A stretch of DNA of 64,000 nt from Alphaproteobacteria bacterium (GTDB lineage: Bacteria; Pseudomonadota; Alphaproteobacteria; UBA8366), in assembly GCA_028281325.1 (NCBI GenBank), contig JANQKC010000023.1, positions 1-64,000 on the forward strand. Reading direction: 5' to 3'. The notes beneath the pieces were generated by a model. The model made no database searches and was not told the origin of the DNA. It saw only the letters and a program-made list of their open reading frames with translations. Shown here piece after piece: positions 1 to 64,000 of the stretch (within the stretch, counting starts at the first letter, position 1; each line of letters starts with the position of its first letter). Position numbers and translations under genes: made by a program.

Positions 1-98
1 CATCCCTCCAACGCATCCTCGAAACCTTCAGGCCATCCGAATGCGCCCAATACCTCAAAAACTCAGGATATGCTTCCGCCTAAATATGGAATGCTCTA
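1..98 (+). mobile_element. 3' end of an IS630-type insertion sequence
   Basis: The window opens inside an insertion sequence. Bases 3-83 encode the last residues of an IS630-like transposase, and the element seems to end a few bases later at a CTAG tetranucleotide (96-99), the kind of TA-containing target that IS630/Tc1-type elements use. Only the right end is visible, so the left end, the terminal inverted repeat pair and the TA duplication cannot be checked. It lies about 20 bp beyond the coq7 stop and does not interrupt that gene. Confidence 0.6.
3..83 (+). CDS. IS630 family transposase, C-terminal fragment (cut by window edge)
   Basis: The frame is open from base 3 to a TAA at 81-83 and encodes 26 residues. 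The tail E-C-A-Q-Y-L-K-N-S-G-Y-A resembles the usual IS630-family transposase ending (E-C-A-N-Y-F-x-x-A-G-Y). The DDE catalytic residues would lie upstream, outside the window. The assignment rests only on this short C-terminal signature; whether the full copy is intact is unknown. Confidence 0.6.
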   Translation, partial: SLQRILETFRPSECAQYLKNSGYASA

Positions 99-117
99 GC
101 GCGCCGCCGAGACGGGC

Positions 118-669
118 CTAGAATCGTTCCGAGAGCCAGATCGCCAGGCGCGATACCCGCCGCACTGTCCCCGTGAGCAGCGGATAGCCGGGCGCGCCCT
201 CGGCGCCATGGTCGAGCGCCGTATCGCGATGCTCCAACTCCTCGGCCTGGAATTTCTCGACCACGGCGGTCAGCTCCGGATCGCTGTCGCCCAGGCGTTC
301 CAATTGGTCACCGTAGTGGTCGTCGATCTGCTCTTCGACGCCGACCGTACACGCCATCGCGGCGCGTTCGCCCATCAGCGCCGTGCCCGCGCCGAGCAAG
401 TATCCGGCGGCATGCCAGACCGGCAGGAACACCGTCGGCCGGACGCGACGGTCGGCGATCATCTTGTTGAAGCGGTCGAGATGCGCTTCCTCCTGTTTGC
501 CCATATGGCGGATCGTCGGGGCGCTTGGCTTGTTTTTCAACACATCCAACTGCCCGGCGTAGATGCGGACCGCACCGTATTCGCCCGCATGATCGACGCG
601 GACCATGCGTTCACGCTGGCGCGCGGGCGGCGGGTCGCCGGGCAGGTAGGCGGGACCGGGCCGCGCCAT
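118..669 (-). CDS. coq7: Coq7-type demethoxyubiquinone hydroxylase
   Basis: A 183-residue diiron monooxygenase of the Coq7 family, which performs the C6 hydroxylation of demethoxyubiquinol in ubiquinone synthesis at the inner membrane. Ligand motifs of the two carboxylate-histidine pairs are visible: E-Y-G-A near residue 27, K-Q-E-E-A-H near 52-57, V-E-E-Q-I near 104, and E-E-L-E-H near 140. Length matches the short bacterial form. The ATG (669-667) overlaps the dsbB stop as TGATG, so translation is probably coupled to dsbB. An in-frame extension upstream would run inside dsbB and is not family-like. Confidence 0.93.
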   Translation of the reverse strand: MARPGPAYLPGDPPPARQRERMVRVDHAGEYGAVRIYAGQLDVLKNKPSAPTIRHMGKQEEAHLDRFNKMIADRRVRPTVFLPVWHAAGYLLGAGTALMGERAAMACTVGVEEQIDDHYGDQLERLGDSDPELTAVVEKFQAEELEHRDTALDHGAEGAPGYPLLTGTVRRVSRLAIWLSERF

Positions 670-1169
670 CAGACGGCGCCCCGCGTCGCGGCGCGGACGG
701 CGAACAAGCCGGTCGCCAGGGACATCAGGCCGTTGTAGCCGGCCATCGAGACGCCGAAGAGGGTCCACGCCGGGGTATCGCACGCCACGATGGGCTTGTT
801 CATCGATTTCTGCATTTCCGCAAAACTCGCCGGGATCGTGCCGACGCCGCAGGTCGACGGGCCGGGCCACCATTTGTATTCGACGCCGGCATGATAGAAG
901 GCCAGCCCCGCCCCGCCCAGAAGCACGAGACCGCCCAGCAGGACCAGAAGCCGCTGGGCCTTGGTCGGCAGCGCCGGCACGAGCGCGAGGGCCGCGATTG
1001 CGACGGCTCCCCACCATGGCCAGCGCTGATAGAGGCACAGCGGGCACGGTTCCAAACCGCCGACATATTGCGACAGATAGGCGGTGCCCAGTGTCGCCGC
1101 GCCGATCAGCATGACGATCAACGCCGGCGCGGTCACCGGCCGGTCCGATCCCTCTGCTGCCAATGCCAC
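669..1169 (-). CDS. dsbB: disulfide bond formation protein DsbB
   Basis: A 166-residue, four-helix membrane protein of the DsbB family, which reoxidises periplasmic DsbA and passes the electrons to quinone. The first periplasmic loop holds the C-P-L-C redox pair, and the second loop has two further Cys (S-T-C-G and V-A-C-D). It starts at GTG with a GAGG-containing stretch upstream. The TGATG overlap with coq7 joins a quinone-using enzyme to a quinone-making one. Gap to the YqaA-like gene upstream is 19 bp, consistent with one operon. Confidence 0.93.
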   Translation of the reverse strand: MALAAEGSDRPVTAPALIVMLIGAATLGTAYLSQYVGGLEPCPLCLYQRWPWWGAVAIAALALVPALPTKAQRLLVLLGGLVLLGGAGLAFYHAGVEYKWWPGPSTCGVGTIPASFAEMQKSMNKPIVACDTPAWTLFGVSMAGYNGLMSLATGLFAVRAATRGAV

Positions 1170-1188
1170 CGAAATGCCCTCGCCTCGC

Positions 1189-1770
1189 TTAGACGGTTAA
1201 TCCGATCACCAGGAATCCTAGGAATAAGATGGCGAAGAACAAGAAGGCGAGCAAGCCCAGCCGAGCCTCAATGAAGGTCCGGATCGGTGCGCCAAATCGC
1301 CACAGCAAGGCGCAGACGATGAGGAATCGGGCGCCGCGGCTCAACACCGATGCGGTGATGAAGGTGGTCAGGTCCAGTTGCACGACGCCGGTGGCGATGG
1401 TGATCACTTTATACGGAATCGGCGTGAAACCGCCCGCGGCCACGATCCAGCCGCCATACTCTTCGTACCAGCCCTGGAAGACCCCGTATTTGTCGGCATA
1501 GCCGTAGAAATCGATGATCGGCCGTCCGACCTCCTCGTAGAGGTAGTAGCCGATGCCATAGCCCAGGATGCCGCCGACCACGGACGCGATCGTGGCGACC
1601 GCCAGGATGGTCCAAGCCCGCTCGCGGGCGGCCAGAACCATGGGAATGATCATGACGTCGGGCGGAATCGGAAAGAAAATGCTTTCCGCGGCGGCGATAA
1701 CGGCAAGCCAGGCCAGGGCATGGCGATGTGCGGCCAGCGCCATGGTCCAATCGTAAAGGGAGCGCAGCAT
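1189..1770 (-). CDS. YqaA/DedA-family membrane protein
   Basis: 193 residues with about five hydrophobic segments. The family signatures E-S-I-F-F-P-I-P-P-D near the N-terminus and F-T-P-I-P-Y-K-V-I-T-I-A-T-G in the middle identify the DedA/SNARE-associated superfamily, YqaA branch. Such proteins are linked to lipid flipping and membrane homeostasis, but the exact substrate here is unknown. The start at 1770 was chosen because its ATG overlaps the TPR gene stop as TGATG; a longer in-frame start lies inside that upstream gene. Confidence 0.88.
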   Translation of the reverse strand: MLRSLYDWTMALAAHRHALAWLAVIAAAESIFFPIPPDVMIIPMVLAARERAWTILAVATIASVVGGILGYGIGYYLYEEVGRPIIDFYGYADKYGVFQGWYEEYGGWIVAAGGFTPIPYKVITIATGVVQLDLTTFITASVLSRGARFLIVCALLWRFGAPIRTFIEARLGLLAFLFFAILFLGFLVIGLTV

Positions 1771-3536
1771 CAGTTGGGTTTGAAATCCTTCAAGGCGTCG
1801 GCGATCGACGAGACGACGGAGTCCCAATCATCGGGCGCCGGTTGGCGGAACAGTTGCACCGTGGGATACCACGGCGAGTCGTTCCGGCCAATCTGCCATC
1901 GCCAATCCGGCGCATGCGGCAGCATGATCCAGGTCGGCCGGGCCAGCGCGCCCGCGAGATGGGCGGCCAAGGTATCGACGCTGATGACCAGGTCAAGCTC
2001 GGCCATTGCGGCGGCGGTGGCGTCGACCGTGTTGTGGAACGGCAGATACTCCACCATCGGTACACCGGCCTCGGCGATTGCCGCGCTGACGTCGCCGGCT
2101 TGCAGGCTGACCCATTCCACGCCGTCGATGTCGAATAACGGGCGCAACCGATCGAGCGTCATCGACCGTCGGCGGTCGGCCGGGTGTTTCGGGTTGCCCG
2201 CCCAGGCGAGACCGACACGCAACGTTGTCGTTCGCGCGGGAAGCGGGGATGGCGTCCCCGGCGGCACGTCGAGATAGGGCGTCTCCCCGGGAATGTCGTC
2301 GATCGATCCGCGCATGAGATGGGGCAGGCTCATCAGCGGCGCATGGCGGTCGTACAGCGGCGCGTCCTTGTAAGCCGACACGACGGTGATCGACTGATTG
2401 AGCGTGCCGAGCAGGTTTTTCAGGGCTGGCGGGCACGCGATGATGACGGTCGCGCCCATCTCGGCCAGGAGGGCGGCGTAGCGGCTGAACTGTATGCTGT
2501 CGCCCAGCCCTTGTTCCGTGTAAAGCAGGATCGTCTGCTGTGCCGGCGACGTGCCGTCCCATTCCGGCCCGACGACGGGCGCCTTCACGAAGTTGGGTTT
2601 ATTGCGGCGCCATTCGTAGGCCGCGAACCCTTCCGCCATCCGGCCGTCCAGCAGCAGCGTCATGGCGTAGTTCCAGTAATAGTCCGGATCGGCCGGCTCG
2701 CGGGCGAGGGCGCATTCATGCGCCATCCGCGCCTCGGTAAGGCGTAGCCGGTCTTGCAGCAGGTTGCCGAGGTTGCTCCAGGCGCGGGCGAACCCAGCGT
2801 CGCAGGCAAGCGCCTTGTTCAACGCATCTTCCGCTTCGTCGAGATGGCCGGATCGGTGCAGCACCGCGGCCAGGTCGGTGCGGACGCTGGGGTCGTCGGG
2901 CGCCAGGGCGCAGGCGCATTGCAGCAACGGCAGCGCATCGTCGTCCCGGCCGGCATCGTGCAACGCGATGCCGAGATTGTTCAGCGCCAGCAGGTTATCG
3001 GGCTCTTCCCGCACCGCGGTTTCGTAGGCTTCGATGGCTTCGTCCAGCCGGTCCAGCCGTTGCAGCGCGGTGGCCAGGTTCACGGACGCCGTGGCGTTCT
3101 GCGGTTCCTTCTCCAGCGCTATGCGATAGTGCTCGACGGCTTCTTCGTACCGGTTGAGCGCCAGGCAGGCGTCGCCGATCGCCGCGTAGACGATCGCCGC
3201 ATCCAGGTTCTGCGCCTGAAGGGCCGGCAGCAACCCGTCCAGCAGGTCGAGCGCTTCCTGGTGATGCTCGGCCTCCGCCAAGGCGATCGCATATTCGGCT
3301 TTCAGTTCGATGCGATGCGGCGCGCAGGCGACGGCCCGTTCCAGGCTGGTCACGGCTTCCGCGGCGTCGCCGTTCATGCGGCAGGCGCTGCCGAGCAGGC
3401 CCCAGATTTGCCCATTCTCCTGGTTCGACTGCAGCATGGCGCGGTACAGCGCCGCCGCCGCCCGGTAGTCACCGTCCTGGTGCAGTTCGAGCGCCAGCTT
3501 CAGCGTGGCTTCGTTGGACGCTTGATTGGTTGCCAT
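1770..3536 (-). CDS. TPR-repeat glycosyltransferase-like protein
   Basis: 588 residues. Roughly residues 5-300 are about eight tetratricopeptide repeats with typical A-L-x-x-x-P-x-N spacing (for example the stretch around D-N-L-L-A-L-N-N-L-G). The C-terminal half looks like a GT-B glycosyltransferase related to GT9/GT41: G-L-A-W-A-G-N-P-K-H near residue 445 and V-I-S-V-D-T-L-A-A-H near 525. It could be an O-linked protein glycosyltransferase or a heptosyltransferase-like enzyme; the acceptor is unknown. The ATG at 3536 has a GGGTGGG just upstream; a start 39 bp earlier lacks one and would overlap the next gene. Confidence 0.8.
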   Translation of the reverse strand: MATNQASNEATLKLALELHQDGDYRAAAALYRAMLQSNQENGQIWGLLGSACRMNGDAAEAVTSLERAVACAPHRIELKAEYAIALAEAEHHQEALDLLDGLLPALQAQNLDAAIVYAAIGDACLALNRYEEAVEHYRIALEKEPQNATASVNLATALQRLDRLDEAIEAYETAVREEPDNLLALNNLGIALHDAGRDDDALPLLQCACALAPDDPSVRTDLAAVLHRSGHLDEAEDALNKALACDAGFARAWSNLGNLLQDRLRLTEARMAHECALAREPADPDYYWNYAMTLLLDGRMAEGFAAYEWRRNKPNFVKAPVVGPEWDGTSPAQQTILLYTEQGLGDSIQFSRYAALLAEMGATVIIACPPALKNLLGTLNQSITVVSAYKDAPLYDRHAPLMSLPHLMRGSIDDIPGETPYLDVPPGTPSPLPARTTTLRVGLAWAGNPKHPADRRRSMTLDRLRPLFDIDGVEWVSLQAGDVSAAIAEAGVPMVEYLPFHNTVDATAAAMAELDLVISVDTLAAHLAGALARPTWIMLPHAPDWRWQIGRNDSPWYPTVQLFRQPAPDDWDSVVSSIADALKDFKPN

Positions 3537-3549
3537 GCCCACCCGGGCG

Positions 3550-4008
3550 TTACTGCGTTTCGGGGCGGTCGCCATGCGACTTTTGCGGCGTGCCAGGGTT
3601 CAAAGATATGTGTGTATGCAGACCTTTCCACGGGTCGCCTCGTTTGGCGCGTCCGAACAGGACCGTCGCGCGGCCCGGTCGTGGATAAGGGCCGCCCTTT
3701 TCGTCGATCCCCTTCGATTGCCAGGTGATGACGCCGAACGCCAACAAGCCGTCCTGCGAGACGCCGGCGCGCAGGGTATCCAGGTTGAACTTGAATCCCT
3801 CGATCGTCGGCCAGATGGAGCGCCATTGCCGTTGTTCCAGGTTGTCCAGTCCGTCGACCGTGTCCATGAAGGTGCCGAAGCCGATGACGTCGGGGTCGAA
3901 GAGATCGCGGGCGGCTGTGAAGTTCACCGCGTCCACATGCTTGTCCCAGGTCGCGAACCAATCGCGGATCGCCGCCACGTCTTCCGGCGGCGCTTCATAC
4001 CCCAGCAT
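3550..4008 (-). CDS. SnoaL-like / NTF2-fold protein
   Basis: 152 residues with the NTF2-like layout: an N-terminal helix (D-V-A-A-I-R-D-W-F-A-T-W), then D-P-D-V-I-G-F-G-T and a C-terminal sheet ending W-K-G-L-H-T-H-I-S. Such proteins are often small enzymes or ligand-binding domains, and no function can be read here. The start at 4008 is preceded by AGAGGGGG; an earlier ATG at 4044 is less well placed. It is the first gene of the minus-strand run ending in coq7, with 13 bp to the TPR gene. Confidence 0.8.
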   Translation of the reverse strand: MLGYEAPPEDVAAIRDWFATWDKHVDAVNFTAARDLFDPDVIGFGTFMDTVDGLDNLEQRQWRSIWPTIEGFKFNLDTLRAGVSQDGLLAFGVITWQSKGIDEKGGPYPRPGRATVLFGRAKRGDPWKGLHTHISLNPGTPQKSHGDRPETQ

Positions 4009-4132
4009 CGACACCCCCTCTTTCGTGTTAACCCTCGGCAGCATACGCGGTGTTGCGCCGCAACGCGAGGGGGCAATGGCGGCCGTCGCGGCGCGGCCCG
4101 GCGGGACTCGCCGCCAAAAGCGAAACTCGCCG

Positions 4133-4160
4133 TTGACCGGCCCGTTGCCAGGCCTATAGT
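4133..4160 (+). promoter_or_regulatory. sigma-70-type promoter for tRNA-Leu
   Basis: TTGACC at 4133-4138 and TATAGT at 4155-4160 are 16 bp apart, close to consensus and 19 bp before the mature tRNA 5' end. A G/C-rich discriminator follows, as usual for stable RNA promoters. Confidence 0.75.
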
Positions 4161-4179
4161 GGGGCCGTCCTGGTACCGT

Positions 4180-4265
4180 GCCCCTGTGGCGGAACTGGTA
4201 GACGCGCGTGACTCAAAATCACGTTTCCTTTGGAAGTGGGAGTTCGAGTCTCCCTGGGGGCACCA
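4180..4265 (+). tRNA. tRNA-Leu (anticodon CAA)
   Basis: An 86-nt class II tRNA with encoded CCA. The acceptor stem pairs G-C-C-C-C-T-G with T-G-G-G-G-G-C (two wobbles). The anticodon stem CGTGA/TCACG encloses loop CTCAAAA, giving anticodon CAA for UUG. A long variable arm precedes the T stem GGGAG/CTCCC with TTCGAGT loop. It stands alone, with its own promoter. Confidence 0.95.
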
Positions 4266-4584
4266 TTTTCTCTATAGTGTTTCAATCGCTTGACCAAACG
4301 CCTTCGCCGCCTACGTGCTGAGGCAGGCGATTGCGTGTTTAAGCGCCATTCTCCGCGGGCCCGGTAGCGCCGCGCCTTGCGGAGGCTGGGTGCGGAACAC
4401 TGCGGCAGCCTAGCCGGAACCGCGCTAGCGCTGCCTGAAAACCGGCCGGCTGACCAAAAAGTCTTTGCTAACGCATTACGACCATCGCGGTAGGTGATGA
4501 TGCATAACGGTGACTGTCGCGGGTGCCTTGAACGGGGATTTTCGAGCTTCTCCGAGGGTGTCGCATCCCTGTCCGTCCTTTCAC
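4266..4584. other. intergenic region between tRNA-Leu and the iron-uptake locus
   Basis: About 320 bp with no credible gene on either strand. A long minus-strand frame here runs through the tRNA in antisense and is not protein-like. I see no integrase fragment and no repeat of the tRNA 3' end that would mark an attachment site. Confidence 0.6.
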
Positions 4585-4911
4585 CTAGTCGGTGCATCCT
4601 TCGGCTGGCTTGCGCCGACAGGGTCGCCCTCGGCTTACCGCAGGCCTTGCGCTGTAGGTCAGCGATAGAACGGTCATGAGCGCGGCGGCGGTAAGCGCGC
4701 CAAACCAAAACACCGGGCCGACTGCCCAACCGAATCCGACAATGGAAACGACGAATGACAGGCCGAGCAACATCCAACCGATAAACCGTAAGACCAAGGC
4801 GCGCCATCTATCGGGCGGTGTATCGAACAGATCACGATGATGTCGGGGCATCGACACAGCGAGTGCGGCGAAACCAGCCACGGACAAACAAAAGGTTGCA
4901 AGGGCCATCAT
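4585..4911 (-). CDS. DUF3325 family small membrane protein
   Basis: 108 residues with about three hydrophobic helices (M-M-A-L-A-T-F-C-L-S..., I-G-W-M-L-L-G-L-S-F, V-F-W-F-G-A-L-T-A-A). The pattern and position fit DUF3325, a small inner-membrane protein encoded with PepSY reductases in siderophore-uptake operons. It starts only 4 bp after the PepSY stop, so it is the last gene of that operon. Its role is inferred from context: probably helping inner-membrane handling of iron or siderophore. Confidence 0.75.
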   Translation of the reverse strand: MMALATFCLSVAGFAALAVSMPRHHRDLFDTPPDRWRALVLRFIGWMLLGLSFVVSIVGFGWAVGPVFWFGALTAAALMTVLSLTYSARPAVSRGRPCRRKPAEGCTD

Positions 4912-4915
4912 CGCG

Positions 4916-6448
4916 CTAACGCCGGGACGACCGGAGGGACCTGCTCCGCCACGCGGCGATGGCGAAGGCGACGCCGAAGGTCAACATCGTCAGGTCGACG
5001 CCCGCAAGATCCCAAACACCTGCCGGCACGGTATTGCCCAGGTGTTTATCGGTCGTCAGCGCGTTGACCGCGGGCAACAGCCCGAAGGCGGCGGCGGCAA
5101 GCCAGAGTTGCTCCGTCCATGCCCTCCCGCCGGGGCGGAGAAAGGCGTGCGATAACAGGATGGTCCATACAAGGAAAAGACTATGCGCTTCCCAGGCCGC
5201 GCGGTTGTCCACACCCACGGGGATCAGCCGATTGGCCCAGAAATAGCCGGCAATCGCTACGGGCAAGCCGACAATCGTGCCGACATTCAGTCCCTCGACC
5301 AGCCGAAAACCGATTGTTCCGGCAGATTTTTGGCGTCGTTTCGCGGTCCACACGATCAAGCCGGTCCCGATCATCGCCGTACCGATAAGCCCTGAGATGA
5401 AATACAGCCACCGCAGCACTGGCCCGGCGAACAAACCCTCATGCAGACCCAGGAGCGTTCGCCATACGACGATCGGCGCGGCGCGCGGGACGGACTCGTC
5501 CAGAAGCTCGCCGGTCGTTCCGTCGAAGGTCAGTACCCGCCGTGCCTGCGTTGGCGTGCGTACGCCGCCGGAAAGAACGATACGGGCATTGGCGTCGCCG
5601 GGATTATGGATTTCGAGAACCCGCAGACCCCCCGTTCCCCACTCGGCTTGCGTGCTTTTGACTAAGGGGGCAAGTGCGATAAGCGGTACGGATACACCCG
5701 AACGGTCCGGCATGGAGGCGCGGCCGGACAGTTCGTCGAAGTACCGCGCGTGGGCGTCCTCTTCGGCCCCGTAGCTCGCTGTAATAACGGGCGCCATGTA
5801 GATATAGGCGAAGAAGACCAATCCGGAATACGTGATCATCACGTGAAACGGCAATGCCGTGACGCCCAGCACATTGTGAAGGTCGAGCCAGGAGCGCTGC
5901 CCCTTGCGGGGCCGGAAGGTGAAGAAATCGCGAAAAACCCGCTTATGGATGACGACGCCGGTTACGATCGCGATCAACATGGCCATGGCGCAAAGGCCGA
6001 CGATCCAGTTTGCTGCGAGGTTCGGTAAGTAGTGCAGGTCATAGTGCATGCGGTAGAGAAATTGCCCGCCGCCGGTGTCGCGGTGGCGAATTGATGCGCC
6101 GGTGGCGGCGTCCAGAAAATCGCTGCCGGTCGCGCTTGCTCCGTTATTTGCGGGCCGCGGATTGAGCCAAAAAACGAATACATCGGGCGAGCGGTCGTCC
6201 GGGAGCTGAACGAACCAGCGCTTCGCATCGGGAGCGGTTCGTTCCAACATGGCCTGCGCTACGGCCACCGCGCTCTTCGGTGGCACGGTCGCCTGCGTCA
6301 GCGGCCGTTCCGGTTGCATCCACCGGTCGATCTCCGAATCGAAGTATCCCGCCGTTCCGGTTAGGAACACGAAAAAGAGCACCCATCCGACCAACAACCC
6401 GCTCCAAGTATGGACAGGCGCCATCGCCTGGCGGAACGAGAACCTCAT
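4916..6448 (-). CDS. PepSY-associated membrane protein, probable ferrisiderophore reductase (PiuB/FpvG-like)
   Basis: 510 residues with four main transmembrane segments and two periplasmic PepSY-type regions. Conserved His suggest haem binding: P-V-H-T-W-S-G in helix 1, H-Y-D-L-H-Y-L-P before helix 2, L-D-L-H-N-V-L-G and L-P-F-H-V-M in helix 3, and L-L-G-L-H-E-G before helix 4. Relatives such as FpvG reduce ferric siderophores at the inner membrane. The ATG at 6448 overlaps the DUF3649 stop as ATGA, so the two are translationally coupled. A start further upstream lies inside DUF3649. Confidence 0.88.
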   Translation of the reverse strand: MRFSFRQAMAPVHTWSGLLVGWVLFFVFLTGTAGYFDSEIDRWMQPERPLTQATVPPKSAVAVAQAMLERTAPDAKRWFVQLPDDRSPDVFVFWLNPRPANNGASATGSDFLDAATGASIRHRDTGGGQFLYRMHYDLHYLPNLAANWIVGLCAMAMLIAIVTGVVIHKRVFRDFFTFRPRKGQRSWLDLHNVLGVTALPFHVMITYSGLVFFAYIYMAPVITASYGAEEDAHARYFDELSGRASMPDRSGVSVPLIALAPLVKSTQAEWGTGGLRVLEIHNPGDANARIVLSGGVRTPTQARRVLTFDGTTGELLDESVPRAAPIVVWRTLLGLHEGLFAGPVLRWLYFISGLIGTAMIGTGLIVWTAKRRQKSAGTIGFRLVEGLNVGTIVGLPVAIAGYFWANRLIPVGVDNRAAWEAHSLFLVWTILLSHAFLRPGGRAWTEQLWLAAAAFGLLPAVNALTTDKHLGNTVPAGVWDLAGVDLTMLTFGVAFAIAAWRSRSLRSSRR

Positions 6449-6732
6449 GGGCCAGGGCTTGGCGCGGCGGACCAAGCGAGAAAGCCGACTATGGCGGTTG
6501 ATAGCGCTATTCCGACGACGGCTCGCGTAACCGTGCGCGCGCCGAATGCCCAGATTATCGCTCCGGCGTAAAAACAGAAACTGGCCAACAAACCGCTCAT
6601 CACCGCCTCCACCCTCGCCATGGGCAGGATGTGAGAAAGCCAGATGGCGGCCGCGTAGGAGAACAGATACCCGCCGATAACGGCCGTTGCCGATCGTGCG
6701 GCAACGGCCAAGTGTGCGGTGTTCGGCGTCAT
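6445..6732 (-). CDS. DUF3649 family small membrane protein
   Basis: 95 residues with three hydrophobic segments (S-A-T-A-V-I-G-G-Y-L-F-S-Y-A-A-A, V-M-S-G-L-L-A-S-F-C-F-Y-A-G-A-I-I and a C-terminal one). This matches DUF3649, found between TonB receptors and PepSY proteins in siderophore operons. The start M-T-P-N-T-A-H at 6732 is preferred; the upstream extension is Arg-rich and not family-like. It overlaps the next gene by 4 bases. Confidence 0.78.
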   Translation of the reverse strand: MTPNTAHLAVAARSATAVIGGYLFSYAAAIWLSHILPMARVEAVMSGLLASFCFYAGAIIWAFGARTVTRAVVGIALSTAIVGFLAWSAAPSPGP

Positions 6733-6847
6733 GCTTCGGGTCTGCCGTGCATAATGCCGCAGGTTGACCGTCGCGGCCGCGGTCCGCCGGCGCTGGAACA
6801 AGGCGTCGGGACGAATGTCGTGGGAGTGGTTCGCGTCAAAGGACTCT

Positions 6848-9325
6848 TCACTCCGACCACTTGTACTTGAGCCGTGCGATCACGGAACGCCCGACGCCGT
6901 AGAAGCAGGAGTTGGCAGCGTTACAAGAAGCGACATACTTGTTATCGGTCAGGTTCGTGGCGTTGACCGCGACATGCCAGTTATCGAAGTGTGCGCCGAG
7001 CGCGGACAAGTCGTAATTGAGCGACGCATCGAACAACGTGTATGACGGCACATGAAAAGTATTCTGTGTATCTCCCTCGGACCGGCCGACATACCGCACG
7101 CCGCCGCCAAGCCGGATTCCATCCAGCCATCCTGCATCGAACCCGTAGCTGGCCCAAAGGGACGCCGTTTGCCGCGGCACTGAACGGGGGCGCTTCCCTT
7201 TGTCGGCGTCGTTGCTCTTGGTGACTTCTTGATCAAGAAAGGTATAGGAAGCGATCAGGTCCAAGCCGTTTTCGAGACTGGCGACCCCTTCCAGCTCGAT
7301 CCCCCGGGATCGAATCTCGCCGGTTTGAACGCTGAATCCGGTATTGACCGGGTCCGATGTAAGAACGTTTTGCTGCGTGAGCTCGAATGCCGACAGCGTC
7401 ACAAAGGCATTTTGGGCGGGTACGTCGTACTTAACGCCGATTTCATATTGTTCGCCGGTCGTCGGCTCGAATCTGTCCCCGTTAAAGTCGACGCCGGACT
7501 GCGGTTGGAAGGATTGCGCGAAGCTAAAGTATGGGGTTATGCCGTTCTCGAAGGCATATCCCAGCCCAACGCGTCCCGTGAAGGCGCTATCGCTGGTTTC
7601 GGTCGTCGTGTCGGTTCGATTGTTCGTGAGCTCGTTGTCGGTCCAGTCGTGGCGGCCGCCGAGCGTCAGTATCCAGCGTTGAAATTTGATCTGGTTTTGC
7701 CCGTAAAGGCCAAGCCGGAATTGCGTGTCGTCAGCGTCTTGAAAGATCGGGGGCTCGGGAAAGGTCTGAAAGTAGGCGGGTGCGAAAAGATCGAGGGTCG
7801 GCGCGGCCGAGAAGCGGCGCAAGGTGCTCCCGGTGCGCCGCTGGAGATCCACGCCCAGCAAGACGTTATGAGACAACGGGCCGGTTTCGATATCCCCTTC
7901 GAGTTGATTGTCGACGGCGATCAGATGCGAATCTTCCACCAGCCCGAACGCGCTGCGGTTCACTGTCCGATTGTCGCCTTGCAGCGATACTGCGTATACC
8001 AACTCGGTATCGAGACTGGTCTTGAGGTATCGGAAATTCTGTCGGGCCGACCATTTATCGGTGAGATCGTGTTCCAGGAAATATGCGACCGACAGTATTT
8101 CCCGGTCCCATTTGTTATAGGTAGGCTCGCCGGCGAAGCGGTTCCGGGGCAGCCGGCCGTTCGGGGAGTCGAACAACGTTCCAATGGCGGGCAGGGTTCT
8201 GAGACTGAGGCCGTCCGCGTCATCGTTCTGGTATATCAATTGCGTTGTTAGCGTCGTGTCCCGCGTCGGCCTCCATGATATGCTGGGTGCCGCCACTTGG
8301 CGCGCCTGCCCGCTAAAGTCGCTTTGGCCGTCCTCGTCGGATATGACGGCTAAGACGCGATACGATAGCGTGCCGTCATCGACGATCGGGCCGCTGACAT
8401 CGAGGTTCAATTCTATGGTATCGAACGTGCCGCCAAGCGCTTGCACTTCACCCCGACGTTTCGCGGTCGGACGTTTTGAGACACTGTTCACCACGCCGCC
8501 GGGCTGGTTCTGGCCGTATAGAACGGAGGTCGGTCCGCGCAGCACTTCGATACGCTCGAAGAGAAAAGGTTCGATGCCGCTTGTCGCGAAGTTCGTGCCG
8601 GCGATTTGAAGGCCATCCCAATACTCGTTGAGGCTGCCTGTCCCGCCGAACCCGCGGATAACGATGTTGGCACTGCCCAATCCGGCGGATTCGCCACGCT
8701 GCCCGGTCGCCACACCGGCGTTGTAAGCCAACGCTTCGGCGAGGGTACGGGCGCCTCTTGCATCGATTTGATCGCGGGTCACGACCGATACGGATTGCGG
8801 TACTTCGCTTATCGGCGCGTCGGTCTTCGTGCCCGTCGAGGAACGAGTGGCGACGTATCCCTGGACCGGGCCGTAGGCCGTTTCCTCCCGGCCTTCTACG
8901 GTGATCGGATCGAGCACTGTCGCGCCGCCACTGTCCTTTTGACCGGGTGATTCGATGGCAATCGTCGATTCGTCCGAGGCCGTGTAGGTGAGACCGCTGC
9001 CGGCAAGCAGGCGGGTCAGAGCCTCCTCGCTGGTCATGGTGCCCCGCACCGCCGGTGCCGAAATGTTACGCGGTAGCGTGCCGTGGACGGTGATCTGAAT
9101 GCGAGATTGTTGTCCGAAAAGGGTGAGGGCCGTGGTAAGCGGTTGCGCTTCAATGTTGAACGACCGCTCGGCGGAGAGTTGTGCCAGTCGGACGGGAGCG
9201 TCGACGTCCTGGGCCCGCGCTGGCAATGCGGTCACGGTAATTGCCGATACAGCGGTCATCGTTAAAGCGGCTGCCAGCATCAACCGACTGGTTTGTTTTC
9301 TTATTTGAATTTTGCCGAGGTTCAT
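6848..9325 (-). CDS. TonB-dependent siderophore receptor with STN signalling domain
   Basis: 825 residues. A Sec signal peptide ends near A-R-A-Q-D (about residue 39). A secretin/TonB short N-terminal domain follows (about 50-112: A-E-R-S-F-N-I-E-A-Q-P-L-T-T-A-L). Next come a TonB-box-like D-P-I-T-V-E-G (about 138), a plug (about 160-270, with V-P-Q-S-V-S-V-V-T) and a beta-barrel ending in K-Y-K-W-S-E. The STN domain marks a transducer that signals through FecR to a FecI-type sigma factor, and both lie directly upstream. The ferric siderophore is unknown. The ATG at 9325 opens the signal peptide; the earlier start gives an untypical N-terminus. Confidence 0.93.
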   Translation of the reverse strand: MNLGKIQIRKQTSRLMLAAALTMTAVSAITVTALPARAQDVDAPVRLAQLSAERSFNIEAQPLTTALTLFGQQSRIQITVHGTLPRNISAPAVRGTMTSEEALTRLLAGSGLTYTASDESTIAIESPGQKDSGGATVLDPITVEGREETAYGPVQGYVATRSSTGTKTDAPISEVPQSVSVVTRDQIDARGARTLAEALAYNAGVATGQRGESAGLGSANIVIRGFGGTGSLNEYWDGLQIAGTNFATSGIEPFLFERIEVLRGPTSVLYGQNQPGGVVNSVSKRPTAKRRGEVQALGGTFDTIELNLDVSGPIVDDGTLSYRVLAVISDEDGQSDFSGQARQVAAPSISWRPTRDTTLTTQLIYQNDDADGLSLRTLPAIGTLFDSPNGRLPRNRFAGEPTYNKWDREILSVAYFLEHDLTDKWSARQNFRYLKTSLDTELVYAVSLQGDNRTVNRSAFGLVEDSHLIAVDNQLEGDIETGPLSHNVLLGVDLQRRTGSTLRRFSAAPTLDLFAPAYFQTFPEPPIFQDADDTQFRLGLYGQNQIKFQRWILTLGGRHDWTDNELTNNRTDTTTETSDSAFTGRVGLGYAFENGITPYFSFAQSFQPQSGVDFNGDRFEPTTGEQYEIGVKYDVPAQNAFVTLSAFELTQQNVLTSDPVNTGFSVQTGEIRSRGIELEGVASLENGLDLIASYTFLDQEVTKSNDADKGKRPRSVPRQTASLWASYGFDAGWLDGIRLGGGVRYVGRSEGDTQNTFHVPSYTLFDASLNYDLSALGAHFDNWHVAVNATNLTDNKYVASCNAANSCFYGVGRSVIARLKYKWSE

Positions 9326-9479
9326 CCGTGCATCTCCGTTTCGCGTTGCTAGATTGGGCACAAATGTGCACAAGAATGCGAATGCGACGCATTCGCGCAT
9401 CTAATCACAAAACGTCGAGGGAGATTGCGGTTCCAAAAAAAACCAACGGCAGCGCAAGCCGCAGGTTCCGGTCGCGTTT

Positions 9480-10556
9480 TCAGGACCGCGATACGATAAG
9501 CAACCAGGGTGTGATCGCGCGGACAACGGCGTTCTGGGACCGCGCGATCGCGCGTAAAGCGCCGGTGGGATTCTCGAGGTCATATACGCCGGTCACGGGT
9601 TGAGTGGACAAGGAATCGTCCGTCACGATTATCATCCCGGTGTAGTAGCGGCGGAGCCGGTTCAAGACATCCCGAAGCGGCTGGTCTTGCGCAATGAGTT
9701 GGTTCTGGCGCCAGGCACCGACTTGGGACGCAGGTTGCCGATCCTTAACCATGCGGCCGGATCCGTTAATGCGCACAAACTCGCCTGCCTCCAGCAAAGT
9801 GGTCACGGGTTGGGCACTGCCGCTTCGGCCGACGTGTACTTTCCCATGAGCGACGCCAACTTCAACTCCGTCCTCACTTCGGGAGACGTTGAAGCCGGTT
9901 CCAAGGACGGTGACTTGGACGCCACCGGCGGATAATCGGAACGGCCGATCTGAATCCGGAGTCACTTCCAGATACGCCTCGCCGGCGAGCAGGCGCACGC
10001 GACGCTCGTCCGGGGTAAAGGAAACCGCGATTGCGCTGGCTGGCGCCACGATGACGGTGCTCTGGTCTGTGAGTTCCACGGTTCGGGAAACTGCGGTGCC
10101 GGTCGCGTGGTCGGCCTGCAGGTTCAGCGCAATTTCCGGACCGGCCACGATGGCCATAATCGAGGCGGCTATTGCCAGTCCTGCGACCCCCAAGGCTCGT
10201 CGGCGCCTCCTGCGGCGCAGCACTGTGGCCGGGCGGGCGGGGCCGCCCGCTCGACCGTTGACGCCGTCGCCGACAGGCAGTGGCGGTCGATCGAAATGCC
10301 CTGAAGTGTCGTTCGATTCGGCGCGGGCCTTTGCAAGAAAAGGCCCCCAACTTTCCGCATGGCTTGGCGTCGCTCCGGCGACCGCCCGCGACATGCGTTG
10401 CGTCTCGGCCCAGGCGGAATTGTTGACTGGGTTGGTTAGCCAGTCGCGGAACTCTTGCGCTAGCTCGGCATCTCCCGGCCGCTCTTGAAGTCGAATCATC
10501 CAAAGGCTGGCTTCCCGTGAGGCCCGACGCCCGATTGAATCAGAATTTACAGGCAT
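9480..10556 (-). CDS. FecR-family anti-sigma / signal relay protein
   Basis: 358 residues: cytoplasmic DUF4880 domain at about 8-52 (A-S-L-W-M-I-R-L-Q-E-R-P-G), an Arg-rich stop followed by one transmembrane helix near 135-155, and a periplasmic FecR domain (about 170-260, with L-L-A-G-E-A-Y-L-E-V). The C-terminal STN-like part (Q-P-L-R-D-V-L-N-R-L-R-R-Y-Y) should contact the receptor. It holds the neighbouring sigma factor until the loaded receptor signals. A longer in-frame extension exists, but M-P-V-N-S-D-S at 10556 fits the family start. Confidence 0.9.
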   Translation of the reverse strand: MPVNSDSIGRRASREASLWMIRLQERPGDAELAQEFRDWLTNPVNNSAWAETQRMSRAVAGATPSHAESWGPFLAKARAESNDTSGHFDRPPLPVGDGVNGRAGGPARPATVLRRRRRRRALGVAGLAIAASIMAIVAGPEIALNLQADHATGTAVSRTVELTDQSTVIVAPASAIAVSFTPDERRVRLLAGEAYLEVTPDSDRPFRLSAGGVQVTVLGTGFNVSRSEDGVEVGVAHGKVHVGRSGSAQPVTTLLEAGEFVRINGSGRMVKDRQPASQVGAWRQNQLIAQDQPLRDVLNRLRRYYTGMIIVTDDSLSTQPVTGVYDLENPTGALRAIARSQNAVVRAITPWLLIVSRS

Positions 10557-10680
10557 TTTGAATTTCTCAGCCCAGTGGGCAGTGGAGCGTCTTGGTTCCG
10601 ATACCCCCGCCATTGTCGAGGGAACTCTATACACAAAACGCCGGATGACATGACAACTTCCAAAAATAACGTCTCCCGGG

Positions 10681-11226
10681 TCACGATTTTGCAAGCCGCT
10701 GTTTGCAATGCTCCGCGCCGTCGACCACGAGCATCTGCGCCAGGGACACCGAAATGCCGAGAAATTCCGCGATTTCTTTGAGAGTCGCGCCGCCGAAACG
10801 ATGCATTTCGAAGGCGATTCGGGTTCGCTCGGGCAACTCTGCCATTGCGTCCATGACGCACCGAATCTCATCCTTATACAGCGCCACGGTTTCCGGTGTC
10901 GGCTTTCCGTCGGAGCGAAGATTGGCTGCTTCTTCGAAGCCGTCCCGAGCGATGAGTCGGTTTTCGCGTGCGGCCCGGCGTTGGCCGTCGAGGGCGAGAT
11001 TACGGACGATCCGGTAGAGATATCCTTTTGCGTCTTCGAGGAATCGGTCCCGTGAAGCCGCGTCGAACCTCAGCCATGCCTCTTGGACAATGTCTTCCGC
11101 CAGGGCCCTATTGCCGGTTATGCTGTTCGCGTACTCGACCAGCGCTTGGCGGTGCGTGACGAAAAGACTCAGAGCGGTGGAATTCTTGGACAACGCGTCC
11201 GGTTCCTTTTGGTTTGGGACGGGCAT
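10681..11226 (-). CDS. FecI-type ECF sigma factor
   Basis: 181 residues with sigma region 2 (A-E-D-I-V-Q-E-A-W-L-R-F at about 43-54, A-K-G-Y-L-Y-R-I-V-R-N-L near 67-78) and region 4 (L-P-E-R-T-R-I-A-F-E-M-H-R-F near 130-143, then an L-K-E-I-A-E-F-L-G-I-S helix-turn-helix). Together with FecR and the STN receptor it forms a cell-surface signalling cascade that should switch on the receptor when its siderophore is present. The gap to fecR is 124 bp. A possible iron-responsive operator lies 45 bp upstream. Confidence 0.92.
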   Translation of the reverse strand: MPVPNQKEPDALSKNSTALSLFVTHRQALVEYANSITGNRALAEDIVQEAWLRFDAASRDRFLEDAKGYLYRIVRNLALDGQRRAARENRLIARDGFEEAANLRSDGKPTPETVALYKDEIRCVMDAMAELPERTRIAFEMHRFGGATLKEIAEFLGISVSLAQMLVVDGAEHCKQRLAKS

Positions 11227-11270
11227 GGCCTGTAGGCGATTGGCTAAGGCATTCCATCGTCGACCAAAAA

Positions 11271-11290
11271 TGAGTTGCGAATTGTTCTCA
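11271..11290 (-). promoter_or_regulatory. candidate Fur-type iron-responsive operator
   Basis: On the minus strand the 20-mer TGAGAACAATTCGCAACTCA carries a TGAG/CTCA outer inverted repeat. Its left half TGAGAACAATT resembles Fur-box half sites such as TGAGAATNATT. It lies 45 bp upstream of the sigma-factor start, where iron control would be expected. The right half matches poorly, so this is tentative. Confidence 0.4.
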
Positions 11291-11514
11291 AAAAAACCTA
11301 GGGGTTGAGCGCTGATCCCGCAAGGAGTCTTCGACCGATGCGGCGATACGCGGCGAACGGCGGAATGTCATGGAGCGTAAGACGTTCCAGCGTTGTCAAT
11401 TGACCGATATCGGTCCAGCCGCTTGATCATTTCTTTTCCCTCCCTACATGAACAAAGGGATTTTTCTCTTTAAGCTCCTTCCGCGCTGTCCTGCGCATCA
11501 CGGTTAGCAGGCAT
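11291..11514. other. intergenic region beyond the iron locus
   Basis: About 220 bp without a gene I can support. A weak hairpin (AAAGGGA / TCTCTTT, about 11455-11472) is the only structure noticed. A minus-strand peptide-like frame here has no usable ATG start. Confidence 0.5.
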
Positions 11515-11694
11515 ATGTTTGGCATCTGGATCGTCATTCTCTTCGGCATCATTCCGGCTGCCGCCGGCGTCGGGTTGACCTATGCGTTCTCCAAGGAAGA
11601 GGTGCCGCCGCCCAAGCGATTGATCATCGGGGGCGTGATCGGCAGCGTGATCGGCCTCGCGCTTGGCATCTTCCTGGTCCAGTTTACCGGCTGA
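11515..11694 (+). CDS. small two-helix membrane protein, unknown function
   Basis: 59 residues: two hydrophobic helices (about 1-23 and 37-57) joined by a charged, proline-rich hairpin F-S-K-E-E-V-P-P-P-K-R. The second helix has small-residue spacing G-G-V-I-G-S-V-I-G-L-A-L-G, which favours helix packing. An AGCAGG lies 4 bases before the ATG. Composition is clearly protein-like and unlike flanking non-coding DNA. I do not recognise the family. Confidence 0.65.
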   Translation: MFGIWIVILFGIIPAAAGVGLTYAFSKEEVPPPKRLIIGGVIGSVIGLALGIFLVQFTG

Positions 11695-11808
11695 CACCCG
11701 CCGGGCCACAAAGTCCCTTCGCAGATACTCCCCGATTTGTGCCGCTCTTCGTCGCGATGCTACCAATGCATCAACGGTTTGATCATGCCCAGATAGGAGA
11801 GCGAACGC

Positions 11809-12870
11809 ATGTCCACGGTGGAAATCCTCGCCATTCAGCCGGTGTCGGATGCCGAGCGCAGCCGCATCGAGGCGGTCGACAGTTCCATCCGCCTGACCGA
11901 CGCCGGCGGCTGGTTCGACGGCGAAATCCGCGAGGGATGGCCGGAGTTCACCACGCGGCGTTATCTCGCGCCCGACGCCAACGGCAAAGGGACGCGGGAA
12001 GAACGCGATGCCCTGTTGGCGAACGCGGAGATCATCCTCGGCGGTTTTCCCTATCCGCTGGAATTGCGTGGGCGCGCTCCGAAACTGAAATGGTTCCACC
12101 AGCGCCCCGCCGGGGCGAGCAACCTGCTGCGCGGCGACTTGTGGAAAAGCGATGTCACCGTCACCACGTCGCGCGGGTTCGGCAACACGTTGCCGATCGC
12201 CGAATACGTGCTGGCCGGCATCCTTCATTTCGCCAAGGGGCTGCATCGGGTAGAGGTGGACCGGTCGTCCGGCCTGCTGGATCACCGGCCCTACAAGGCG
12301 CTGTTGATCGAAGGGAAGACGGTCTGCGTGATCGGCGCGGGCGGAATCGGCTGCGACGTGGCCAAGCTGTGCGCGGCGGTCGGCATGCGGGTGGTCGGGA
12401 CCCGGCGGCGGCCGTTGGCGGACGGCGAAACGCTGCCGGAGGGCTTCGACTCGCTGCATCCGCCGGGTGACCTGCATCGTTTATTGGGCGAGAGCGATTT
12501 CGTCGCGGTGTGCTGCCAATGGACGCCGGAAACCACCAACCTGATCGGTACCGATGCTTTCGCGGCGATGAAGCCAGGCGCGATCTTGGTGAATGTGGCG
12601 CGCGGCGAGATCATCGACGAAGACGCGTTGGTCGCCGCCTTGGCCGAGGATCGCATCCGCGGCGCGGTGCTCGACGTCTATGTGGGCGAGTTCGACGCCG
12701 CGCCGGATGTGCGGTTGTGGTCCGATCCGCGGGTGATGATCACGCCGCATACGTCGGGCGGGTCGGACGAAAGCCGCCACCGCGCGATCGACGTTTTCTG
12801 CGACAACCTCGACGCCTATCTGAAGGGGAAGCCGCTGATGAACGTCATCGACTGGGATCTGGGATACTGA
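11809..12870 (+). CDS. D-2-hydroxyacid dehydrogenase family protein
   Basis: 353 residues. The Rossmann NAD(P) motif V-I-G-A-G-G-I-G is near residue 172. The catalytic triad is in place: Arg in N-V-A-R-G-E-I-I (about 265), Glu in L-D-V-Y-V-G-E-F (about 294) and His in I-T-P-H-T-S-G (about 313). It would reduce a 2-keto acid to a D-2-hydroxyacid or the reverse; the substrate is not evident. A long N-terminal catalytic-domain half precedes the nucleotide domain, as in the family. It is followed after 86 bp by an SDR gene on the same strand. Confidence 0.9.
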   Translation: MSTVEILAIQPVSDAERSRIEAVDSSIRLTDAGGWFDGEIREGWPEFTTRRYLAPDANGKGTREERDALLANAEIILGGFPYPLELRGRAPKLKWFHQRPAGASNLLRGDLWKSDVTVTTSRGFGNTLPIAEYVLAGILHFAKGLHRVEVDRSSGLLDHRPYKALLIEGKTVCVIGAGGIGCDVAKLCAAVGMRVVGTRRRPLADGETLPEGFDSLHPPGDLHRLLGESDFVAVCCQWTPETTNLIGTDAFAAMKPGAILVNVARGEIIDEDALVAALAEDRIRGAVLDVYVGEFDAAPDVRLWSDPRVMITPHTSGGSDESRHRAIDVFCDNLDAYLKGKPLMNVIDWDLGY

Positions 12871-12956
12871 CGCGGGCGGGGCGGGCTTCTGCTTGCCGGC
12901 GACTTGCGTGATGATGGGGAAACGTCTTGACGAATAACGATACGGAGGGAGTCGCC

Positions 12957-13874
12957 ATGAATGAGGGTTTCGTGCGGGACAAGGTCATTCTGGTCACCGG
13001 CGCCGGCCGCGGGATCGGAGCCGAAATCGCCAAGCTGGCCGCGTCCGAGGGGGCGAAGGTCGTCGTCAACGATCTGGGCAGCACCGTCGATGGCGACGGC
13101 GCCGATGCGACGCCGGCGCAGCAGGTCGTCGAAGAGATCGCGTCGAACGGCGGCGAGGCGGCCGTGAACGGCGGCAGCATCGCCGATTGGGACGACGCGC
13201 AGGCCATGGTGGCCCAGGCGGTTGACACGTTCGGCCGGATCGACGGTGTCATCAACGTCGCCGGTATTCTCCGGGACCGGATATTCCACAAGATGTCGCC
13301 CGAGGAATGGAGCGCCGTGATCGCCGTCCATCTCACCGGCTATTTCAACGTGGCGCGGGCCGCGGCCGAGCATTTCCGGAAACAGTCGTCCGGCGCGATG
13401 GTGCATTTCACGTCGAATTCCGGACTGATCGGTAATATCGGGCAGGCCAACTACGCGGCGGCGAAGATGGGCACCGTGGGTCTGTCGAAATCGATCGCGC
13501 TGGACATGGCCCGATACCGCGTGCGGTCGAACATCGTCTCGCCCTCGGCCTTCACGCGGATGATCGAGACGATCCCGACCAACGACCCGAACAGGGCGTC
13601 GCATGTGGAACGGCAGAAACGCATGCTGCCCGAGAAGATCGCGCCGCTCTGCGTCTATCTGATGTCCGACGTGGCCGAGGAGATCTCAGGCCAGATTTTC
13701 TATGTCCGCGCCAACGAGATCATGCTGATGAGCCAGATGCGGCCGATGCGCTCGGTTCACCGCGACGGCGGCTGGAGTTGTCAGACGTTGCATGAGCACG
13801 GCATCCCGGCGCTCAAGGCGAGCTTCTACGATCTGGAACGATCGCGCGACGTCTTCACTTGGGATCCGGTCTAG
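12957..13874 (+). CDS. SDR-family dehydrogenase (MFE-2 / 3-hydroxyacyl-CoA dehydrogenase-like)
   Basis: 305 residues. Cofactor motif V-T-G-A-G-R-G-I-G is near 13-21, the D-L-G-S acidic end of beta-2 suggests NAD, I-N-V-A-G-I is near 97, active-site Ser is in F-T-S-N-S-G, and Y-x-x-x-K is N-Y-A-A-A-K near 170. The length and the V-V-V-N-D-L-G motif match the dehydrogenase domain of peroxisomal-type multifunctional beta-oxidation enzymes. The ATG at 12957 has a strong GGAGGGAG; an in-frame ATG 30 bp earlier has not. Confidence 0.88.
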   Translation: MNEGFVRDKVILVTGAGRGIGAEIAKLAASEGAKVVVNDLGSTVDGDGADATPAQQVVEEIASNGGEAAVNGGSIADWDDAQAMVAQAVDTFGRIDGVINVAGILRDRIFHKMSPEEWSAVIAVHLTGYFNVARAAAEHFRKQSSGAMVHFTSNSGLIGNIGQANYAAAKMGTVGLSKSIALDMARYRVRSNIVSPSAFTRMIETIPTNDPNRASHVERQKRMLPEKIAPLCVYLMSDVAEEISGQIFYVRANEIMLMSQMRPMRSVHRDGGWSCQTLHEHGIPALKASFYDLERSRDVFTWDPV

Positions 13875-13960
13875 CGCCGCGGCGGCCGCGAGTTTCCGCG
13901 GTTTCAGCGCGCGGCTATGGCATTGATCGCGGTCTGGGTCGGTCTCTTCCGGTTGGCGGG

Positions 13961-14188
13961 TTATTCGGACGCAAGCGGGTCGTTCGGCGCGGCCCCTTCC
14001 CAATTGCTGGTTGGAAGTTCGAAGCCGCCGCGCTTGCCGCTGATCAGCCCGGGCCCTGCGCCGAGCGCGCCTTCGCCGTCATCGGTGCTGACCGTCTTGT
14101 CGCCTTGGATGCTGACGCAAGCGCCGAGGGCGAGGCCGAATGCCGCCACGACTGTGAATCTGCGAATATCTGCACCTGTCATCTGCAT
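13961..14188 (-). CDS. small putative lipoprotein, unknown function
   Basis: 75 residues starting with a lipoprotein signal: basic start, hydrophobic F-T-V-V-A-A-F-G-L-A-L and lipobox L-G-A-C (Cys about residue 24). The mature part is about 50 residues, Gly/Asp-rich, with no known domain. It lies alone, convergent to the SDR gene. No clear ribosome binding site precedes either ATG (14188 or 14182), which lowers confidence. Confidence 0.5.
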   Translation of the reverse strand: MQMTGADIRRFTVVAAFGLALGACVSIQGDKTVSTDDGEGALGAGPGLISGKRGGFELPTSNWEGAAPNDPLASE

Positions 14189-14243
14189 GTGTAGGACTTA
14201 GGAAATCCGATCGCCTAATTAAAGGGGCCGGGTTGCGGGCGAG

Positions 14244-14278
14244 TTCGAGACCGCGTCGGGGAGTAACGCGGTCTCGAA
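14244..14278. repeat. perfect 13-bp inverted repeat without T-tract
   Basis: TTCGAGACCGCGT at 14244-14256 pairs perfectly with ACGCGGTCTCGAA at 14266-14278 across a 9-base loop. Neither strand has a U-run after it, so it is not a standard intrinsic terminator. It could be an RNA 3' stabiliser, a protein-binding palindrome or part of an RNA gene. Confidence 0.6.
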
Positions 14279-14451
14279 GGGGAGAATCAGATTCGATCGG
14301 AACCTGATAGATAAAATTTTAGATAAATTCCCGAAAAATGCAGTGATTACGATCACAGACTGCGGAATCCGCGGGAATCCGCCATTTTCAGGTCGGCTCG
14401 CCGCAGGTTTCCGATCAATGATCGGGCCTCTACAGAAGGAAAGCTGGAAAC

Positions 14452-14498
14452 AAAAAACGGGACCGCGCGTGGGAGGGGCAAAGGGTGCGCGGCCCCGT
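14452..14498 (-). terminator. Rho-independent terminator
   Basis: Arms 14457-14468 and 14487-14498 pair over 12 positions with one mismatch. On the minus strand the hairpin is followed by a run of six T (14452-14457). It would end the transcript of the lipoprotein gene at 14603-15088, about 105 bp upstream. Confidence 0.75.
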
Positions 14499-14602
14499 CG
14501 AAACTGTTGATGAGTATAGTCGGATTTGGATGTACGACAGTGACTGGCGTCACTCGGGGCAGCGAATTCGACCGCCCGGTCGAAAAGGGGGCGTGGGACG
14601 GG

Positions 14603-15088
14603 TCAGCCGCCGAAATAATGGCACCCGCCGGGTTTCCAGGTCTCGGCGCGCGCCCGTGCGTCGGCGCGGTCGGCGGGCGACATTTCTCGGATCAGGTCGC
14701 CGCGCAAGGCGTCGGCGGCCGCGAGACCGTTCGCCAAGGCTTGCGAATACCAGAGATAGGCCCGCACCGGATCGCGGTCCACCGGCGGCTGGCCGTCGCG
14801 GTACCGGGTCGCCATCGTATTTTGGGCCACCGGATGCCCTTTGAGCGCGGCGGAACAGAGCCAGGTCCAGGCGCGCTCGGGATCGCGTTCGCTGAGATAC
14901 AGGGCGAACAACGCCGTGCCGTCGCGGAGGCCCGGGTCGAAGGGGTCGGCGGTTTCCGGCCGGTCATCCTCCGGTTTGCTGGGTGCGGACTGACTGCTCG
15001 CAGCCGGTGTTTTGTCCGGAGCGGTCGGGCTGCAACTTGCGGTCAAGAACAGTGCTGCGAGCGGTAGACAAAGTCTCGCCGCCCTCAT
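14603..15088 (-). CDS. Sel1-repeat-like lipoprotein
   Basis: 161 residues. The start at 15088 opens a lipoprotein signal (M-R-A-A-R-L-C-L-P-L-A-A-L-F) with lipobox T-A-S-C near residue 19. A low-complexity Pro/Ser/Asp linker follows, then two Sel1/TPR-like helical repeats: A-W-T-W-L-C-S-A-A-L-K-G-H-P-V-A and A-Y-L-W-Y-S-Q-A-L-A-N-G. Such repeats mediate protein contacts at the envelope. The partner is unknown. It lies 11 bp after the unknown gene at 15100-15405 and is followed by a terminator, so the two form a short operon. Confidence 0.75.
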   Translation of the reverse strand: MRAARLCLPLAALFLTASCSPTAPDKTPAASSQSAPSKPEDDRPETADPFDPGLRDGTALFALYLSERDPERAWTWLCSAALKGHPVAQNTMATRYRDGQPPVDRDPVRAYLWYSQALANGLAAADALRGDLIREMSPADRADARARAETWKPGGCHYFGG

Positions 15089-15099
15089 CGATGGACGGA

Positions 15100-15405
15100 T
15101 CAAGAAAATCGCTGAAGCAGCGGTTCGAGTTCCGTTGCCGTGGCGATCGTTTCGCAATCGCAATCGAAACACTGGTAGCCGTCCGAGCTTTTTTCGATGC
15201 CGAACTCGATGACTCCATCGCCATCGAGTACGACGAAGACGTCGTTGCCGGTTTGACTGGAAAATCGACGCATGCCGGATGCCCGGCCGTTCTCAACCAA
15301 AAGATCGCCGAGTTCGGTAATGATCCGAACGTCGTCGTCGCTAAACAGCGTGCGCTTCCCACGATGCGCATCGCCCCTGCGCATCGGAATCACTTGAGCC
15401 GGCAT
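15100..15405 (-). CDS. hypothetical protein
   Basis: 101 residues with no family I recognise. The N-terminal part is basic (M-P-A-Q-V-I-P-M-R-R-G). The middle reads like alpha/beta structure (D-D-V-R-I-I-T-E-L-G-D-L-L-V), followed by V-F-V-V-L-D-G-D-G-V-I-E-F-G and two Cys in C-F-D-C-D-C. A GAGGGGA precedes the ATG at 15405, which favours a real gene. A stable hairpin sits just upstream of the ribosome binding site. Confidence 0.6.
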   Translation of the reverse strand: MPAQVIPMRRGDAHRGKRTLFSDDDVRIITELGDLLVENGRASGMRRFSSQTGNDVFVVLDGDGVIEFGIEKSSDGYQCFDCDCETIATATELEPLLQRFS

Positions 15406-15427
15406 TTTCACTCCCCTCTTCTTTTTT

Positions 15428-15452
15428 GGACGCGCCTGCCGGAGGCGCGTCC
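15428..15452 (-). promoter_or_regulatory. leader hairpin upstream of the gene at 15100-15405
   Basis: GGACGCGCC (15428-15436) pairs perfectly with GGCGCGTCC (15444-15452). On the minus strand the hairpin is followed by six A and then the ribosome binding site of the next gene, so it would lie in the 5' leader. No U-run follows, which argues against a terminator. Confidence 0.45.
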
Positions 15453-15549
15453 CCGAAGATCCTTAATCTGTAATACGTCCGAATTGGCGTGGAAAGGGGG
15501 AAAATCGATTTCGCGTCGGTCCGAATCGATGTTTGTAAGCGGGAAGGCG

Positions 15550-15580
15550 AAAAAAGAAGGGGCGGCCGATTGGCCACCCC
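15550..15580 (-). terminator. probable Rho-independent terminator
   Basis: GGGG-T-GGCC / GGCC-G-CCCC stem (15559-15580), followed on the minus strand by TTCTTTTTTC. The nearest minus-strand coding gene ends 280 bp upstream, so this may end a small RNA or an extended 3' region of the GNAT transcript. Confidence 0.6.
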
Positions 15581-15615
15581 AGTTGATGAGCTAAAAAAGG
15601 TTTCCGGGAGGAATT

Positions 15616-15641
15616 GCGATGACACCGTCATCGCCCTTTTT
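15616..15641 (+). terminator. possible Rho-independent terminator
   Basis: GCGATGAC (15616-15623) and GTCATCGC (15627-15634) form a perfect 8-bp stem with a 3-base loop, followed by CCTTTTT on the plus strand. No plus-strand gene lies upstream within 1.7 kb, so what it terminates is unclear. Confidence 0.45.
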
Positions 15642-15857
15642 GCAGTTGCGAATCTGCACTGCAATATTTCATCGCTATATCAAGGGTTTCAAGTAAAAAT
15701 AGTGCTTATTTTATAGACGGTTGTTGCGTATTCGCAGGGCAGCGAAAATGGCGGCAAAACGGCGTCGGCGCGCCTTGCTCGGAGGAGATGCTTAAAACTT
15801 GGGCGGTCCGGAATTGCCGTTACGTCGGGACGGCGGACGGAAATTCGCAAATCCCTG

Positions 15858-16457
15858 CTATCGCGGCAGGGCTGCATCGGATTTCCCTGTCTGGTTGGCG
15901 TCGCCGCGGTCGAGCCATTCGTCCCGAACCATGCCGAAGAAATACACATCGGCGTGGTCGCCGTCCGATGTGACCGCGTGGCCGCGCAGGATTCCTTCGC
16001 ACGTGAACCCCAATGCCTTGTAATTGAAAAGCGCCGGCAGGTTGCGTGCATGCACCGTTCCGTATACCCGGTAAAGGCCCAGTGTATCGAACAGATAATC
16101 GAGCAGCCGCGCGCGGGTTTCGAAAACCGTGTTCGTGCCCCAATGCCGGCGGTCGCCGATCATGACTTCGGTGCTCGCCCGGCCGAGTTGGGGCTCGGTA
16201 TGCACCTGATAGAATCCGAGAAGCCGTTCGTCCGGCTTCTCGAAGATGCCGAGCAGGTAATGCGTGACGTTATCGAACCGCCGCATGAAGCGCAGAAAGT
16301 CGTTGGTCGAGGGACGCGCCGGCAGTTCGACATAGCGCAGCAAATCGTCGTCATGAAGCCAGCGGACCAAGCGGCCGGTAACGTCGGCCCGCTCCAAGGG
16401 CCGCAGAATGAACCGTTCGGTCTCCAGCCGAACCGGCTGCTGTTTCGAGGGAGGCAT
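15858..16457 (-). CDS. GNAT family N-acetyltransferase (RimJ/RimL-like)
   Basis: 199 residues. It opens with the RimJ/L-type L-E-T-E-R-F-I-L-R-P-L. The acetyl-CoA region is V-M-I-G-D-R-R-H-W-G-T-N-T with the following helix, and the C-terminal R-N-L-P-A-L-F-N-Y-K-A-L-G-F is the usual GNAT motif B. It acetylates an amino group on an unknown protein or small molecule. The start M-P-P-S-K-Q-Q at 16457 is preferred because the upstream extension is Arg-rich and overlaps the intergenic promoter region. Confidence 0.85.
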   Translation of the reverse strand: MPPSKQQPVRLETERFILRPLERADVTGRLVRWLHDDDLLRYVELPARPSTNDFLRFMRRFDNVTHYLLGIFEKPDERLLGFYQVHTEPQLGRASTEVMIGDRRHWGTNTVFETRARLLDYLFDTLGLYRVYGTVHARNLPALFNYKALGFTCEGILRGHAVTSDGDHADVYFFGMVRDEWLDRGDANQTGKSDAALPR

Positions 16458-16565
16458 CGCGTGATCTTTCGCTCTGGGAAACTCGGGTGTCGATCTGCCT
16501 GTCACCTTAGCATGCGGTGAGGGGGAATTGTTCCGTATTGCGGCGTTGCGCGCGATATCGCGGCG

Positions 16566-16583
16566 TCGCGTTCGTGTTATATG
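16566..16583 (+). promoter_or_regulatory. promoter-like element (copy 1)
   Basis: TCGCGTTCGTGTTAT at 16566-16580 leads into TATATG (16578-16583) as a possible -10. The same 15-mer with one mismatch recurs at 16948-16962. Both copies sit about 65 bases before a gene start. Confidence 0.45.
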
Positions 16584-16642
16584 GTAGGCGCCGCGCGCGA
16601 CCATGGCGCTGCGCGGGACGGACCGTGACACAGGAGGATGAT

Positions 16643-16909
16643 TTGATTGCACGGAAAGAAGAGTTTGCCGACATGCGCATCAACCTGGATGGCGGCACCT
16701 ATGAGGGATGCACCTTCCGGAACTGCACGATGTTGTATAGCGGCTTTTTGCCCGTTAGCCTGAACAAATGCTTTTTCGAGAACTGCGTCTGGGATTTCAT
16801 CGGCCCGGCCGGGAATGCGTTGGCTTTCATGCGCGATCTGTACATTGCCGGCGGCGACCAGCGCGAGCAGGTCGAGGACGTGCTCGATAAGATCAAGGTC
16901 ACCTCGTAG
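16643..16909 (+). CDS. small pentapeptide-repeat-like protein, unknown function
   Basis: 88 residues, starting at TTG: a textbook AGGAGG (16632-16637) lies 5 bases before it, while the nearby ATG leads to an immediate stop. Residues 13-50 alternate short hydrophobic or Cys positions (G-T-Y-E-G-C-T-F-R-N-C-T-M, K-C-F-F-E-N-C-V-W), resembling one or two coils of a right-handed beta-helix. A C-terminal amphipathic helix (R-E-Q-V-E-D-V-L-D-K-I-K) follows. It precedes the selenoprotein gene by 119 bp on the same strand under a near-identical promoter element. Function is unknown. Confidence 0.7.
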   Translation: MIARKEEFADMRINLDGGTYEGCTFRNCTMLYSGFLPVSLNKCFFENCVWDFIGPAGNALAFMRDLYIAGGDQREQVEDVLDKIKVTS

Positions 16910-16947
16910 CCTCGCCGGGCGCGGGTGTCGCCGAGACTGCGGCCGGT

Positions 16948-16965
16948 TCGCGCTCGTGTTATGAT
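16948..16965 (+). promoter_or_regulatory. promoter-like element (copy 2), upstream of the UGSC selenoprotein gene
   Basis: TCGCGCTCGTGTTAT at 16948-16962 matches copy 1 at 14 of 15 bases and runs into TATGAT (16960-16965), a good -10. The following gene starts 67 bases downstream of the motif end, against 63 for copy 1. A matching -35 is not obvious. Confidence 0.5.
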
Positions 16966-17028
16966 GTCGGTAACAGGAATGAGTCGCATCGCCGTATCGG
17001 TCGGTGCATCGAGAGAGGAAACCAAAGC

Positions 17029-18759
17029 ATGAATTCAATGGAAGTTTTCGATCCATCGGGCGCGACGGAGATCACGCGGTTGCACGCGGATCGGCTCGGC
17101 TCGCTGGAGGGCAAGACGGTCGCGATGCTCTCCGACGATATGTGGCAGGCGCACCGCATGATGCCGTTGCTACGGGAGATGCTGGAAGAGCGCTTCGACG
17201 ACATCACGATTATTCCGGAAACTGAGTTTCCCATGGGCAATACCGCGATCGACCGCGACGAAACCGCCGACATGTTCGTCGAGCGCGGGGTCGACGCGGT
17301 CATTGTCGGCAACGCCTCCTGAGGCGCCTGCGCAACAGCATGCGGCCGTGCTGCCGCTAGAATCGAAAGCAGGGGCATCCCCACAGTACTTCTGACCCGC
17401 GAGGATTTCGTCGGCGTTGTCCGCAACGCGCTCGCCGGTCTCGGGTTTGATCAGGACGCGCCGATGGTGATCTTCCCGATCGACCCGTTCCTGGTCGGCA
17501 GCGACTTGACGCCGATCCGGGAAAACTTCGACGGATTCCTTGACGGCCTGACGAAATGGCAAGCGCGCGCCAAGGAAACCGGCGTGCAGGAGCCGCCGCG
17601 CATGCAGATCGAGGCCAATGGCTTCGAAGCGGCGCTCGACAAGATGAACCGCCAATTCCTCATGAACACCTGGGGCGACGGCCTGCCGTTGAACGCGCCG
17701 ACCGACGACCGGGTCGATTGGATCCTCAAGGGAACCGACCTGCCGCGCAACCATGTGATCGGCAAGGTCATGCCACGGGGCGGAATCGCGACCGTCGAGA
17801 CCGTTGCGGTCTCGCTCGCCATGGCGGGCGGCCGGCCGGAATACCTGCCGGTCATGCTGGCCGCGGTCGAGGCGATCCTCGATCCCGGTATGGAGCACGA
17901 TAAGTTCCAGGCAACGTCGGGCAGCACCTTCCCGGTGGTCATCGTCAACGGGCCGATTGCGCAGCAGATCCGGCTGAACTCCGGATTCGGACTCCTCGGC
18001 CCCGATCCGCAACATCCGGCGGGCGCAAGTATCGGCCGCGCCCTGCGGTTGATCCTGCAGAATGTCGGCGGGGCGCTGCCGGGCGTCGGCACCATGGCGA
18101 TGTTCGGCGGCATGCGGTACACGAATGCCGTGTTCGCCGAAGACGAGGAGGGCTTGCCCGAAGGCTGGACGCCGGTCTGTACGGATCATCTCGGTCTGCC
18201 GGCGGGCAGCAACGCGGTCACCGTCTATGTGGCGACCGGCGCGTCAAACATCATGCGGCGCGGCGTCGGCAAGGAAGACCCGGACGAGGAAGCGGAGCAA
18301 AGCCTGCGCCGCGTCGGTCAATACCTTCGCAGTCCCAGCCCGCATTACACCCATGGTTGGGCGAACGGATCGCCGGGCGCATTGTTGATGTCGCGGGTCG
18401 TGGCGAAGCAATTGTCCGGTCTCGGTTGGGACAAGGCCAAGATCAAGCAGTTCTTGTGGGAGCGGTCGGCAACGCCGGCGGTCGAGGTTCGAGAGAACGG
18501 CATGAAGCAATGGATCGAAGCCGCCGCCGATGCGGAAACGGTGGCGTCGTCTGGCATGGATCCGTGGCCGATTTCCCGCACGCCGGCGCAGATCATCCTC
18601 TGCGTCGCGGGGGGCCATCATCCGACGCATAACTTCTGGATGCAGGCCAACGCGCCGAAGGTCGCCGGCGGAAAGATCACGCTGCCCAGCGGTTTCGACG
18701 CGTTGCTCGCCGAAGCGGACGAGGATCTCGGGTCGGGCGGCGAATACTGCACGATCTAG
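17029..18759 (+). CDS. UGSC-family (seleno)protein, selenocysteine at codon 98 (in-frame UGA)
   Basis: Read through one in-frame TGA (17320-17322), the frame encodes 576 residues with no other stop. Codons 95-101 read N-A-S-U-G-A-C, matching the UGSC-family motif in which Sec or Cys is followed by G-S/A-C. A second C-x-x-x-C partner (C101, C105) lies close by. The N-terminal 97 residues form an alpha/beta domain (K-T-V-A-M-L-S-D-D-M-W, D-A-V-I-V-G-N). The remaining part continues in the same frame (P-T-V-L-L-T-R-E-D-F, V-I-F-P-I-D-P-F) to TAG. The start at 17029 has AGAGAGGA upstream. A naive caller would give a 97-residue fragment plus a 431-residue gene from 17464. The redox chemistry is inferred from the U-G-A-C motif; the substrate is unknown. 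Confidence 0.93.
17342..17357 (+). promoter_or_regulatory. candidate bacterial SECIS hairpin for UGA 17320-17322
   Basis: GCGGC (17342-17346) and GCCGC (17353-17357) form a perfect 5-bp stem with apical loop CGTGCT. The loop G at 17348 is 25 bases beyond the UGA, within the spacing known for bacterial SECIS elements, and has a GU as in the E. coli fdhF loop. An alternative pairing CAGCATG/CGTGCTG (17336-17353) competes with it. Confidence 0.55.
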
Positions 18760-18790
18760 GTCCGGTCATCGGCGTCGCATCGCCAAAGGA

Positions 18791-18826
18791 AAAGCCGGCG
18801 GAAACAGTTTCCGCCGGCTTTCTTTC
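18791..18826 (+). terminator. bidirectional Rho-independent terminator
   Basis: AAAGCCGGCGGAAA (18791-18804) and TTTCCGCCGGCTTT (18808-18821) form a perfect 14-bp stem with a 3-base loop. T-rich sequence follows on both strands. It lies between the convergent selenoprotein gene and chemoreceptor gene and can serve both. Confidence 0.92.
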
Positions 18827-18850
18827 GGATACTCGGCACCCGGTGACAAA

Positions 18851-20923
18851 TTACGCCGTCCGCATCTGCGACAGGAACTCGTCGACCTGCGTGCGCAGCG
18901 TATCGGCTTGCTCGGACAGTTCGCTTGCCGACGTGAGTACCTGCTTTGCCGCAGCGCCGGTCTGAGACGCGGCCTCCGTCACATTGGAGATCGTGCCGCT
19001 GACGGTTTGCGTGCCGGTTGCGGCCTGTTGGGTGTTCTCGGCGATCTCCTGGGTCGCGCTGCCCTGTTCGGAAACGGCCGTCGCGATGGTATCGGTGATG
19101 CTGTTAATTTCACCGATGGTGCTGCCGATCCCTTCGATCGCCGAGACCGCGTCGGACGTCACCGCCTGCATCTCGGAGATCTGAGCGCTGATGTCCTCCG
19201 TCGCTTTCGCGGTTTGCGTGGCCAGGTTCTTGACCTCGGAGGCGACGACGGCAAAGCCTTTGCCGGCTTCGCCGGCGCGGGCGGCTTCGATGGTGGCGTT
19301 CAGCGCCAGCAAGTTCGTCTGTTCCGCGATATCGCTGATCAATTCGACGACTTCGCCGATTTTTTGCGCCGCCGCCGCGAGGCTTTGTACGGTTTCGTTG
19401 GTGCGCTGCGCATCGTCGTTCGCTTTGCCAGCAATTTCAGCGGATTGTGAGACCTGCCGGTTGATCTCGTTGACCGACGCCGACAATTCCTCGGCGGCGG
19501 ACGCGACCGTCTGCACGTTCGTGGACGCTTCCTCGGAGGCCGCGGCCACGGTCGTGGTCTGTTGGCTGGCGTCGTCGGCGGTTTTCGTCATCGACTGCGC
19601 CGTCGATCTCAACTGCGCCGACGATGAGGAAACGGTCTCGACGATGGCGCTGACACGGCTTTCGAAATCATCGGCCATGGCGTTCATCGCGGCTTGCTTC
19701 TCGGCGGCCGCGCGTTCCTCTTGCGCGGCTTTGCCCGCTTCCATCTCCCGGACGTCGATGGCGTTTCGTTTGAAGACTTCGATCGATTGGGCCATGCCGC
19801 CAATCTCGTCCGTGCGCTCCAATCCCGGGATATCGACCTCCAGGTTGCCTTTCACGAGGTCGTCCATCACCGTGACGCTGTCATTGATCGGACCCGTGAT
19901 GCCCCAAATGATGACCAAGGAGCCGATAATGGTGGCCGACAGCAGTGCGATCGTGGTCCCCAGGATCAGGATGAACTGACTCGACGCCGCGGATTCGAGC
20001 GCTTGCAACCGCGTTGTGAAATCAACCGACAGGCGATCCTCGACCGTTTTCATCAGGTTGATCTTTTCGGTGATTTTCTGGAACCAGAATCCGGCGTCGA
20101 TATCGCCGGTGCTGCCAGACTCGGTGCTGTCGACGGCGATCTTCCGCATGCGGTTTACCTCGTCGACGGTCGGTCCCTTCACGGTGTCCTGGTAGAAGGC
20201 GATCTGGTCCGGCGTCGCATTGGCCTTAAAGGTGTCGAGGAAAACATGCTGCAACGCGAGGAGCTGTACGAATTTCCGATGGACGGCCGGGGCGAATTTC
20301 TTCGCGCCGAAGCCGGCGGCTCCCATGGCGCGCTCGACGCCGGCCCGTTCCTTGGCTTCGAGGAAGGCGGTATAGCCGACGATCGCATTGGCGACCTCGC
20401 CCGTCGTTGCATGCTCGCTCATGCTTGCGATGATCGCGAGAAGTTCGGCGATGGTCGGGGTGTAGTACTTGGCCATCTGCGGCACGGTGACGGTCTGGCC
20501 GGAGACCTTTTCACGCATCGGTGCGAGCTTCGCTAAATCCGCCATCGCTTTTTCAATGCCGCCGCTGACGCTTTTGCTGTAGGCGTCGGCGTGAAAGGTT
20601 TTGAGCGCGCTTTCGAGCTGTGCGTAGCGGCTGTTCGTTTCGGCGCGCTGCTGCGGCAGTTCGGCGCGGAACTTCACGCCCTTGCTGGCGATGAATCCGG
20701 CGGACATGCCGCGTTCTTTCTGTAACTCGTGAACCAGGGCGCTGATCTTGGGGGCCAGGGATCCAAGTTCCAGCAATTGCCGCGTCTTATTCTGCTCCTG
20801 CCAAGTGGTGTAGGTCAGGATCGTCGAGAACAGGAGAGCGCCGAGAAAAGGCAGCGCCAGAAGAAGGTTGATCCTGCTGGAAATTTTCCAACTGGATAAA
20901 ATTGATTTGGACCAGGCTTTCAT
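18851..20923 (-). CDS. methyl-accepting chemotaxis protein with NIT sensor domain
   Basis: 690 residues. Transmembrane helix 1 is about 17-38. A periplasmic all-helical NIT (nitrate/nitrite-sensing type) domain spans about 55-300, with its typical [13 protein letters not shown]. Transmembrane helix 2 is about 322-345, HAMP about 345-400, and a long cytoplasmic signalling hairpin runs to the end. The hairpin tip reads [21 protein letters not shown] and binds CheA/CheW. The ligand is not proven. A GAGGGGA precedes the ATG. Confidence 0.93.
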
Positions 20924-21257
20924 CGTTTCGTCCCCTCAAAACACTCAACTCAATTGTCCTCAATTGCGTGAATTGCGCCCGTAACTGGTTCTCACAATTG
21001 ACTCGCCCTGTCGGTCGCCGCCGGTGTGTCGTTGCCCAACTGCCAGCCTTGCCGTAAGGCCGCATAACAGCCCTTTGTTGAACAATGTGCCGACTTTTCT
21101 ATAAAAAGGATTAAGACTGGCAAGAAACCATTCAAACTGAACAAAAATTATGCAATTATGCTCGGAATAGTTTTAAAATCCGCAATCCACTCATGTTTCA
21201 AGAAGTGATGGTTTTGAGGCGGCTGCAGGTCTAACCGGTCACGTCGGGTCGCCGTCG
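20924..21257. other. intergenic region, AT-rich
   Basis: About 330 bp with no supported gene. CAATTG occurs several times at 20947-20975 near the chemoreceptor start, and 21080-21190 is markedly AT-rich; this is probably the regulatory region of the chemoreceptor. No terminator-like hairpin was found. Confidence 0.5.
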
Positions 21258-21952
21258 CTATCGGATCAGCGCGCGCAACCATGTCGTTACGTTCAGCAAG
21301 CTGCTCAAGGCCGCCGCGACATAGGTGAACGCGCAGGCCTTGAGAATCCGATTCGCCTCGGGCATATCCTCGGGCGGCAGGTAGCCGCCGCCCTCAAGAA
21401 TCGGTAGGGCCTTGTTGAAGCTCGCGTCCCACTCCATCGGGAGCGTGACGAGATGCACGACCGCTTTGAGGGCGACGGAACCGAATCCCGCGAGGAAGAG
21501 CAATAGGGTGAGAGCCGGAATGCCGCTCATCAGGCCGGCGAGCGGGCTCAAGACCATTGCCCCGATGCCGATCCGATCGGTGAGCGCGGTCAGCCGCACC
21601 AGACTGTTCCGTCGGTGCAGTTTCGGGTCGTTGTCGCGGTCCTGAATGGCGTGCCCCACTTCATGGGCCGCCGTGACCACCGCGGTCAGGCTTCGGCCGT
21701 GCATATTCGACGGGCCGAGCCGGACGGCTTTGTCGGTGGGGTCATAGTGGTCTTGGCCGTCCAGGGTTTCCTCGACGCGGACGTTGTCGAGGTTCAGGTT
21801 TTCCAGAAGATGCGACGCCAACTCGCCGCCGGTGCCGGGAAAATCGTCGCGATCCCGTGCGTTGCGGCGCAGGATACGCTTCGTCCAGAGCGCGGGACCG
21901 AAACAAAGCGCAATAATGCCGCAAAAAAAAGGACGGCGAGAATGACGGGCAT
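21258..21952 (-). CDS. Zn-dependent metallopeptidase (PF04298-type), frame broken at a T8 tract
   Basis: The body (21258-21821) carries the zinc motif H-E-V-G-H-A-I-Q, the N-S-L-V-R-L segment and two hydrophobic helices near the C-terminus: the neutral zinc metallopeptidase family of membrane proteases. Its frame extends back to a family-typical stretch F-G-P-A-L-W-T-K-R-I-L-R-R-N with no start codon. The natural start (M-P-V-I-L-A-V-L-F-F, ATG at 21952, GGGGA upstream) is in another frame. The two join if one base is re-read in the run of eight T (21930-21923 on the minus strand). This is a -1 slip site, a real one-base deletion, or a homopolymer sequencing error. Confidence 0.75.
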
Positions 21953-22001
21953 GACGTCCCCAAGTGGATCGTACCGAGGCCGGACGCGTCGAGCCGGCAC
22001 T

Positions 22002-22038
22002 GTAAATATATGTTTTACCGCCGGTATATCTATATAGT
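22002..22038 (+). promoter_or_regulatory. candidate operator/promoter upstream of the pdxA-like gene
   Basis: GTAAA (22002-22006) and TTTAC (22014-22018) form an inverted repeat with a 7-base spacer. Directly after it, GTATATCTATATAGT contains a -10-like TATAGT (22033-22038), 56 bases before the GTG start. The layout suggests a repressor site overlapping a promoter, but the regulator is unknown. Confidence 0.4.
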
Positions 22039-22093
22039 GAAAATCAAACGGTCATGGTCCCCACGGGCCCACCCCACAACAGAAGAGGATATC

Positions 22094-23107
22094 GTGAAGC
22101 CGAGAATTGGTTTGGTTCTGGGCGATCCGTGCGGTGTTGGCCCGGAAGTGACGGCGAAACTCTTGGCCCGGCCGGAGGTTGCTGAGACGGCGGACGTTCT
22201 GCTGGTTGCCGATCCGGACGTTTACGCTTGTGGGCAGCGAATAGCGGATGTTGACGGGACGCTCGACCGTATCTCGTTGAAAGCGGCGCTGGAGGGGACC
22301 GCCCCCTTGGATACGGGTGGTTGCCGTCTTGTGGACCCGGAAATCGAGCCGGCGGCCGGGTACGATCCGGGCTGGGCCACGCTCGAAGGCGGCCGATACG
22401 TGATCGAGACGTTGCGCGGTGTCCTGGCCTTGGCGCGGCAAGGGAAAGTGGACGCCGTATGCTATGCGCCCTTGAACAAGGAAGCGATGAGCATGGCCGG
22501 GTCGACCTTTCCGGACGAAATCCTGTGGATTGCGAATGAAGTCGGCCATTCCGGTCCGCTGTGCGACTGCACGTTCGTCGATGGGCTCTGGACGGCACGG
22601 GTCACGTCGCATGTACCGGTCGCCGAGATCAGCAAGCATCTGACCGAAGACCGGGTTATCGAGGTGACCCGGTTGATCCACGACACGCTGCGCCGGGCGG
22701 GCACGACGTCGCCCCGGATCGCGATGGCGTCGCTCAACCCGCATGCGGGTGACGGCGGGTTGATCGGTCGGGAAGAGATCGACGTCCTGCGTCCGGCGGT
22801 GGCGAAACTGGCGGCGCAAGGCATCGCCGTCGAAGGGCCGTTCCCGCCTGATACGGTGTTCTTGCGGGGTCGCGATGGCGAGTATGACGCCGTGGTCACG
22901 ATGTATCACGACCAAGGCCAGATCGCGCTGAAGCTGATCGGGTTCGGCCGGGCGGTCACGGTGATCGCCGGTCTCGACATTCCGGTGGCGACGCCGGCTC
23001 AAGGCACCGCTTTCGATATCGTCGGAAAGGGGATCGCGTCGCCGGAAGGGCTGCAAAGGGCCTTTGCCGTCGCATGCGACATGGCGCTGACGAAACGGGT
23101 GGTTTAG
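22094..23107 (+). CDS. PdxA-family 4-phosphoerythronate/threonate dehydrogenase (PdxA2-like)
   Basis: 337 residues of the PdxA fold: G-D-P-C-G-V-G-P-E near the N-terminus, Y-A-P-L-N-K-E-A near 123, S-L-N-P-H-A-G-D-G-G near 215 with a metal-binding His, and M-Y-H-D-Q-G-Q near 271. PdxA oxidises 4-phosphohydroxy-L-threonine in vitamin B6 synthesis. Paralogues oxidise 4-phospho-D-threonate or erythronate in sugar-acid catabolism. With no pdxJ, surA or ksgA nearby, the catabolic role is possible. The GTG at 22094 has AGAGGA upstream. The stop overlaps that of the convergent GT87 gene. Confidence 0.85.
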   Translation: MKPRIGLVLGDPCGVGPEVTAKLLARPEVAETADVLLVADPDVYACGQRIADVDGTLDRISLKAALEGTAPLDTGGCRLVDPEIEPAAGYDPGWATLEGGRYVIETLRGVLALARQGKVDAVCYAPLNKEAMSMAGSTFPDEILWIANEVGHSGPLCDCTFVDGLWTARVTSHVPVAEISKHLTEDRVIEVTRLIHDTLRRAGTTSPRIAMASLNPHAGDGGLIGREEIDVLRPAVAKLAAQGIAVEGPFPPDTVFLRGRDGEYDAVVTMYHDQGQIALKLIGFGRAVTVIAGLDIPVATPAQGTAFDIVGKGIASPEGLQRAFAVACDMALTKRVV

Positions 23108-24345
23108 ACCGCGCCGGTCACCGGCGGCGATCGGCGCGCATGGCATTGTCGATCCCGAGCCGCCAAGGCGCGGCGCGCCGCAATGATGAACAGGGCCAGC
23201 ACACAGATAGGCCCTATCTGGACATGGAGCCGCTCGGCGACGCCGGTACTGACCAGCGGCATGACCCAAGCCAGGGCCAAGACCGGCCGTTCGCCGGTTT
23301 TCCAGCCGCGCATATACCCGTCCATCGCGACGAAGGCGATCGGGATGGCGAGCAGCGTGAAGTCGTAGTCGAAGAGATACGGCGTCGCGGCCAACGTACC
23401 GGTCACCAGCGTCGCCGCGCGCAATGGCAGCGGCGCCCGCCGCCACCAGACCAGCGCCACGGTTGCGGCGACGCCCGCGGCGACGGCGATTTGCGCCGCG
23501 TAGGCCACGGCAAGATCGGCGCCGGCCAGGCGAAGCGCGGCATAGGTGCTCGGAATCTTTGCCCATCGCACCAGCCCGTCCTCGAAGACGGACCGCGCCA
23601 AGGACGCGTTGTCCCAGAACGCAATCCAGATATCGGGTCCGAACGCCGCGACGCTGAGCGCGGCGAAGGCGATCGTCGTGCCGGCGGCCCAAAAGAAGCT
23701 TGTCCAGTGCCGCCCGCAGAGCAGGGCCAGCGGCAGCAACAGGCCGAAATGCGGTTTGTAGCTGAGCAGGCCGATCAGGATTCCCGCTACCACCGGCCGG
23801 CGTTCCAACACCAACATGGCGCCGCCGAATAGCGCGGCGGTCAGGAAGCCGTTCTGGCCATGGAAGAAATTCATGAAGGTGGCGGGAAAGGCCGTCAGCA
23901 ACAGCAGCGTCTGCGGTTGCGGTGCCATCTTGCGGACGATCCAGGCGTACCCGGCGAAGGTGCCGGTGGTCCAGAGGAGATAGGACCAGATATACGGGAT
24001 CAGCGACAGCGGCAGCACGATCGCCAGGAAGGTCGGCGGGTAATGCCACAGATACACCCTATCGCTGCCGGGGACGGCGACCTTCTCTGCCGCGAACATC
24101 TTTGCCGCGTCGAACACGTCGGCGGCGTTCCCCTGCAAGGCCAGCCAGGATCCGCCCCAGAAGGTGATGAAGTCGTAGCCTATCGGTTTTTGGCGTGGGT
24201 CGAGCAGGTCGGTCGTCTGGCTCATCCAAGCGACCGCCGCCATGATGTAAACCACCAGAAAGATCAGAGGGTAGGCCGAGAGTCGATGGGCAGTGAAGAA
24301 TCGGCTCGCCATCGATCCGGTATCCGGGGTGAGCTGTAGGGACAT
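23104..24345 (-). CDS. GT87 (DUF2029) family polyprenyl-phosphate-dependent glycosyltransferase
   Basis: 413 residues with about nine to ten transmembrane segments. The N-terminal loop carries the acidic pair typical of GT-C enzymes (I-G-Y-D-F-I-T-F-W), and there are further family-like motifs Y-P-P-T-F-L and G-Q-N-G-F-L-T-A-A-L. GT87 proteins transfer mannose or a related sugar from a polyprenyl phosphate at the outer face of the membrane. The acceptor is unknown. The gene stands alone, and its stop shares TTTAG with the pdxA-like gene. Confidence 0.85.
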   Translation of the reverse strand: MSLQLTPDTGSMASRFFTAHRLSAYPLIFLVVYIMAAVAWMSQTTDLLDPRQKPIGYDFITFWGGSWLALQGNAADVFDAAKMFAAEKVAVPGSDRVYLWHYPPTFLAIVLPLSLIPYIWSYLLWTTGTFAGYAWIVRKMAPQPQTLLLLTAFPATFMNFFHGQNGFLTAALFGGAMLVLERRPVVAGILIGLLSYKPHFGLLLPLALLCGRHWTSFFWAAGTTIAFAALSVAAFGPDIWIAFWDNASLARSVFEDGLVRWAKIPSTYAALRLAGADLAVAYAAQIAVAAGVAATVALVWWRRAPLPLRAATLVTGTLAATPYLFDYDFTLLAIPIAFVAMDGYMRGWKTGERPVLALAWVMPLVSTGVAERLHVQIGPICVLALFIIAARRALAARDRQCHARRSPPVTGAV

Positions 24346-24476
24346 GGGTGTCTTTTTTGGCCGGCCGAACGATGCGGCCTTCCCTCTGACGCTACGGCGG
24401 AATGCTTTGGAAATGGTTAACCGGCGTGATCGCGCAAGGGATTTTACCGCTGTGAGCGGAATATGTTCCTTTCAAG

Positions 24477-24510
24477 CCCCTTCGGTCCGGGATAGGCCGG
24501 ACCGAAGGGG
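24477..24510. terminator. strong hairpin without T-tract, 3' of the fadB-like gene
   Basis: CCCCTTCGGTCCGG (24477-24490) pairs perfectly over 14 bp with CCGGACCGAAGGGG (24497-24510); the loop is 6 bases. It lies about 90 bp after the fadB-like stop on the minus strand. Without a U-run it may protect the mRNA 3' end rather than terminate. Confidence 0.55.
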
Positions 24511-24598
24511 GACTCGCCCGGCAGGCTGCCGACCGTCCTGCGCCGATGACGCTCCGACGGCAGCCTCGTGAAGGCGCTGGGTTATCGCGGCCAGATGC

Positions 24599-26695
24599 TC
24601 AGACGTCCGAGAAGGCCTTGCCGGATTTGGCGAGATCGGCGATCAGGTTGGACGGTTTCCAATGACCGCCGTATTTCTCGTGCCATTCGCACAGGGTTTC
24701 GTAGACCTTCGGCACGCCGAGCGTGTTGTCGGCCCAGAACATCAGGCCGCCGCGGTAGCGCGGGAAGCCGAAGCCGTTGAGCCACATGACGTCCACGTCG
24801 CTCGACCGGTAGGCGATGCCTTCCTCGAGGATCTTGGCCGCTTCGTTGACCGATGACAACAGCAGGCGGTTCAAGACTTCCTCGTCGCTGATCTCGCGGC
24901 GCTCGACGCCCATCTGCCGGGACACCGCCTCGATGATGTCCTTCACCTTCGGGTCCGGATAGGGGGTGCGGTCGCCTTCCTTATAGAGGAAGTATCCCGC
25001 GCCGGTTTTCTGACCCAGCCGACCTTCCTCGACCAGCGCGTCCGAGATCGGGTCGGGCTTGTAGCCTTCCGGGTCCTCCTGGGCGCGGCGTTGCCGGGTC
25101 GCGTAGCTGATGTCGAGGCCGGCCAGGTCGCCGACCGCGAAGGGTCCCATGGGGTAGCCGAAGTCATACATCACCTTGTCGACCTGTTCCGGCAGCGCGC
25201 CTTCCTCCAGCAGGGCCATCATCTCGATCTTGAAGGGGATGCGGGTGCGGTTGGCGAGGAAGCCGTCGCAGTTGCCGCAGACGCCGACCACCTTGTTCAG
25301 CGCGCGGCCCAGCTTGATCGAACTCGCGATGGTCTCCTTCGAGGTCTTCTCGCCGCGCACGACCTCCAACAGTTTCATGACATTCGCCGGGCTGAAAAAA
25401 TGCGTGCCGATCACGTCACCGGGGCGTTTGGTCATCGCCGCCATGGCATCGATGTCGAGCGTCGAGGTGTTGCTGGCCAGGATCGCCCCGTCCTTCATCG
25501 TCTCGTCCAGCGTGGCGAAGATTTCCTTCTTGATGTCGAGATTCTCGAACACCGCCTCGATGACGATGTCCGCGTCGCCGATCGAGCCGTAGTCGAGCAC
25601 CGGCTCGATCAGTGCCATCCGCTCGGGCACCGCCGCCGCGTCCAGGCTGCCGCGTTTCACGCTGACCTCGTAGTTCGACTTGATCTTGGCGACACCCTTG
25701 TCGAGCGCCTCTTGGTCTTTCTCCAGCAGCTTCACCGGAATACCGACATTGGCGAAACACATGGCGATGCCGCCGCCCATTGTGCCCGCGCCGATCACCG
25801 CCGCGCTTTCGATTTTCGTGATCGGCGTGTCGCGCGGCACGTCCGGAATCTTGGTGGCCTCGCGCTCGGCGAAGAAGGCGTATTTCAGCGCCTTGGTCTC
25901 GTCGCCGTTGCGGATCTCGTCGAACAGCTCGCGCTCGCGCGCCAAACCCTCGCGCAAGGGCATCGAGCAGGCCGCCTCGACGCATTTGATGCAGTGGTAG
26001 GGGGCGATCTGGTTGCGTGCTTTGCGGGCGATCTTCTTGCGCATCGCGTCGAAGATGCCGGGGTCGTCCTTGGCTTCCTGCAGATTTTCGTCGCGTTCGC
26101 CGACCCGGGGCAGGGGCCGGACATCGGCGATCTTCTCCGCATAGGCGATCGCCGCGTTCAGCAGGTCCCCTTCCGGTGCCAGTTCGTCGATGATGCCCAG
26201 CTCCTTGGCCTCGGGCGCCGGCACATGCCGTCCGGTGACGATCAGCTCGAGCGCCTTCTTCGGGCCGACCAGCCGGGGCAGCCGTTGCGTGCCGCCGCCG
26301 CCGGGCAGGATGCCGATCAGGACTTCGGGCAGGCCGACCTTGGCGCTTGGCACCGCAACGCGGTAATGGGCGCACATTGCGGATTCCAGGCCGCCGCCGA
26401 GGGCGAAACCGTGGATCGCGGCGACGACGGGCTTGTCCAGCATCTCCATCTCGTCGCGCCATTTCATGGCGATCTCGCTCTTCTTCTCGCCCACATGCTT
26501 GATGTCCGCGCCGGCGATGAAGCTGCGCCCGCCGCCGATCAGGACCATCGCCTTGACGTCGTCGTCCTTCATGCCCTGCTGCAGCGATTCGTAGATGCCT
26601 TCCGGGACGCCGGGACTCAGCGCATTGACCGGCGGATTGTTGATCGTGATGACGCCGATGGCGCCATGCTTTTCGTAGTCGACGAGGTCAGACAT
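24599..26695 (-). CDS. bifunctional enoyl-CoA hydratase / 3-hydroxyacyl-CoA dehydrogenase (FadB/FadJ-like)
   Basis: 698 residues. The N-terminal crotonase domain has oxyanion motifs [11 protein letters not shown] and A-L-G-G-G-L-E, with catalytic-type Glu in G-G-L-E and in [11 protein letters not shown]. It is followed by the NAD-binding 3-hydroxyacyl-CoA dehydrogenase domain ([12 protein letters not shown] near 300; H-F-F-S-P-A-N-V-M near 430) and two C-terminal helical domains. It catalyses two successive steps of fatty acid beta-oxidation. No thiolase gene is adjacent. It lies 124 bp after leuD on the same strand. Confidence 0.94.
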
Positions 26696-26819
26696 GGGTG
26701 CTTCCTTCGGATAGGGACTTCGGGTGCTCGGCCGGCCGGGACAAGCCGTCGCGGCGCTTATGCGCGCCGTCAGCCGGTTTTATACATCACAATCGGAACG
26801 CTGTCGCCGGGGGCCGGAC

Positions 26820-27446
26820 TCATTCGGCGCGGACGTCGGCGAGGAACGGCACCTGTTCCCGGTAGGTGTCGCGGAAGGCGTCGATCTCCGATTGATGCTC
26901 TTGCGTGCGGCCGACGTCGTCCAACCCGTCCAGCAGGCAGCGTTTCGGCACGGCGGCGATCTCGAAGGGATAAACCGTGCCGTCCGTGCCGGCTACCGTC
27001 TGGGCTTCCAGGTCGATGCCGATCCGCGCGCCTTGTTCGGCATGAATCTGCTGCCGCAGCTTCACGCAGATGTCGTTGTCCAGGACGACCGGCAATAACC
27101 CGTTCTTGAGACAGTTGTTACGGTGGATGTCCCCAAAGCTCGACGCGATGACCGCCTTGATGCCGAACGCCGCCAGCGCGTAGACGGCCGACTCGCGGGA
27201 TGATCCGCCGCCCCAGTTGCGGTCGGCGACGATGATCTCGGCTTCCCGGTAGGGCGGCTTGTTGAGGATGAAGTCTGGCTTCTCGCTGCCGTCCGGATTG
27301 AAGCGGTGATCGTGGAACAGGATCTTCGGGTAGTCCGGATCGCCGATCGGCACCTTGTTGAACCGGGTTGGACAGAGCTGGTTGGTGTCGATATTCGCCT
27401 GGTCGAAGGGGACGGCGATGCCGTTCAGTTTCTTGAAGGGTTTCAT
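26820..27446 (-). CDS. leuD: 3-isopropylmalate dehydratase small subunit
   Basis: 208 residues with the swivel-domain signatures F-D-Q-A-N-I-D-T-N-Q-L-C-P, G-G-G-S-S-R-E-S-A near 90 and I-A-S-S-F-G-D-I-H-R-N-N near 113. With LeuC it isomerises 2- to 3-isopropylmalate in leucine synthesis. Its ATG overlaps the leuC stop as ATGA. The open frame runs on far upstream, but only antisense-like sequence inside leuC would be added. Confidence 0.92.
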   Translation of the reverse strand: MKPFKKLNGIAVPFDQANIDTNQLCPTRFNKVPIGDPDYPKILFHDHRFNPDGSEKPDFILNKPPYREAEIIVADRNWGGGSSRESAVYALAAFGIKAVIASSFGDIHRNNCLKNGLLPVVLDNDICVKLRQQIHAEQGARIGIDLEAQTVAGTDGTVYPFEIAAVPKRCLLDGLDDVGRTQEHQSEIDAFRDTYREQVPFLADVRAE

Positions 27447-28861
27447 GACCGGTTCTCCTCCGTCAGGGTGCGGACGTCGGTCAGCTTGCCGGTGATCGCG
27501 GCGGCGGCGGCCATCGCCGGGCTGACGAGGTGGGTGCGCGATCCCAATCCCTGCCGCCCCTTGAAATTGCGGTTCGAGGTCGAGGCGCAGCGTTGCCCCG
27601 GCTGCAACAGGTCGCCGTTGATCGCGGTGCACAGCGAACAGCCGGCGCCCCGCCATTCGAAACCCGCCGCGGTGAATATGCGGTCGAGTCCCTCGGCCTC
27701 GGCCTCGCGTTTGATCGTGGTGGACCCCGGCACGATCCAGGCCGGCACCTTGGCCTTGCCCAGTTTCGCGACGTCGGCGGCCGCCCGCAGGTCTTCCAGT
27801 CGGCCGTTGGTGCAGGAGCCGATGAACACGTGATCGACCGGAATGTCCGTGATCGCCATGCCCGGCTTCAATCCCATGTAGTCGAGCGCGGCCGATATCT
27901 CGGACTTGCCCGCCTCGGTCCCGGCGTCCTCCGGCGACGGTACTTCTTCGGTAACCGGCAACGCCTGCTCGGGGTTGGTGCCCCAGGTGACCATCGGTGC
28001 GATGGCGCCGGCGTCGAGCGAGACCTCGGTGTCGAACACGGCATCGTCGTCGCTCGGCAGGGTCCGCCAATAGTTCATCGCGGCATCCCACGCGTTGCCC
28101 TTCGGCGCATAAGGCCGACCTTCGAGATAAGCATAGGTCTTGTCGTCGGGCGCCATCATGCCGGCGCGGCCGCCGGCCTCGATCGACATGTTGCAAACGG
28201 TCATCCGCTGCTCCATCGTCATGCCCTCGACGGTGCTGCCGGCGTATTCGACAACGTGGCCCGCCGCGCCGCCGTGGCCGACCTTGGCGATGATTGCCAG
28301 GATGACGTCCTTCGCGCTGACGCCGAAGGGTAGATCGCCGTCGATCGCGATACGCATCGACCTCGGCTTCCGCTGCCACAGGGTCTGCGTAACCATGATG
28401 TGATAGATTTCGGACGCGCCCGCGCCGAAGGACAGGTTGCCGAACGCGCCATGCGTCGCGGTGTGGGAATCCGCGCCGACCAGCAGCACCCCCGGCAAGG
28501 TGATCGCCTGTTCCGGCCCGGCGACATGCAGGATGCCCTGATCGTCGTCGTCGATGTCGAAATGCCGGATGCCGTGCTTCTTGCAGTTGGCGGCGAGCAA
28601 CTCGATCATGTTCCGGATTTTCGGGTCCGCGATGGCGTCGAGACCCTTCTCGCGGTTCGCGGTCGGGACGTAATGGTCCGAAAAGGCGAAGACCTTGTCC
28701 GGCTCGGCGACGCCGCGGCCTTCCTCGTCCAGGCGGTCGAAGGTGTGGCGCGAGCCCTCGTGGATGAGACAGCGCGCGACGTAGAGCAACGTCTCGTCCT
28801 CTTCCACGGTGATGGCGTGTTGCCGCCAGATCTTGTCGAACATGGTTTGCGGGGTGGGCAC
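27443..28861 (-). CDS. leuC: 3-isopropylmalate dehydratase large subunit
   Basis: 472 residues of the aconitase superfamily. The three Cys ligands of the 4Fe-4S cluster are in F-I-G-S-C-T-N-G-R (about 347) and G-A-G-C-S-L-C (about 407-410). D-S-H-T-A-T-H-G-A-F is near 131. The GTG start at 28861 has GGAGGA upstream. leuB and leuA are not in the window. A paralogous 2-methylmalate or related dehydratase cannot be excluded, but leucine synthesis is the default. Confidence 0.92.
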   Translation of the reverse strand: MPTPQTMFDKIWRQHAITVEEDETLLYVARCLIHEGSRHTFDRLDEEGRGVAEPDKVFAFSDHYVPTANREKGLDAIADPKIRNMIELLAANCKKHGIRHFDIDDDDQGILHVAGPEQAITLPGVLLVGADSHTATHGAFGNLSFGAGASEIYHIMVTQTLWQRKPRSMRIAIDGDLPFGVSAKDVILAIIAKVGHGGAAGHVVEYAGSTVEGMTMEQRMTVCNMSIEAGGRAGMMAPDDKTYAYLEGRPYAPKGNAWDAAMNYWRTLPSDDDAVFDTEVSLDAGAIAPMVTWGTNPEQALPVTEEVPSPEDAGTEAGKSEISAALDYMGLKPGMAITDIPVDHVFIGSCTNGRLEDLRAAADVAKLGKAKVPAWIVPGSTTIKREAEAEGLDRIFTAAGFEWRGAGCSLCTAINGDLLQPGQRCASTSNRNFKGRQGLGSRTHLVSPAMAAAAAITGKLTDVRTLTEENRS

Positions 28862-28959
28862 GGCGTCCTCCGTTATGCTTTTCTTAGGGGAAATCCCCCT
28901 AGTTTGCCGTCGGCCGTATTATCGCCGACAGGCCCAAACCAAGCAAAACACGAGAGCGC

Positions 28960-28987
28960 TTGTACGACCCGCGGCGATGGCTATAGT
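28960..28987 (+). promoter_or_regulatory. sigma-70-type promoter of typA
   Basis: TTGTAC (28960-28965) and TATAGT (28982-28987) are separated by 16 bp, 47 bp before the typA ATG, in the intergenic region divergent from leuC. The -10 is identical to that of the tRNA-Leu promoter. Confidence 0.65.
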
Positions 28988-29034
28988 GCCGCCGCTATAT
29001 CCCCTTTTTTCAACCGCCCGAAGGCATTGCCTCA

Positions 29035-30858
29035 ATGGACCTGCGCAACATCGCCATCATTGCCCATGTGGACCATGGCAAGACGACGTTGGTCGACGGA
29101 TTGCTGCGCCAAAGCGGCACGTTCCGCGACAATCAGCAGGTCGCCGAACGGGCGATGGATTCCAACGACCTGGAGCGGGAGCGCGGGATCACCATCCTGG
29201 CGAAATGCACCTCGATCCAGTGGCGGGAGACCCGCATCAACATCGTCGACACGCCGGGTCATGCGGATTTCGGCGGCGAGGTCGAGCGTATCCTCAGCAT
29301 GGTCGACGGGGTGGTCGTGCTGGTCGATGCGGCGGAAGGGCCGATGCCGCAAACCAAGTTCGTCCTGGGCAAGGCGCTGAAGATCGGCTTGCGGCCGATC
29401 GTGATGATCAACAAGGTGGACAAGCCCGACCAGCGCGCCCACGACGTCCACAACGAGGTCTTCGACCTGTTCGCCGCGCTGGACGCGACGGATGAGCAGC
29501 TCGATTTCCCCACGCTCTTCGGCTCGGGCAAGGACGGTTGGGCCGCCGACGCGCCGGAAGGGCCGGCGGAGAATCTGGACCCGCTGTTCGATCTGATCGT
29601 GCGCCACGTGCCGGCGCCGCCGGTCGATCCCGAGGGCGCGTTCCGCATGCTCGCCACGACGGTCGAGTCTGATCCCTATCTTGGCCGCCTTCTGACCGGC
29701 CGGATCTACGCCGGCAGCATCCGGCCCAATGCGACGATCAAGGCGCTGACCCGCGACGGCGATCTGCGCGAGGAAGCGCGGATCACCAAGCTGCTGGCCT
29801 TCCGGGGCCTGGAACGGGTGCCGGTCGAAGAGGCGCATGCCGGTGACATCGTTGCGATCTCAGGCCTGTCGGACTCCACCGTTTCGGACACGTTGTGCGA
29901 TCCGTCGCTCGACACGCCGATCGAAGCGCAACCGATCGATCCGCCGACCCTCGCCATGTCCTTCGGCGTGAATGACTCACCGTTGGCCGGACAGGACGGC
30001 GACAAGCTGACCTCGCGCGTGATCCGGGCCCGTCTGCTTCGCGAGGTCGAGGGCAATGTCGCGATCACGGTGCGGGAAACCGACGATGCGGACGCCTACG
30101 AAGTCGCGGGGCGGGGCGAGTTGCAGCTCGCCGTTCTGATCGAGCAGATGCGCCGCGAAGGCTTCGAGCTGTCGATCGGCCGGCCGCGCGTGCTGTACCA
30201 GACCGATCCGGACACCGGCGGCCGCCTGGAGCCGATCGAGGAAGTGGTCGTCGACGTCGACGAGGAGTATTCCGGCGCGGTGGTCGAGAAGCTGAGCGAG
30301 CGCAAGGCCGAGTTGACCGACATGAGGCCGGCCGGCAGCGGCAAGCAGCGCATCACCTTGCTGGCGCCGTCGCGCGGATTGATCGGCTATCACGGCGAAT
30401 TCCTGACCGATACGCGGGGCACGGGCGTGATGAACCGCGTGTTTCACGGTTATGCGCCCTACAAGGGGCCGATTGCGATGCGCCGCACGGGCGTGCTGGT
30501 CTCGCTGGGGCAGGGCAAGGCGGTCGCCTATGCGCTTTGGAACTTGGAAGACCGGGGGCCGATGTTCGTCGATGCCGGCGCGATGGTCTACGGCGGCATG
30601 ATCGTCGGCGAGAACAGTCGCGGGTCCGATCTCAACGTCAATCCGCTGAAGGCCAAACAACTCACCAACATCCGCGCGTCGGGCAAGGACGACGCGGTGA
30701 CGCTGACGCCGCCGATTCGAATGAGCCTCGAAAAAGCGATCGCCTACATCGCGGACGACGAGTTGGTGGAAGTCACGCCGCAGTTCATTCGGTTGCGGAA
30801 ACGTTTCCTCGATCCGCATGAGCGGAAGCGGGAATCGAAGCGATCGGAAGTGGCCTAG
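29035..30858 (+). CDS. typA: translational GTPase TypA/BipA
   Basis: 607 residues. G1 is [10 protein letters not shown]2 [10 protein letters not shown]3 [12 protein letters not shown] and G4 N-K-V-D-K; then the EF-G-like beta-barrel and V domains and the BipA-specific C-terminal domain with R-G-S-D-L-N-V-N. It binds the ribosome, aids large-subunit assembly and supports growth under stress or cold. Full length for the family. Convergent with the DksA-like gene, 16 bp apart. Confidence 0.97.
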
Positions 30859-30874
30859 TCGAGCAAGCGGATTA

Positions 30875-31231
30875 TCAGTCGGCCGCTCTATCCGCACAGG
30901 TGACGCACAAGGCCACCGCGGGGTCGAGTTCGAGCCGCTTGAGCGCGATTTCGTCGCCGCAGGTCAGGCAGTAGCCGAACTCGTCGGTGTCCAACCGTTC
31001 CAGCGCCGCGTCGATCCGCTGCAGCTCGATCTTGCGCCGGCGTTCGGTTTCCTGGGCCATTGCCTGCCCCTGCATCGCATCCATGCGAGAGAGGCGGCCG
31101 AGCCGGGCCTGGTCGAGTTCCACGGTATCGCGTGAGTCCTTGTTGGCGTTCGCCCGCTCCATCAACTGGTCCCGGCGTTCTTTCAGGCTTGATCGCATTT
31201 TCTTTAAATCTATGTCGTCACGATCAGTCAT
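30875..31231 (-). CDS. DksA/TraR-type C4 zinc-finger protein
   Basis: 118 residues: a charged helical N-terminal part (M-R-S-S-L-K-E-R-R-D-Q-L-M-E-R) and a C-terminal zinc finger with Y-C-L-T-C-G and V-T-C-A spacing typical of DksA/TraR. It is clearly shorter than E. coli DksA, so it is more likely one of the short DksA-like RNA-polymerase-binding paralogues. These usually tune transcription during stress. No neighbour points to a target. Confidence 0.85.
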   Translation of the reverse strand: MTDRDDIDLKKMRSSLKERRDQLMERANANKDSRDTVELDQARLGRLSRMDAMQGQAMAQETERRRKIELQRIDAALERLDTDEFGYCLTCGDEIALKRLELDPAVALCVTCADRAAD

Positions 31232-31380
31232 AGCCTATCGAGTATAGCGCGAGTTTCGCGGAACGCCGCGCTTCATTTTCAACTGTCTTAACGGAAACGT
31301 GTAAGGATGCGATTTGTTCGCGGACCCGGATTTCCTATTTACCTTGGGACGGTACATCGCGGTATTTGGAAGAGGTCTTC

Positions 31381-32241
31381 ATGACGACGGCAATTCAGCC
31401 CCGGCGCGCCTTTCGCCCGTTTTTAGCGGTAATCTTGATCTTCGGGCTCAGCGGCTTCTCGCTGTCATCTTTGTTTGCCCCGAAGTCCGAATTGTGGCCG
31501 CGGTGGCAGGCGCATGACGCGACCTCTACACAAACGGTGGATCACAGCGAATGGGATATGCTTCTCAGCGCCTACGTGAAGGCGGACGCGACCGGATTGA
31601 ACCGTTTCGACTATCGGCACGTCTCCTCGGCCGACCGGAAGGCCTTGCGCCGCTACATCGACACGCTCGGCGGGATCGCCGTCGGGAAGCTGAACCGCGA
31701 CGAACAGTACGCGTACTGGCTGAATCTCTACAACGCGCTGACCGTCGACGTGGTCCTGGCGCATTTTCCGGTGAAGAGCATTCGCGATATCGACATTTCG
31801 CCTGGGTTCTTGGCAAGCGGCCCTTGGGACAAGAAGTTGATCACCGTCGAAGGCGAGGAGCTAAGCCTAAACGACATCGAGCATCGCATCCTGCGGCCGA
31901 TCTGGCAGGACCCGCGCGTGCATTACGGCGTGAATTGCGCGTCGGTCGGCTGCCCCAATCTCCTGACCAAGGCTTACACCGGCGCGGCGCTCGATGGCAT
32001 GCTCGACGCGGCCGCGCGGGCTTACGTCAACTCTCCGCGGGGCGTGACGATCGATGACGACGGCTTGACCGTCTCCAGCATCTACATTTGGTTCCGGGAG
32101 GATTTCGGCAATACCGACCAGGGCGTCATCGACCATCTCAAGCGTTACGCCGAACCGGACTTGCGCGCCGCGCTCGAAGGCCGGACGTCTATCGATGCGC
32201 ACGCGTATGACTGGGCGTTGAACGGGGGAGCGGGATCCTAG
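31381..32241 (+). CDS. DUF547 domain protein with N-terminal membrane anchor
   Basis: 286 residues. A hydrophobic segment (L-A-V-I-L-I-F-G-L-S-G-F-S-L-S) near residues 18-34 serves as anchor or signal. The DUF547 core follows: Y-A-Y-W-L-N-L-Y-N-A-L-T near 120, and H-Y-G-V-N-C-A-S-V-G-C-P-N-L with a conserved Cys pair near 182-187. DUF547 has a papain/transglutaminase-like look, but its activity is unsettled. The ATG at 31381 has GGAAGAGG upstream. The stop overlaps that of the convergent glycosyltransferase (CTAG). Confidence 0.85.
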   Translation: MTTAIQPRRAFRPFLAVILIFGLSGFSLSSLFAPKSELWPRWQAHDATSTQTVDHSEWDMLLSAYVKADATGLNRFDYRHVSSADRKALRRYIDTLGGIAVGKLNRDEQYAYWLNLYNALTVDVVLAHFPVKSIRDIDISPGFLASGPWDKKLITVEGEELSLNDIEHRILRPIWQDPRVHYGVNCASVGCPNLLTKAYTGAALDGMLDAAARAYVNSPRGVTIDDDGLTVSSIYIWFREDFGNTDQGVIDHLKRYAEPDLRAALEGRTSIDAHAYDWALNGGAGS

Positions 32242-32969
32242 GTGGGTCGGCCCTCGGACGACGCCGGCCGGCCGCGGTTGCCGCGCCGGCGTTGCGAATC
32301 GTAAAGCCGGGCCAGTCGGTCCGGCGATATGCCCACATAAAACAGCAGATGAATTTTCAGCCAGCCCCAGACGATCGCGGCGGGCCGACGGCCGGCGAAC
32401 CGGCGTGACGACGTGACCAACGGCGGGTCGTCGATACAGCAGGTCTTCCCCGTTTTCTCCATCCGCCGGTTGAAGTCGTAATCCTCCATCAACGCAATAG
32501 GGCGGATGCCGCCGAGCTTGCGATACGCGCGGCGGCGGACGAACACCGCCGAATCCCCGTAATAGACGCCGTGGCTGCGGATCCATCGATAGAAACCGTC
32601 GAGCCAGCGGCTGAACCGGTCGTCGCCATCGAACAGCAGCCGGAAATTCCCGCCGATCGTTGCCGGGTCGCGGGCGAGAGTCTCCTCGATTTTCCGCAGG
32701 CCGCCCGAGGGATAGGTCGTGTCGGCGTGCAGGAACCATAGAATGTCGCCGGTCGCCGCTTCCGCGCCCGCATGGAGTTGTTGGCCGCGCCCGCGTGCCG
32801 ATGCGATGACGCGAACGCCCGCCGCCTCGGCGACGGCCGGTGTGCCGTCCTCGCTGCCGCCGTCGACCACGATGATTTCGGTGGCGAAGGCGTCCGCCCG
32901 CACGCGCGCCAACAGATCCGGCAGACGATGCGCCTCGTTCAGCGTGGGTATGATGACAGAGATCGTCAT
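32238..32969 (-). CDS. family 2 glycosyltransferase (TIGR04283-like)
   Basis: 243 residues with a GT-A fold: V-I-I-P-T-L-N-E-A at the start, V-V-D-G-G-S-E-D-G-T near 35-44, H-A-D-T as the metal-binding acidic motif near 81, and the acceptor-side L-M-E-D-Y-D-F-N-R-R near 170. This matches the TIGR04283 group, often annotated as arsenosugar-related and commonly found beside DUF547 proteins, as here. No arsenic methyltransferase or radical SAM partner lies in the window, so the substrate remains open. Confidence 0.85.
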   Translation of the reverse strand: MTISVIIPTLNEAHRLPDLLARVRADAFATEIIVVDGGSEDGTPAVAEAAGVRVIASARGRGQQLHAGAEAATGDILWFLHADTTYPSGGLRKIEETLARDPATIGGNFRLLFDGDDRFSRWLDGFYRWIRSHGVYYGDSAVFVRRRAYRKLGGIRPIALMEDYDFNRRMEKTGKTCCIDDPPLVTSSRRFAGRRPAAIVWGWLKIHLLFYVGISPDRLARLYDSQRRRGNRGRPASSEGRPT

Positions 32970-33017
32970 GACGCGGTCGCTATCCGGCCCTGCCTGCCGC
33001 GTCGCCGGGAATGCGCG

Positions 33018-33812
33018 CTAGCATCGGTCGAACTGCGCCGTTTCATGCGGGTGGATCAAGCCGATATCGATCAAGGCTTCCCGCTGCCGACGCCAGCGGT
33101 TTTCGGCCCAGCGGCGGCCGACGGCCCGGAACACGATTCCCGGCATATCCGCTTGAATCGGGCCGGCGCAGTCGAACCAGAGCGCGCGGACCCATTGGTA
33201 AATCGCGATCCGTTCTTCCAGCGGCAGCGCTTGCAGTTGGCGGCGCAAAAAAATCTTGCCGAAGGCCACATGCCGGCCTTCGTCGCGGGCGATCAAGGTG
33301 TTGATTTGCTTGTACAGTGGGCAGGGGAACCAATCGCCGTAGAGCTGTTGCAGCCGCAGGCCTTCGCCTTCCAGCACGATGTGAAAGGCGACGATCGCCC
33401 CGTGATACGAGCCGCGCCATGCGAGGGCGCCTTCGTAGGCCATGGCGACGCCGTCGCAGATGTCCTCGATACCGCCGGCGCGGGCGAGGTAGCGCTCGTA
33501 ATAGCGGACATGCCGTTGTTCGTCCGCGATTTGCGTCCGGACGAAACGAATCGCGTTCCCATCGTCGAGTTCGCGCAGAAGGCGCTCGCACATGGTGATC
33601 GTTGCAAGCTCCCCGAAATAGAGTTGGCTGATCGCGGTCCGCACATACTGCATCCGCAGCCACGCCGGCTTCTTGATGCGGGTGTCCCAATCGATGCCGT
33701 TGTCGGCGACCGCGGCGGCGCGCAGCCCTTTTTCGGTCAGGCGGTCGAGCCGGTCAGCGTGGATTGCCGCGTCGCTGGTTTCCAGGGGGCGCATGGCGGG
33801 GTCACTTTTCAT
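33018..33812 (-). CDS. ferritin-like diiron protein, unknown function
   Basis: 264 residues, mostly helical. Carboxylate/His ligands of a diiron four-helix bundle are visible: Glu in Y-F-G-E-L-A, E-Q-R-H near 97-100, Glu in L-E-G-E-G and D-E-G-R-H near 178-182. Spacing is that of ferritin-like oxidases/oxygenases rather than storage ferritins. The substrate is unknown. The ATG at 33812 overlaps the end of the DUF3047 gene by 11 bases, so they are probably cotranscribed; an ATG at 33794 would remove the overlap. Confidence 0.78.
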   Translation of the reverse strand: MKSDPAMRPLETSDAAIHADRLDRLTEKGLRAAAVADNGIDWDTRIKKPAWLRMQYVRTAISQLYFGELATITMCERLLRELDDGNAIRFVRTQIADEQRHVRYYERYLARAGGIEDICDGVAMAYEGALAWRGSYHGAIVAFHIVLEGEGLRLQQLYGDWFPCPLYKQINTLIARDEGRHVAFGKIFLRRQLQALPLEERIAIYQWVRALWFDCAGPIQADMPGIVFRAVGRRWAENRWRRQREALIDIGLIHPHETAQFDRC

Positions 33813-34491
33813 GAAATTCCAGGTCGGCGACCTTGCCCATGCTCATCCCGCGCTTGTCGTCCGTGTCGGCGGAGATGGCGATCAGGCGGACCTTCGGCGG
33901 CGGATACCCGAATGCAATCTTGAAGTCCGAGACAATGTCGATGTCTTCCACGAACCATTGGCCGGTCGGGCTGTCGCCGGGACGCAGGATGATGATCTGC
34001 CCCTTCGACTTGAAATACGGATTCTCGATCCGGTCGCCGCGGTCGCGGACGCCGCCCCACACATAGGTCAGCACCTTGCCGCGAAGCGGCGACGTCCGGG
34101 TCCACTTGCCGACCTGGTCCATCAGGGACCAGCGGCTCGGTGGCGCGTCTTCGGTGTCGAAACAAATATGGATCGCCAGCGGCCGGTCATCCTTGCCTTT
34201 TACGGACAGGTCGGTGGACGGCGGCGTCGCGTCGACGCGCCAGCGCCAACTCACCCGGGTGACCGGGGCGGCCGACTTGGGTAATTCGCGGTATAGGAAC
34301 CCGACGCTTTCCGACGCGGACACCTCGATCGCGCCGTCCGGCGCGGCGCGGAACTGCGTCGCCGGCTTGCCGGGAACGTTCAGCGTCTGCCAACCGGGTG
34401 GGGCCGCCTGGCCGCTCTCATTGGCGGTCCCGGTGGCGGAATGATTGGTGAAGAGGAGAGCCGCGGCGACGGCGAACAAAGGTATCTTCAT
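33802..34491 (-). CDS. DUF3047 family secreted protein
   Basis: 229 residues. Signal peptide M-K-I-P-L-F-A-V-A-A-A-L-L-F opens at 34491. The mature part is beta-rich with S-W-R-W-R-V, D-D-R-P-L-A-I-H-I-C-F-D, and I-A-F-G-Y-P-P-P-K near the C-terminus, as in DUF3047 (a concanavalin-like sandwich of unknown function). It is probably periplasmic. A longer start upstream would put extra polar residues before the signal. It overlaps the ferritin-like gene. Confidence 0.8.
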   Translation of the reverse strand: MKIPLFAVAAALLFTNHSATGTANESGQAAPPGWQTLNVPGKPATQFRAAPDGAIEVSASESVGFLYRELPKSAAPVTRVSWRWRVDATPPSTDLSVKGKDDRPLAIHICFDTEDAPPSRWSLMDQVGKWTRTSPLRGKVLTYVWGGVRDRGDRIENPYFKSKGQIIILRPGDSPTGQWFVEDIDIVSDFKIAFGYPPPKVRLIAISADTDDKRGMSMGKVADLEFHEK

Positions 34492-34604
34492 ACGCAGCAA
34501 TATTGTCAAATCGCGAGCGATTTCAAAATAACAACTGCTCACACAAATGACAGTAGGCCGCGATTATGCGGCCGGCGCTCGGCGCCCGATCGGCGTCAGG
34601 CGGG

Positions 34605-35744
34605 TCAGTCGCGCTGCCAGACGGCGCGGCTTTCCAGCAGGGATGCGACGTCCTGGCGCGACAGGCCCCAATCCTCCAGGCCCGCCGCGGTATCCGCCCC
34701 CGGCTGCGGCGGCGGGCACTGAACCTCAAGCTCGGTTCGGCTGAAGCGCGGCGCCGGGGCCGGTTGGACCACGCCGTCGATCTCGATGAAGGTGTCGCGC
34801 GCCTTCATATGGGGATGGTCCGGTGCTTCACCCATCGACAGGACCGGCGCGAAACAGACATCGGTTCCCTCCAGGATGGCGCACCACTCGTCCCGGGTCT
34901 TTTGTTTGAAGAGCGCGCGCAGCTTTTCTTTCATGTCCGGCCACTTGTCGCGGTCGAGCTGGTCCGGCAGCGGTTCCTTTTCCAAGTCGAGGCGTTGCAA
35001 AAGTTCCGCGTAGAACTGCGGCTCGATCGAGGCAATGCTGATGAATTTGCCGTCCTTGGTCTCGTAGGCGCCGTAGTAATGCGCTCCGCCGTCAAGCTGA
35101 TTGCTCTCGCGCTCGTCCTTCCAGACGCCGATGGAGCGCAGGCCGTAGGCCGCCGTGATAAGCGACGCGGCGCCGTCGACCATGGCGACGTCCAGCACCT
35201 GCCCTTTACCGGATTTCGACGCTTCCAGGATGGCGCTGACTATGCCGAGCGCCAGATACAGCGCGCCGCCGCCGAAGTCGCCGACGATATTGAGCGGCGG
35301 GGACGGCGGTCCGTCCTTGGGGCCGATGGCGTGCAGGGCGCCGGTCAGCGCGATGTAGTTGATGTCGTGGCCCGCCGCCTGGGCAAGCGGTCCGTCCTGA
35401 CCCCAGCCGGTCATGCGGCCGTAGGCCAGCTTCGGGTTCCGTGCGAGGCAGACATCCGGACCCACGCCCAGCCGTTCCATCACGCCCGGCCGGAAGCCTT
35501 CGATCAGACCATCGGCTTGGTCGACCAGTTTGAGCGCGGTTTCGATGCCATCGGGATGTTTCAGGTCGATGGAAACGGATCGGCGGCCGCGGTTCAGGAT
35601 ATTGGACCGGAACATCGGCTGATCCGGATCGACACGGTCGATGCGCAGAATATCCGCGCCCAGGTCCGCAAGCAGCATCGCGCACATCGGTCCAGGGCCG
35701 ATTCCCGCGAATTCGACAATCTTCACGCCAGCTAAGGGTCCCAT
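34605..35744 (-). CDS. alpha-methylacyl-CoA racemase (family III CoA-transferase fold)
   Basis: 379 residues. All three catalytic residues of the well-studied M. tuberculosis enzyme appear at the same numbers: His126 in A-A-G-H-D-I-N-Y, Asp156 in V-G-D-F-G-G-G, and Glu241 in A-S-I-E-P-Q-F-Y. It interconverts R- and S-2-methylacyl-CoA so that branched-chain or sterol side-chain acids can enter beta-oxidation. The ATG at 35744 has AGGAGA upstream. The CoA-transferase and hotdog hydratase genes that follow fit acyl-CoA catabolism. Confidence 0.92.
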   Translation of the reverse strand: MGPLAGVKIVEFAGIGPGPMCAMLLADLGADILRIDRVDPDQPMFRSNILNRGRRSVSIDLKHPDGIETALKLVDQADGLIEGFRPGVMERLGVGPDVCLARNPKLAYGRMTGWGQDGPLAQAAGHDINYIALTGALHAIGPKDGPPSPPLNIVGDFGGGALYLALGIVSAILEASKSGKGQVLDVAMVDGAASLITAAYGLRSIGVWKDERESNQLDGGAHYYGAYETKDGKFISIASIEPQFYAELLQRLDLEKEPLPDQLDRDKWPDMKEKLRALFKQKTRDEWCAILEGTDVCFAPVLSMGEAPDHPHMKARDTFIEIDGVVQPAPAPRFSRTELEVQCPPPQPGADTAAGLEDWGLSRQDVASLLESRAVWQRD

Positions 35745-35821
35745 CGTATCTCCTCTCGTTCGGCGACCGTCACGGCAACAAGCCTCAACGCCACCCATGC
35801 TGTCAAATCAAGGGGCTAGCT

Positions 35822-36031
35822 TTGCAGGAAGAGGCGCGGCCCTGCAATTTCGAATGGTCGGATTTTCGGCGTTTCCGTCGGAATTCGGATTGTTCTGCCT
35901 ATGGGAACCGTTTGCGGGAAAAATCATGCAATGAACTGTTTATTAAAGATTCGGAAACACACTCAAAGATAGAAGAATATTTATACAAGCAACCAGTGGA
36001 AGATTTTGGCGGCCTCGTAAGGGGAGATTAA
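35822..36031 (+). CDS. possible small protein (69 codons), TTG start
   Basis: An open frame from a TTG preceded by AAGGGG runs to TAA at 36029-36031 and is followed 5 bases later by a strong intrinsic terminator. The C-terminal half (E-T-H-S-K-I-E-E-Y-L-Y-K-Q-P-V-E-D-F-G-G) is plausible as protein and AT-rich, while the first half is Arg/Phe-rich and less so. The terminator shows that something is transcribed here; a small RNA with or without this frame is the alternative. Confidence 0.35.
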   Translation: MQEEARPCNFEWSDFRRFRRNSDCSAYGNRLREKSCNELFIKDSETHSKIEEYLYKQPVEDFGGLVRGD

Positions 36032-36035
36032 CTCC

Positions 36036-36075
36036 AAGGGCCGGCGCTCCCCCTCTCTGCCGGCCCTTCCTTTTT
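36036..36075 (+). terminator. Rho-independent terminator
   Basis: AAGGGCCGGC (36036-36045) pairs perfectly with GCCGGCCCTT (36059-36068) across a 13-base C/T loop, followed by CCTTTTT. It closes a short plus-strand transcription unit divergent from the racemase gene. Confidence 0.85.
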
Positions 36076-36158
36076 CGAGATAGAGACTGGCGTCGCGTCG
36101 ACTTGCCGCCGAACGGTGCGCTGGGTCATTCTATGGGCATGGCCCGGGAAATCCGTTC

Positions 36159-37718
36159 GTGAGCAAGCTGCTGGAAGCCAAGGATGCCGTTGCGTTGGTG
36201 GCGGACGGCATGACCTTGGCGGTCGACGGTTTCGTCGGCGCCGCGACGCCTGAGGAACTGCTCAGCGCCCTGGAAACGCGCTATCTCGACAGCGGCGCGC
36301 CCAAGGACCTGACGGTGATCGCATCCACCGGACAAGGCGATGCGCAGGGCCGCGGTCTCGACCGGCTGGCGCATGCCGGCCTCATTCGCCGTCTCATCAC
36401 CTCCTATCTGAATTTGAACCGCGTGCTGCAGAAGCGGCTCATCGACGAAGAATTGGAAGGCTATCTGCTGCCGCTCGGGGTGATCGTCCAACTCTACCGC
36501 GAGATCGCGGCGGGCCGGCCCGGCCTGGTCACGCATGTCGGGTTGGATACCTTCGTCGACCCCCGCCAGGAAGGCGGTCGGGTCAACGCCCGCACGGTCG
36601 ATGATCTGGTCGAAGTCGTGTCGCTCGCCGGGAAGGAATGGCTGTTCTACCCGAGCATGAAACTGGATATCGGTTTCTTGCGCGGCACCACCGCGGACAT
36701 GGACGGCAACATCACGATGGAGCGCGAGATCGCGACATTCCAGGGCCCGTCCTTTGCCCAGGCGGTCCGTAACGCAGGCGGCACCGTGATCGCCCAGGTC
36801 GAACGCGTTGTCGAGCCGGGAACGCTCAATCCGCGTCACGTTGTCGTTCCGGGTCATCTCATCGATTATCTGGTCCTGGGCGCGGCGAAGAACCATCGGC
36901 AGACTTTCGCAACGGCCTATAATCCGTTGTTCAGCGGCGAGGAGCGCGCCGAGATTGGCGAGATCGCGCCGGCGCCGCTCGATGCGCGGAAATTGATCGG
37001 GCGTCGCGCGGCGATGGAGTTGCGGCGCGGAGACGTGGTCAATCTGGGCGTCGGGATCGCCGGGTATGTCGCGACCGTGGCGCGCGAGGAGGACTGCGGC
37101 GATGCCTTCACGCTGACGGTCGAGTCCGGCGCGACCGGCGGTTATCCCGCTTACAATCTGGATTTCGGCGCATCGATCAACGCGGGATCGGTGATCGATC
37201 ACACCTATCAGTTCGATTTTTACGACGGCGGTGGGCTGGACATCACGATCGTGGGGCTGGCGCAGATGGATGCCGCGGGCAACGTGAACGTCTCGAAACT
37301 GGCGCATCGGATCCCCGGCGTTGGCGGGTTCTTCAACGTGACCCAAGGGGCGGAGCGGGTCGTCTTCTGCGGCCTGTTCACGGCCGGCGATCAGGACATC
37401 GTGGTGACGCCGGACGGGCTGCGGATCGACCGCGACGGATCGGTCGTGAAGTTCGTCGAACATGTCGAACAGGTGACGTTCAACGCCCGACACGCCTTGG
37501 CCAAGGGGCAGCGCGTCACGGCGATGACCGAACGCGGTGTGTTCGAGGTTACGGAGGACGGTCCGGTGTTGACCGAGATTGCGCCGGGGGTCGACCTCGA
37601 ACGCGACATTCTCGCCCGCATGGCCTTTCGCCCGGCCGTCAGTCCATCGCTTGCAACCATGCCGGCGGAGATTTTCCATCCCGGCCGCTTCGACCTCGCC
37701 CGTTACGTGAACCGTTGA
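36159..37718 (+). CDS. family I CoA-transferase (acetate/propionate-type, fused subunits)
   Basis: 519 residues combining the alpha (about 1-240) and beta (about 260-519) halves of family I CoA-transferases. The N-terminal glycine loop reads A-V-D-G-F-V-G-A-A-T. The catalytic Glu lies in L-T-V-E-S-G-A-T-G-G near residue 330, forming a gamma-glutamyl-CoA intermediate. Start is GTG. It likely activates a short or medium carboxylic acid by CoA transfer from acetyl-CoA or a similar donor. It precedes the double-hotdog gene by 26 bp, so they share an operon. Confidence 0.9.
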   Translation: MSKLLEAKDAVALVADGMTLAVDGFVGAATPEELLSALETRYLDSGAPKDLTVIASTGQGDAQGRGLDRLAHAGLIRRLITSYLNLNRVLQKRLIDEELEGYLLPLGVIVQLYREIAAGRPGLVTHVGLDTFVDPRQEGGRVNARTVDDLVEVVSLAGKEWLFYPSMKLDIGFLRGTTADMDGNITMEREIATFQGPSFAQAVRNAGGTVIAQVERVVEPGTLNPRHVVVPGHLIDYLVLGAAKNHRQTFATAYNPLFSGEERAEIGEIAPAPLDARKLIGRRAAMELRRGDVVNLGVGIAGYVATVAREEDCGDAFTLTVESGATGGYPAYNLDFGASINAGSVIDHTYQFDFYDGGGLDITIVGLAQMDAAGNVNVSKLAHRIPGVGGFFNVTQGAERVVFCGLFTAGDQDIVVTPDGLRIDRDGSVVKFVEHVEQVTFNARHALAKGQRVTAMTERGVFEVTEDGPVLTEIAPGVDLERDILARMAFRPAVSPSLATMPAEIFHPGRFDLARYVNR

Positions 37719-37744
37719 CCCGCCAGCAGGGAGACCGATCCAGT

Positions 37745-38884
37745 ATGTCCGAAGACACGAAACAATTCCCAACAATCACCGAAGAAGGCATGGATGCGCT
37801 GCGTCAGCGGATCGGGGTCAAGATCGAGAATACGCTGGAGCCCTGGTGTCACGAGGCGACCCGGGACAATATTCGCCACTACGCCCACGGGATTGGCGAC
37901 GACAATCCCTTGTGGTGCGACCCCGATTACGCGGCGGGCACGCCGCATGGCGGGATCATCGCGCCGCCGTCTTTCCTGTTCGCCTGCAGCCGGATCATAT
38001 CCGGCTATGTCGGTGGGTTGCCCGGAGTCCACGCCATGTGGGCCGGCGCGGACTTCACCTGGCATGATGTCATTCGTCGCAATGACGAGATTCACACCGA
38101 GGCGTCGCTCAAGGACTTGATCGTGCACGATACGCGGTTTTCGGGCCGCGCGGTTCGGCAGATCTATCATGTGCGGTTCTTCAATGGCGGCGGCGACTTG
38201 CTGGCGGACGCCGAGAGTTGGTGTTTCCGCACGGATCGCGATGCCGCGCGCGAGGAAGGCACGAAATACACGGCGCTTAAGAACAAGGCCGATGTCGAAT
38301 ACAGCGACGATGATCTGGCGGATTTCTTCCGGTATTACGAGCAAGAAGAGGTTCGCGGCGCCACGCCCCGCTATTACGAGGACGTCTCGGTCGGCGATGC
38401 CGTGCCGCGAATCGTAAAAGGTCCGATGACCGTCACCGGTTTCATCGCCTATGCGCAGGGATGGGGCGGGCTGTACATCCGCGCCAACAAACTCGCCTGG
38501 AAGCAGGTCAAGGCGCATCGCGGACTCGGCATTAAGAATAAATACGGTATTCCCGATTGTCCGGAGCGGGTGCACTGGGAAGACGAGTTCGCGACGCGGG
38601 TCGGTGCGCCGGCCGCGTACGACTACGGACCGGAGCGATGCTCCTGGATGACCCACCATTTGACCAACTGGATGGGGGATACGGGCTTTCTGCGGTCCTG
38701 TTACACCGAGATACGTAGACACAACCCGGTCGGCGACATGCTGTTCATCGATGGCACGGTGACGCGCAAGTTCGTCGAGGACGGACTGGGCTATGTCGAG
38801 GTCGAGCAGCAGGCCGTGCAGCAGGATGGCGAACTGTCGGCGCGCGGACAGGGTGTCGTGCGGTTGCCAATGCGCAATAATTGA
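37745..38884 (+). CDS. double-hotdog MaoC-like acyl-CoA dehydratase
   Basis: 379 residues with two hotdog halves. The N-terminal FAS1-type dehydratase part has D-N-I-R-H-Y-A-H-G-I-G-D-D-N-P-L and P-P-S-F-L-F. The C-terminal half has Y-E-D-V-S-V-G-D and a T-G-F-I-A-Y-A-Q-G motif. The D-x-N-P-x-x-x-D signature suggests 2-enoyl-CoA hydratase activity. Its place after a CoA-transferase indicates a shared substrate pathway. The ATG at 37745 has AGGGAGA upstream. Confidence 0.83.
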   Translation: MSEDTKQFPTITEEGMDALRQRIGVKIENTLEPWCHEATRDNIRHYAHGIGDDNPLWCDPDYAAGTPHGGIIAPPSFLFACSRIISGYVGGLPGVHAMWAGADFTWHDVIRRNDEIHTEASLKDLIVHDTRFSGRAVRQIYHVRFFNGGGDLLADAESWCFRTDRDAAREEGTKYTALKNKADVEYSDDDLADFFRYYEQEEVRGATPRYYEDVSVGDAVPRIVKGPMTVTGFIAYAQGWGGLYIRANKLAWKQVKAHRGLGIKNKYGIPDCPERVHWEDEFATRVGAPAAYDYGPERCSWMTHHLTNWMGDTGFLRSCYTEIRRHNPVGDMLFIDGTVTRKFVEDGLGYVEVEQQAVQQDGELSARGQGVVRLPMRNN

Positions 38885-39020
38885 GCATGTTTAGCCTGTT
38901 GCACCCGTGTCACCCTTGGCGATATTGCCACGGCTGCCGTGTCCATAAAGGTTGACCATATACGTGCGCAGGGGCTTTATTCCTCAGAGGGCACGCCGTT
39001 TTTCTTAAGAAAGGTTCACG

Positions 39021-40076
39021 ATGCTTTTTCGGAAGACAATGATGCCGCTCGTCTGCGTGGGCGCGTTGGCGTTTGGGTCGACGCTGGCCGCGGCAAACGA
39101 CAAGGGGTTGGAGGGGTTGTATGTCAGCGGCGCCGCCGGCCTTAACTTCCTTCCCGAGAATTCGGACCTCAATTCCGCCGAAGCGGAATACGAGGATTTC
39201 AACTGGGCCGCAGCCGGCGCGGTGGGATATGCGCTTGGCAACGGACTGCGGTTGGAGAGCGAACTCGGCTTCCGCCCGAACGATGTCGACAATATCACCG
39301 GGGTCGCCGGCGGGTCGGGTGACGTGGACGTCCTGAACTGGATGTTCAACGCCTTGTACGACTTCAAGCAATTGAACCTTCCGGTGACGCCGTATGTCGG
39401 TGCCGGTATCGGTATCGCGCATGTCGATGTCGACGGCGCGACACCGGTGGCGGGCAGCACGATCGACGATTCGGACATTGGGTTTGCCTTCCAAGGCATC
39501 GCCGGCTTGTCCCTGTCGTTGACGGAGAATTTGGCAGCGACGGTCGATTACCGGCATCTCCGCGTGCCGAGCGTCAGCTTCCGCACCAATGGCGGCACCA
39601 ATGTCGATAGCGATTATGCGACGAACCAGATCATGGTGGGGTTGCGCTACACGTTCGGTGCGCCGCCGAAGCCGGCCCCCGCGCCGGTCAGTCAACCCGC
39701 GCCTGCGCCACAACCGACGCCGGCGCCGGCACCAGTCGTTCAGCCGCAACCGCGGGAGTTCATCGTCTTCTTCGATTTCGACCAATCGTCCCTGACGCCT
39801 GAGGCTCAGAGAATCGTGGCCGATGCCGCGGCGCAGGCAAAAGAGGGCTATGTGCGGATCCGGCTCGCGGGCCATGCGGACCGGGCGGGTTCCTCACAGT
39901 ACAACTTGGGTCTGTCGCAACGGCGTGCGGATTCGGTGGAAGCCGAGTTGCGGCGTCTCGGTGTGTCTTCGGCGGAAATCGCGACCGAAGCCAAGGGCGA
40001 GGCCGAGCCTCTTGTCCCGACGGCGGATGGTGTTCCGGAGCCGCAGAATCGGCGCGTCGAAATCATGATGCAATAG
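39021..40076 (+). CDS. OmpA-family outer membrane protein
   Basis: 351 residues: signal peptide ending near A-L-A-F-G-S-T-L-A-A-A; an eight-strand type beta-barrel (about 28-210) ending in V-G-L-R-Y-T-F; a Pro/Ala-rich linker (about 213-245); and a C-terminal OmpA peptidoglycan-binding domain with F-D-F-D-Q-S-S-L and the Asp/Arg of A-G-H-A-D-R-A-G-S-S. It tethers the outer membrane to the cell wall. AGAAAGG precedes the ATG. A strong terminator follows. Confidence 0.94.
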   Translation: MLFRKTMMPLVCVGALAFGSTLAAANDKGLEGLYVSGAAGLNFLPENSDLNSAEAEYEDFNWAAAGAVGYALGNGLRLESELGFRPNDVDNITGVAGGSGDVDVLNWMFNALYDFKQLNLPVTPYVGAGIGIAHVDVDGATPVAGSTIDDSDIGFAFQGIAGLSLSLTENLAATVDYRHLRVPSVSFRTNGGTNVDSDYATNQIMVGLRYTFGAPPKPAPAPVSQPAPAPQPTPAPAPVVQPQPREFIVFFDFDQSSLTPEAQRIVADAAAQAKEGYVRIRLAGHADRAGSSQYNLGLSQRRADSVEAELRRLGVSSAEIATEAKGEAEPLVPTADGVPEPQNRRVEIMMQ

Positions 40077-40099
40077 GTTTCGACGACAGTCTAAACGGC

Positions 40100-40136
40100 A
40101 ACCGGCCGGACCTTAGGGTCCGGCCGGTTTGTTTTT
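40100..40136 (+). terminator. Rho-independent terminator of the ompA-like gene
   Basis: AACCGGCCGGACC (40100-40112) pairs perfectly with GGTCCGGCCGGTT (40117-40129), loop TTAG, followed by TGTTTTT. Confidence 0.93.
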
Positions 40137-40163
40137 GGGTCGCTGCGGAACGAAACCGTTCTA

Positions 40164-40754
40164 TCAGCGCTTAGGCTGCAGTGTTCCGGATTTCGGTTGC
40201 AAGATGGTCGTCTGCACCGGGTTGCACGCCGCGCTGGCAAGCTGATTAGGCCCATCATAATGCAGCGCGAGATGGGCGAGATCGACCCGGCTTTTGGCGG
40301 TCTTCTCGAACATCGTGCTTGCATCGGCGCAGAATTGGTCGCGATCCGCATTGCTGCGGGCGGATGCCTCGTTGGCGAGCCGCGTGACGAAGCGGTTCAG
40401 CCGCCGGGGGCCGGCCTTGCCGTAGCGGCGTTTGAATTCCTGACGGATCGCGGTGCCGTATTTCTTCAGGCTCGACCGATGATTGATGACGAACGCGTTG
40501 TAGTCCGCCCGCGCGCCGCAGGACAGCGCCGCCACCATCAAATGCGTTTGCATGCGGCGGACTTCGATCGACACAACGCCGTCCGATGCCCGATCATTGC
40601 CATATGCCGAACACTGGTTCGCCAAACCCGTTGATACTGGTGCCGCGACCGCGCCCATCAAGGCGAGGCCGAACACGCGCGCACTCATGCGGCGGCCTGC
40701 TTTCGCGGCCGTCGGACTGAATCGGAGTTTCCATTGCATCTTCATGAGCTTCAT
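40164..40754 (-). CDS. secreted hypothetical protein
   Basis: 196 residues with a signal peptide (F-G-L-A-L-M-G-A-V-A-A-P-V-S-T-G-L-A) after a basic start. The mature protein is helical and basic, with a few spaced Cys (Q-C-S-A, L-S-C-G-A-R-A-D, Q-F-C-A-D-A, A-A-C-N-P) that could form disulfides. I do not recognise the family. The ATG at 40754 has AAAGGA at a good distance. Convergent to the ompA-like gene. Confidence 0.72.
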   Translation of the reverse strand: MKLMKMQWKLRFSPTAAKAGRRMSARVFGLALMGAVAAPVSTGLANQCSAYGNDRASDGVVSIEVRRMQTHLMVAALSCGARADYNAFVINHRSSLKKYGTAIRQEFKRRYGKAGPRRLNRFVTRLANEASARSNADRDQFCADASTMFEKTAKSRVDLAHLALHYDGPNQLASAACNPVQTTILQPKSGTLQPKR

Positions 40755-40933
40755 GAACTGTCCTTTGTTCCGATGGTCTCTGTCAAGAGCACGAGAGATC
40801 AATTCGGTAATGTGCTCACCCGATGCCACGGTCGCACTGGCCTCGTTAACAACATCTAAAGCTTTATGGTTAACTGCCGCCGAATTACGGCGACATTATG
40901 GACGCGGTGTCAATGGCGGACATCACGCATCGG

Positions 40934-42523
40934 TCAGGAAGAATGTTCCTTTGTTTTTAGGAATTTAAGGCTTTCCCAGTCTTCCTCTGCCTTGTCGAGA
41001 TGCCACGCGTTGCGCGCCAGGAAGACCGGTGCGCCGGTATGGTCTTCGGCCATGCTGGCTTCGTTGGCGTCGCGAAATTTTTTCAGGTCGCGCGGATCGT
41101 CTGCCTCGACCCAACGCGCCGTATGCAGCGTCGTGCTCTCGAATTTCACCGGCACGTCGTATTCGGTGCGGATGCGATCGGCCAGAACCTCGAACTGCAA
41201 CGGTCCGACCACGCCGACGACCCAATCGGCATCCATCCGTGGTTTGAAGACGCGCGCGGCGCCTTCTTCGGCGATCTGCTGAAGCGCGCGGGACAGATGC
41301 TTGGCCCGCATCGGATCGGCCGGCCGGGCCTTCTGCAGGATCTCCGGCGCGAAACTCGGCACGCCGTTGAAGCGGAGTTCCTCTCCTTCGGTCAGGGTGT
41401 CGCCGATCCGCAGATTGCCGTGGTTGGGGATGCCCAGGATATCGCCGGCCCAGGCCTCCTCCGCGAGTTCGCGGTCCCGCGCCATGAACAGCATGGGATT
41501 GTGCAGGTTCAGCATCTTGCCGGTGCGGACATGCTTTAGCTTCATGCCGCGCTTGAAATGCCCGGAACACAGCCGCATGAACGCGATCCGGTCGCGATGC
41601 TTCGGGTCCATGTTCGCCTGGATCTTGAAGACGAAGCCGCTGACCTTGTCGTCGCTCGGTTCCACCGTCCGGATGTCGGCGCTGCTGCTGCGCGGCGGTG
41701 GGGCCAAGTCGCCCAACCCCTGTAGCAGTTCTCGGACCCCGAAGTTGTTGATCGCGCTGCCGAAAAAGACCGGCGTCATATTCCCTTCGCGATAGGCGTC
41801 GAGGTCGAACTGCGGGCAAAGGCCGCGCGCCATCTCGACATCCTCGCGCAGTTTCTCGGCGGCGTAGTCCGGCAGCAGCGTGTCCAGCTTCGGGTCGTCC
41901 AGCCCGTCGCAGACCGCGCCTTCGTCCGGCGCGTCGGCGGTGCCTTTGTCGACCAGCATCAGCCGGTCGTGGAAAAGGTCGAAGCAGCCGAGGAATTGCC
42001 GTCCCATGCCGATCGGCCAGGATGCTGGCGACGGTTCGAGCGCCAGCGTCTGTTCGATCTCGTCCAATAGGTCGAACGGCTCTTGGCCTTCCCGGTCCAG
42101 TTTGTTGATGAAGGTGATGATCGGCACGTCCCGCAGCCGGCAGACTTCGAAGAGTTTCCGGGTCTGCGCCTCGATGCCGCGCGCGCTGTCGAGCACCATG
42201 ACGGCCGAATCCACCGCGGAAAGCGTGCGGTAGGTATCCTCGCTGAAGTCTTCATGGCCCGGCGTGTCGAGCAGGTTGAACGTGCAGTCGCCGTAATCGA
42301 AGGTCATGACCGAAGACGCGACCGAAATGCCGCGCTCGCGCTCGACCTTCATCCAGTCCGAATGGGCGCGCCGCTGGTCGCCGCGCGCCTTGACCGCCCC
42401 GGCAAGCTGAATGGCGCCGCCGAATAACAGCAGTTTTTCGGTCAACGTGGTCTTGCCGGCGTCCGGATGCGAGATGATCGCGAAGGTCCGGCGCCGGGCC
42501 ACGGGGTCGGGCAAGGTGCTCAT
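40934..42523 (-). CDS. prfC: peptide chain release factor 3
   Basis: 529 residues. G1 S-H-P-D-A-G-K-T-T, the RF3-typical L-F-G-G-A-I-Q-L-A-G-A-V, G2 E-R-G-I-S-V-A-S-S-V, G3 D-T-P-G-H-E-D-F-S-E and G4 N-K-L-D-R-E. RF3 removes RF1/RF2 from the ribosome after peptide release and helps quality control. Full family length. In a cell that decodes UGA as Sec, RF2/RF3 compete with SelB at the same codon. Confidence 0.97.
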   Translation of the reverse strand: MSTLPDPVARRRTFAIISHPDAGKTTLTEKLLLFGGAIQLAGAVKARGDQRRAHSDWMKVERERGISVASSVMTFDYGDCTFNLLDTPGHEDFSEDTYRTLSAVDSAVMVLDSARGIEAQTRKLFEVCRLRDVPIITFINKLDREGQEPFDLLDEIEQTLALEPSPASWPIGMGRQFLGCFDLFHDRLMLVDKGTADAPDEGAVCDGLDDPKLDTLLPDYAAEKLREDVEMARGLCPQFDLDAYREGNMTPVFFGSAINNFGVRELLQGLGDLAPPPRSSSADIRTVEPSDDKVSGFVFKIQANMDPKHRDRIAFMRLCSGHFKRGMKLKHVRTGKMLNLHNPMLFMARDRELAEEAWAGDILGIPNHGNLRIGDTLTEGEELRFNGVPSFAPEILQKARPADPMRAKHLSRALQQIAEEGAARVFKPRMDADWVVGVVGPLQFEVLADRIRTEYDVPVKFESTTLHTARWVEADDPRDLKKFRDANEASMAEDHTGAPVFLARNAWHLDKAEEDWESLKFLKTKEHSS

Positions 42524-42681
42524 TATGTGATCGACTTGTCGTCTCTATCGGCTGCGTCAAACGCGCCCTAGGCCATATCGCCCCGGCGCATGCGATGTTC
42601 AATATGAAGAGGACGTCTTGATCAATCCTTTACGTGCGAAAGACGGCATAAATCTTCGACCGCCGGCCCCGCATCGACGGA

Positions 42682-43653
42682 TTAATCGCCCGACATCGCC
42701 AGCATCTTGTCGACGACCGCCTCGGTGACGTTGCCCCCGGTCAGCGCGGCGACCGTCTTGCGCGACGCATCCACCTTGCCGCTGAGGAACGCCGCCGCGG
42801 CGACGACCCCGGCCGGTTCGCCCATTAGCTTGCCGCGGTACAGGATCGTCCGGAAAGCGTCGGCAATGTCCTGTTCGCTGATCAGCACGATCTCGTCCAT
42901 GTATTCCTGCAGGTGACCGAAGGGGTATTCGCCCGGCCGCCGCGCCGACAGGCCGTCCGCCATGCTGTCCCAATAGTCGATCGCCGTCGCTTCGCCTTTT
43001 TCCATCGAAACGTAGGCGGCATTGGCCTTTTCCGGCTGGACCCCGATCACTTTCGTATCCGGCTTGCTGAGCTTGACCGCCGTCGCGATCCCGGCCGCGA
43101 CGCCGCCGCTGCTCACCGGCACCAGGACGGTTTCCACGTCCGGGCAGTCCTCGACGATTTCCATGCCGATGCTGGCATGGCCGGCGACGATCGGCGGGTA
43201 TTCCCAATTGTCGATGGCGGTCATGCCACGCTCCTCGGCGATCCGGGCCACGGTCGGTTGGCGCTGCAAGGCATCGGTGCCACAGAACACCACCTCGGCG
43301 CCGTAGCCCTTGGTGTTGTCCACCTTGAACGGGCTCGTGCTGTCCAGCATGACCACAACGATCGGCACGCCCATGCTGGCGCCGGCATAGGCATAGGCCT
43401 GGGCGAAATTGCCGGAGGACGTGACCACCAACCCGCGTTTACGCTGTTCGTCGGTCAGCGACCGCAGCACCGTATAGGCGGCTCGGACCTTGTACGCGCC
43501 GGTGACCTGCAAGTTCTCGCATTTCAGAAAGAGCTTCTCGCGGCCGACCTCGGCGGAGTCGCGGGCGAGCGGCAGGATCGGCGTATGGCGGATGAATTCG
43601 GGCAGCGCGTCGCGCGCTTCCTTGATGTCGTCGAGCGTGGTCAGGCGGGGCAT
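42682..43653 (-). CDS. threonine/serine dehydratase-like PLP enzyme
   Basis: 323 residues, fold type II PLP enzyme without an ACT domain, so like the short catabolic form. PLP-Lys is in T-G-A-Y-K-V-R-A-A (the usual S-F-K-x-R-G-A is altered), the Asn loop is S-S-G-N-F-A-Q-A, and the phosphate loop is V-S-S-G-G-V-A-A-G. It likely deaminates a hydroxyamino acid to a keto acid. The altered Lys motif leaves 3-hydroxyaspartate or a related substrate possible. Divergent from aconitase X. Confidence 0.83.
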   Translation of the reverse strand: MPRLTTLDDIKEARDALPEFIRHTPILPLARDSAEVGREKLFLKCENLQVTGAYKVRAAYTVLRSLTDEQRKRGLVVTSSGNFAQAYAYAGASMGVPIVVVMLDSTSPFKVDNTKGYGAEVVFCGTDALQRQPTVARIAEERGMTAIDNWEYPPIVAGHASIGMEIVEDCPDVETVLVPVSSGGVAAGIATAVKLSKPDTKVIGVQPEKANAAYVSMEKGEATAIDYWDSMADGLSARRPGEYPFGHLQEYMDEIVLISEQDIADAFRTILYRGKLMGEPAGVVAAAAFLSGKVDASRKTVAALTGGNVTEAVVDKMLAMSGD

Positions 43654-43786
43654 CGGTCTCTTGGCGTTGCTGTGGAGTGGGAGGGCACTATGGGCGACGG
43701 ACAAATGCGGCGCAAGCGGCGGTGTGCGAATGAAGGCTTGCTGCGATATAAACGCGGGAGAAGATAAAAAAGGTGGGGAGCATCCG

Positions 43787-45031
43787 ATGAAGTTGACGGA
43801 TTACGAGGAAAGCATCCGCGCGGGCGACCTGGGCGAGCCGCGCCGTTTGGCGCTGGAACATCAAATCAAGGTCGGGCAGTTCTTCGACGCCGAGGATTTG
43901 GTGGAGATCAGCCAGGTGCATCTGATGGCCGATACGGAATCGTTGGGCGCGGCCGGCGTCGAATTCCTGGAAAAGGTCGCGGGCTACCCCAAGGACCAGC
44001 GGTGCACCATGGTGCCGACGGTGACCGACCCGCGCGGCACCGACTTCAACGCCTATAAGCGTATGAAGCAACAGGACGACTGGATCGACCTGGAACGCCG
44101 CGCGATCGACGCGTTCCAGTCGCTCGACGTGATGATGACCGATACCTGCATCAATTATCAGGTGATCATCCCGCCGGTGCAGGGCGAGCATGTGGCCTTC
44201 GGCGATACCGGGTCGAGCATCTACACCAACAGCGTGCTCGGCGCGCGGACCAATTTCGAGGGCGGGCCCTCGGCGCTGGCCGCGGCGCTCACGGGACGGA
44301 CGCCGCGCTACGGCTTCCATCTGGACGAACGCCGCCGCGGCACCGCGCATTACGTGCTGGAAACCCGGCCGCAGGACTGGGCCGATTGGGGCGCGGTCGG
44401 CGGCATCATCGGCCGGGATATGGGGTCCTATTGGGAAGTGCCGGTGATCGACGGTGTCGACGGCGCGCCGACCTCGGACGAGATGAAGCATCTCGGCGCG
44501 GCGATGGCGAGTTTCGGGTCGACGCCGTTGTTCCACATGATCGGCGTGACACCGGAAGCGCCGTCGCTGCAGACGGTGTTCGACGGCGCGCCGCCGGATC
44601 CGGTCCGGATCACCCGCGCGGACATCGACGCCTTCTATGAGTCCTACGGCGTGTCGGACGACCGGCTCGACGTGGTGGTGTTCGCCGCACCGCAATTGTC
44701 GCTGTTCGAGCTGCAGCGGCTCGGACACCTGCTCGACGGACGGAAAGTGAATGACGCGACCACCCTGATCGCGGCGACCGCGCCGGAGATCAAGAAAGCC
44801 GCCGACCGGATGGGGATCACCGCGCAGATCGAAGATGCCGGCGGCATCCTGCTCGAAGGCGTGTGCTTCTATCAGATGTACGCACGCGAGGTCGGCGAGG
44901 CGAACGGCTGGAAACGTCTGATGAGCAACTCGGCGAAGATCGTCAACATCCTCGGCGGCTACGGCTATGAGCCGGTCCTGTCCACCATGGAACGCTGCGT
45001 CGATTCCGCCGTCGCCGGGAGGATCGTCTAA
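43787..45031 (+). CDS. aconitase X catalytic (large) subunit
   Basis: 414 residues of the DUF521/AcnX family, with the motif M-T-D-T-C-I-N-Y and G-D-T-G-S-S-I-Y-T-N-S-V-L-G-A-R, and the C-terminal M-S-N-S-A-K-I-V-N-I-L-G-G-Y-G. Characterised bacterial AcnX enzymes dehydrate cis-3-hydroxy-L-proline to pyrroline-2-carboxylate; the archaeal form acts on mevalonate 5-phosphate. GTGGGGAG precedes the ATG. The stop overlaps the small-subunit start as TAATG. No proline racemase or pyrroline reductase is adjacent, so the substrate is unproven. Confidence 0.88.
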   Translation: MKLTDYEESIRAGDLGEPRRLALEHQIKVGQFFDAEDLVEISQVHLMADTESLGAAGVEFLEKVAGYPKDQRCTMVPTVTDPRGTDFNAYKRMKQQDDWIDLERRAIDAFQSLDVMMTDTCINYQVIIPPVQGEHVAFGDTGSSIYTNSVLGARTNFEGGPSALAAALTGRTPRYGFHLDERRRGTAHYVLETRPQDWADWGAVGGIIGRDMGSYWEVPVIDGVDGAPTSDEMKHLGAAMASFGSTPLFHMIGVTPEAPSLQTVFDGAPPDPVRITRADIDAFYESYGVSDDRLDVVVFAAPQLSLFELQRLGHLLDGRKVNDATTLIAATAPEIKKAADRMGITAQIEDAGGILLEGVCFYQMYAREVGEANGWKRLMSNSAKIVNILGGYGYEPVLSTMERCVDSAVAGRIV

Positions 45032-45441
45032 TGGCCGACCGGATCATCCAGGGACATGTGGGCATCGGCGATACGGTCACCGGCCCGGCGTTGGTGGCCG
45101 ACGATAACTTCAGCGCCCGTTACGACCTCAACCGGATCGACGGCACCTTCTCGCGCGAGGCGCATAAGCTGTACGGCGAGAGCTATCTCGGCAAGGTGTT
45201 GATCCTCAACATCGCCAAGGGCGGCGTGGCGACGGCCTGGATGCTGTATGAGATGGCGTCCCGCGACCGGGCGCCGCTGGCGCTGGTGCTGAACTATGCC
45301 AACCCGATCATGGCGCAAGGGGCCGCGCATGCGGATTTTCCGCTGCTCGACCGGTTCGACTGCGATATCACGGCGGCGGTCAAGACCGGGGACCGGGTCA
45401 CCGTGGACCCGGCGGCGGGGCGTCTCATCGTCCACGAATGA
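45031..45441 (+). CDS. aconitase X swivel (small) subunit, DUF126
   Basis: 136 residues of the DUF126 swivel domain, which closes the AcnX active site. The ATG is fused to the large-subunit stop (TAATG), so the two subunits are made together. Family-like features are the central G-K-V-L-I-L-N-I-A-K-G-G-V-A-T-A-W and the end F-D-C-D-I-T-A-A-V-K-T-G-D. Fusion of both parts into one chain is known in other bacteria; here they are separate. Confidence 0.88.
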   Translation: MADRIIQGHVGIGDTVTGPALVADDNFSARYDLNRIDGTFSREAHKLYGESYLGKVLILNIAKGGVATAWMLYEMASRDRAPLALVLNYANPIMAQGAAHADFPLLDRFDCDITAAVKTGDRVTVDPAAGRLIVHE

Positions 45442-45464
45442 TGAGTCGGCCGCCCCGGTAGGGG

Positions 45465-46334
45465 TCAGCTTCCCGCCTGGAAGGTCTGCAGGATTTGTTC
45501 GACCGCGGCGTCGACCTTGAGCTGCAACATCTTCTTGCCGGTTTCCGCGCTCGCCCGGGTCGGGTCGCCGATCACGCCGCTGCTCCTCATCCCGGCCTCG
45601 GCGCTGGACCGGCGGCGGTCCAGGCGGACGCCGGCGGGATGGACCGCCAGCATTTCCGACGTGTCGCGGATGCCCGCGTGGCTGCCGATGGCCGCTTCGC
45701 TCTCGCCGCTGGTCAGCAGCCAGTCGACTTGGCCGTTGGCGCTGTAGTAGTTCGCGACATGCAGCGCGGCGACGCCGGTGCCGATCCATTCGGCGTTCAG
45801 TTTCTCCGCGACGGCCGCCTGAACGGTCTGGTTGCCGCCGCTATCGCCGATGAAACAGATCGTCGTGAACCCATGCGCTTTCAGACTCCGCGCCGTCGCT
45901 TCCAAGACCGCGGCGAAGACGTCCTCGGAAACGCTGATCGTGCCGGGATACCGCATATGGCCGGCGGGCGGTGAAATGGACCCTTCCGGCACATAGGACA
46001 TGACCGGCGTCACCAGGGCGTTGCCGAGTTGTTCGGCGATCTTGCCCGCGGTGTGGCGGACCACGTAGTTGTGCTTGCCCAGCACCATATGCGGGCCGTT
46101 CTGCTCGGTGCCGCCGGTCGGAACGATGGCCGTGGTGTGTCCCGCGCGGACCAGTGCCCTGACCTCGGTCCAGGTCAGGTCTTCGAGATGGACCGGCAGA
46201 GTCTCGATCGCGATCGGGGCGGTGTCCCGGTACTCGCCGGAATCGCCGCCATTCAGCAATTTCGTCGGCAGGTAGGTCACGCCGGCCACGCCTGCAACGG
46301 CGAGGACCGCGGCGGCGATGAGTCCGCGTTTCAT
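45465..46334 (-). CDS. secreted creatininase-family protein with altered metal motif
   Basis: 289 residues. A signal or anchor helix (L-I-A-A-A-V-L-A-V-A-G-V-A-G-V) opens the protein, so it acts outside the cytoplasm. The creatininase fold shows V-P-T-G-G-T-E-Q-N-G-P-H near 73-84 and G-D-S-G-G-N-Q near 163, where relatives have G-D-H-G-G-N-Q. One expected metal-binding His is thus Ser. It probably hydrolyses a cyclic amide or amidohydrolase-type substrate, or is a non-catalytic relative. Convergent to the AcnX operon. Confidence 0.82.
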   Translation of the reverse strand: MKRGLIAAAVLAVAGVAGVTYLPTKLLNGGDSGEYRDTAPIAIETLPVHLEDLTWTEVRALVRAGHTTAIVPTGGTEQNGPHMVLGKHNYVVRHTAGKIAEQLGNALVTPVMSYVPEGSISPPAGHMRYPGTISVSEDVFAAVLEATARSLKAHGFTTICFIGDSGGNQTVQAAVAEKLNAEWIGTGVAALHVANYYSANGQVDWLLTSGESEAAIGSHAGIRDTSEMLAVHPAGVRLDRRRSSAEAGMRSSGVIGDPTRASAETGKKMLQLKVDAAVEQILQTFQAGS

Positions 46335-46490
46335 GTCTGGCTCCGTTTGGCGGGACTTCTATGTCGCAAAGATGCTAAGCGCGGTGTCCATGCGGAAGCC
46401 CCGGTTGAGGCCACTTTTTAGGACGTCAGACTTAAGAACTTGTTAACTTATGGAGACGGAGTCGGGGTCCTTCGGGGCTATAGGAGCGGA

Positions 46491-47282
46491 ATGATGCAGC
46501 AGTATCGTATGGCGCTGGTGACCGGGGCGACGAGCGGGATCGGCGCGGCCTTTGCGGAGGCGCTGCCGCGGGAGACCGGCCTTTTGCTGACCGGGCGCGA
46601 CCGGGCGGCGTTGGACGCCTTGGCCATGAAACTGACTGGCGAGGGACGGACGGTCGAGACGCATGCCGCCGACCTGGCGGTCGAGGCCGACCGGGTCGAG
46701 TTGATCGGCCGGGCGGAGGCGCTTGGCGTCGATTTGTTGATCAACAATGCCGGGCTCGGCGTGTTCGGGCCGGTCGCGCGGAACGCCCTCGACCGGGAGA
46801 TGGAGATGGTCGCCGTCAACGTGACGGCGGTGGTTCATCTGACCCGGGCCCTGCTGCCCGGCATGGCGGCGCGGACGCAGTCGGAAGGTGGACGCGCGGG
46901 GCTGATCATCGTATCCAGTGTCGCCGCGTTCACGCCGGTGCCCCTGCTTGCCACCTATGCCGCCACCAAGACGTTCGAGCTGAGCTTTGGCGAGGCGCTC
47001 GCCGATGAAATGAAGGACACGTCCGTCGACGTTTTGGTATTGTGCCCCGGCGCCACGCGGACGAAATTCTTTGATCGCGCCGGGATGGCCGAGATGCCCG
47101 GTCGCGCGGAATTGCCGGGGCCGGTGGCGCGCAAGGCGCTGCGTGCATTGGGCCGGGAGCGTGTCCTGGTCAGCCAGCCGCCGGCGCGGGCGGCGCTTTT
47201 GCTGGCGACGGCGCGGCGGCGGCTGATGGTGGCCGGTGCGGGCCGGGTGATGCGGCGGATCGCGAGACGCGAGGGGGGATGA
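46491..47282 (+). CDS. SDR-family oxidoreductase
   Basis: 263 residues. V-T-G-A-T-S-G-I-G near 10-18, L-L-I-N-N-A-G-L-G near 80, S-S-V-A-A-F as active-site Ser region, and Y-A-A-T-K near 160. The T-G-R-D after beta-2 suggests NADPH. Substrate unknown. AGGAG lies just before two tandem ATGs (46491, 46494). Its TGA overlaps the next ATG (ATGA), so it is coupled to the glycosyltransferase gene. Confidence 0.88.
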   Translation: MMQQYRMALVTGATSGIGAAFAEALPRETGLLLTGRDRAALDALAMKLTGEGRTVETHAADLAVEADRVELIGRAEALGVDLLINNAGLGVFGPVARNALDREMEMVAVNVTAVVHLTRALLPGMAARTQSEGGRAGLIIVSSVAAFTPVPLLATYAATKTFELSFGEALADEMKDTSVDVLVLCPGATRTKFFDRAGMAEMPGRAELPGPVARKALRALGRERVLVSQPPARAALLLATARRRLMVAGAGRVMRRIARREGG

Positions 47283-48964
47283 GTACCGTGAAAACCGATG
47301 GCGCCGCGATGTATTTCGTGGCGCGCGACCTCGAGTCCGAGCGCGTGATCGGCCTGGACGTGGCCGTCGAACGCTTGGTCGACGCCTATCTTCGTTACGC
47401 CCGGCAAGACCGCCTGTTCTGCTACGCCAAGGACAGAGACGCTTTCGATCGGTTCAAACAGCGCGCGGTTGCGCAGGGGCGCGCGGCGGATGACTGCGCC
47501 TTCATCGCCTTGACCGAGTCCGAACGTTTGATCGAACCCGGCTGCCTGATGCAGCCGGACCCGAACATCGCGCCCTATGCCTGGATGCGCCGGGCGCAGG
47601 ACCAGCGCGCCTACAGCCTGTGCGGCATCAGTCACACCATGTCCTCCGCCGCCGTGATGGACGCGGTCGCCAATTGCGTGCACTACCCGACGCAGGAATG
47701 GGATGCGATCATCTGTCCGTCGCGCGCGATCGCCGGCGCGATCCAGGCGCTCTGGGATGAATGGCGCGCTTATCTGGCGGACCGGACCGGTGGGCGGATG
47801 GCCTGCCCGGTGCAACTGCCGATCGTGCCCTTGGGTATCGACACGGCGCGTTTCGCCAAGAATCGCGATGGCGGCCGCCGGTCCGGTCTGCGCAAAGAAT
47901 TGGGGCTGGCCGACGACGCCTTCGTGATGCTGTTCCATGGCCGGATCAGCTTCTACTCCAAGGCGCATCCGCTGCCTTTCCTGCAGGCGGCGGAGCGGCT
48001 GGCCGAGCGGTTGTCGACGCCGGTCAGCATGATCTTCTACGGATACTTCGACACCGAGCGCTTCCAGGCGGAATTCAATGCCCTAGCGGCGGAGGTCTGT
48101 ACGCGCGCCGAGGTGCGCGTCGTCGCCAACAGCGATCCGCGCTTTCCCGATGGCGTATGGTCCGCCGCCGATGCCTTCATGTCCCTGGCCGACAATATTC
48201 AGGAAAGTTTCGGGCTGGCGCCGATCGAGGCAATGGCGAGCGGGCTCCCCGTCGTCGCCACCGATTGGGACGGGTACCGCGATACGGTGACGAACGGCGT
48301 CGAAGGGTTTCTGGTACCCACGTTGACCCCGGCGCCGGGGTCGGGGGCCGTCAACGCGACACGCTATCTTTCCGGCGAGGACAGTTACGGCGAATTCATC
48401 GCGGGCGCGAGCCAGACGACGGCGGTGGATGTGGAGGCGGTGATCGACGCCTTGCACGAATTGGCGGTCAACACCGACCTTCGCCATCGCATGGCGGAGG
48501 CGGGCGTGCAGCGGGCGGAGTCGATCTACGACTGGCGGCATGTGATCCCGGCCTATGAATCCGTGTGGGAAGAACTCGCCAGCCGCCGCGTAAGCGGAAT
48601 GGAATCGGCGGCGAAATCGCAGCATCGCGCGGCGCATCCGCTGCGGCCCGATCCGTACAGGATGTTCGCGGGCTTCCCGACGGAGCACCTTTCCGTTCAG
48701 GATCGCGTGGAGATTGCGGCGAAATCGGTCGAGGCGATCAACGCGTTGATCCGGCATCGCATGAACATGTTCACGCCGGATATTCTGCTCGGCGCGGACG
48801 ACATCGCGACGCTGGTCAACGCCGTTGGCCGCCGCCGGGGGGAGACGTTGGTCGACCTGGTGCCCGATATCGCCGAGCATGATTCCGCGCGCCTGCTGCG
48901 GACGGTTGCTTGGATGGTGAAACTCGGGTTTCTGCGGCGTCTCGCGCCCACACTGGACCGCTAG
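47279..48964 (+). CDS. GT4-type glycosyltransferase
   Basis: 561 residues. The GT-B donor-binding half (about 215-440) has F-H-G-R-I-S-F-Y-S-K near 221-230 and the E-x7-E signature F-G-L-A-P-I-E-A-M-A-S-G-L-P near 310. The N-terminal half is the acceptor domain. The last 110 residues are an extra helical region not typical of the family. It starts inside the SDR stop (ATGA), with GAGGGGGG upstream. The product glycan is unknown. Confidence 0.85.
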   Translation: MSTVKTDGAAMYFVARDLESERVIGLDVAVERLVDAYLRYARQDRLFCYAKDRDAFDRFKQRAVAQGRAADDCAFIALTESERLIEPGCLMQPDPNIAPYAWMRRAQDQRAYSLCGISHTMSSAAVMDAVANCVHYPTQEWDAIICPSRAIAGAIQALWDEWRAYLADRTGGRMACPVQLPIVPLGIDTARFAKNRDGGRRSGLRKELGLADDAFVMLFHGRISFYSKAHPLPFLQAAERLAERLSTPVSMIFYGYFDTERFQAEFNALAAEVCTRAEVRVVANSDPRFPDGVWSAADAFMSLADNIQESFGLAPIEAMASGLPVVATDWDGYRDTVTNGVEGFLVPTLTPAPGSGAVNATRYLSGEDSYGEFIAGASQTTAVDVEAVIDALHELAVNTDLRHRMAEAGVQRAESIYDWRHVIPAYESVWEELASRRVSGMESAAKSQHRAAHPLRPDPYRMFAGFPTEHLSVQDRVEIAAKSVEAINALIRHRMNMFTPDILLGADDIATLVNAVGRRRGETLVDLVPDIAEHDSARLLRTVAWMVKLGFLRRLAPTLDR

Positions 48965-48980
48965 ACGGCTGTGGAAAAAG

Positions 48981-49046
48981 TCATGGTGTTCGGTCTCCCT
49001 GGTTCGAGACGGCGCTCTCGCGCCTCCTCACCATGAGGTTTTTGCT
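48981..49046. repeat. intergenic palindromic repeat (alphaproteobacterial REP-like)
   Basis: An outer inverted repeat TCATGGTG (48981-48988) / CACCATGA (49029-49036) encloses a smaller hairpin GGCGC-TCTC-GCGCC (49011-49024). The motif family (CCTCATGGTGAGG with GTCTCGAACCA nearby) recurs between genes in Bradyrhizobium-like genomes. Only one copy is in the window. TTTTTG follows, so it may also end the GT4 transcript. Confidence 0.6.
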
Positions 49047-49127
49047 TTGTTTTCCCTATCCCGAGAAGGGCCGATAGGTCCGTCTCGATGGTGACAAATG
49101 ACGTCTTCAGCAACCTGCTAGACGGCG

Positions 49128-49613
49128 TTACGTCTTCGCCGTGGCGTCGAGCGGCAATGCCGTCCCGTATTTCACCTGTTTCAGCGAAAAGCTCGATTTG
49201 ATGCTGGTCACGCCGGGCACCTTCGTCAGGTGATCCATCAGGAAGCGCTCATACGCCGCGAGGTCGGCGACGACGACCCGCAACAGATAATCCGCGTCGC
49301 CGGTCATCAGATGGCACTCCAGGACTTCCGGCCAGCCGAGCACTGCCGTTTCGAATATCTCCAATGCCGATTCCGCTTGCCGCTCCAACGAGACCTGGAT
49401 GAAGACGCTGACCGGCAGGCCTGCGGCGCTAGGGTCGACCAAGGTCACATAGCGCGCGATGACGCCGGTTTTTTCGAGATCGCGGACCCGCCGCCAACAG
49501 GGGGACGGAGACACGCCGACCTCGGCCGCGAGATCGACGTTGGAAATGCGGGCATTCTCCTGAAGCCGCGTCAGGATACGGCGGTCTATCTCGTCCAAGC
49601 CGGTCTTGGGCAT
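49128..49613 (-). CDS. Lrp/AsnC-family transcriptional regulator (MdeR-like)
   Basis: 161 residues. Helix-turn-helix at about 20-50 (N-V-D-L-A-A-E-V-G-V-S-P-S-P-C-W-R-R) and a C-terminal RAM domain with G-D-A-D-Y-L-L-R-V-V-V. It is divergent from the AceE-like gene, which it very likely controls. In Pseudomonas putida the Lrp-type MdeR is likewise divergent from mdeAB. Repeated ATTGCTTA sites lie between the two genes. Confidence 0.92.
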   Translation of the reverse strand: MPKTGLDEIDRRILTRLQENARISNVDLAAEVGVSPSPCWRRVRDLEKTGVIARYVTLVDPSAAGLPVSVFIQVSLERQAESALEIFETAVLGWPEVLECHLMTGDADYLLRVVVADLAAYERFLMDHLTKVPGVTSIKSSFSLKQVKYGTALPLDATAKT

Positions 49614-49647
49614 TTTCTTTTCCGAATTTTGCCTTGACTGGCATGAT

Positions 49648-49676
49648 ATTGCTTATAATTGCTTAGTTAACGCAAT
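49648..49676 (+). promoter_or_regulatory. divergent control region: ATTGCTTA repeats and TATAAT
   Basis: ATTGCTTA occurs at 49648-49655 and again at 49658-49665, one helical turn apart. The second copy pairs with GCAAT at 49672-49676 as an inverted repeat. A perfect TATAAT (49654-49659) overlaps, pointing towards the AceE-like gene. This is a plausible Lrp-type operator over the promoter. Confidence 0.55.
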
Positions 49677-49747
49677 CTTTGCAAGGATCGTTTTGGCAGT
49701 CGGCCTTACAATGAGGGACGGAAAAACAGTCGATACAGGAGTCGGTG

Positions 49748-52129
49748 ATGACCGCCCCGCTGCGCCTGGTCAAAGGTCCGGACGATGCCCTTCAGCCCCG
49801 GGAAAAACTGCGTATCCTCTCGGAAATCGAGCGGAAGGTGCTGTGGTTGTCGTCCTGGACAATCCACAACGCGAATCACCTGCGGCCGGCGCGCGATGGC
49901 CTGAAAGTCGGCGGTCATCAGTCTTCTTGCGCATCGGCGACGACGCTCTTGACGGCGTTGTATATGGATGTGCTGCGGCCGGAGGACCGGGTCGCGGTCA
50001 AGCCGCACGCCAGCCCCGTCTACCACGCTTTGATGTATCTGCTCGGCCGGCAGACCCAAGAGAATCTGGAGCTGTTTCGGGGTCTCGGCGGGGCGCAATC
50101 CTACCCGTCGCGGACAAAGGACGCGGATGACGTGGATTTCTCCACCGGGTCGGTCGGGCTCGGCGTCGGCGTCACGCTCTTCGCATCGTTGGTGCAGGAC
50201 TATGCCCGGATGCACGGGCTGAACGCGTCCGACTCGGAGGCCGGCCGCATGGTCGCGCTGATGGGCGATGCCGAACTGGATGAAGGCAACATCTTCGAGG
50301 CGTTGCTCGAAGGCTGGAAGCACGATGTACGGAATCTCTGGTGGGTGATCGACTACAACCGGCAGAGCCTCGACGGGGTGGTCAACGATCAGTTGTTCCA
50401 GAAAATCCAGTCCTTCTTCGACACCGTCGGCTGGAACGTGGTGACGCTGAAATACGGCAAGCGGCTGGAAGCGGCGCGGCACGGGCCGGCCGGCGAGGCG
50501 CTGCTCGAATGGATCGACGAATGCCCGAACGATCTGTACTCCGCGCTCACTTTCAAGGGCGGCGAAGCCTTCCGCGAGCATCTCAAGACCGCGTTGCAGG
50601 GTACGTCCGGGCTGGGCGAACTGCTCGACAGCCATGATGATGTCGCGTTGCACCGCCTGATGACCAACTTGGCGGGTCACGACATGGAGTCGGTTCTGGA
50701 GGCCTTTCACGGCGTGGCCGACGACGACCGGCCGCAGTGTTTCGTGGCCTATACGATCAAGGGGTTCGGCCTGCCGCTGGCCGGGCACAAGGACAACCAT
50801 GCGGGCCTGATGAATCCGGATCAAATGGCCGCCTTCAAGGCGTCCATGCGCATTCCCGACGGCAAGGAATGGGATATGTTCGCCGGTCTGGAGGTGGCCG
50901 AGGAGGAGCTGACCGACTATCTGGCCGCGGTGCCCTTCGCCGCCGACGCGCCGCGGCGTCACACGGCGCCGCGCATCCCGGTGCCGGACAGTTTCCCGGT
51001 GCCGACGGGAACGACCCTGGCGACGCAGCAGGCGTTCGGCCAGATCATGAACGAACTGGCGCAAGGCGACAGCGCGCTGGCGAGTCATATCGTCACCACG
51101 TCGCCCGACGTGACCGTGTCGACCAATCTGGGCGGCTGGGTCAACCGGCGCGGCCTGTTCAGCCGCAAGGAACGGCCGGACGTCTTCCGTGAGGAAAAAG
51201 TGGCGTCGGTGCAGAAATGGGTGCGGTCGCGCGACGGGCAGCATATCGAACTCGGCATCGCCGAGAACAACCTGTTCCTGCTGCTGGCCGCGCTGGGCCT
51301 GTCGCATTCGTTGTACGGCGCGCGTCTGCTGCCGGTCGGTACGCTTTACGATCCGTTCATCAACCGTGGCCTCGATTCCCTGTTCTATGCCTGTTATCAG
51401 GATGCCCGCTTCATGGCGGTGGCAACGCCGTCCGGTGTAACACTGGCGCCGGAAGGCGGCGCGCATCAGTCGATCAACACGCCGCTGGTCGGCATGTCGA
51501 TTGACGGGCTCGCCTATTTCGAACCGGCTTTCGTCGACGAATTGGCGGCGATCATGGCCTGGGGCATGCGTTACATGCAGGATGACGATGGCGGATCGGT
51601 CTATCTCCGCCTATCGACCCGCGCGCTCGAACAACCCGAACGGCGCCTCGGCGATGCGGACCGCCAAGCGGTTTGCGCCGGCGCTTATTGGGCGGTGCCG
51701 CCCGCGCCCGGCTGCGACCTCGCCATCGCCTATGCCGGCGCGGTCGCCCCGGAAGCGTTCGCCGCGCATGCGGCGCTGCAAGACGATGCGCCGGGGGCCG
51801 GGTTGCTCGCGGTGACGTCGCCCGATCTGTTGCATGCCGATTGGCTCGCCGCCGGCAGAAAGCGCGCGGCCGGCGACCGCGCGGCGCGGGCGCATGTGGA
51901 GGCATTGCTCGGCCAGTTGGGTACCGGCGCGGCACTGGTCACCGTGCTCGACGGACATCCCGCGACCTTGTCCTGGTTGGGTTCGGTCGGCGATTACCGG
52001 GTATCGGCGCTTGGGGTCGAGAAATTCGGACAGTCGAGCGACATTCCCGACGCTTTCCGCCTGCACGGTATCGATGCCGAAGCGATCCTGGATGCCGCGG
52101 CGGCTGCCTGTCTGGCGCGGCTGCGGTAA
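49748..52129 (+). CDS. AceE-like 2-oxoacid dehydrogenase E1 (MdeB-like)
   Basis: 793 residues of the homodimeric pyruvate dehydrogenase E1/transketolase type. The thiamine diphosphate motif is G-D-A-E-L-D-E-G ... D-Y-N-R-Q-S-L-D-G near 173-215, and a pyrimidine domain begins near 420 (A-T-Q-Q-A-F-G-Q-I-M). The P. putida relative MdeB is the E1 of 2-oxobutyrate dehydrogenase, working after methionine gamma-lyase. No E2, E3 or lyase gene is in the window. The start at 49748 follows AGGAG; a GTG one codon before is less likely. Confidence 0.87.
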   Translation: MTAPLRLVKGPDDALQPREKLRILSEIERKVLWLSSWTIHNANHLRPARDGLKVGGHQSSCASATTLLTALYMDVLRPEDRVAVKPHASPVYHALMYLLGRQTQENLELFRGLGGAQSYPSRTKDADDVDFSTGSVGLGVGVTLFASLVQDYARMHGLNASDSEAGRMVALMGDAELDEGNIFEALLEGWKHDVRNLWWVIDYNRQSLDGVVNDQLFQKIQSFFDTVGWNVVTLKYGKRLEAARHGPAGEALLEWIDECPNDLYSALTFKGGEAFREHLKTALQGTSGLGELLDSHDDVALHRLMTNLAGHDMESVLEAFHGVADDDRPQCFVAYTIKGFGLPLAGHKDNHAGLMNPDQMAAFKASMRIPDGKEWDMFAGLEVAEEELTDYLAAVPFAADAPRRHTAPRIPVPDSFPVPTGTTLATQQAFGQIMNELAQGDSALASHIVTTSPDVTVSTNLGGWVNRRGLFSRKERPDVFREEKVASVQKWVRSRDGQHIELGIAENNLFLLLAALGLSHSLYGARLLPVGTLYDPFINRGLDSLFYACYQDARFMAVATPSGVTLAPEGGAHQSINTPLVGMSIDGLAYFEPAFVDELAAIMAWGMRYMQDDDGGSVYLRLSTRALEQPERRLGDADRQAVCAGAYWAVPPAPGCDLAIAYAGAVAPEAFAAHAALQDDAPGAGLLAVTSPDLLHADWLAAGRKRAAGDRAARAHVEALLGQLGTGAALVTVLDGHPATLSWLGSVGDYRVSALGVEKFGQSSDIPDAFRLHGIDAEAILDAAAAACLARLR

Positions 52130-52226
52130 CCGCATTCAGTCATCCGGTGAAGGCTTGAACTTCCTGGCCGCCGCCGTAGGATGGCCCCGGGTCGCGGCGG
52201 GCGCGATCGCAGGGTCGAGGCATTGG

Positions 52227-52757
52227 GTGCAATTCAGTCTTCCGAGAATTCTTGCCGCCGCGGCGTTGGCCGCCGGGATCGGCGCTTGTACGCCGGCTGC
52301 CGATAAGGACGCGGGCGGCGGCACGGGCGAGAAGGGGTCGGCGGTCGCCGGGCGCGCGTCGGGCCCGTTGCCGGTGTTGGACGGCGGTCTCGGGCAATAC
52401 TCGATGGGCGGTTTGCTGGGCGGCGCGAACGGCGACGCCGGGGCGGTCGACGGCATTTCCGTAAAAGGCGCGTTGTTGCAGGGACCGTTCGTTACCTTCC
52501 TGGAACGTAGCGACCTGGACCGCGCCTTTAGGGCGGCCAGCCACACGTTGGAAACCCAGCCTTCCGGTCAGACCCGGATCTGGCGTAATCCGGGCAACGG
52601 CCATTGGGGGACGATGACGCCGACCCGCACCTATCTGGATGCGGAAGGACGCTATTGCCGCGAGTACCGGCAGACGGTCACGATCGGCGGGGAGGAGCAC
52701 CAAGCTGGCGGCACCGCTTGCCGGGACGATACTGGCGTTTGGCAGATCGTCAGCTAA
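52227..52757 (+). CDS. 17-kDa surface-antigen-type lipoprotein (RT0821/Lpp0805 family)
   Basis: 176 residues. The GTG at 52227 follows GAGG by 6 bases and opens a lipoprotein signal (L-P-R-I-L-A-A-A-A-L-A-A) with lipobox I-G-A-C near residue 20. A Gly-rich middle is followed by the conserved C-terminal domain (R-A-F-R-A-A, N-P-G-N-G-H-W-G-T, Y-C-R-E-Y-R-Q-T-V-T-I-G-G, A-C-R-D-D-T-G-V-W). It is probably an outer-membrane lipoprotein; function is structural or unknown. Confidence 0.85.
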   Translation: MQFSLPRILAAAALAAGIGACTPAADKDAGGGTGEKGSAVAGRASGPLPVLDGGLGQYSMGGLLGGANGDAGAVDGISVKGALLQGPFVTFLERSDLDRAFRAASHTLETQPSGQTRIWRNPGNGHWGTMTPTRTYLDAEGRYCREYRQTVTIGGEEHQAGGTACRDDTGVWQIVS

Positions 52758-52769
52758 CGGCGAAGGTTG

Positions 52770-53282
52770 CTAGGAGTCCGGGTTCGGTTTCAGCACGCGA
52801 TGCAGGTCGAGCACCGGCGTTTTCACGTCGGTCTGGGACAGCATGTCATGCACCTGGCCGCGATGATGGGTCTGGTGGTTGAAGAAATGGCTCACCAGCA
52901 TGTCGACCGGGTCGTCGAAGACCCGACCTTCGTTGTTCTCATATCGGATGGTGCCGGCGAGGAAGGCGTCGGTGATACCGGCCGCGAAGTCTTCGATGCG
53001 GGCGTCTTCGTCGGACCGTGCCGCGCGAAGGGCCTCGAAGTCGTCGTAGAGGATTGCATCCAGACCAGTCGACGGCGCGTCGCGTCCTTCGAACCGGGCG
53101 AGCCAGATGCGGTCGCCGACCATGATGTGGTTGAGCGTGCCGTGGATGCTTTTGAAAAAGGCGGGCCGGATCTGATTGCGTTGGGCGTCGCTCAGCTCGG
53201 CGCAGGACGCATACAGTCGGTCGTTGGCGAGCCGGTTGTAGCGCGCCAACTGCCGGACCGTATCGACGAAGCGTGCGGCCAT
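52770..53282 (-). CDS. DinB-family protein
   Basis: 170 residues, four-helix DinB fold. The metal-binding His are in S-I-H-G-T-L-N-H-I near 45-52 and in T-H-H-R-G-Q-V-H near 137-143. DinB relatives are putative metal-dependent thiol transferases (bacillithiol/mycothiol type), but this member's reaction is unknown. Convergent to the lipoprotein gene, 12 bp apart, and 13 bp downstream of pmbA, so probably cotranscribed with it. Confidence 0.9.
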   Translation of the reverse strand: MAARFVDTVRQLARYNRLANDRLYASCAELSDAQRNQIRPAFFKSIHGTLNHIMVGDRIWLARFEGRDAPSTGLDAILYDDFEALRAARSDEDARIEDFAAGITDAFLAGTIRYENNEGRVFDDPVDMLVSHFFNHQTHHRGQVHDMLSQTDVKTPVLDLHRVLKPNPDS

Positions 53283-53295
53283 GGTGCGCCGGCGG

Positions 53296-54666
53296 TCAGT
53301 TGCCGGCGACGGTCATTCCGTCGATGCGGACCGTGGGCGCGTTCACGCCGTAGCGGAATTCCAGATCGTCTGCCGCCTGCATGTTCAGGAACATATCCTT
53401 GAGGTTGCTCGCCACGGTCATCTCGCTGACCGGATAGGCGATCTCGCCCTTCTCGATCCAAAACCCGGCCGCGCCCCGGCTGTAGTCGCCGGTCACGTTG
53501 TTGATGCCGAATCCCATCAACTCGTTCACATAGAACCCTTCCTCGATGTCGCCGATCAAGGCGTCGCGGCTCTGCGCGCCGGGGGTCAGGTACAGGTTGG
53601 TGGTCGAGGGCGAGGGCGGGCCGCTGGTGCTGCGCGACGCCCGGCCGGTGGTGTCCAGCCCGAGTTGCCGCGCCGCGCTGAGGTCGAGGACCCAGCTCTT
53701 GAGTACGCCGTCGTCGACGAAGGCGATGGCCTCGTTGGCGATCCCTTCCGCGTCGAAGGGTTTCGAGGCGAGGCCGCGTTTCCGGTGCGGATCGTCCATG
53801 ATCGACAATCCCTTGGGCAGAATCCGTTCGCCCATGCTGTCCTTCAGGAAGCTGGTGCCGCGCGCGATCGCGGCGCCGTTTATCGCGCCGGCGAGATGCC
53901 GCAGCAGGCCGTTCGATACGCGCGGATCGTAGACGACCGGCACCTTCTTGGTGCCAACCTTGCGCGGGTTGAGCCGCTGCACCGCGCGCTCGCCGGCGTG
54001 CCGTCCGACCTCGGCCGGATCGTCCAAATCCGATGTGTAGACCGCGCTGGTGAATTCGTAGTCGCGTTCCATGCCGGTGCCTTCGCCCGCCAGCATCGCC
54101 GCGCCGATGCTCTGCCGCGACACGGCATAGCTGCCGGAGAAGCCGTTGGATGCGACCAGCGCCACGCCTGACCGGCCCCAGCTCGCCTCGGCGCCTTCGG
54201 AATTGGTGACGCCGTCGACGGCGCGGGCGGCGTCTTCGCATTGTTTGGCGCGTTCGATCAGCGCTTCGGGCGTCGGTTCCTCGGCCTCGCAGATTTCAAG
54301 ATCGGCGACCGGGCCTTTGAAAATCTGGTCCGGGTCCGCCAAGCCGCAATAGGCGTCCTCGGGAACGGTGCGCGCCATGGCGACGGCGCGATCGACCAAT
54401 TCCGTCAAAGCCTCCGGCGATGCGTCGGACGACGAGACGATGGCCTGCTGCTTGCCGATCAACACCCGTAGGCCGAGGTCGGTGCTTTCCGAGCGTTCCA
54501 GCTTCTCGATTTCGCCCAACCGCTGCGAATGCGACAAGGAAATGCCCGACACCGCTATGGCGTCGGCGGCGTCGGCCCCGGCCGCCTGGGCCTTGCCGAT
54601 GAGGTCGGACAACAGGTCGAGCGCCTCTTGTTCGTTGGCGAGTGTCGACGATGAATCGCTGGGCAT
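53296..54666 (-). CDS. pmbA: TldD/PmbA (TldE) family metalloprotease subunit
   Basis: 456 residues of the PmbA/TldE type. It lacks the H-E-x-x-x-H zinc site of TldD and so acts as its partner in peptide processing. The N-terminal domain has L-G-L-R-V-L-I-G-K-Q-Q-A-I-V-S-S-S-D. The C-terminal domain ends with N-N-V-T-G-D-Y-S-R-G-A-A-G-F-W and the family tail. The tldD gene is not in the window. The ATG at 54666 is favoured over an earlier start lacking family similarity. Confidence 0.9.
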   Translation of the reverse strand: MPSDSSSTLANEQEALDLLSDLIGKAQAAGADAADAIAVSGISLSHSQRLGEIEKLERSESTDLGLRVLIGKQQAIVSSSDASPEALTELVDRAVAMARTVPEDAYCGLADPDQIFKGPVADLEICEAEEPTPEALIERAKQCEDAARAVDGVTNSEGAEASWGRSGVALVASNGFSGSYAVSRQSIGAAMLAGEGTGMERDYEFTSAVYTSDLDDPAEVGRHAGERAVQRLNPRKVGTKKVPVVYDPRVSNGLLRHLAGAINGAAIARGTSFLKDSMGERILPKGLSIMDDPHRKRGLASKPFDAEGIANEAIAFVDDGVLKSWVLDLSAARQLGLDTTGRASRSTSGPPSPSTTNLYLTPGAQSRDALIGDIEEGFYVNELMGFGINNVTGDYSRGAAGFWIEKGEIAYPVSEMTVASNLKDMFLNMQAADDLEFRYGVNAPTVRIDGMTVAGN

Positions 54667-54716
54667 GGGCAAGTCTTTCCGTCTCTCAAATGAATAAAGG
54701 CCCGACGCGCGGACAA

Positions 54717-54974
54717 TCACTGAAAATGGGTCAGGATCGAGATGATTACAACCAGGATCAGCAGGGTCAGCGTCAGCAGGAAGAGTTTCCGGGCGCGGGC
54801 GAATTCCTCGGGCGTAACCCTGGGTCGTTCGCCGGTCTCCTCGGCCAGGGCGCGCTCGCGTTCCTCGCGCCGTTCCCGCAGGCGGCGCATGATATAGCGC
54901 GAGAGGAGAAAGAGCACGCCGGCCGCCAAGGCGATTGCCCAGGCATATTCGCGGATTAGGTCGTTCGATGTCAT
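54717..54974 (-). CDS. small two-helix membrane protein
   Basis: 85 residues: a transmembrane helix near 10-27 (A-W-A-I-A-L-A-A-G-V-L-F-L-L), a highly charged cytoplasmic stretch (R-R-L-R-E-R-R-E-E-R-E-R-A), and a second helix near 63-82. Its function is unknown. It lies 50 bp upstream of pmbA on the same strand and may be the first gene of that unit. Confidence 0.72.
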   Translation of the reverse strand: MTSNDLIREYAWAIALAAGVLFLLSRYIMRRLRERREERERALAEETGERPRVTPEEFARARKLFLLTLTLLILVVIISILTHFQ

Positions 54975-55014
54975 GCGCCGCAGTATAGGCGAGCCGCCAT
55001 GGGAGGTGAATCTC

Positions 55015-55434
55015 TTAAGGCCGGCCGCCGGTCCAGAACAGATAGAGCGCGTAGAAACAGACCAGGACGAGCATTAGCCAGGTCGCGGTTTGCCCGACGA
55101 CGCGCCCAAAGGACCGCCCGGTCGTGCTGTATAGTCCTTGCGCATGCAGCGCCCGACCGACGAACAGCCCGGCGCCCAAGGCATGCACGGCAACCAGCGG
55201 TGCGCCCAGCATCTCCACGACCAACAACAGGACAAGGCCCAGTGCGACATATTCTGTATTGTTGGCGTGTACGCGTATGGTCTGCAGCAGCGCCGCGTCG
55301 TTGCCGTCGCCGAGATCGATGCGCTTCTTCGCGCGGTGGAGACTGACCCGGATTGCGAGAAAGACGGCAAGCAGGCCGTTTAGCCCCGCATAGAGCGCGG
55401 TGATCACGGGCAACGTGATTTGTACGGTTTGCAT
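55015..55434 (-). CDS. MAPEG-family membrane protein
   Basis: 139 residues with four hydrophobic helices. The family motif R-V-H-A-N-N-T-E-Y near 54-62 identifies MAPEG (membrane-associated eicosanoid/glutathione metabolism) proteins. Bacterial members may be glutathione-dependent transferases. Ends R-S-F-G-R-V-V-G-Q-T-A-T-W-L-M. The glutathione-binding Arg/Asn positions are present; the substrate is unknown. Confidence 0.88.
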   Translation of the reverse strand: MQTVQITLPVITALYAGLNGLLAVFLAIRVSLHRAKKRIDLGDGNDAALLQTIRVHANNTEYVALGLVLLLVVEMLGAPLVAVHALGAGLFVGRALHAQGLYSTTGRSFGRVVGQTATWLMLVLVCFYALYLFWTGGRP

Positions 55435-55637
55435 GGAGATTCCCCCGGTTTGAGTCGATTACCCCGGGGCGACTCTACGCCGTCGCACGGGGTGCCGCAT
55501 TCACCCTTTTGCGGGGGCGGCGAAGGCCTGCCATCGACCGATCCTTGGCGGTTGAGATGATTGAGGCGGTTTTGACGGCCATGGTACGGTTGCGCCTTCC
55601 GGCGCGCGTCGTGCGCCAGGTGAAAGGAGCGGATCCA

Positions 55638-56078
55638 ATGAAGGACAAACTCAAATCAAGCGGCCCGGCGCCCGGTTTTGCCGCATCGCCCAGCCATCGG
55701 GTCGACATGGAGCCGTGCCCGCGCCGCATCCGGGTGAAATGCGGTGACGAATTCATCGCGGACTCCACCGATGCGCTTCTCATGCGCGAGACCAATCACA
55801 AGGCCTGCTACTATTTCCCGCGCGCCGACATTCGCATGGATCTGATGGTGCGGACCGACCACACGACTTTTTGACCGTATAAGGGCCATGCGTCCTACTA
55901 CTCCGTGCGGGTGGGGAATCGGTTGGAAGAGAATGCGGCGTGGTCCTATGAGACCCCCTTCGACGAGGGGGAGTCCTATGCCGGTTATATCGCCTTCTAT
56001 TGGGACAAGGTGGACCGGTGGTTCGAGGATGACGAGGAAATCGTCGATCAGCCGACCACGTGTCCTGATCCCGGCTAG
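55638..56078 (+). CDS. DUF427-family protein, selenocysteine at codon 79 (in-frame UGA)
   Basis: 146 residues if the TGA at 55872-55874 is read as selenocysteine. Around it the frame reads D-H-T-T-F-U-P-Y-K-G-H-A-S-Y-Y-S-V; the DUF427 signature has T-T-H-C-P-Y-K-G-x-A-x-Y, so U replaces the invariant Cys. Upstream are Y-Y-F-P-R-A-D-I-R-M-D-L and downstream A-W-S-Y-E-T-P-F-D and Y-I-A-F-Y-W-D-K-V-D, all family motifs, in one frame. The ATG follows AAAGGAG. The TAG at 56076-56078 shares CTAG with the convergent arfB stop, which supports 56078 as the true end. DUF427 has no settled function; the Sec suggests thiol/selenol chemistry. Confidence 0.87.
55898..55914 (+). promoter_or_regulatory. candidate bacterial SECIS hairpin for UGA 55872-55874
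   Basis: CTACTC (55898-55903) and GGGTGG (55909-55914) form a 6-bp stem, two pairs being G-U, with apical loop CGTGC. The loop G is 30 bases after the UGA, and the tip CCGTGC is identical to that of the other candidate at 17346-17351. The stem is weak on its own, so the call needs folding software. Confidence 0.45.
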
Positions 56079-56494
56079 TCTTCGGTGACCTTTCGCCGGG
56101 TCTTTTTGATGTCGCCTTGACGGCGCTTGCTGTCGAGGCGTCGCCGTTTCGAGCCCTTGGTCGGTTTGGTCGCGCGCCGATGTTTCGGGCGCACGGCCGC
56201 TTTTCGGATCAGCGCCACCAACCGGTCCATGGCGTCCCGCCGGTTTTGTTCCTGGGTCCGGAACCGGTTGGCGGTGATGACGATCACGCCGTCCTTGGTC
56301 ATCCGCCGGCCCGCCAGCGGTTTTAAGCGCAGAAAGACGGCATTCGACAGCGATGGGCTTTTGCGCGCGTTGAACCGCAATTGAACGGCGCTTTCCGTCT
56401 TGTTTACCTTTTGGCCGCCGGACCCGGGCGAGCGGATGAAGCGCGCCTCGATTTCGGACTCATCGAGGCGGATGGACGAGGTTACCGGAATCAT
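56075..56494 (-). CDS. arfB: alternative ribosome-rescue factor ArfB (YaeJ-like peptidyl-tRNA hydrolase)
   Basis: 139 residues. The G-G-Q hydrolysis motif is in R-S-P-G-S-G-G-Q-K-V-N-K near 21-32, and the basic C-terminal tail (K-H-R-R-A-T-K-P-T-K-G-S-K-R-R-R) enters the mRNA channel of stalled ribosomes. It frees peptides on non-stop ribosomes. Convergent to the DUF427 gene with overlapping stops. Confidence 0.93.
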   Translation of the reverse strand: MIPVTSSIRLDESEIEARFIRSPGSGGQKVNKTESAVQLRFNARKSPSLSNAVFLRLKPLAGRRMTKDGVIVITANRFRTQEQNRRDAMDRLVALIRKAAVRPKHRRATKPTKGSKRRRLDSKRRQGDIKKTRRKVTED

Positions 56495-56621
56495 GACGGG
56501 AGTTTAGCAACTCCGCGCAGGAAATGCGGGATGATGCAACACGCGCTATTCTGCCGTATCGATCGTTCCGCTAATGCGCTCTTCGGGCGCGACGACAAAA
56601 GCCATCCGGAGTATCCTGCGC

Positions 56622-57452
56622 ATGCAAGACAAGAAACCCGCACCCGATCAGACTTGGGAGGAGAAATCCGTCGGGCGAAGGAAGACGGCGTATGAGACCG
56701 TGTCGAAGGATGATGCCCCCAACCAGATGCTGATAAGTCTGGCGGGCATTCGCCCCGGCGACGCCGTGCTGGACCTAGCCTCCGGGACCGGCGAACCCGC
56801 GATCAGCATTGCCTTGCATGTCGGCGGTGAAGGTCGGGTGATGGCCACGGACATGACGCCGGCCATGTTGGAGACGGCGCGGCAGCGCGCCCGGCGGCTC
56901 GATCTCGGGCATATCACCTTCGACGTCTGCAGGATGGAAGCGTTGCCTTTCGAAGACCGCACCTTCGACGCCGTGACCTGCCGCTTCGGGATAATGCATG
57001 TGTCGGATCCGCTCGCGGCCCTGACGGAAGCGCGCCGGGTCCTGAAGCCCGGCAAAAAGGCCGCCTTCATGGTGCATGGGCCGCCGCAGTCGAACACATT
57101 GTGGACCATCGTGCACGAGGTCGCGCCGAGGGTCTTGCACATCGACGATTCGAAGAAGGTCGAACGTCACTTCAAGTTCAGCGAAGGCGACGAACTGGCG
57201 GAACTGTTCCGCGCCGCCGGTTTCGATACCGTCGGAGACGAATCCTTACGCCGAACAGTCGTTACGCCCGACGGAGGACCGTTCTGGAACGAACTCCTGA
57301 CCCGGGATTACGGCAAACTGATCGACGCCTTGAGCGAAACCGCGCAATCGGACCTTGCCGCGGAGATGGCGTCGGCCTTTCGGGAGTACCGAAAGGGCGG
57401 CGCGTATGAACTGCTGACCGCCCAACGGTTTATTACGGGAACGGCCGTCTAG
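56622..57452 (+). CDS. class I SAM-dependent methyltransferase
   Basis: 276 residues. Motif I is V-L-D-L-A-S-G-T-G-E-P-A near 49-60, the acidic end of beta-2 is A-T-D-M-T-P, and motif III-like V-T-C-R-F-G-I-M-H-V-S-D follows near 125. The layout resembles UbiE/Coq5-type C-methyltransferases, but substrate-specific features are not clear. GGAG lies 10 bases before the ATG at 56622. Confidence 0.85.
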   Translation: MQDKKPAPDQTWEEKSVGRRKTAYETVSKDDAPNQMLISLAGIRPGDAVLDLASGTGEPAISIALHVGGEGRVMATDMTPAMLETARQRARRLDLGHITFDVCRMEALPFEDRTFDAVTCRFGIMHVSDPLAALTEARRVLKPGKKAAFMVHGPPQSNTLWTIVHEVAPRVLHIDDSKKVERHFKFSEGDELAELFRAAGFDTVGDESLRRTVVTPDGGPFWNELLTRDYGKLIDALSETAQSDLAAEMASAFREYRKGGAYELLTAQRFITGTAV

Positions 57453-57565
57453 ACCTGCATCGCTGGTTCCAGCGTTCTGACACCGTGATGCACACCGGCA
57501 TGCGGGGCAATTTCCCGCCGCCTGGGAATGCGCATACACTGATCCCGGATCAACGGAGAACCGCC

Positions 57566-59002
57566 ATGCCCGACCTCGACCTCTGTCTCAAATCCGCCAC
57601 GGAACTGCGGCGTTTGCTCGGCACCCGCGATCTATCGTCGCGCGAGCTGACCGAGGCCTGCCTTGCCCAGATCGAGCGCTTGCAGCCGAAGGTCAACGCT
57701 TTCGTCACGGTGGCCGGGGAACAGGCGCTGGCGCAGGCCGACGCGGCGGACGAATGCGCCGCCGGTGGGGCTGACCTGCCGGCGTTGCACGGGTTGCCGC
57801 TGGCCGTGAAGGACCTGATCCGCACGCGGGGCCTGCGCACCACCTTCGGGTCGCTGCTCTACGCTGATTACGTTCCCGACACGGACGATCTGCTGGCCGA
57901 ACGGTATCGCGCGGCGGGCGCGGTTTTCATCGGCAAGACCAATACGCCCGAGTTCGGCTGCGGCGGCGGCCAGACCACCAATGCCGTCGCGGGCGACACC
58001 CGCAATCCTTACGACCTGGAGCGCGCCTGCGGGTCCAGCAGCGGCGGGTCGGCGGTGGCGCTGGCGGCGCGGATGTCGCCGCTCGCCGACGGCAGCGATT
58101 TCGGCGGTTCGCTGCGGCATCCCGCCGGACACTGCAATGTCGTGGGGTTCCGGCCGTCGCCGGGGCGCGTCCCGTCCTATCCGGCCGAACTCGGCTGGTT
58201 CACGCTGCGCTCGGACGGACCGATGGGCCGCACCGTCGCGGACACCGCGTTGCTATTGTCGGTCCAAGCGGGCCCCGATCCACGGTCGCCCATCGCCTTG
58301 GACGAACCAGGCGATATGTTTGCGCAACCGCTCGAGCGCGACTTCAAGGGCGTGCGCATCGCTTTCAGCCCCGACCTCGGATTCCTGCCGGTCGACAGCC
58401 GCATCACCGACATCTTCGAGCGGCACCGCGCAACCTTCGAGGGGCTCGGGATGGAGGTGGTCGATACCGCGCCGGATCTGCGGGAAACCCTCGACGTCTT
58501 CAAGGTGCTGCGCGCTTGGCGGTACACGCTTTCCCACGGCGACCGCGTGCGCGATCCGGCGAAACGCGAAGTGATGAAACCGGACCTGGTCTGGAACACC
58601 GAACAAGGCTTCGAGATTTCGGCGGAGGAGGTGGCGCGCGCCGAAGGCAAACGCACTGAGCTGTACCATCACATGCGCACTTTCATGGACGACTATGACT
58701 ATCTGGTGATTCCGACCAATCCGACGCCGCCGCTCCCGATCGGCCAGACGTCGATCAAGGAAGTTGGCGGCAAGAAGATGGGCGACTATCTCGACGGCGG
58801 CGCGCTCAAGAGCGCCATCTCGACCGTCGGAAACCCCAGTATCTCGATGCCCGCCGGCTTTACCGACGAGGGGTGGCCCGTGGGCATCCAGATCGTGGGA
58901 CGGCATCGCGACGATCTCTCGGTGCTTCAAGTCGCCCATGCCTTCGAGCAGGCGACCGGCTTCGCCGACCGTCTTCCGCCGGTGCTCGACGAGGCACGCT
59001 AA
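57566..59002 (+). CDS. amidase (amidase signature family)
   Basis: 478 residues. The Ser-cisSer-Lys triad is in place: Lys in L-A-V-K-D-L near 76, cis-Ser in G-S-S-S-G-G-S-A near 152, and nucleophile Ser in S-D-F-G-G-S-L-R-H-P near 176. It hydrolyses amides to acids and ammonia; substrate unknown. The ATG follows GGAG by 7 bases. The stop overlaps that of the convergent Fe-S gene (CTAA). Two more amidases lie within 5 kb. Confidence 0.92.
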   Translation: MPDLDLCLKSATELRRLLGTRDLSSRELTEACLAQIERLQPKVNAFVTVAGEQALAQADAADECAAGGADLPALHGLPLAVKDLIRTRGLRTTFGSLLYADYVPDTDDLLAERYRAAGAVFIGKTNTPEFGCGGGQTTNAVAGDTRNPYDLERACGSSSGGSAVALAARMSPLADGSDFGGSLRHPAGHCNVVGFRPSPGRVPSYPAELGWFTLRSDGPMGRTVADTALLLSVQAGPDPRSPIALDEPGDMFAQPLERDFKGVRIAFSPDLGFLPVDSRITDIFERHRATFEGLGMEVVDTAPDLRETLDVFKVLRAWRYTLSHGDRVRDPAKREVMKPDLVWNTEQGFEISAEEVARAEGKRTELYHHMRTFMDDYDYLVIPTNPTPPLPIGQTSIKEVGGKKMGDYLDGGALKSAISTVGNPSISMPAGFTDEGWPVGIQIVGRHRDDLSVLQVAHAFEQATGFADRLPPVLDEAR

Positions 59003-60333
59003 CGGTCGGCAGCGCTCAGCGTCGGCACGGCTTCCAGGATGTCGCTGGCGATTACGTCGCGCAGCGTCTCCAGGTCGAGGCGATGGGTTTCGATGAGGTC
59101 GGCGGTATCGGCGAGGATGGCGTCAATGTCCCCCATTTCCTGCAGACGCTTATACAGGTCGGGAATGTGGATACCCATGCTTTCGCCGATCAGCTCCATG
59201 AAGTTCAGCGTTTCGAATGAAACCTGCGGCTGGAACTTGATCAGCTCGCGGTGACAGCCGTGGAAGATCGAGGCGAATGTCGTCACGCCGGCCTCGGCGG
59301 CGGCCTTGAACTCCATCTCGCGCAGGTCGGCCTTGTAGTCCGGCACGACGCCGAGATGGCTCGCCTGGGTGCTGAGGATCGGGACATCCAGTTCGACGAT
59401 TTCCAGCTCGGGAATGGCGCCGAGGACGCTTTTCACCGCGGCATTGATGCCGGGAAGGGCCGATCGTTCCTGGAGCGCCACGCGCTTGGGAACCGGATTG
59501 ACGAAGTGCGTCCTGAGCCGGTCGAGGTGTTCGTCGAAGAACTCGGTGATCGGGCTCAGGTCGAACGGCATCGCGCCGTGCGCATCTTCGTAGGCCGGCA
59601 GCGCCACTTCGCCGATCTGTATCTGACAGCTCGGGCACCAGGAGATCACCCGCTCGGCGCGCGGGCGTGACAGCCGTTCGATGGTGCTGAAACCGATGCG
59701 GCCGGCGATCTTCGCGTCCCCCTGCTTGAAGTGCTGAATGCCGCAACAGGTGGGAGCGCCGCCCATGACCTCGTAGGTCACATCCAGCGCATCGAGAACG
59801 TCGAGGATCAACAGGGCGATATGCGGCGTCTTGATCACGTTGCACCCGGCGTAGAACACGATATCCGGCGGGTCGGCCGGATAGTCTTCCTCGCGCCGCA
59901 AGGGCGGGTTCAGGCGCGCGTGGACCTCGGGGGACAGCAACATCCGCGAGATCATGCGCGTCGAGCGGTTCATGGTGTTGAAAAACTGCTTCGCCCCCTG
60001 GCGGACAACGTCCTCGCCCAGCCGTTCCTTGGACGCGATCCGCGCCATGTTGACCATGAAGCGCGGATTGACGCCGTAATCGCAGGCCGGGATGCATTTG
60101 CCGCTGTTCGTGCAGACCTCGGCAAAGCGGTCGGCGTCGGGCGTGCCCGGACCGCCGGAAAGCAGATCCAGCATGCCGCCAACGATTTCCTCGGCGTTGC
60201 CGGCATCCAACCCCGCCGGCCCGACCATGGGGCAGGCCTCGGCGCATTTCCCGCATTTCGTGCAGGCGTCGAGCGTGTCTTGGACGCGGCCGCCGACTGC
60301 TTCGAGGAATTTGACGCTGCCGTCTTCCGGCAC
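58999..60333 (-). CDS. (Fe-S)-binding heterodisulfide-reductase-like oxidoreductase subunit
   Basis: 444 residues. The first ferredoxin motif C-T-K-C-G-K-C-A-E-A-C-P (24-35) is complete. The second reads C-T-N-S-G-K-C-I-P-A-C, with Ser where the second Cys belongs, so that cluster may be altered or 3Fe. Two CCG-type Cys-rich domains follow (A-G-C-N-V-I..., P-T-C-C-G, W-C-P-S-C-Q and F-H-G-C-H). HdrD/GlpC-type subunits pass electrons from a flavoprotein oxidase to quinone or a thiol. The GTG at 60333 has AAAGAGG upstream. No flavin partner is adjacent. Confidence 0.85.
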   Translation of the reverse strand: MPEDGSVKFLEAVGGRVQDTLDACTKCGKCAEACPMVGPAGLDAGNAEEIVGGMLDLLSGGPGTPDADRFAEVCTNSGKCIPACDYGVNPRFMVNMARIASKERLGEDVVRQGAKQFFNTMNRSTRMISRMLLSPEVHARLNPPLRREEDYPADPPDIVFYAGCNVIKTPHIALLILDVLDALDVTYEVMGGAPTCCGIQHFKQGDAKIAGRIGFSTIERLSRPRAERVISWCPSCQIQIGEVALPAYEDAHGAMPFDLSPITEFFDEHLDRLRTHFVNPVPKRVALQERSALPGINAAVKSVLGAIPELEIVELDVPILSTQASHLGVVPDYKADLREMEFKAAAEAGVTTFASIFHGCHRELIKFQPQVSFETLNFMELIGESMGIHIPDLYKRLQEMGDIDAILADTADLIETHRLDLETLRDVIASDILEAVPTLSAADR

Positions 60334-60436
60334 GATGGGCCTCTTTCTTGACTGCTGTTTCCGCTGGCACTCTAGGCGGGTCGCCGGAAACCCGTCAAAG
60401 GGCATCGCCGGCAAACCATCCCGCAGCCTAGCAGCG

Positions 60437-61744
60437 CTAACCGAACACCGGCAGGTCCAATGCCTTGGCGGACCACCGTGCCATTCCGAGAAGCGTGGCC
60501 TCGTCGCCGCGCGGTTCGACGAACTGAACGCCGAGCGGCAGGCCGTTCGGTCCGTCGGTGACGGGAACCGTGAGACACGGAAGGTGCAACGCGGTCCACG
60601 CCCGATTGAACACGGCGTCTCCGGTCGAATGCAGGCCGAGCGGCGCTTCGCCGACGGCGCTCGGGGTCAGGATGACCTCGCCGGGTTCGAACAGGCTCGG
60701 CAGTTTGGCCCGGCAATCTTCTAGCGTTGCCATGATGCCGGCCCGTTCCGCCGCCGGTACGGCGAGGCCTTGCTCGATCAGCGCCCGGAAGCTCTCGCTG
60801 AGAGCGTCGCGATGATGCGTCCATTCGTGTTCGAACGCTTCGGCGGCTTGGAACGCCATGACGGCGCGTTGGCATGCCCCGGCGCGGTCGAGCGGCGGCG
60901 GCAGAGCGACGTCGCGGACGACGGCGCCCGCCTTTGCCAAACGGTCCGCCGTTTCTTCCAAAAGGGATTGCGTCTCCGGAGCCGCTGAATCCCAGTCGGG
61001 CGTGCGCACGAAGGCGACCTTCGGGGAGTCCATATGGGCAGGCACGCATGGCGTCCGGTCGGCAAGCACTGCGGAGACGACAGGAACGTCGTCGAGGCTC
61101 CGCACCATGATCCCGATGGTGTCCAAGTCGAACGCCAGCGGTTTCACGCCGGTCGTGTCGAACAATCCCCAGGCCGGTTTGTAGCCGATCACGCCGTTGA
61201 ACGCGGAGGGCCGGATCATCGATCCGCCCGTCTGGGTGCCGAGCGCCAGCGGCAGCATGCAATCGCCGACCGCGGCGGCGGAGCCGCTCGATGACCCGCC
61301 GGGCGTCCGGGTGCTGTCGCGTGGGTGCCGGGTGGGGCCGGGGAAGGTGGAGGCGAACTCGGTGGTCACGGTCTTCCCGAGAATGATCGCGCCGGCCTTG
61401 CGGAGCCGCGAGACGCAGACGGCGTCCTGCGCCAGCCGGTGCCCCTTGTAGATCGGCGAATTGTACTCGGTCGGCATGTCCGCGGTATCGATGATGTCCT
61501 TAATCCCCACCGGAATGCCGTAGAGCGGGCCGGACCCATGCGTTTCCGAGAGCCGCCGGGCGGCGTCGAGCGCTGCTTCGGCATCATAGTGCGCGAAGGC
61601 TTCGACCGCCGGTTCGCGCGCGGTGATCCGCTCCAGACAGCTCTCCATCAGCGCTTCGGGTGTCAGGTCCCCGGCGGCCATGGCCGCGGACGCGGCGGTG
61701 ATCGATAACTCATTCGGTGCTGCTTTCGTCGGCATGCGGTTCAT
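60437..61744 (-). CDS. amidase (amidase signature family)
   Basis: 435 residues. Lys is in V-G-I-K-D-I near 81, the Ser-rich loop T-P-G-G-S-S-S-G-S-A near 150, and nucleophile Ser in T-Q-T-G-G-S-M-I-R-P near 175. It differs from the other two amidases in its C-terminal half, so it is a separate enzyme rather than a recent copy. GAGAG precedes the ATG. Divergent from the enolase-superfamily gene, 160 bp apart. Confidence 0.9.
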   Translation of the reverse strand: MNRMPTKAAPNELSITAASAAMAAGDLTPEALMESCLERITAREPAVEAFAHYDAEAALDAARRLSETHGSGPLYGIPVGIKDIIDTADMPTEYNSPIYKGHRLAQDAVCVSRLRKAGAIILGKTVTTEFASTFPGPTRHPRDSTRTPGGSSSGSAAAVGDCMLPLALGTQTGGSMIRPSAFNGVIGYKPAWGLFDTTGVKPLAFDLDTIGIMVRSLDDVPVVSAVLADRTPCVPAHMDSPKVAFVRTPDWDSAAPETQSLLEETADRLAKAGAVVRDVALPPPLDRAGACQRAVMAFQAAEAFEHEWTHHRDALSESFRALIEQGLAVPAAERAGIMATLEDCRAKLPSLFEPGEVILTPSAVGEAPLGLHSTGDAVFNRAWTALHLPCLTVPVTDGPNGLPLGVQFVEPRGDEATLLGMARWSAKALDLPVFG

Positions 61745-61904
61745 CTCACTCTCGAATTTCAGGCATTCTGTCGCGTCGGCCGTTAAGTGCTACATTAATC
61801 TCGAATTAATCGAAATGCGCGGACGGCGTGGTCGGAACTTCCTGTTCCGCAATCAAGCTCAACCTGAGCGACTGTCGCGCCCTAGAAGACGGATGAGGTC
61901 CAGA

Positions 61905-63023
61905 ATGACGGCAACAATCAGTAAGGTCGAGGTTTTCGGTGTGGCGATGCCCTTGGTTGGCACGTTTACCAGTGGCGGCGTGTCCAAGAACGCCACGAAA
62001 TGCGTGGTGGTGCGGGTGACGGACAGCGACGGCATGGTCGGCATCAGCAGCATCGACCCCTCCACCCGAGCCGCGCCGCCCAATACCGCCGCGGACCTGG
62101 CTGCCGCCGTCCGGGACCGTCTGGGTCCGGCGATGATCGGGGAAGACCCGGTCAACATCAACCGGTTGTTCGAAATCGCCGCCAAGCTGATCCCGGCGCA
62201 ACCCTCGGCCGCGGCGGCGGTGGAGATGGCCTGTATCGAACTTGTCTGCCGCCGGAGCGGGATGGCGTTGCACGACTATGTGGGCGGAGCGGTCCTGGAC
62301 GAGGTGTTGTTCAACGGATGGGTTGGCGAGTTGCCGCCCGACGAAGCCGCCGCCGAGGCGAGGCAATGGCAGGATGCCGGGTTCCAGTCGCTGAAGATCA
62401 AGGTCGGCAACGCGGCCGACAAGGATAGTGCGCGTGTCATGGCAGTACGGGATGCCGTCGGCTCCGATATGAAACTGCGGATGGACGCCAACCAGCAATG
62501 CAACGTGGAACAGGCGCTGGCGCTGTGCCAGGCGGTCAGGCCCTGCGACATGCAACTGTTCGAGCAGCCGGTGCCGAAGGACGATTTGGAGGGGTTGGCG
62601 CGGGTCCGGCGCGAAGGCGGCATCGCCATCATGGCCGACGAATCCATCAGCGACCATGAAAGCCTGATCCGGGTCATCAACGCGGACTGCGCCGATTTCG
62701 TGAAGTTCGGCATCACGCAAGCCGGCGGCCTGCTACCGTCCGCGCGGATGATATCCACGGCGGAGGCGGCCGGACTCCAGGTCGTCATGGGCCACGGCTT
62801 CGGATTGGATCTAAGCACCATCGCGGAGATCATGCTCGGCGCCACGTCGCACAACATCCTGCCGGGATTGGAGTGTGTGGGCCCGCTCAAGGTGACGGAC
62901 ACGGTGGCCACGACACGGCTCGACATCGGCAAGGGCCGTCTTGCACTCCCGTCCGGGCCCGGCCTCGGCATCGATCTCGACGACGCGAAGCTGGCGCAAT
63001 ACAACCTGTCGGATCAGGGCTAG
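61905..63023 (+). CDS. enolase-superfamily enzyme (mandelate racemase / muconate lactonizing type)
   Basis: 372 residues. Catalytic K-x-K is S-L-K-I-K-V-G near 165. Metal ligands are Asp in R-M-D-A-N-Q near 193, Glu in F-E-Q-P-V near 219, and the third acidic site A-D-E-S-I near 246. A second Lys lies in K-F-G-I-T-Q near 268. The two Lys favour the MLE/dipeptide-epimerase subgroup over true mandelate racemase. GAGG lies 7 bases before the ATG at 61905. It is followed by an amidase 44 bp later, so the pair may share an operon and substrate. Confidence 0.88.
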   Translation: MTATISKVEVFGVAMPLVGTFTSGGVSKNATKCVVVRVTDSDGMVGISSIDPSTRAAPPNTAADLAAAVRDRLGPAMIGEDPVNINRLFEIAAKLIPAQPSAAAAVEMACIELVCRRSGMALHDYVGGAVLDEVLFNGWVGELPPDEAAAEARQWQDAGFQSLKIKVGNAADKDSARVMAVRDAVGSDMKLRMDANQQCNVEQALALCQAVRPCDMQLFEQPVPKDDLEGLARVRREGGIAIMADESISDHESLIRVINADCADFVKFGITQAGGLLPSARMISTAEAAGLQVVMGHGFGLDLSTIAEIMLGATSHNILPGLECVGPLKVTDTVATTRLDIGKGRLALPSGPGLGIDLDDAKLAQYNLSDQG

Positions 63024-63067
63024 GCGACGCTCGACCCGATCTGCGCGGCGTTGGAAGAGGAGGCCGT

Positions 63068-64000
63068 ATGACCGACCGTCCACTGCACTACAGGACCATT
63101 ACCGAACTCGCCACGATGGTGCGATCCGGCGCGGTTACGCCGACCGGACTGACCGAACATCTGATCGGTCGTATCGAGGCCTTGAACGGCCCGTTGAACG
63201 CCTTCAACCTGGTGACGGCGGATCGCGCCATGGCGGAAGCGGAATCGGCCGAGCGTTTGATGGCGTCGGGGCGGGATCTCGGTCCCTTGCACGGCATCCC
63301 CTATGCGGTGAAGGACCTCTACGACATCGTCGGCCTGCCTACCACCGCCGGGTCGCGGACCGTGGACGATGCGCCGAAGTCCGAAGAAAGCGAAGTGACG
63401 CGGCGTCTCGCGGCGGCGGGCATGATCGTCCTCGGCAAGACGGTCACGGTGGAGTTCGCCAAGGGCATCGTCGGGATCAACCATATCCAGGGCACGCCGC
63501 ACAATCCGTGGAGCGCGGAGCATTGCGTGCCGGGCGGGTCCAGCGCGGGGACGGCGGTGGCGGTGGCGAGCGGCATGGCGCCGATGGGGCTCGGCACCGA
63601 TACCGGGGGCTCGGTGCGGGCGCCGGCGGGTCTTTGCGGCACGGTCGGCCTCAAGACCACGGTCGGCAGGATCAGCCGATTCGGTATCTTCCCGCTCAGT
63701 TGGACCCTCGATTCCGCCGGACCGTTGACCCGCAGCGTGGAAGACGCCGCCCTCGTGTATCAAATCTTGCAAGGCGAGGATGCGCGGGACGACAGTACCG
63801 TCGGCATTCGCCCGACGGACGTCCTCGGCTCGTTGAAGGCGGGAGCCAAGGGGTTGCGGGTGGGTATCCCGCAGGATGTCTTCTTCGACGATCTCGACCC
63901 GGAGGTCGAGAAAGCCGTCGGCGCGGCGGCGGATGTCTTCCGCGACCTGGGCGCGACGGTGGAGAACATCGCGTATCCCGAGGCCACGGCGGCCGCCGCG
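63068..64000 (+). CDS. amidase, N-terminal part (cut by window end)
   Basis: 311 codons are visible, open to the last base. Lys is in Y-A-V-K-D-L near 80, cis-Ser in P-G-G-S-S-A-G-T-A near 157, and the nucleophile in T-D-T-G-G-S-V-R-A-P near 181. GAGGAGG lies 4 bases before the ATG. The C-terminal third is outside the window. Confidence 0.9.
   Translation, partial: MTDRPLHYRTITELATMVRSGAVTPTGLTEHLIGRIEALNGPLNAFNLVTADRAMAEAESAERLMASGRDLGPLHGIPYAVKDLYDIVGLPTTAGSRTVDDAPKSEESEVTRRLAAAGMIVLGKTVTVEFAKGIVGINHIQGTPHNPWSAEHCVPGGSSAGTAVAVASGMAPMGLGTDTGGSVRAPAGLCGTVGLKTTVGRISRFGIFPLSWTLDSAGPLTRSVEDAALVYQILQGEDARDDSTVGIRPTDVLGSLKAGAKGLRVGIPQDVFFDDLDPEVEKAVGAAADVFRDLGATVENIAYPEATAAAA

Follow-up and report, generated by a model that had tools for sequence, protein, structure and literature searches.

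An in-frame UGA at the conserved cysteine of DUF427 proteins points to a selenoprotein form of this family

We analyzed a gene for a DUF427 protein in a 64,000-nucleotide stretch of DNA from an alphaproteobacterial genome (contig JANQKC010000023.1 of assembly GCA_028281325.1, positions 1 to 64,000; hereafter the window), in which a single in-frame UGA stands at the position of the conserved cysteine. The gene at 55638 to 56078 very probably encodes a selenoprotein form of DUF427: the window genome carries the genes for selenocysteine (Sec) insertion, the same codon recurs in homologs from several bacterial lineages, and the sequence downstream of the UGA is under purifying selection. More broadly, we consider it likely that DUF427 is an unrecognized selenoprotein family in which Sec has replaced Cys at least twice, marking the catalytic or redox-sensing center of a beta-tent enzyme or sensor. 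To our knowledge, DUF427 has no assigned function.

The UGA-containing gene and its surroundings

The features of the locus are as follows.

55638 to 56078, plus strand: DUF427 (PF04248) gene with in-frame UGA, 146 aa if the UGA is read as Sec
55872 to 55874, plus strand: UGA codon 79, the putative Sec codon, at the conserved Cys column; TGA in 12 homologs
55623 to 55629, plus strand: Shine-Dalgarno-like AAAGGAG, 8 nt upstream of the ATG, recognized by inspection
56075 to 56494, minus strand: RF-1-domain protein (ArfB-like peptidyl-tRNA hydrolase), convergent; its stop codon overlaps that of the DUF427 gene in CTAG
55015 to 55434, minus strand: MAPEG-family membrane protein, divergent neighbor

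The DUF427 gene is a single frame of 146 codons whose sole internal stop is the TGA at codon 79, and with this TGA taken as a residue the product matches PF04248 over profile positions 1 to 93 of 93 (114.7 bits; cut-off, 22.1), bearing out the first-pass annotation, which had described one continuous frame with one internal TGA amid DUF427 motifs. The TGA sits where Cys is expected in the motif T-T-F-[C/U]-P-Y-K-G, as that annotation had claimed for the Cys of T-x-C-P-Y-K-G, and the ribosome binding site and the final stop shared with arfB that it reported are likewise present in the window genome. A Pfam scan of the window protein returned PF04248 as its sole match, with no sequence or profile similarity to MsrB.

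Around the copy in a genome of the same genus (G001), the PmbA gene is the sole recognized neighbor in common with the window, and the overlap with ArfB is therefore probably specific to the window genome. The genes next to the UGA-containing copies encode PmbA in the window's genus and, in genus g2, a pyridoxamine-phosphate-oxidase-like protein; those in Betaproteobacteria encode an amine oxidase and a protein of the glyoxalase fold, and in Dehalococcoidia the neighbor is MutL. Because neighbors differ in this way between lineages, and the neighbor comparison found no constant operon partner across them, the function of DUF427 is not readable from genomic context.

Recurrence of the UGA and selection downstream of it

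Whole-genome searches recovered TGA at the DUF427 Cys column in 12 genes, of which five belong to the window's family, three to Betaproteobacteria, two to Dehalococcoidia, and one to Lambdaproteobacteria; the twelfth is a divergent tandem copy. Within the family, a protein search of all six frames, with stops read through, added to the window copy that of G001 and those of G002, G006, and G009, which represent another genus; over the aligned domain, these four relatives share roughly 50% to 77% identity with the window protein (G001, 74% over the match). The remaining forms are L052, L053, and L104 (Betaproteobacteria), L054 and L114 (Dehalococcoidia), L058 (Lambdaproteobacteria), and the tandem copy L118 in G656. 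Scanning 85,000 species genomes at the DNA level for U-P-[YF]-K-G-x-A-[ST]-Y gave nine matches and contributed L052, L053, L054, and L058 as new UGA forms; L055 and L056 are the copies already known in G006 and G001, and L057, L059, and L060 were rejected as chance matches, their frames being full of other stops. Searches of relatives of known UGA forms yielded L104 (79% identical to L052), L114 (89% identical to L054), and L118. L053 (CAMDLH010000147.1) comes from a 6.4-Mb metagenome assembly titled "Bordetella parapertussis," a name that looks doubtful; the DUF427 copy closest to it comes from another environmental assembly of Betaproteobacteria.

Across 108 aligned homologous domains, the column holds Cys in 93, TGA in 12, Ser in 2, and Asp in 1, consistent with the earlier statement that this Cys is highly conserved. 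Internal in-frame stops occur in that column only and are TGA every time, never TAA or TAG (two further stops in the alignment, at query positions 135 and 141, are the natural C-terminus). The UGA form is rare; DUF427 was found in 79 of the 385 genomes of an even class sample (E ≤ 1e-25), and among these matches the window copy alone had an internal TGA. Two rows of this sample were flagged as having a TGA inside, G400 and G215; in both, the Cys is intact and the TGA is the ordinary stop that ends the gene. Many loci of the class sample encode tandem DUF427-DUF427 proteins; in the tandems L058 (L058:2218-3051) and L118 the UGA is in the first domain only, the second domain having Cys (L058) or Ser (L118).

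Most of the genomes involved are metagenome assemblies, which raises the question of whether an error of sequencing or assembly made the TGA from TGC or TGT. The 12 homologs are from separate assemblies, however, whose errors would not converge on one codon, and because G001, G002, G006, and G009 all carry TGA at the same codon, where the first-pass annotation had anticipated TGC or TGT under such an error, the TGA of the window is not a sequencing error; we regard the probability of this explanation as negligible.

We computed dN/dS by the Nei-Gojobori method separately before and after the TGA. Between the window and G001, the ratio was 0.163 after the TGA and 0.148 before it, and values after the TGA were 0.096 for G002 versus G009 and 0.165 for L054 versus L114; three further pairs had a low dS in this part, which makes their ratio uninformative. 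The half of DUF427 that lies 3' of the TGA is under purifying selection, and the initial claim that this half is not eroding, for which degraded relatives had been named as the contrary outcome, stands, the relatives being intact. These results bear on the reading of the TGA as a nonsense mutation that has left a decaying pseudogene or a truncated 78-aa protein. TGA is a stop by default, and the window genome also encodes a short Cys-type paralog (motif TVCPWKG; C14:274628-274885, L002:1480-1836, minus strand) that could make the UGA copy dispensable, but a decaying gene accords poorly with a TGA at the same codon in 12 homologs of several lineages, none with another internal stop, with the invariable choice of TGA over TAA and TAG, with purifying selection 3' of the codon in species pairs, and with the Sec machinery of the hosts (see below). 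We consider a nonsense mutation very unlikely, and a pseudogene or plain stop is for practical purposes excluded.

In a tree of 89 DUF427 domains (133 columns), many of whose forks are unresolved, the UGA forms require three changes, at least two of which are forced by supported branches. The alpha-, beta-, and lambdaproteobacterial UGA forms group weakly (94/78), and the Dehalococcoidia pair is nested among Cys forms with full support, its nearest relative being the Cys protein L115 (73% identical). The U/C pairs at this column that the first-pass annotation had proposed to look for in related genomes thus exist, including a close pair in Dehalococcoidia. As judged from the alignment and tree, this nesting has the form that Sec/Cys exchange takes in real selenoproteins, and Sec appears to have replaced Cys in at least two, and probably three, bacterial lineages.

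Selenocysteine machinery and a SECIS-like hairpin

The window genome (5.1 Mb, 99% complete) contains all four of the genes selA, selB, selC, and selD, for which the first-pass annotation had recommended a search. The selB gene (C24:189843-191732; 451.6 bits) is adjoined by selA (601 bits), and tRNA-Sec is encoded at C24:188565-188655 (76.7 bits; called by ARAGORN as tRNA-SeC with anticodon tca [UCA]). The selD gene (C17; 411.7 bits) is of the Sec type and carries its own in-frame TGA, giving the canonical GGGUGCK; beyond this codon lies a 6-bp hairpin (loop GUC at +17) of the same kind as the DUF427 hairpin. The window organism thus has at least one further selenoprotein gene and all needed Sec components. 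A second SelD-like domain (G000:C33:123515-124432, L062; 303.7 bits to TIGR00476) lies within an 819-codon open frame and is without UGA. We identified tRNA-Sec in 8 of 9 distinct UGA-host genomes tested, namely the window genome, G001, G002, G006, G009, and the genomes of L052, L053, L054, and L058; in G009 (84% complete), which has a UGA-containing DUF427 gene, selB and tRNA-Sec were not detected.

The presence of this machinery also bears on whether readthrough of the UGA inserts a different amino acid, such as Trp or one supplied by a near-cognate suppressor. Some bacteria do reassign UGA, and readthrough alone would likewise conserve the frame. The other window genes near DUF427 read normally with table 11, however, SelB and a dedicated tRNA-Sec are encoded in the genome, and of the 96 aligned positions in relatives that are not stops, 93 are Cys, which is what Sec/Cys exchange predicts; readthrough of this kind is extremely improbable.

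Two predicted RNA elements follow the putative Sec codon.

55882 to 55896, plus strand: small first stem between UGA and hairpin (55882 to 55886 with 55892 to 55896), role uncertain
55898 to 55914, plus strand: SECIS-like hairpin, 6-bp stem CTACTC/GGGTGG (55898 to 55903 with 55909 to 55914), loop CGUGC at 55904 to 55908

In the published bacterial SECIS (bSECIS) model, a loop of 3 to 9 nt with a G in its first two positions lies 16 to 37 nt after the UGA (PMC13188914). The loop of the window hairpin starts 29 nt after the UGA, in agreement with this geometry, and the best qualifying fold has an energy of -18.6 kcal/mol. All five alphaproteobacterial sequences have the hairpin in the same place with all pairs kept, including one two-sided change (C-G to U-A), and the 100% pairing falls to 45 to 60% once the partners are slid; with five sequences only, covariation did not beat column shuffles (144/500). 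The small first stem, predicted by folding, is also kept in five of five, one pair varying from G-C to G-U. Betaproteobacteria and Lambdaproteobacteria have in common a 7-bp hairpin with its loop at +33 (CGUGU/CGGGC), and L054 has a hairpin with its loop at +18. Quite apart from folding, the 14 codons after the UGA are unusually similar, with a nucleotide identity of 0.93 between the window and G001 (0.76 to 0.80 elsewhere) and of 0.98 between L052 and L053 (0.80 to 0.92 elsewhere).

Under a strict definition set after the sequences were seen (a stem of six or more contiguous pairs whose loop begins N0-1-G-[G/U]), 10 of 12 UGA genes have a hairpin, as do 8 of 77 Cys genes (p = 5e-7 by Fisher's test, for sequences that are related and not independent). 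It is absent in L114 and L118, the latter forming a bulged hairpin whose loop, GUAU, lies at +20. The bSECIS energy criterion by itself was set aside as SECIS evidence; it does not separate UGA genes (6/9) from Cys genes (15/30), and the 47-nt stretch after the UGA in the window is no more stable than shuffles (z = +0.92). The proposal from which we started, that this gene is a selenocysteine variant, is supported by the Sec genes, the recurrence of the TGA in homologs, and the selection on the downstream half.

Residue 79 and the beta-tent fold

An AlphaFold2 model built on 62 homologs (mean pLDDT, 93.8; a single-sequence model with pLDDT 35 was discarded) matches the DUF427 crystal structure 3DJM with a Z of 17.5 and an rmsd of 1.3 A over 113 of 113 residues (Foldseek E, 7e-11). 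The next structural matches are Mis18/yippee (Z about 9), the RIG-I C-terminal domain, and MSS4, with GFA at Z 2.6; an MsrB chain is missing from this list, which covers Foldseek's own candidates only. The window protein shares the full profile and fold of 3DJM/PF04248 (NTP_transf_9), but a putative Sec codon replaces the Cys of 3djm and of nearly all homologs. MsrB1 is a known Sec enzyme with the beta-tent fold. DUF427 has been placed in this fold together with MsrB, yippee/Mis18, CULT, GFA, and MSS4, but it is without significant sequence similarity to these relatives and without a zinc site (PMC4287342).

In the model, a long beta strand ends with residue 79, right before the P-Y-K-G turn. 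Glu51, Tyr59, Trp102, and Tyr104 are invariant in the DUF427 alignment, which contains no second conserved Cys; the conservation of Cys79, Lys82, Gly83, and partly Ala85 was imposed by sequence choice, although Cys79 is also by far the most frequent state in the count free of this bias. Repeated replacement of Cys by Sec is an accepted sign of a reactive residue, in most cases a catalytic one, and we infer a nucleophilic or redox role for Sec/Cys79, the first-pass annotation having suggested a catalytic nucleophile. SelB with Sec-tRNA would bind the hairpin and insert Sec at the UGA at 55872, and the product would be a 146-aa beta-tent protein with a selenol at residue 79, the reactive group taking part in nucleophilic or redox chemistry. 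As the family is without a second conserved Cys, turnover would need an external thiol, e.g., glutathione or thioredoxin, in a 1-Cys/1-Sec type mechanism. Alternatively, residue 79 may be an electrophile or oxidant sensor, a version that would fit the DUF427-cyclase fusions of relatives. In two genomes of the window's family, DUF427 precedes a class III adenylate/guanylate cyclase domain (PF00211; L030:1498-3105 in G005 and L032:1489-3060 in G003) within one protein, an arrangement that suggests that DUF427 can provide sensory input; similar fusions were seen by eye in L027, L040, and L044.

Sec could instead have been inserted at a structural or accessory Cys, in which case it would not reveal the chemistry of DUF427. 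Most selenocysteines of known function are reactive residues, and Cys79 is the sole conserved Cys, beside the four invariant residues named above, both of which argue against a structural role; the cyclase fusions, which suggest a sensor, speak for it. The beta-tent fold also occurs in many domains that are not enzymes, yippee/Mis18 and the RIG-I C-terminal domain among them, but DUF427 is without the zinc site of its relatives, so Cys79 is no zinc ligand of that kind (PMC4287342). We consider a structural role unlikely, albeit with far more weight than the alternatives discussed above, and favor a reactive residue 79.

The first-pass annotation was aware of no described DUF427 selenoprotein, and we found none in the main texts of the published literature searched. 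DUF427/PF04248 has no entry among the 119 prokaryotic selenoprotein families of a May 2026 review (PMC13188914) and is not reported in the available part of the deep-Sep study (PMC12013277), Table 3 included; NCBIfam models gave no match to the UGA proteins tested. With the known families (PMC13188914), the window gene has in common a UGA at a Cys column, a SECIS-like hairpin, and Sec machinery, but it differs in that its product is not of the thioredoxin fold, has no UxxC/CxxU partner, and carries the motif UPYK. On the sequence evidence, the putative new selenoprotein family consists of Sec variants of a protein family already known.

These findings have several implications. UGA-containing DUF427 genes risk annotation as truncated, and the bacterial selenoproteome would gain a non-thioredoxin fold. 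DUF427 is widespread and has a crystal structure. Mutation of C/U79 offers a single testable prediction, and activities could be compared between natural Sec and Cys counterparts that are about 73% identical. The recurrence of Sec singles out residue 79 as the likely chemical center of the uncharacterized DUF427 family.
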